5,647 nucleotides of DNA. Source: an uncultured Bacilli bacterium (lineage in GTDB: Bacteria > Bacillota_I > Bacilli_A > RF39 > UBA660). The notes below the pieces were generated by a model. That model was not told the origin of the DNA, did no database searches, and saw only the letters and a program-made list of their open reading frames with translations. The DNA lies in assembly GCA_947588665.1 (NCBI GenBank), contig CANPYU010000083.1:1-5647 (forward strand), written 5' to 3'. The position numbers were made by a program, and so were the translations under genes. This document shows, in pieces, positions 1 to 5,647 of the stretch; the first letter of the stretch is position 1; every line of letters starts with the position of its first letter.

Positions 1-1
1 T

Positions 2-820
2 AATAAATATGGAATTATTTTACCTTATTTTGATGAAGGACTTACTAGTAGTATTTTAAAAGACCTATTTAAAAATAAATATTTGTTTAATGATATATCA
101 GAAAAAATTAGATTATTATATGTAGCACTTACTAGAGCTAGAGAAAAAATGATTATTGTAACTAGTTTTAGTGAAGATGAAAAATATATAAGTAGCTATA
201 AATCATTTTTAGATATTTTAGCAAGTATTAAAAAATATTTAAATAAATATATTACTAATATTAATTTAGATTTAGTTGGCTTAACTAAAGATTATTTATA
301 TGGTAGTGTTAATAATAAACTAAATTTGGATAGTATTGATAAAAAAATTACTTTTAAAAGTTTAAATATCTCAAATAAAGAGTTAGATAATAAAAAAGCT
401 TCAAAAGAAGTGCATGAATTATTAACAGAAGAAGAACTTAATACTTTAGCATATGGAACTCATGTCCATAAGTATTTTGAACAAACGGATTTTTTAAATG
501 TAAGTGAAGATAATCCTTATAAAGACGCTATTAAATATTTAGTAGGAAATTTAAATATAAATAAAGACACCAAAATATATAAAGAACATGAATTCATATA
601 TGTAAAAGATAATATAGAATATAATGGTATTATTGATTTAGTATTAGAAAATGATAATAATGTTATCGTGGTAGATTATAAATTAAAAAATATTAATGAT
701 GAAAAATATTTAGAACAATTAAAAGTATATTATGATTATCTAAAAACTATCTTTAATAAAGAAATAAAAGTATATTTATTTAGTATTATAGATAAAGAAT
801 TAAAAGAGATTACTTTCTAA
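2..820 (+). CDS. addA: AddA-like ATP-dependent helicase/nuclease, C-terminal part (5' end outside window)
   Basis: The reading frame is already open at base 2, giving 272 residues of the C-terminus; the true start lies upstream. Seen: a UvrD/Rep-type helicase motif VI (LYVALTRAREK, about fragment residues 39-49), then about 100 poorly conserved residues, then a RecB-family PD-(D/E)XK nuclease. The nuclease shows GTHVH (nt 454-468), GIID with the metal-binding Asp at nt 635-637, VDYK with Asp-Tyr-Lys at nt 674-682, and a downstream QL-x-x-Y motif. Known for the family: AddA pairs with AddB to unwind and resect double-strand DNA ends for RecA-dependent repair, in the cytoplasm. The family usually has YKTD after the catalytic Lys region; here it reads YKLKN, a mild change with the Asp and Lys kept. 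Order and spacing of motif VI and nuclease fit AddA better than PcrA or UvrD, which lack the nuclease. AddB is not in the window. The TTG at 83 is internal, not a start. Confidence 0.85.
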   Translation, partial: NKYGIILPYFDEGLTSSILKDLFKNKYLFNDISEKIRLLYVALTRAREKMIIVTSFSEDEKYISSYKSFLDILASIKKYLNKYITNINLDLVGLTKDYLYGSVNNKLNLDSIDKKITFKSLNISNKELDNKKASKEVHELLTEEELNTLAYGTHVHKYFEQTDFLNVSEDNPYKDAIKYLVGNLNINKDTKIYKEHEFIYVKDNIEYNGIIDLVLENDNNVIVVDYKLKNINDEKYLEQLKVYYDYLKTIFNKEIKVYLFSIIDKELKEITF

Positions 821-839
821 ATAATAGTAATCTCTTTTT
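802..839 (+). terminator. Intrinsic terminator of the addA-like gene
   Basis: A perfect 13-base-pair stem is formed by 802-814 and 826-838 with an 11-base loop, followed by a T run (835-839). The left arm also supplies an A run. The left arm lies inside the last codons of the upstream gene and the TAA stop (818-820) sits in the loop, so coding sequence and terminator overlap. It should separate addA transcription from the sigma genes downstream. Confidence 0.85.
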
Positions 840-854
840 GTTAAATAACTTTTA

Positions 855-883
855 TTGCAAAATGGATTAATAAATTGTATAAT
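855..883 (+). promoter_or_regulatory. Sigma-A type promoter for the first sigma factor gene
   Basis: A -35 box TTGCAA (855-860, four of six consensus bases) and a perfect -10 box TATAAT (878-883) are separated by 17 bases, the ideal spacing. Predicted transcription start is near 890, leaving a leader of about 20 bases before the ATG at 912. T-rich sequence at 835-856 just upstream could help as an UP-like element. The TG next to the -10 box is one base too close to be an extended -10 motif. Confidence 0.8.
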
Positions 884-900
884 AAAATCTGTTTTAGTTT

Positions 901-906
901 AGAGGT
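901..906 (+). promoter_or_regulatory. Shine-Dalgarno site of the first sigma factor gene
   Basis: AGAGGT, containing the GAGGT core, lies five bases before ATG 912. An in-frame TAG at 900-902 rules out any earlier start, so ATG 912 is well fixed. Confidence 0.75.
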
Positions 907-911
907 ATAAA

Positions 912-3776
912 ATGGCAAATTTAAGTTATAACAAATTAAAAAATTCTTCAGTTTCAGAAATATATAATTATTTAAATGAAGATTATAAAAATCTCTTTAA
1001 AAGTTATAATTATATATTTAACAATTATTCTGATTTTATAAAAGTTGTCAACAATATCATTTCTGATATTATAATTAATTTGCCAAATAAATCTACCATT
1101 AATTATAAAAATTATCTTTTAAATCAAAGTAAAATAAGATTAAATAAATATGTTAAAGATATGTTAGATAGTGAAAATAAAATAACTATTTTATCTTCTT
1201 ATATTAATATTAATATAAATGAAAATCAGAATGAATTAAATGAATTAAAGAAATTTATTAGTTGGTTACAAAAAATAGATTATAATATTGATCCAAGTGA
1301 CATAATTGAATTAATAACAAATAATCAAAAATTAAAAAATATTTTATCTAAAATAATAGATAAAAATATAGTTAAAATAAAAAAATATGGTTTAGAAAAT
1401 GTTTTCACAGAAGAAATAATTTTTGAATTTTTAGATATTTATTGTAATTGTAATTATGTTGAGCATAATGAAATTTTAGATATCGATTATGATGAATCTA
1501 TTTATGAAAAAGATATTGAAAAATTAAAAGGAACTGCTGTAGGAGCTTATGCAATTATAGAAGATATAAAAAAACAAGATTTACCTGTTTTATCAATAGA
1601 AGAAGAACAAGATTTGTTTTTACAACTTAAAAATGGAAGAGAAGATGCTTATAATAAAATTTTAAAACATAATTTAAGGTTAGTTATATCTATTGCAAGA
1701 AGATATTTAAATCGTGGCCTAGAATATGAAGATTTGATCCAAGAAGGTAATATTGGTTTACTTAAGGCTATTTCTAAATATGATGTTTCTAAAGGTTTTA
1801 AGTTTTCTACCTATGCATCTTGGTGGATTAGACAAGCAATTACGAGAGCAATTGGTAATATGGGACGAAATATTCGCTTGCCAATTCATAAAGTTGAGAA
1901 ATTAAAAAAATTTAGGGAACAAGTTAATGAGTTAACTACTAATTTAGGTTATGAGCCATCTTATATAGAGATTGCTGAAAAATTAGGTATAAATTATGAT
2001 ACTGTAAAAGAAAATTTTGAACTTTTACAATTACCGGCTAGTTTAAATGCTAAAATTGGTGAAGATGAAGAAGCGGAACTTGGAGATTTTATACCAAGTC
2101 AGGTAAGTAGTAATTTAGAAGATGATATTATTAATGAAAATCTAGTTACGGAAATAGATGAATTATTGGTTAAAGCAGGACTTACAGAAATTGAACGAGA
2201 TATATTAAAATATCATTATGGTTTAAATTATACTGAAGAAAAAGTATTAGAAGAAATTGGAAAAATTTATGGTATTACTAGAGAAAGAATTAGACAAAGA
2301 GAATCTAAAGCAATTATTAAATTAAGAAAATACTTGCCAACAACTAAATTTTCTTCTTATTTAGATAATCCCGATAAGGCTCAAGTTCAATTAGCAAAAT
2401 TGCGTCATTGGCATTATGAACATCCTAAATCTAATGTTGTTTATAATATTGATGTTAATAATTATCCTCTTCCTTCTTCAATAGATGATATACCCAAAAA
2501 GTATCGTAAACTTAAAACTATTTATGCAGCTATTCCTGATTATTCTAAAGAAGAAATTAATAAAGCAATTACCTATTTATCGGAAGAAGATCAAAAAATA
2601 TTTTATTTACGTAATGGTACTGATTTAGATAATCCAAAATATGCTGGTGATATCAAATATTTGTCAGTAAATTATAATAGTGTTGTAGAAAAATTAAAAA
2701 AAATCTTAAAAAGATCATATAGAAGTAAAATAAAAACAATTTACGAACATTTTCCTCAATATTCTAAAAAAGATATTGATAAAGCTATTTTAATGTTAAA
2801 TGATTATGAAAAAGAAGTAATTTTTTATCGTTATGGTCATGATTTAGAACATCCCGTTACAAGTTCTCTTTGGAATGCAAAAGAATATAGCAAAATTTTA
2901 TATGTTACTATTTTTCAAAAAATTAAAAGAAATATTAATAAAAATAATGATAGGAGTGAAAATAAAAAAATGTTAAAAAAATTATCAATATATGAAAGAT
3001 TAAGCAGTTATTCAAGAGAAGAAATAGATGCTGAAATAGAGAAATTAAAGCCCAAAGAAAAAGAAATATTCTATTTACGTAATGGTACTGATTTAGATAA
3101 TCCAAAAAGTTCTTCTGAATTTACTAATAGTATGAAAACAAGATATTATAATATAGTTGACAAAATAGAAAGCAATTTAAAATATCCAAAAAAATTTATA
3201 AGAGGCACTATATATTATCAACTTGAATTATTAAATCCTAAATATACTAAAGAAGAAATGGATAAAGCAATTTCGCTATTAGATGACTCTGAAAAAGCAA
3301 TTATTGTAGCGCGTTATGGCAGTGATTTAGAAAAACCTGTTTTATCTAAAGATAGAAAATTTAGTTATGGTAAACTTAAAATTGTTTTAAATCATATTAT
3401 AAATATTCTTAATAATATGTTTGATAGTAAAGTAATTAATGAAGAATTAATTGTTTCTCCTAAAAAGCAAATTAAAGAAAAAGAAGTATCAAAAGAATTA
3501 AGAGAGTTTTATATAAGAACAATTGAACTTTTAAAACAACCTGTATTTATGAAACTACTTTTAAATTTATCTATAAAAGATGCAATTATTTTAGCAATGA
3601 TTATTTTAAGTTATTTAGAAAATAGAGAAATTAATTTAGAAGATATAGCTAATTTATTAGAAGTTGATATTAATACTATAAGAAAAGATTATCAAAGAAT
3701 GCTTATATTGTTTAAAGAAAATATTAATGAATATCTTTTAGGAAAATTAGATAATAGTGATTCTATAAAAAGATAG
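912..3776 (+). CDS. Large sigma-70 family RNA polymerase sigma factor with C-terminal repeats (paralog 1)
   Basis: 954 residues; primary sigma factors of Firmicutes are usually under 400. Residues 1-205 form a Lys/Asn/Ile-rich domain I do not recognise, shared with the next gene, in place of region 1.1. Region 1.2 is about 207-243, region 2 about 245-315, region 3 about 320-400 with the acidic finger and LGDFI (390-394), region 4 about 410-475. Key residues of housekeeping sigma are kept: DLIQEGN (274-280, core binding), YASWWIRQAIT (301-311, -10 melting and -12 reading), H326 and E329 (extended -10), TRERIRQ (456-462, -35 helix). The core should therefore bind RNA polymerase and read ordinary TTGACA/TATAAT promoters (inference). 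After region 4 come a conserved linker (481-515), four repeats of about 70-80 residues (535-837) and a helix-turn-helix-like end (880-943). No membrane segment or signal peptide is apparent. It has its own promoter. It is probably an alternative or extra sigma; whether it serves as the primary one cannot be told here. Confidence 0.93.
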   Translation: MANLSYNKLKNSSVSEIYNYLNEDYKNLFKSYNYIFNNYSDFIKVVNNIISDIIINLPNKSTINYKNYLLNQSKIRLNKYVKDMLDSENKITILSSYINININENQNELNELKKFISWLQKIDYNIDPSDIIELITNNQKLKNILSKIIDKNIVKIKKYGLENVFTEEIIFEFLDIYCNCNYVEHNEILDIDYDESIYEKDIEKLKGTAVGAYAIIEDIKKQDLPVLSIEEEQDLFLQLKNGREDAYNKILKHNLRLVISIARRYLNRGLEYEDLIQEGNIGLLKAISKYDVSKGFKFSTYASWWIRQAITRAIGNMGRNIRLPIHKVEKLKKFREQVNELTTNLGYEPSYIEIAEKLGINYDTVKENFELLQLPASLNAKIGEDEEAELGDFIPSQVSSNLEDDIINENLVTEIDELLVKAGLTEIERDILKYHYGLNYTEEKVLEEIGKIYGITRERIRQRESKAIIKLRKYLPTTKFSSYLDNPDKAQVQLAKLRHWHYEHPKSNVVYNIDVNNYPLPSSIDDIPKKYRKLKTIYAAIPDYSKEEINKAITYLSEEDQKIFYLRNGTDLDNPKYAGDIKYLSVNYNSVVEKLKKILKRSYRSKIKTIYEHFPQYSKKDIDKAILMLNDYEKEVIFYRYGHDLEHPVTSSLWNAKEYSKILYVTIFQKIKRNINKNNDRSENKKMLKKLSIYERLSSYSREEIDAEIEKLKPKEKEIFYLRNGTDLDNPKSSSEFTNSMKTRYYNIVDKIESNLKYPKKFIRGTIYYQLELLNPKYTKEEMDKAISLLDDSEKAIIVARYGSDLEKPVLSKDRKFSYGKLKIVLNHIINILNNMFDSKVINEELIVSPKKQIKEKEVSKELREFYIRTIELLKQPVFMKLLLNLSIKDAIILAMIILSYLENREINLEDIANLLEVDINTIRKDYQRMLILFKENINEYLLGKLDNSDSIKR
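2604..2639 (+). repeat. 36-bp direct repeat, copy 1 (within protein repeat 1)
   Basis: The 36 bases are identical to 3072-3107. Extending eight bases upstream adds only one mismatch. It encodes the YLRNGTDLDNPK stretch. The copies lie 468 bases apart, exactly 156 codons, so recombination between them would keep the frame and remove or add two protein repeats. Confidence 0.9.
3072..3107 (+). repeat. 36-bp direct repeat, copy 2 (within protein repeat 3)
   Basis: Identical to 2604-2639 at all 36 bases. Silent positions are conserved as well, although the sequence between the copies and the rest of units 1 and 3 have diverged. This points to recent duplication or local gene conversion rather than protein-level selection alone. 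Confidence 0.9.
3549..3740 (+). other. C-terminal helix-turn-helix-like domain of sigma paralog 1
   Basis: Residues 880-943 form a hydrophobic helix (around 886-901) followed by INLEDIANLLEVDINTIRKDY (907-927), which has the spacing of a helix-turn-helix: IA-x-LL, a turn at EVD, then a second helix with T-I-R-K. This resembles region 4.2 or a generic DNA-binding winged-helix start. If folded this way, the protein ends in an extra DNA- or protein-binding head beyond its normal region 4. The call rests on pattern only. Confidence 0.5.
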
Positions 3777-3783
3777 GTTTTAG

Positions 3784-3812
3784 TTGAAATTACAGTAAAA
3801 TCAAGATATAAT
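3784..3812 (+). promoter_or_regulatory. Sigma-A type promoter for the second sigma factor gene
   Basis: A -35 box TTGAAA (3784-3789, five of six consensus bases) and a perfect -10 box TATAAT (3807-3812) are 17 bases apart. The predicted start of transcription is near 3819, giving a leader of about 23 bases before ATG 3843. The box begins eight bases after the stop of the upstream gene. No intrinsic terminator is visible between the two genes, so read-through from the first gene is also possible and the two may be partly co-transcribed. Confidence 0.8.
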
Positions 3813-3821
3813 AAATTTCAA
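3784..3821. repeat. Inverted repeat bracketing the second promoter
   Basis: TTGAAATT (3784-3791) and its exact reverse complement AATTTCAA (3814-3821) flank 22 bases that hold the promoter spacer and the -10 box. The half-sites are 30 bases apart, close to three helical turns. This could be a repressor operator, but eight-base AT-rich inverted repeats arise easily by chance in such sequence. There is no T run, so it is not a terminator. Confidence 0.35.
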
Positions 3822-3825
3822 ATTT

Positions 3826-3837
3826 AAGGGGAAGTGA
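3826..3837 (+). promoter_or_regulatory. Shine-Dalgarno region deciding the start of the second sigma gene
   Basis: AAGGGG (3826-3831) followed by GTGA (3834-3837) can pair with two parts of the 16S rRNA tail. It lies 11 bases (from GGGG) or 5 bases (from GTGA) before ATG 3843. The only other in-frame start is GTG 3834, which would overlap or touch the Shine-Dalgarno site, and an in-frame TAA at 3825-3827 blocks anything earlier. ATG 3843 is therefore preferred. Confidence 0.65.
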
Positions 3838-3842
3838 CAATT

Positions 3843-5647
3843 ATGAGTAATGACATATGGGAAAAATATCAAGATATTTGGCAAAAATTATATGATGAAT
3901 ATGCCTATGCTTTTACTTATGAAGAATTTAGTAGTCTAATGAAAGAATTTTTAGAAACTATTGTAAAAGTTCCTAATGAAAATTTAGCTAAAGAATATTA
4001 TTTAAAAGAAGGTAAAAAATATTTATTAAATAAAATTCGTTGTCAATTATCTGCTAATAAAATAAATATTTTATTAAACTATATTAATATTAATATAAAT
4101 TCTAATAATAATGTTATAACTGAAATAAATAAATTAATAAAATGGTTAGAATCTTTTGATTATCTACCTTCTCCAAATGTTATTATTGATTTAATAGAAA
4201 ATAGTTCTATATTTAATAGTTTACTAGAAAAAATAGTTAAAAAAAATTTGCCAAAAATTAAAATATATGGTTTAAGTAAAGTTTTTAATAATGATTTAAT
4301 GGTTCTATTTATAGAAATTTATTGTACTTTAAATAATATTGATTTAATAAATATAAATGAAAATGATGAAAATACTTTAGATGATAATAAAGAAGATCAA
4401 ACTACAATTAGTGATATTTTAACAGAACAACAAAGAATTTTATCATCTTATGAAGAAGAACAAACTGAACTAAATAAAACTTACTATATAAAAGAGAAAG
4501 ATAAAGATATACCAGATTATATGCCAACGGGAGCAGATGCTTTTGTTTCAGAAATAAAAAGAAAAGATTTAGAGGTATTAACTAAAGAACAAGAATATGA
4601 TTTATTAGTTAAAATTAAAAATGGCGATCAAGATGCTTATAAATATTTTTATGAACATAATTGTCGTTTAGTTATAAGTATTGCTAGAAGATATAATAAT
4701 TCCTATGTTGAATATGAAGATTTATTACAAGAGGGTTGTATTGGTCTAATGATTGCCATAGATCATTTTGAAGTTGAAAGAGGGCTAAAGTTTTCTACTT
4801 ATGCAACTTGGTGGATTAGACAAACAATTTTAAGAGCTTTAAATAAATATGGTCGTAAAACGGGCATATCTATTAATAAAAATGCTGATTTAATTCAATA
4901 TAAAAAAAATATTGAATTGTTTACTAATGAATTAGGAAGACGCCCTAATGATACAGAATTAGTGGAACATTTTGGTATGTCTTTATTAGAGGTTCAAGAA
5001 AATAATCAATTATTACTAAAAGATTATAGTATTAATCAACCTATTAATGCTGAAGGTGAAGAAGAATTAGGAGACTTTATAAGTGATGATAATAAAAGAT
5101 TAGAAAATGATTTTATAACTCATAATTTAGTTGATGAGATACAATCTTTATTTAAAAAAGCAGGTTTAACTGAACAAGAAAAACTTATTTTAAATTATCG
5201 TTGGGGTTTAAATGGTTTTGAAGAAAAAACTTTATCTGATGTAGGTAAAATATTTGGCTTTACAAGAGAAAGAGCACGTCAATATGAAGGAAAAGCAATA
5301 AAAAAATTACGTAAATATGCAGGTATAAAAGATTTTGCTATATATTTAGATAATCCTGATAAAGCCATAGAAAGAATAAAAAAATTGGATGCTTGGCATT
5401 TTTACAATCCAAATTCTTATGTTATTTATGATATTGATGTTGATAAAATATCATTAGATGAAGAAAAAATGAAAGAAGCACCTACAATTTCGAAAAGAAT
5501 TAAAAAAGAGAATTATTTGTATATAGTTCTAAAACAATATGCTAAAGAAGATATAGATGCCGTAGTAGCAACATTATCTAAAGAAGAAAAGAAAATTATC
5601 GCTTTTCGTAATGATTATTATAATAATCCAACTATATTTTCACCGTG
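3843..5647 (+). CDS. Large sigma-70 family RNA polymerase sigma factor, paralog 2 (3' end outside window)
   Basis: The frame is open for 601 codons from ATG 3843 to the window edge. Architecture mirrors the upstream gene: N-terminal unknown domain (1-168), an acidic Asp/Glu/Asn/Gln-rich linker (about 169-225) longer than in paralog 1, region 1.2 (about 229-262), region 2 (about 265-335), region 3 (about 340-415) with LGDFI (409-413), region 4 (about 425-492), the YLDNPDKA...WH linker (499-533) and the first C-terminal repeat (from about 557). Core binding looks kept (DLLQEG, 293-298), as does the -35 helix (TRERARQ, 474-480). The -10 reading helix YATWWIRQTIL (320-330) has Leu where housekeeping sigma has Thr at the -12 contact. 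The following segment has lost the IPVH motif and the Glu of the extended -10 reader (S343, N345, A348). It is likely an alternative sigma with altered promoter preference (inference). If it matches paralog 1 in length, several hundred residues lie beyond the window. Confidence 0.92.
   Translation, partial: MSNDIWEKYQDIWQKLYDEYAYAFTYEEFSSLMKEFLETIVKVPNENLAKEYYLKEGKKYLLNKIRCQLSANKINILLNYINININSNNNVITEINKLIKWLESFDYLPSPNVIIDLIENSSIFNSLLEKIVKKNLPKIKIYGLSKVFNNDLMVLFIEIYCTLNNIDLININENDENTLDDNKEDQTTISDILTEQQRILSSYEEEQTELNKTYYIKEKDKDIPDYMPTGADAFVSEIKRKDLEVLTKEQEYDLLVKIKNGDQDAYKYFYEHNCRLVISIARRYNNSYVEYEDLLQEGCIGLMIAIDHFEVERGLKFSTYATWWIRQTILRALNKYGRKTGISINKNADLIQYKKNIELFTNELGRRPNDTELVEHFGMSLLEVQENNQLLLKDYSINQPINAEGEEELGDFISDDNKRLENDFITHNLVDEIQSLFKKAGLTEQEKLILNYRWGLNGFEEKTLSDVGKIFGFTRERARQYEGKAIKKLRKYAGIKDFAIYLDNPDKAIERIKKLDAWHFYNPNSYVIYDIDVDKISLDEEKMKEAPTISKRIKKENYLYIVLKQYAKEDIDAVVATLSKEEKKIIAFRNDYYNNPTIFSP
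5511..5647 (+). repeat. Start of the C-terminal repeat array in sigma paralog 2
   Basis: Residues from about 557 show YAKEDID (566-572), a charged L-S-K-E-E-K-K helix and R-N-D-x-x-x-N-N-P (589-596). These match the order of motifs in paralog 1 repeats, with the G-x-D-L part replaced by DYYN. Only the first unit is visible before the window ends. Confidence 0.7.

Follow-up and report, generated by a model that had tools for sequence, protein, structure and literature searches.

Adjacent RpoD-like sigma factor genes of an uncultured gut bacterium belong to a family with tail repeats related in sequence to sigma region 4

Introduction

Sigma factors direct RNA polymerase to promoters, and to our knowledge the known ones read promoters with one region 4. 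Among the closest described systems, RpoD/SigA and the group-2 sigma factors have complete regions 2, 3 and 4, and MzaA, of the anti-phage system MZA, is a long protein with a sigma-70 core. TAL effectors and TALE-like proteins are built of near-identical tandem repeats, 34 aa long in TALE, with a few variable residues at fixed positions and a number of units that varies between relatives. The pTERF proteins are DNA-binding tandem-repeat proteins of gut Bacillota, with helical repeats and motifs that differ by array (PMC11417379). The repeats grouped in the pTERF screen had periods of 15-35 aa, and the paper relates pTERF to mTERF; in its main text the word sigma is absent (PMC11417379).

Here we describe two adjacent sigma factor genes, ORF1 and ORF2, in DNA of an uncultured gut bacterium; the whole stretch analysed, of 5,647 nucleotides, is called the window. 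A preliminary description, made from the window alone, had proposed a tandem pair of oversized, paralogous sigma-70 factors that share an N-terminal domain, a linker and a repeat-bearing C-terminus.

Results

All features given below lie on the forward strand. ORF1 (912..3776) encodes an RpoD-like sigma factor of 954 aa with a repeat tail, as indicated by Pfam, NCBIfam and alignment, and is followed by ORF2 (3843..5647), a paralogous RpoD-like sigma factor that runs past the window end. Read from a GTG at 3834, ORF2 is open to the window end, giving 604 aa with no stop. As the start we prefer the ATG at 3843, because AAGGGG precedes it and the ortholog in the relative L125 starts at the same place, the upstream sequences having been compared by eye. 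The full length of ORF2 is probably about 780 aa. L125 has the same gene order, with addA followed by sigma genes of 930 and 783 aa, and the upstream neighbours of its pair are AddA-like and AddB-like. In the window, the C-terminal part of an AddA-like helicase/exonuclease (2..820; addA_Gpos, E 4.8e-12) is a neighbour outside the system; over 271 aa it has 83% identity with the end of the L125 AddA-like protein, whose match to addA_Gpos (E 2.8e-138) is below the cut-off. The preliminary description had suggested a search for further copies downstream of position 5647, and on this point the L125 contig reaches 78 bp beyond the second sigma gene. The repeat matches listed for the L125 genome are all on that contig, and 2 of its 9 region-2 frames are extended.

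Candidate sigA-type promoters precede both genes, TTGCAA-17-TATAAT for ORF1 (855..883) and TTGAAA-17-TATAAT for ORF2 (3784..3812; 11 of 12 matches). Promoter-like sites in the two intergenic regions are no commoner than in shuffles, and the argument for these promoters is conservation, not site frequency: boxes and flanks are kept before the L125 ortholog of ORF1, and the ORF2 promoter is kept before that of ORF2.

Pfam models Sigma70_r2, r3 and r4 match both proteins in order and above curated cut-offs, which bears out the full housekeeping-type core proposed earlier. The regions of ORF1 are region 2 at 1665..1853 (PF04542, E 4.4e-23, residues 252-314), region 3 at 1896..2111 (PF04539, E 3.8e-13, residues 329-400) and region 4 at 2175..2330 (PF04545, E 8.6e-21, residues 422-473). 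Those of ORF2, with residues counted from GTG 3834, are region 2 at 4647..4856 (PF04542, E 5.3e-22, residues 272-341), region 3 at 4896..5096 (PF04539, E 1.2e-8, residues 355-421), at the start of which HxxxE of region 3.0 is lost, and region 4 at 5160..5315 (PF04545, E 8.4e-13, residues 443-494). Alignment shows that the true region 4 of both keeps the canonical RpoD recognition motif TRERxRQ, as an intact TRERIRQ in ORF1 and as TRERARQ in ORF2. The modelled fold of ORF1 is like RpoD/SigA over about residues 209-486, and the fold matches listed are to the sigma core.

ORF1 and ORF2 are paralogous RpoD-like sigma factors of group-2 type. Residues 15-568 of ORF1 align with residues 6-593 of ORF2 at 40.6% identity over 594 aa, and by this alignment the N-terminal domain, the core and the linker after region 4 are common to both. 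The RpoD model TIGR02393 matches ORF1 with E 6e-83 (278 bits) and ORF2 with E 2e-59 (201 bits), values that exclude chance; both scores are below the equivalog cut-off of 354, which indicates paralogs of RpoD and not RpoD itself. In the relative G069, a separate 385-aa sigma factor groups with canonical RpoDs in our tree. This tree was built by a quick method that left 42 of 85 inner branches open, and in it the 11 rows of the ORF1/ORF2 subfamily form one clade (SH-aLRT 98), with ORF2 and its ortholog grouped at 100 and the ORF1 side at 81. The pair thus looks duplicated, as had been suggested. The common branch of ORF2 and its ortholog is long (0.88), and both proteins have lost the T of the QAIT motif of region 2.4 as well as HxxxE of region 3.0.

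The N-terminal domain of ORF1 (residues 1-186, 912..1469), also present in ORF2 and relatives, is modelled as helical, with pLDDT of 72-92 when taken in blocks of 10 residues as far as residue 180. It was matched by no Pfam model and by none of the 25 NCBIfam matches listed, and when used alone as query it retrieved 5 proteins, the query included. The conserved linker after region 4 of ORF1 (2331..2516) has YLDNP and WH motifs in common with ORF2 in the alignment.

The extension after region 4 of ORF1 does comprise about 480 residues, made up of four repeats of about 66 aa and a terminal domain. The repeats are at residues 536-599 (2517..2708; repeat HMM iE 2e-20), 609-674 (2736..2933; iE 1e-22), 692-756 (2985..3179; iE 7e-24) and, in a divergent copy, 775-833 (3234..3410; iE 7e-14). 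The region-4 model PF08281 has its best stretch at ORF1 702-723, within repeat 3, with an E of 5.9e-11 that covers the whole protein. The terminal domain of the family has the region-4 fold, and the ORF1 copy (about 861-946, 3492..3749) is assigned as region-4-like by analogy. In ORF2 the first tail repeat (residues 563-599, 5520..5630; iE 7e-9 over positions 3-40 of the repeat HMM) is cut by the window end. Its ortholog, L125:79-2430, has 783 aa and is 63% identical to ORF2; it shows three repeat-model matches, one being the true region 4 and two lying in the tail, plus a terminal domain recognised by eye. The tail of ORF2 is taken to be of the matching type because of this ortholog, and the repeat-bearing C-terminus proposed for both proteins stands on these data.

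Sequence comparison indicates kinship between the tail repeats and sigma region 4. Region-4 profiles detect the tail repeats and the reverse also holds; for single units the signal is weak, with 5 of 37 detected at E<=0.01 and the best row of a single repeat against the region-4 model below the curated cut-off. None of five shuffled controls appeared among the 41 domain matches listed from 932 frames scanned, a set that excludes frames already matched by the iterated repeat model. Among curated families, sigma region 4 alone matches the tail consistently; the P0006 array passes the region-4 cut-off but also those of FakA-like_C, DUF4279 and others, since repetition inflates whole-array family scans. 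The preliminary description had named as a refutation that the N- and C-terminal parts prove to be a well-described family, and these searches did not bear that out, the tail matching region 4 and the N-terminal part no model.

The profile comparison of repeat and region 4 spans the 4.1 half only (33 columns, columns 11-43), which is the best-preserved half. Of four RpoDs, two stop aligning to the repeat at position 35-36; in the remaining two the alignment continues into the last helix, where its posterior marks are 5-6 of 10. In the P0010 repeat model the helices span 2-5, 11-19, 23-33 and 47-66, and a loop takes the place of the first helix of the helix-turn-helix (HTH); a complete HTH, with its two helices, was not found in this model, and the repeats are best described as region-4-derived and not as full region 4. 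When an array model was compared with the PDB, no chain was found at E<=0.001 and the 50 matches listed were sigma entries, from E 5.8e-3; in a second comparison the alignment was mainly on the terminal domain.

We found the repeat family in 40 of 146 genomes at E<=1e-8 and, among the genomes sampled, in one order of Bacilli only. Counting six genomes with matches weaker than 1e-8, some of them in frames of ordinary sigma length, 46 were matched in all; in the other genome samples up to 20, 20 and 16 candidates were scored per genome. A scan of genome contigs with ORF1 alone gave no match, and one with an alignment of the terminal domain gave 59 loci. Seven further proteins (870-946 aa) can be aligned with ORF1 over their whole length, and the full-length architecture recurs on separate contigs. 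The same tail is found on RpoD-like cores, on SigE/K-like cores (a class whose model was built from up to 8 of these proteins; six proteins were checked with NCBIfam), or alone in arrays of at least 14 repeats. Frames without a sigma core number 18 of 92, some being cut by contig ends. The repeat counts are strict, too low for divergent repeats, and a few loci may share one genome. The relation of the repeats to region 4 and the tails on other backbones or without a core go beyond the preliminary description.

Array length differs between close relatives; misassembly of repetitive DNA could account for part of this. Clear repeat types are seen in arrays of 5-14 units, those of L167, L015 and L164 among them. 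The 363 genes lying no more than about 3 kb from a repeat gene were clustered (single linkage, BLAST 1e-8) and revealed no fixed partner, each family being present at 5 or fewer of the 70 loci. No relatives were found in viral and phage sequence collections, and the open-access literature gave no description of a tailed sigma family; subscription papers and preprints may differ.

Most arrays built of near-identical repeats vary chiefly at positions 35, 48, 51, 52, 56 and 57, and the variable sites of most arrays fall in the last helix. Positions 48 and 52 align with -35-contacting residues of region 4.2; the other base-contact positions there, 49 and 53, fall outside the variable set. This set of sites, first seen on 10 arrays, fits 8 of 10 arrays in one test and 7 of 8 in another. 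Repeat pairs taken from one array depend on each other, and what the permutation samples is positions and not histories. The first test took 10 of 14 arrays, the near-identical P0011, P0012, P0019 and P0020 being left out, and both tests required at least 3 usable repeat pairs per array. Because L015, L019, L121, L128 and L135 are in both tests and L164 nearly duplicates P0006, only L165 and L167 are fully new in the second. The arrays off the set are P0006 and L164 (1943 and 3151 of 20000 random sets as extreme) and P0013 (2239 of 20000). Amino-acid change is in excess at a few repeat sites, with pN not above pS in L164, L019 and L121. The ORF1 repeats are old and stand in a fixed order across relatives, and many further positions in them are repeat-specific.

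Discussion

We give about an even chance to the reading that ORF1 and ORF2 are group-2 sigma factors with extra region-4-derived modules reading DNA near or upstream of the -35 box. The core would bind RNA polymerase and recognise ordinary -10 and -35 boxes, and the tail repeats would act as extra modules that bind the adjoining DNA, each through a helix corresponding to the -35 recognition helix. With no activator, the sigma factor would select its promoters through a longer stretch of sequence, near or upstream of -35; the residues varying between repeats would determine which sequence a module reads, and repeat gain or loss would change the target. Specialisation of the two genes, part of the original proposal, is plausible and may come from different tails plus the altered regions 2.4 and 3.0 of ORF2. 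As for a lineage-specific family of promoter selectors, the restriction to one order holds among the sampled genomes, and promoter selection is what we infer.

The tail repeats could instead be protein-binding copies of region 4 that kept or changed its hold on the beta-flap of RNA polymerase, on an activator, or on another sigma or an anti-sigma factor, with variable residues that reflect changing partners or conflict with inhibitors. We consider this unlikely, though deserving of real weight: besides DNA, region 4 binds proteins (complexes 4g6d, 7kuf, 6onu and 8cwt), the 4.1 half is the best preserved and the first HTH helix is absent, whereas the variable sites of most arrays lie in the last helix, where alignment places two at base-contact positions of region 4.2, and no neighbour family recurs at more than the few loci given above, a count that covers partners encoded nearby. 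An autoinhibitory or scaffold element that shields the DNA-binding parts until freed by a signal or by another protein, without reading sequence, seems to us quite improbable. The conserved linker between core and tail and the fixed order of the ORF1 repeats are what such an element would show, but it leaves the coreless arrays, the excess amino-acid change at a few sites and the array-length differences unexplained.

Kinship with the MZA anti-phage system has very little probability. The PADLOC MzaA model matches both proteins (E 5.7e-49 and 7.7e-31), but only within the last 255 or so residues of its profile, which are common sigma core; the NCBIfam score of ORF1 is 244 bits against an MzaA equivalog cut-off of 800, the AddA- and AddB-like genes stand upstream in L125, where no MZA neighbours were recognised, and the viral and phage collections searched gave no match. 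A sequencing or assembly error that fused separate genes, a concern raised at the outset, which the rarity of oversized sigma factors and the large share of metagenome assemblies in the data would favour, is practically excluded: the seven independent full-length relatives refute it, and L125 repeats the gene order.

Beyond DNA reading by the tails of this pair, we put forward, as a tentative and rather doubtful proposal, that the order may have turned the -35-reading domain of sigma into modular TALE-like arrays of 1-14 or more units, on different sigma cores or alone, which would read extended promoter sequences through a few specificity residues per unit in the counterpart of the -35 recognition helix, and whose repeat turnover would rewire regulons between strains. 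If true, multiplication of region-4-derived modules with a varied putative reading helix would be a new route to promoter specificity without activators, and the repeats would offer a natural scaffold that might be programmable.

Compared with known systems, ORF1 and ORF2 resemble RpoD/SigA and group-2 sigma factors in their complete regions and largely kept -10/-35 motifs; those proteins lack the N-terminal domain of ORF1 and the roughly 470 residues of repeats and terminal domain that follow its region 4. SigE/SigK models, of 227-241 aa, have no such tail, although some relatives of the same group carry it on a SigE/K-like core (6 proteins checked), ORF1 and ORF2 being RpoD-like instead. With MzaA the core alone matches, below the cut-off. 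The pTERF repeats, as described, are set apart by a period of at most 35 aa (PMC11417379), roughly half that of the repeats here, which have 66 positions. The arrays of this family share with TAL effectors near-identical tandem repeats, a few variable residues at fixed positions and a number that varies between relatives, but the TALE repeat is unrelated, and here repeats of about 66 aa, spaced about 73-94 aa from start to start, are fused to bacterial sigma factors and are putative readers of DNA.

Conserved tandem arrangement of the two sigma-70 genes

On the forward strand, the window contains the end portion of an AddA-like gene (2–820) followed by two sigma-70 genes, ORF1 (912–3776, 954 aa) and ORF2, which is open from 3834 to the window end, with ATG 3843 as the likelier start. 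Regions 2, 3 and 4 were identified in both by Pfam, and the top NCBIfam model for each is RpoD, with scores under its equivalog cut-off. ORF1 and ORF2 are 40.6% identical in an alignment of 594 aa that begins close to the N-terminus and runs through the post-region-4 linker, in agreement with the preliminary description of adjacent paralogous sigma factors with a full core. They share an N-terminal helical domain (912–1469 and 3843–4346) that co-occurs with the same tail and has no match in Pfam, nor in NCBIfam among the matches listed.

A protein search with the tail retrieved 37 proteins, query included. Seven of them (P0002–P0005 and P0007–P0009; 870–946 aa) align with ORF1 from end to end with 55–63% identity, and P0007–P0009 have three tail repeats compared with four in ORF1. 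Locus L125, from genome G069, displays the same gene order as the window: an AddB-like gene (a weak assignment, under cut-off), an AddA-like gene (also under cut-off), a 930-aa gene and a 783-aa gene. The 930-aa protein is 60% identical to ORF1, the 783-aa protein 63% identical to the visible part of ORF2, and the AddA-like protein 83% identical to the window fragment. The sigA-type promoters upstream of ORF1 (TTGCAA-17-TATAAT) and ORF2 (TTGAAA-17-TATAAT) keep their boxes and spacing in L125. The tandem arrangement is therefore conserved between the window and L125. The possibility that a sequence error had fused separate genes, raised in the preliminary description, is excluded by these independent copies and by the full-length relatives.

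A quick maximum-likelihood tree of 88 sigma cores, in which the deep branches stay open (42 of 85 inner branches), placed ORF1, ORF2, the L125 pair and the seven full-length relatives in a single clade (SH-aLRT 98), consistent with the gene duplication proposed earlier. ORF2 and its L125 ortholog group with support 100 and the ORF1 side with support 81; the duplication thus appears to be older than the split of the two species. Five canonical RpoDs cluster apart from ORF1 and ORF2 (support 87). Other sigma-70 frames in G069 are one of 385 aa, grouping with the canonical RpoDs, and six smaller ones of 166–263 aa.

Relationship of the tail repeats to region 4

The repeat-bearing C-terminus noticed earlier in ORF1 resolves into four copies (residues 536–599, 609–674, 692–756 and 775–833) with a repeat HMM of 66 positions, whose iterated version also detects the true region 4 of ORF1 as a further copy. 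As iteration can contaminate a model, we applied A2, a repeat-only model of 37 rows (two not natural), to 932 other proteins of the loci. With one truncated family member set aside, the top match was a canonical RpoD region 4; three of four RpoDs scored under 1e-3 and the fourth 0.0056, and one unrelated 115-aa frame reached 7.6e-4. Profile-profile comparison of the repeat with region 4 gave a probability of 94% (E 1.3e-7, 33 columns, 4.1 half covered). Among single A2 rows, 5 of 37 matched each of two Pfam region-4 models at E ≤ 0.01, the best at 4.6e-5, under the curated cut-off, and two non-region-4 families matched one row each. The whole array of P0006 scores 122 bits against PF08281 (cut-off 25.7), but FakA-like_C and others also exceed their cut-offs, and such scores were given no weight because repetition inflates them. 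Taken together, these comparisons give good support to a relationship of the tail repeats with region 4, above all in the unit's first half.

Judging from an AlphaFold2 model of the array protein P0010, the repeats are not a complete region 4, since a loop replaces the first HTH helix (helices per unit: 2–5, 11–19, 23–33 and 47–66). Repeat pLDDT is mostly 69–87 per 10-residue block, with lower values in linkers, and the pTM of 0.22 means that the model does not give the unit-to-unit arrangement. P0033 (1630 aa), with 15 stretches matched by the repeat model, may be an intermediate that links region 4 to the tail repeat: by eye, several of its units have a region-4-like second half after an FYxxFxGY start.

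Distribution and architectures

Most contig titles of the 59 loci name MAGs of uncultured Bacilli, Tenericutes or Erysipelotrichaceae, and several mention rumen, rectum or rabbit samples; the order is presumably RF39. A2 matched 46 of 146 genomes from the order of G004 at 1e-6 (40 at 1e-8), and A3, a further alignment, 83 of 385 from the order of G044 at 1e-10. At 1e-8, 10/296 genomes of a class sample and 3/295 of a phylum sample matched, all of them within the G004 order sample.

A strict count (at least one tail repeat per frame) over the fetched loci, window excluded, revealed 92 frames: 55 with an RpoD-like core (1–9 repeats), 19 with a SigE/K-like core (1–7) and 18 without core (1–14, some cut by contig ends). 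The SigE/K-like core was confirmed by NCBIfam in six chosen proteins, one incomplete and all under the SigE and SigK cut-offs. That the tail is found on two different sigma backbones speaks for a function in transcription initiation. Among the genes neighbouring 70 loci, no family was seen at more than five. Searches of the open-access literature, whose results included PMC11417379, PMC10868615, PMC9523054 and PMC5472282, turned up no account of such proteins, and a term search within PMC5472282 was without hits.

Sigma factors of the SigE/SigK sporulation type that carry the tail repeat and, judged by length, a terminal domain lie at L002:7373-8830, L018:8774-10303, L054:8981-10303 and L135:8368-10287. 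At L118:6068-16455 (G044), two adjacent giant genes encode proteins of 1864 aa, in which the iterated model counts 19 region-4-like stretches, its highest number for any one protein, and of 1568 aa, in which it counts 16; the genes for a sigma factor of 949 aa and a repeat protein of 595 aa adjoin them, making a cluster of four. A second kind of tandem cluster, at L123:5350-11984 (G035), has four consecutive repeat genes of 532–551 aa, flanked by ribosomal-protein and nusG-like genes (named by eye from N-termini). L017, on a contig titled uncultured Methanobrevibacter sp., encodes an extended bacterial sigma factor grouping with those of Bacilli, and the title is probably a binning error.

Apparent turnover and variable sites of the arrays

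Units were typed by repeat positions 41–57. In P0006 and L164 (97.6% identical) the units follow each other as abcdefghijklm, two of them with point differences; L164 has one more typed unit at its start, a divergent stretch also present in P0006. Relative to these, P0011 (abcfghilp) is missing two pairs of units. P0010 (abcdef) and P0012 (abcdegf) are 99% identical in alignment A7. The order is abcde in P0017 and abje in P0020. The two genomes of L135 and L136, with 94% identical DNA around the gene, have different arrays, that of L136 cut by the contig end. The arrays thus seem to gain and lose entire units; errors in assembling repetitive DNA could account for some of the differences.

In arrays of near-identical repeats, differences are unevenly spread over the repeat. 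With sites chosen from other arrays, the variable set comprised positions 35, 48, 51, 52, 56 and 57, joined once by 19 and once by 49. Using five sites, the set was conspicuous in eight of the ten arrays, where no more than 377 out of 20000 randomly drawn sets of positions were as extreme; the exceptions were P0006 (1943) and P0013 (2239). Using six sites in eight arrays with DNA at hand, five of them common to both tests, it stood out in seven (at most 894 of 20000; exception L164, 3151). At these sites pN exceeded pS in five of the eight arrays (L015 0.324/0.178; L135 0.419/0.319; L167 0.326/0.128; L128 0.214/0.000; L165 0.280/0.250); the three in which it did not were L164 (0.224/0.539), L019 (0.379/0.439) and L121 (0.400/0.403). 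Outside them, pN was below pS in seven and level in L015 (0.037/0.037). L167 is a 1351-aa frame that combines a complete core with seven repeats, and its repeats fall into types at these sites: three units have V with N, and the other four have Y with T, R, R or K.

The repeats of ORF1 differ in kind from these arrays. Their order is fixed across the eight proteins compared, three of which have no fourth repeat, and the last helix is conserved separately for each repeat. Mean difference at the six variable sites versus the rest was 0.65 vs 0.37 between orthologs and 0.88 vs 0.57 between repeats of one protein. Many positions outside this set are repeat-specific as well, so the window offers weaker direct evidence of reading residues than the arrays do.

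Possible mode of promoter selection

In both proteins the RpoD recognition motif is retained in the true region 4, as TRERIRQ in ORF1 and TRERARQ in ORF2, so we infer that the -35 element would be read in the ordinary way and that added selectivity would come from the tail, which would reach DNA close to the -35 element or upstream of it. In addition, ORF2 and its ortholog show QTIL/QAIL in place of QAIT in region 2.4 and are without HxxxE in region 3.0, changes consistent with a shift in -10 or extended -10 preference. As the main rival to a DNA-reading tail, the repeats may bind protein.

The last helix of the repeat aligns onto TRERIRQIEAKALRK of two RpoDs (L119, L132), with posterior marks of 5–6 of 10 there. 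Variation in P0006 and L164 falls mainly at 43–49 and 52, that is, in the loop and the start of the same helix. Given the RpoD alignment, positions 48 and 52 would match the base-contacting residues R584 and R588 of E. coli sigma70, and position 57 would match K593, which contacts the backbone; the remaining sigma70 base contacts would fall at positions 49 and 53, which are not among the variable sites.
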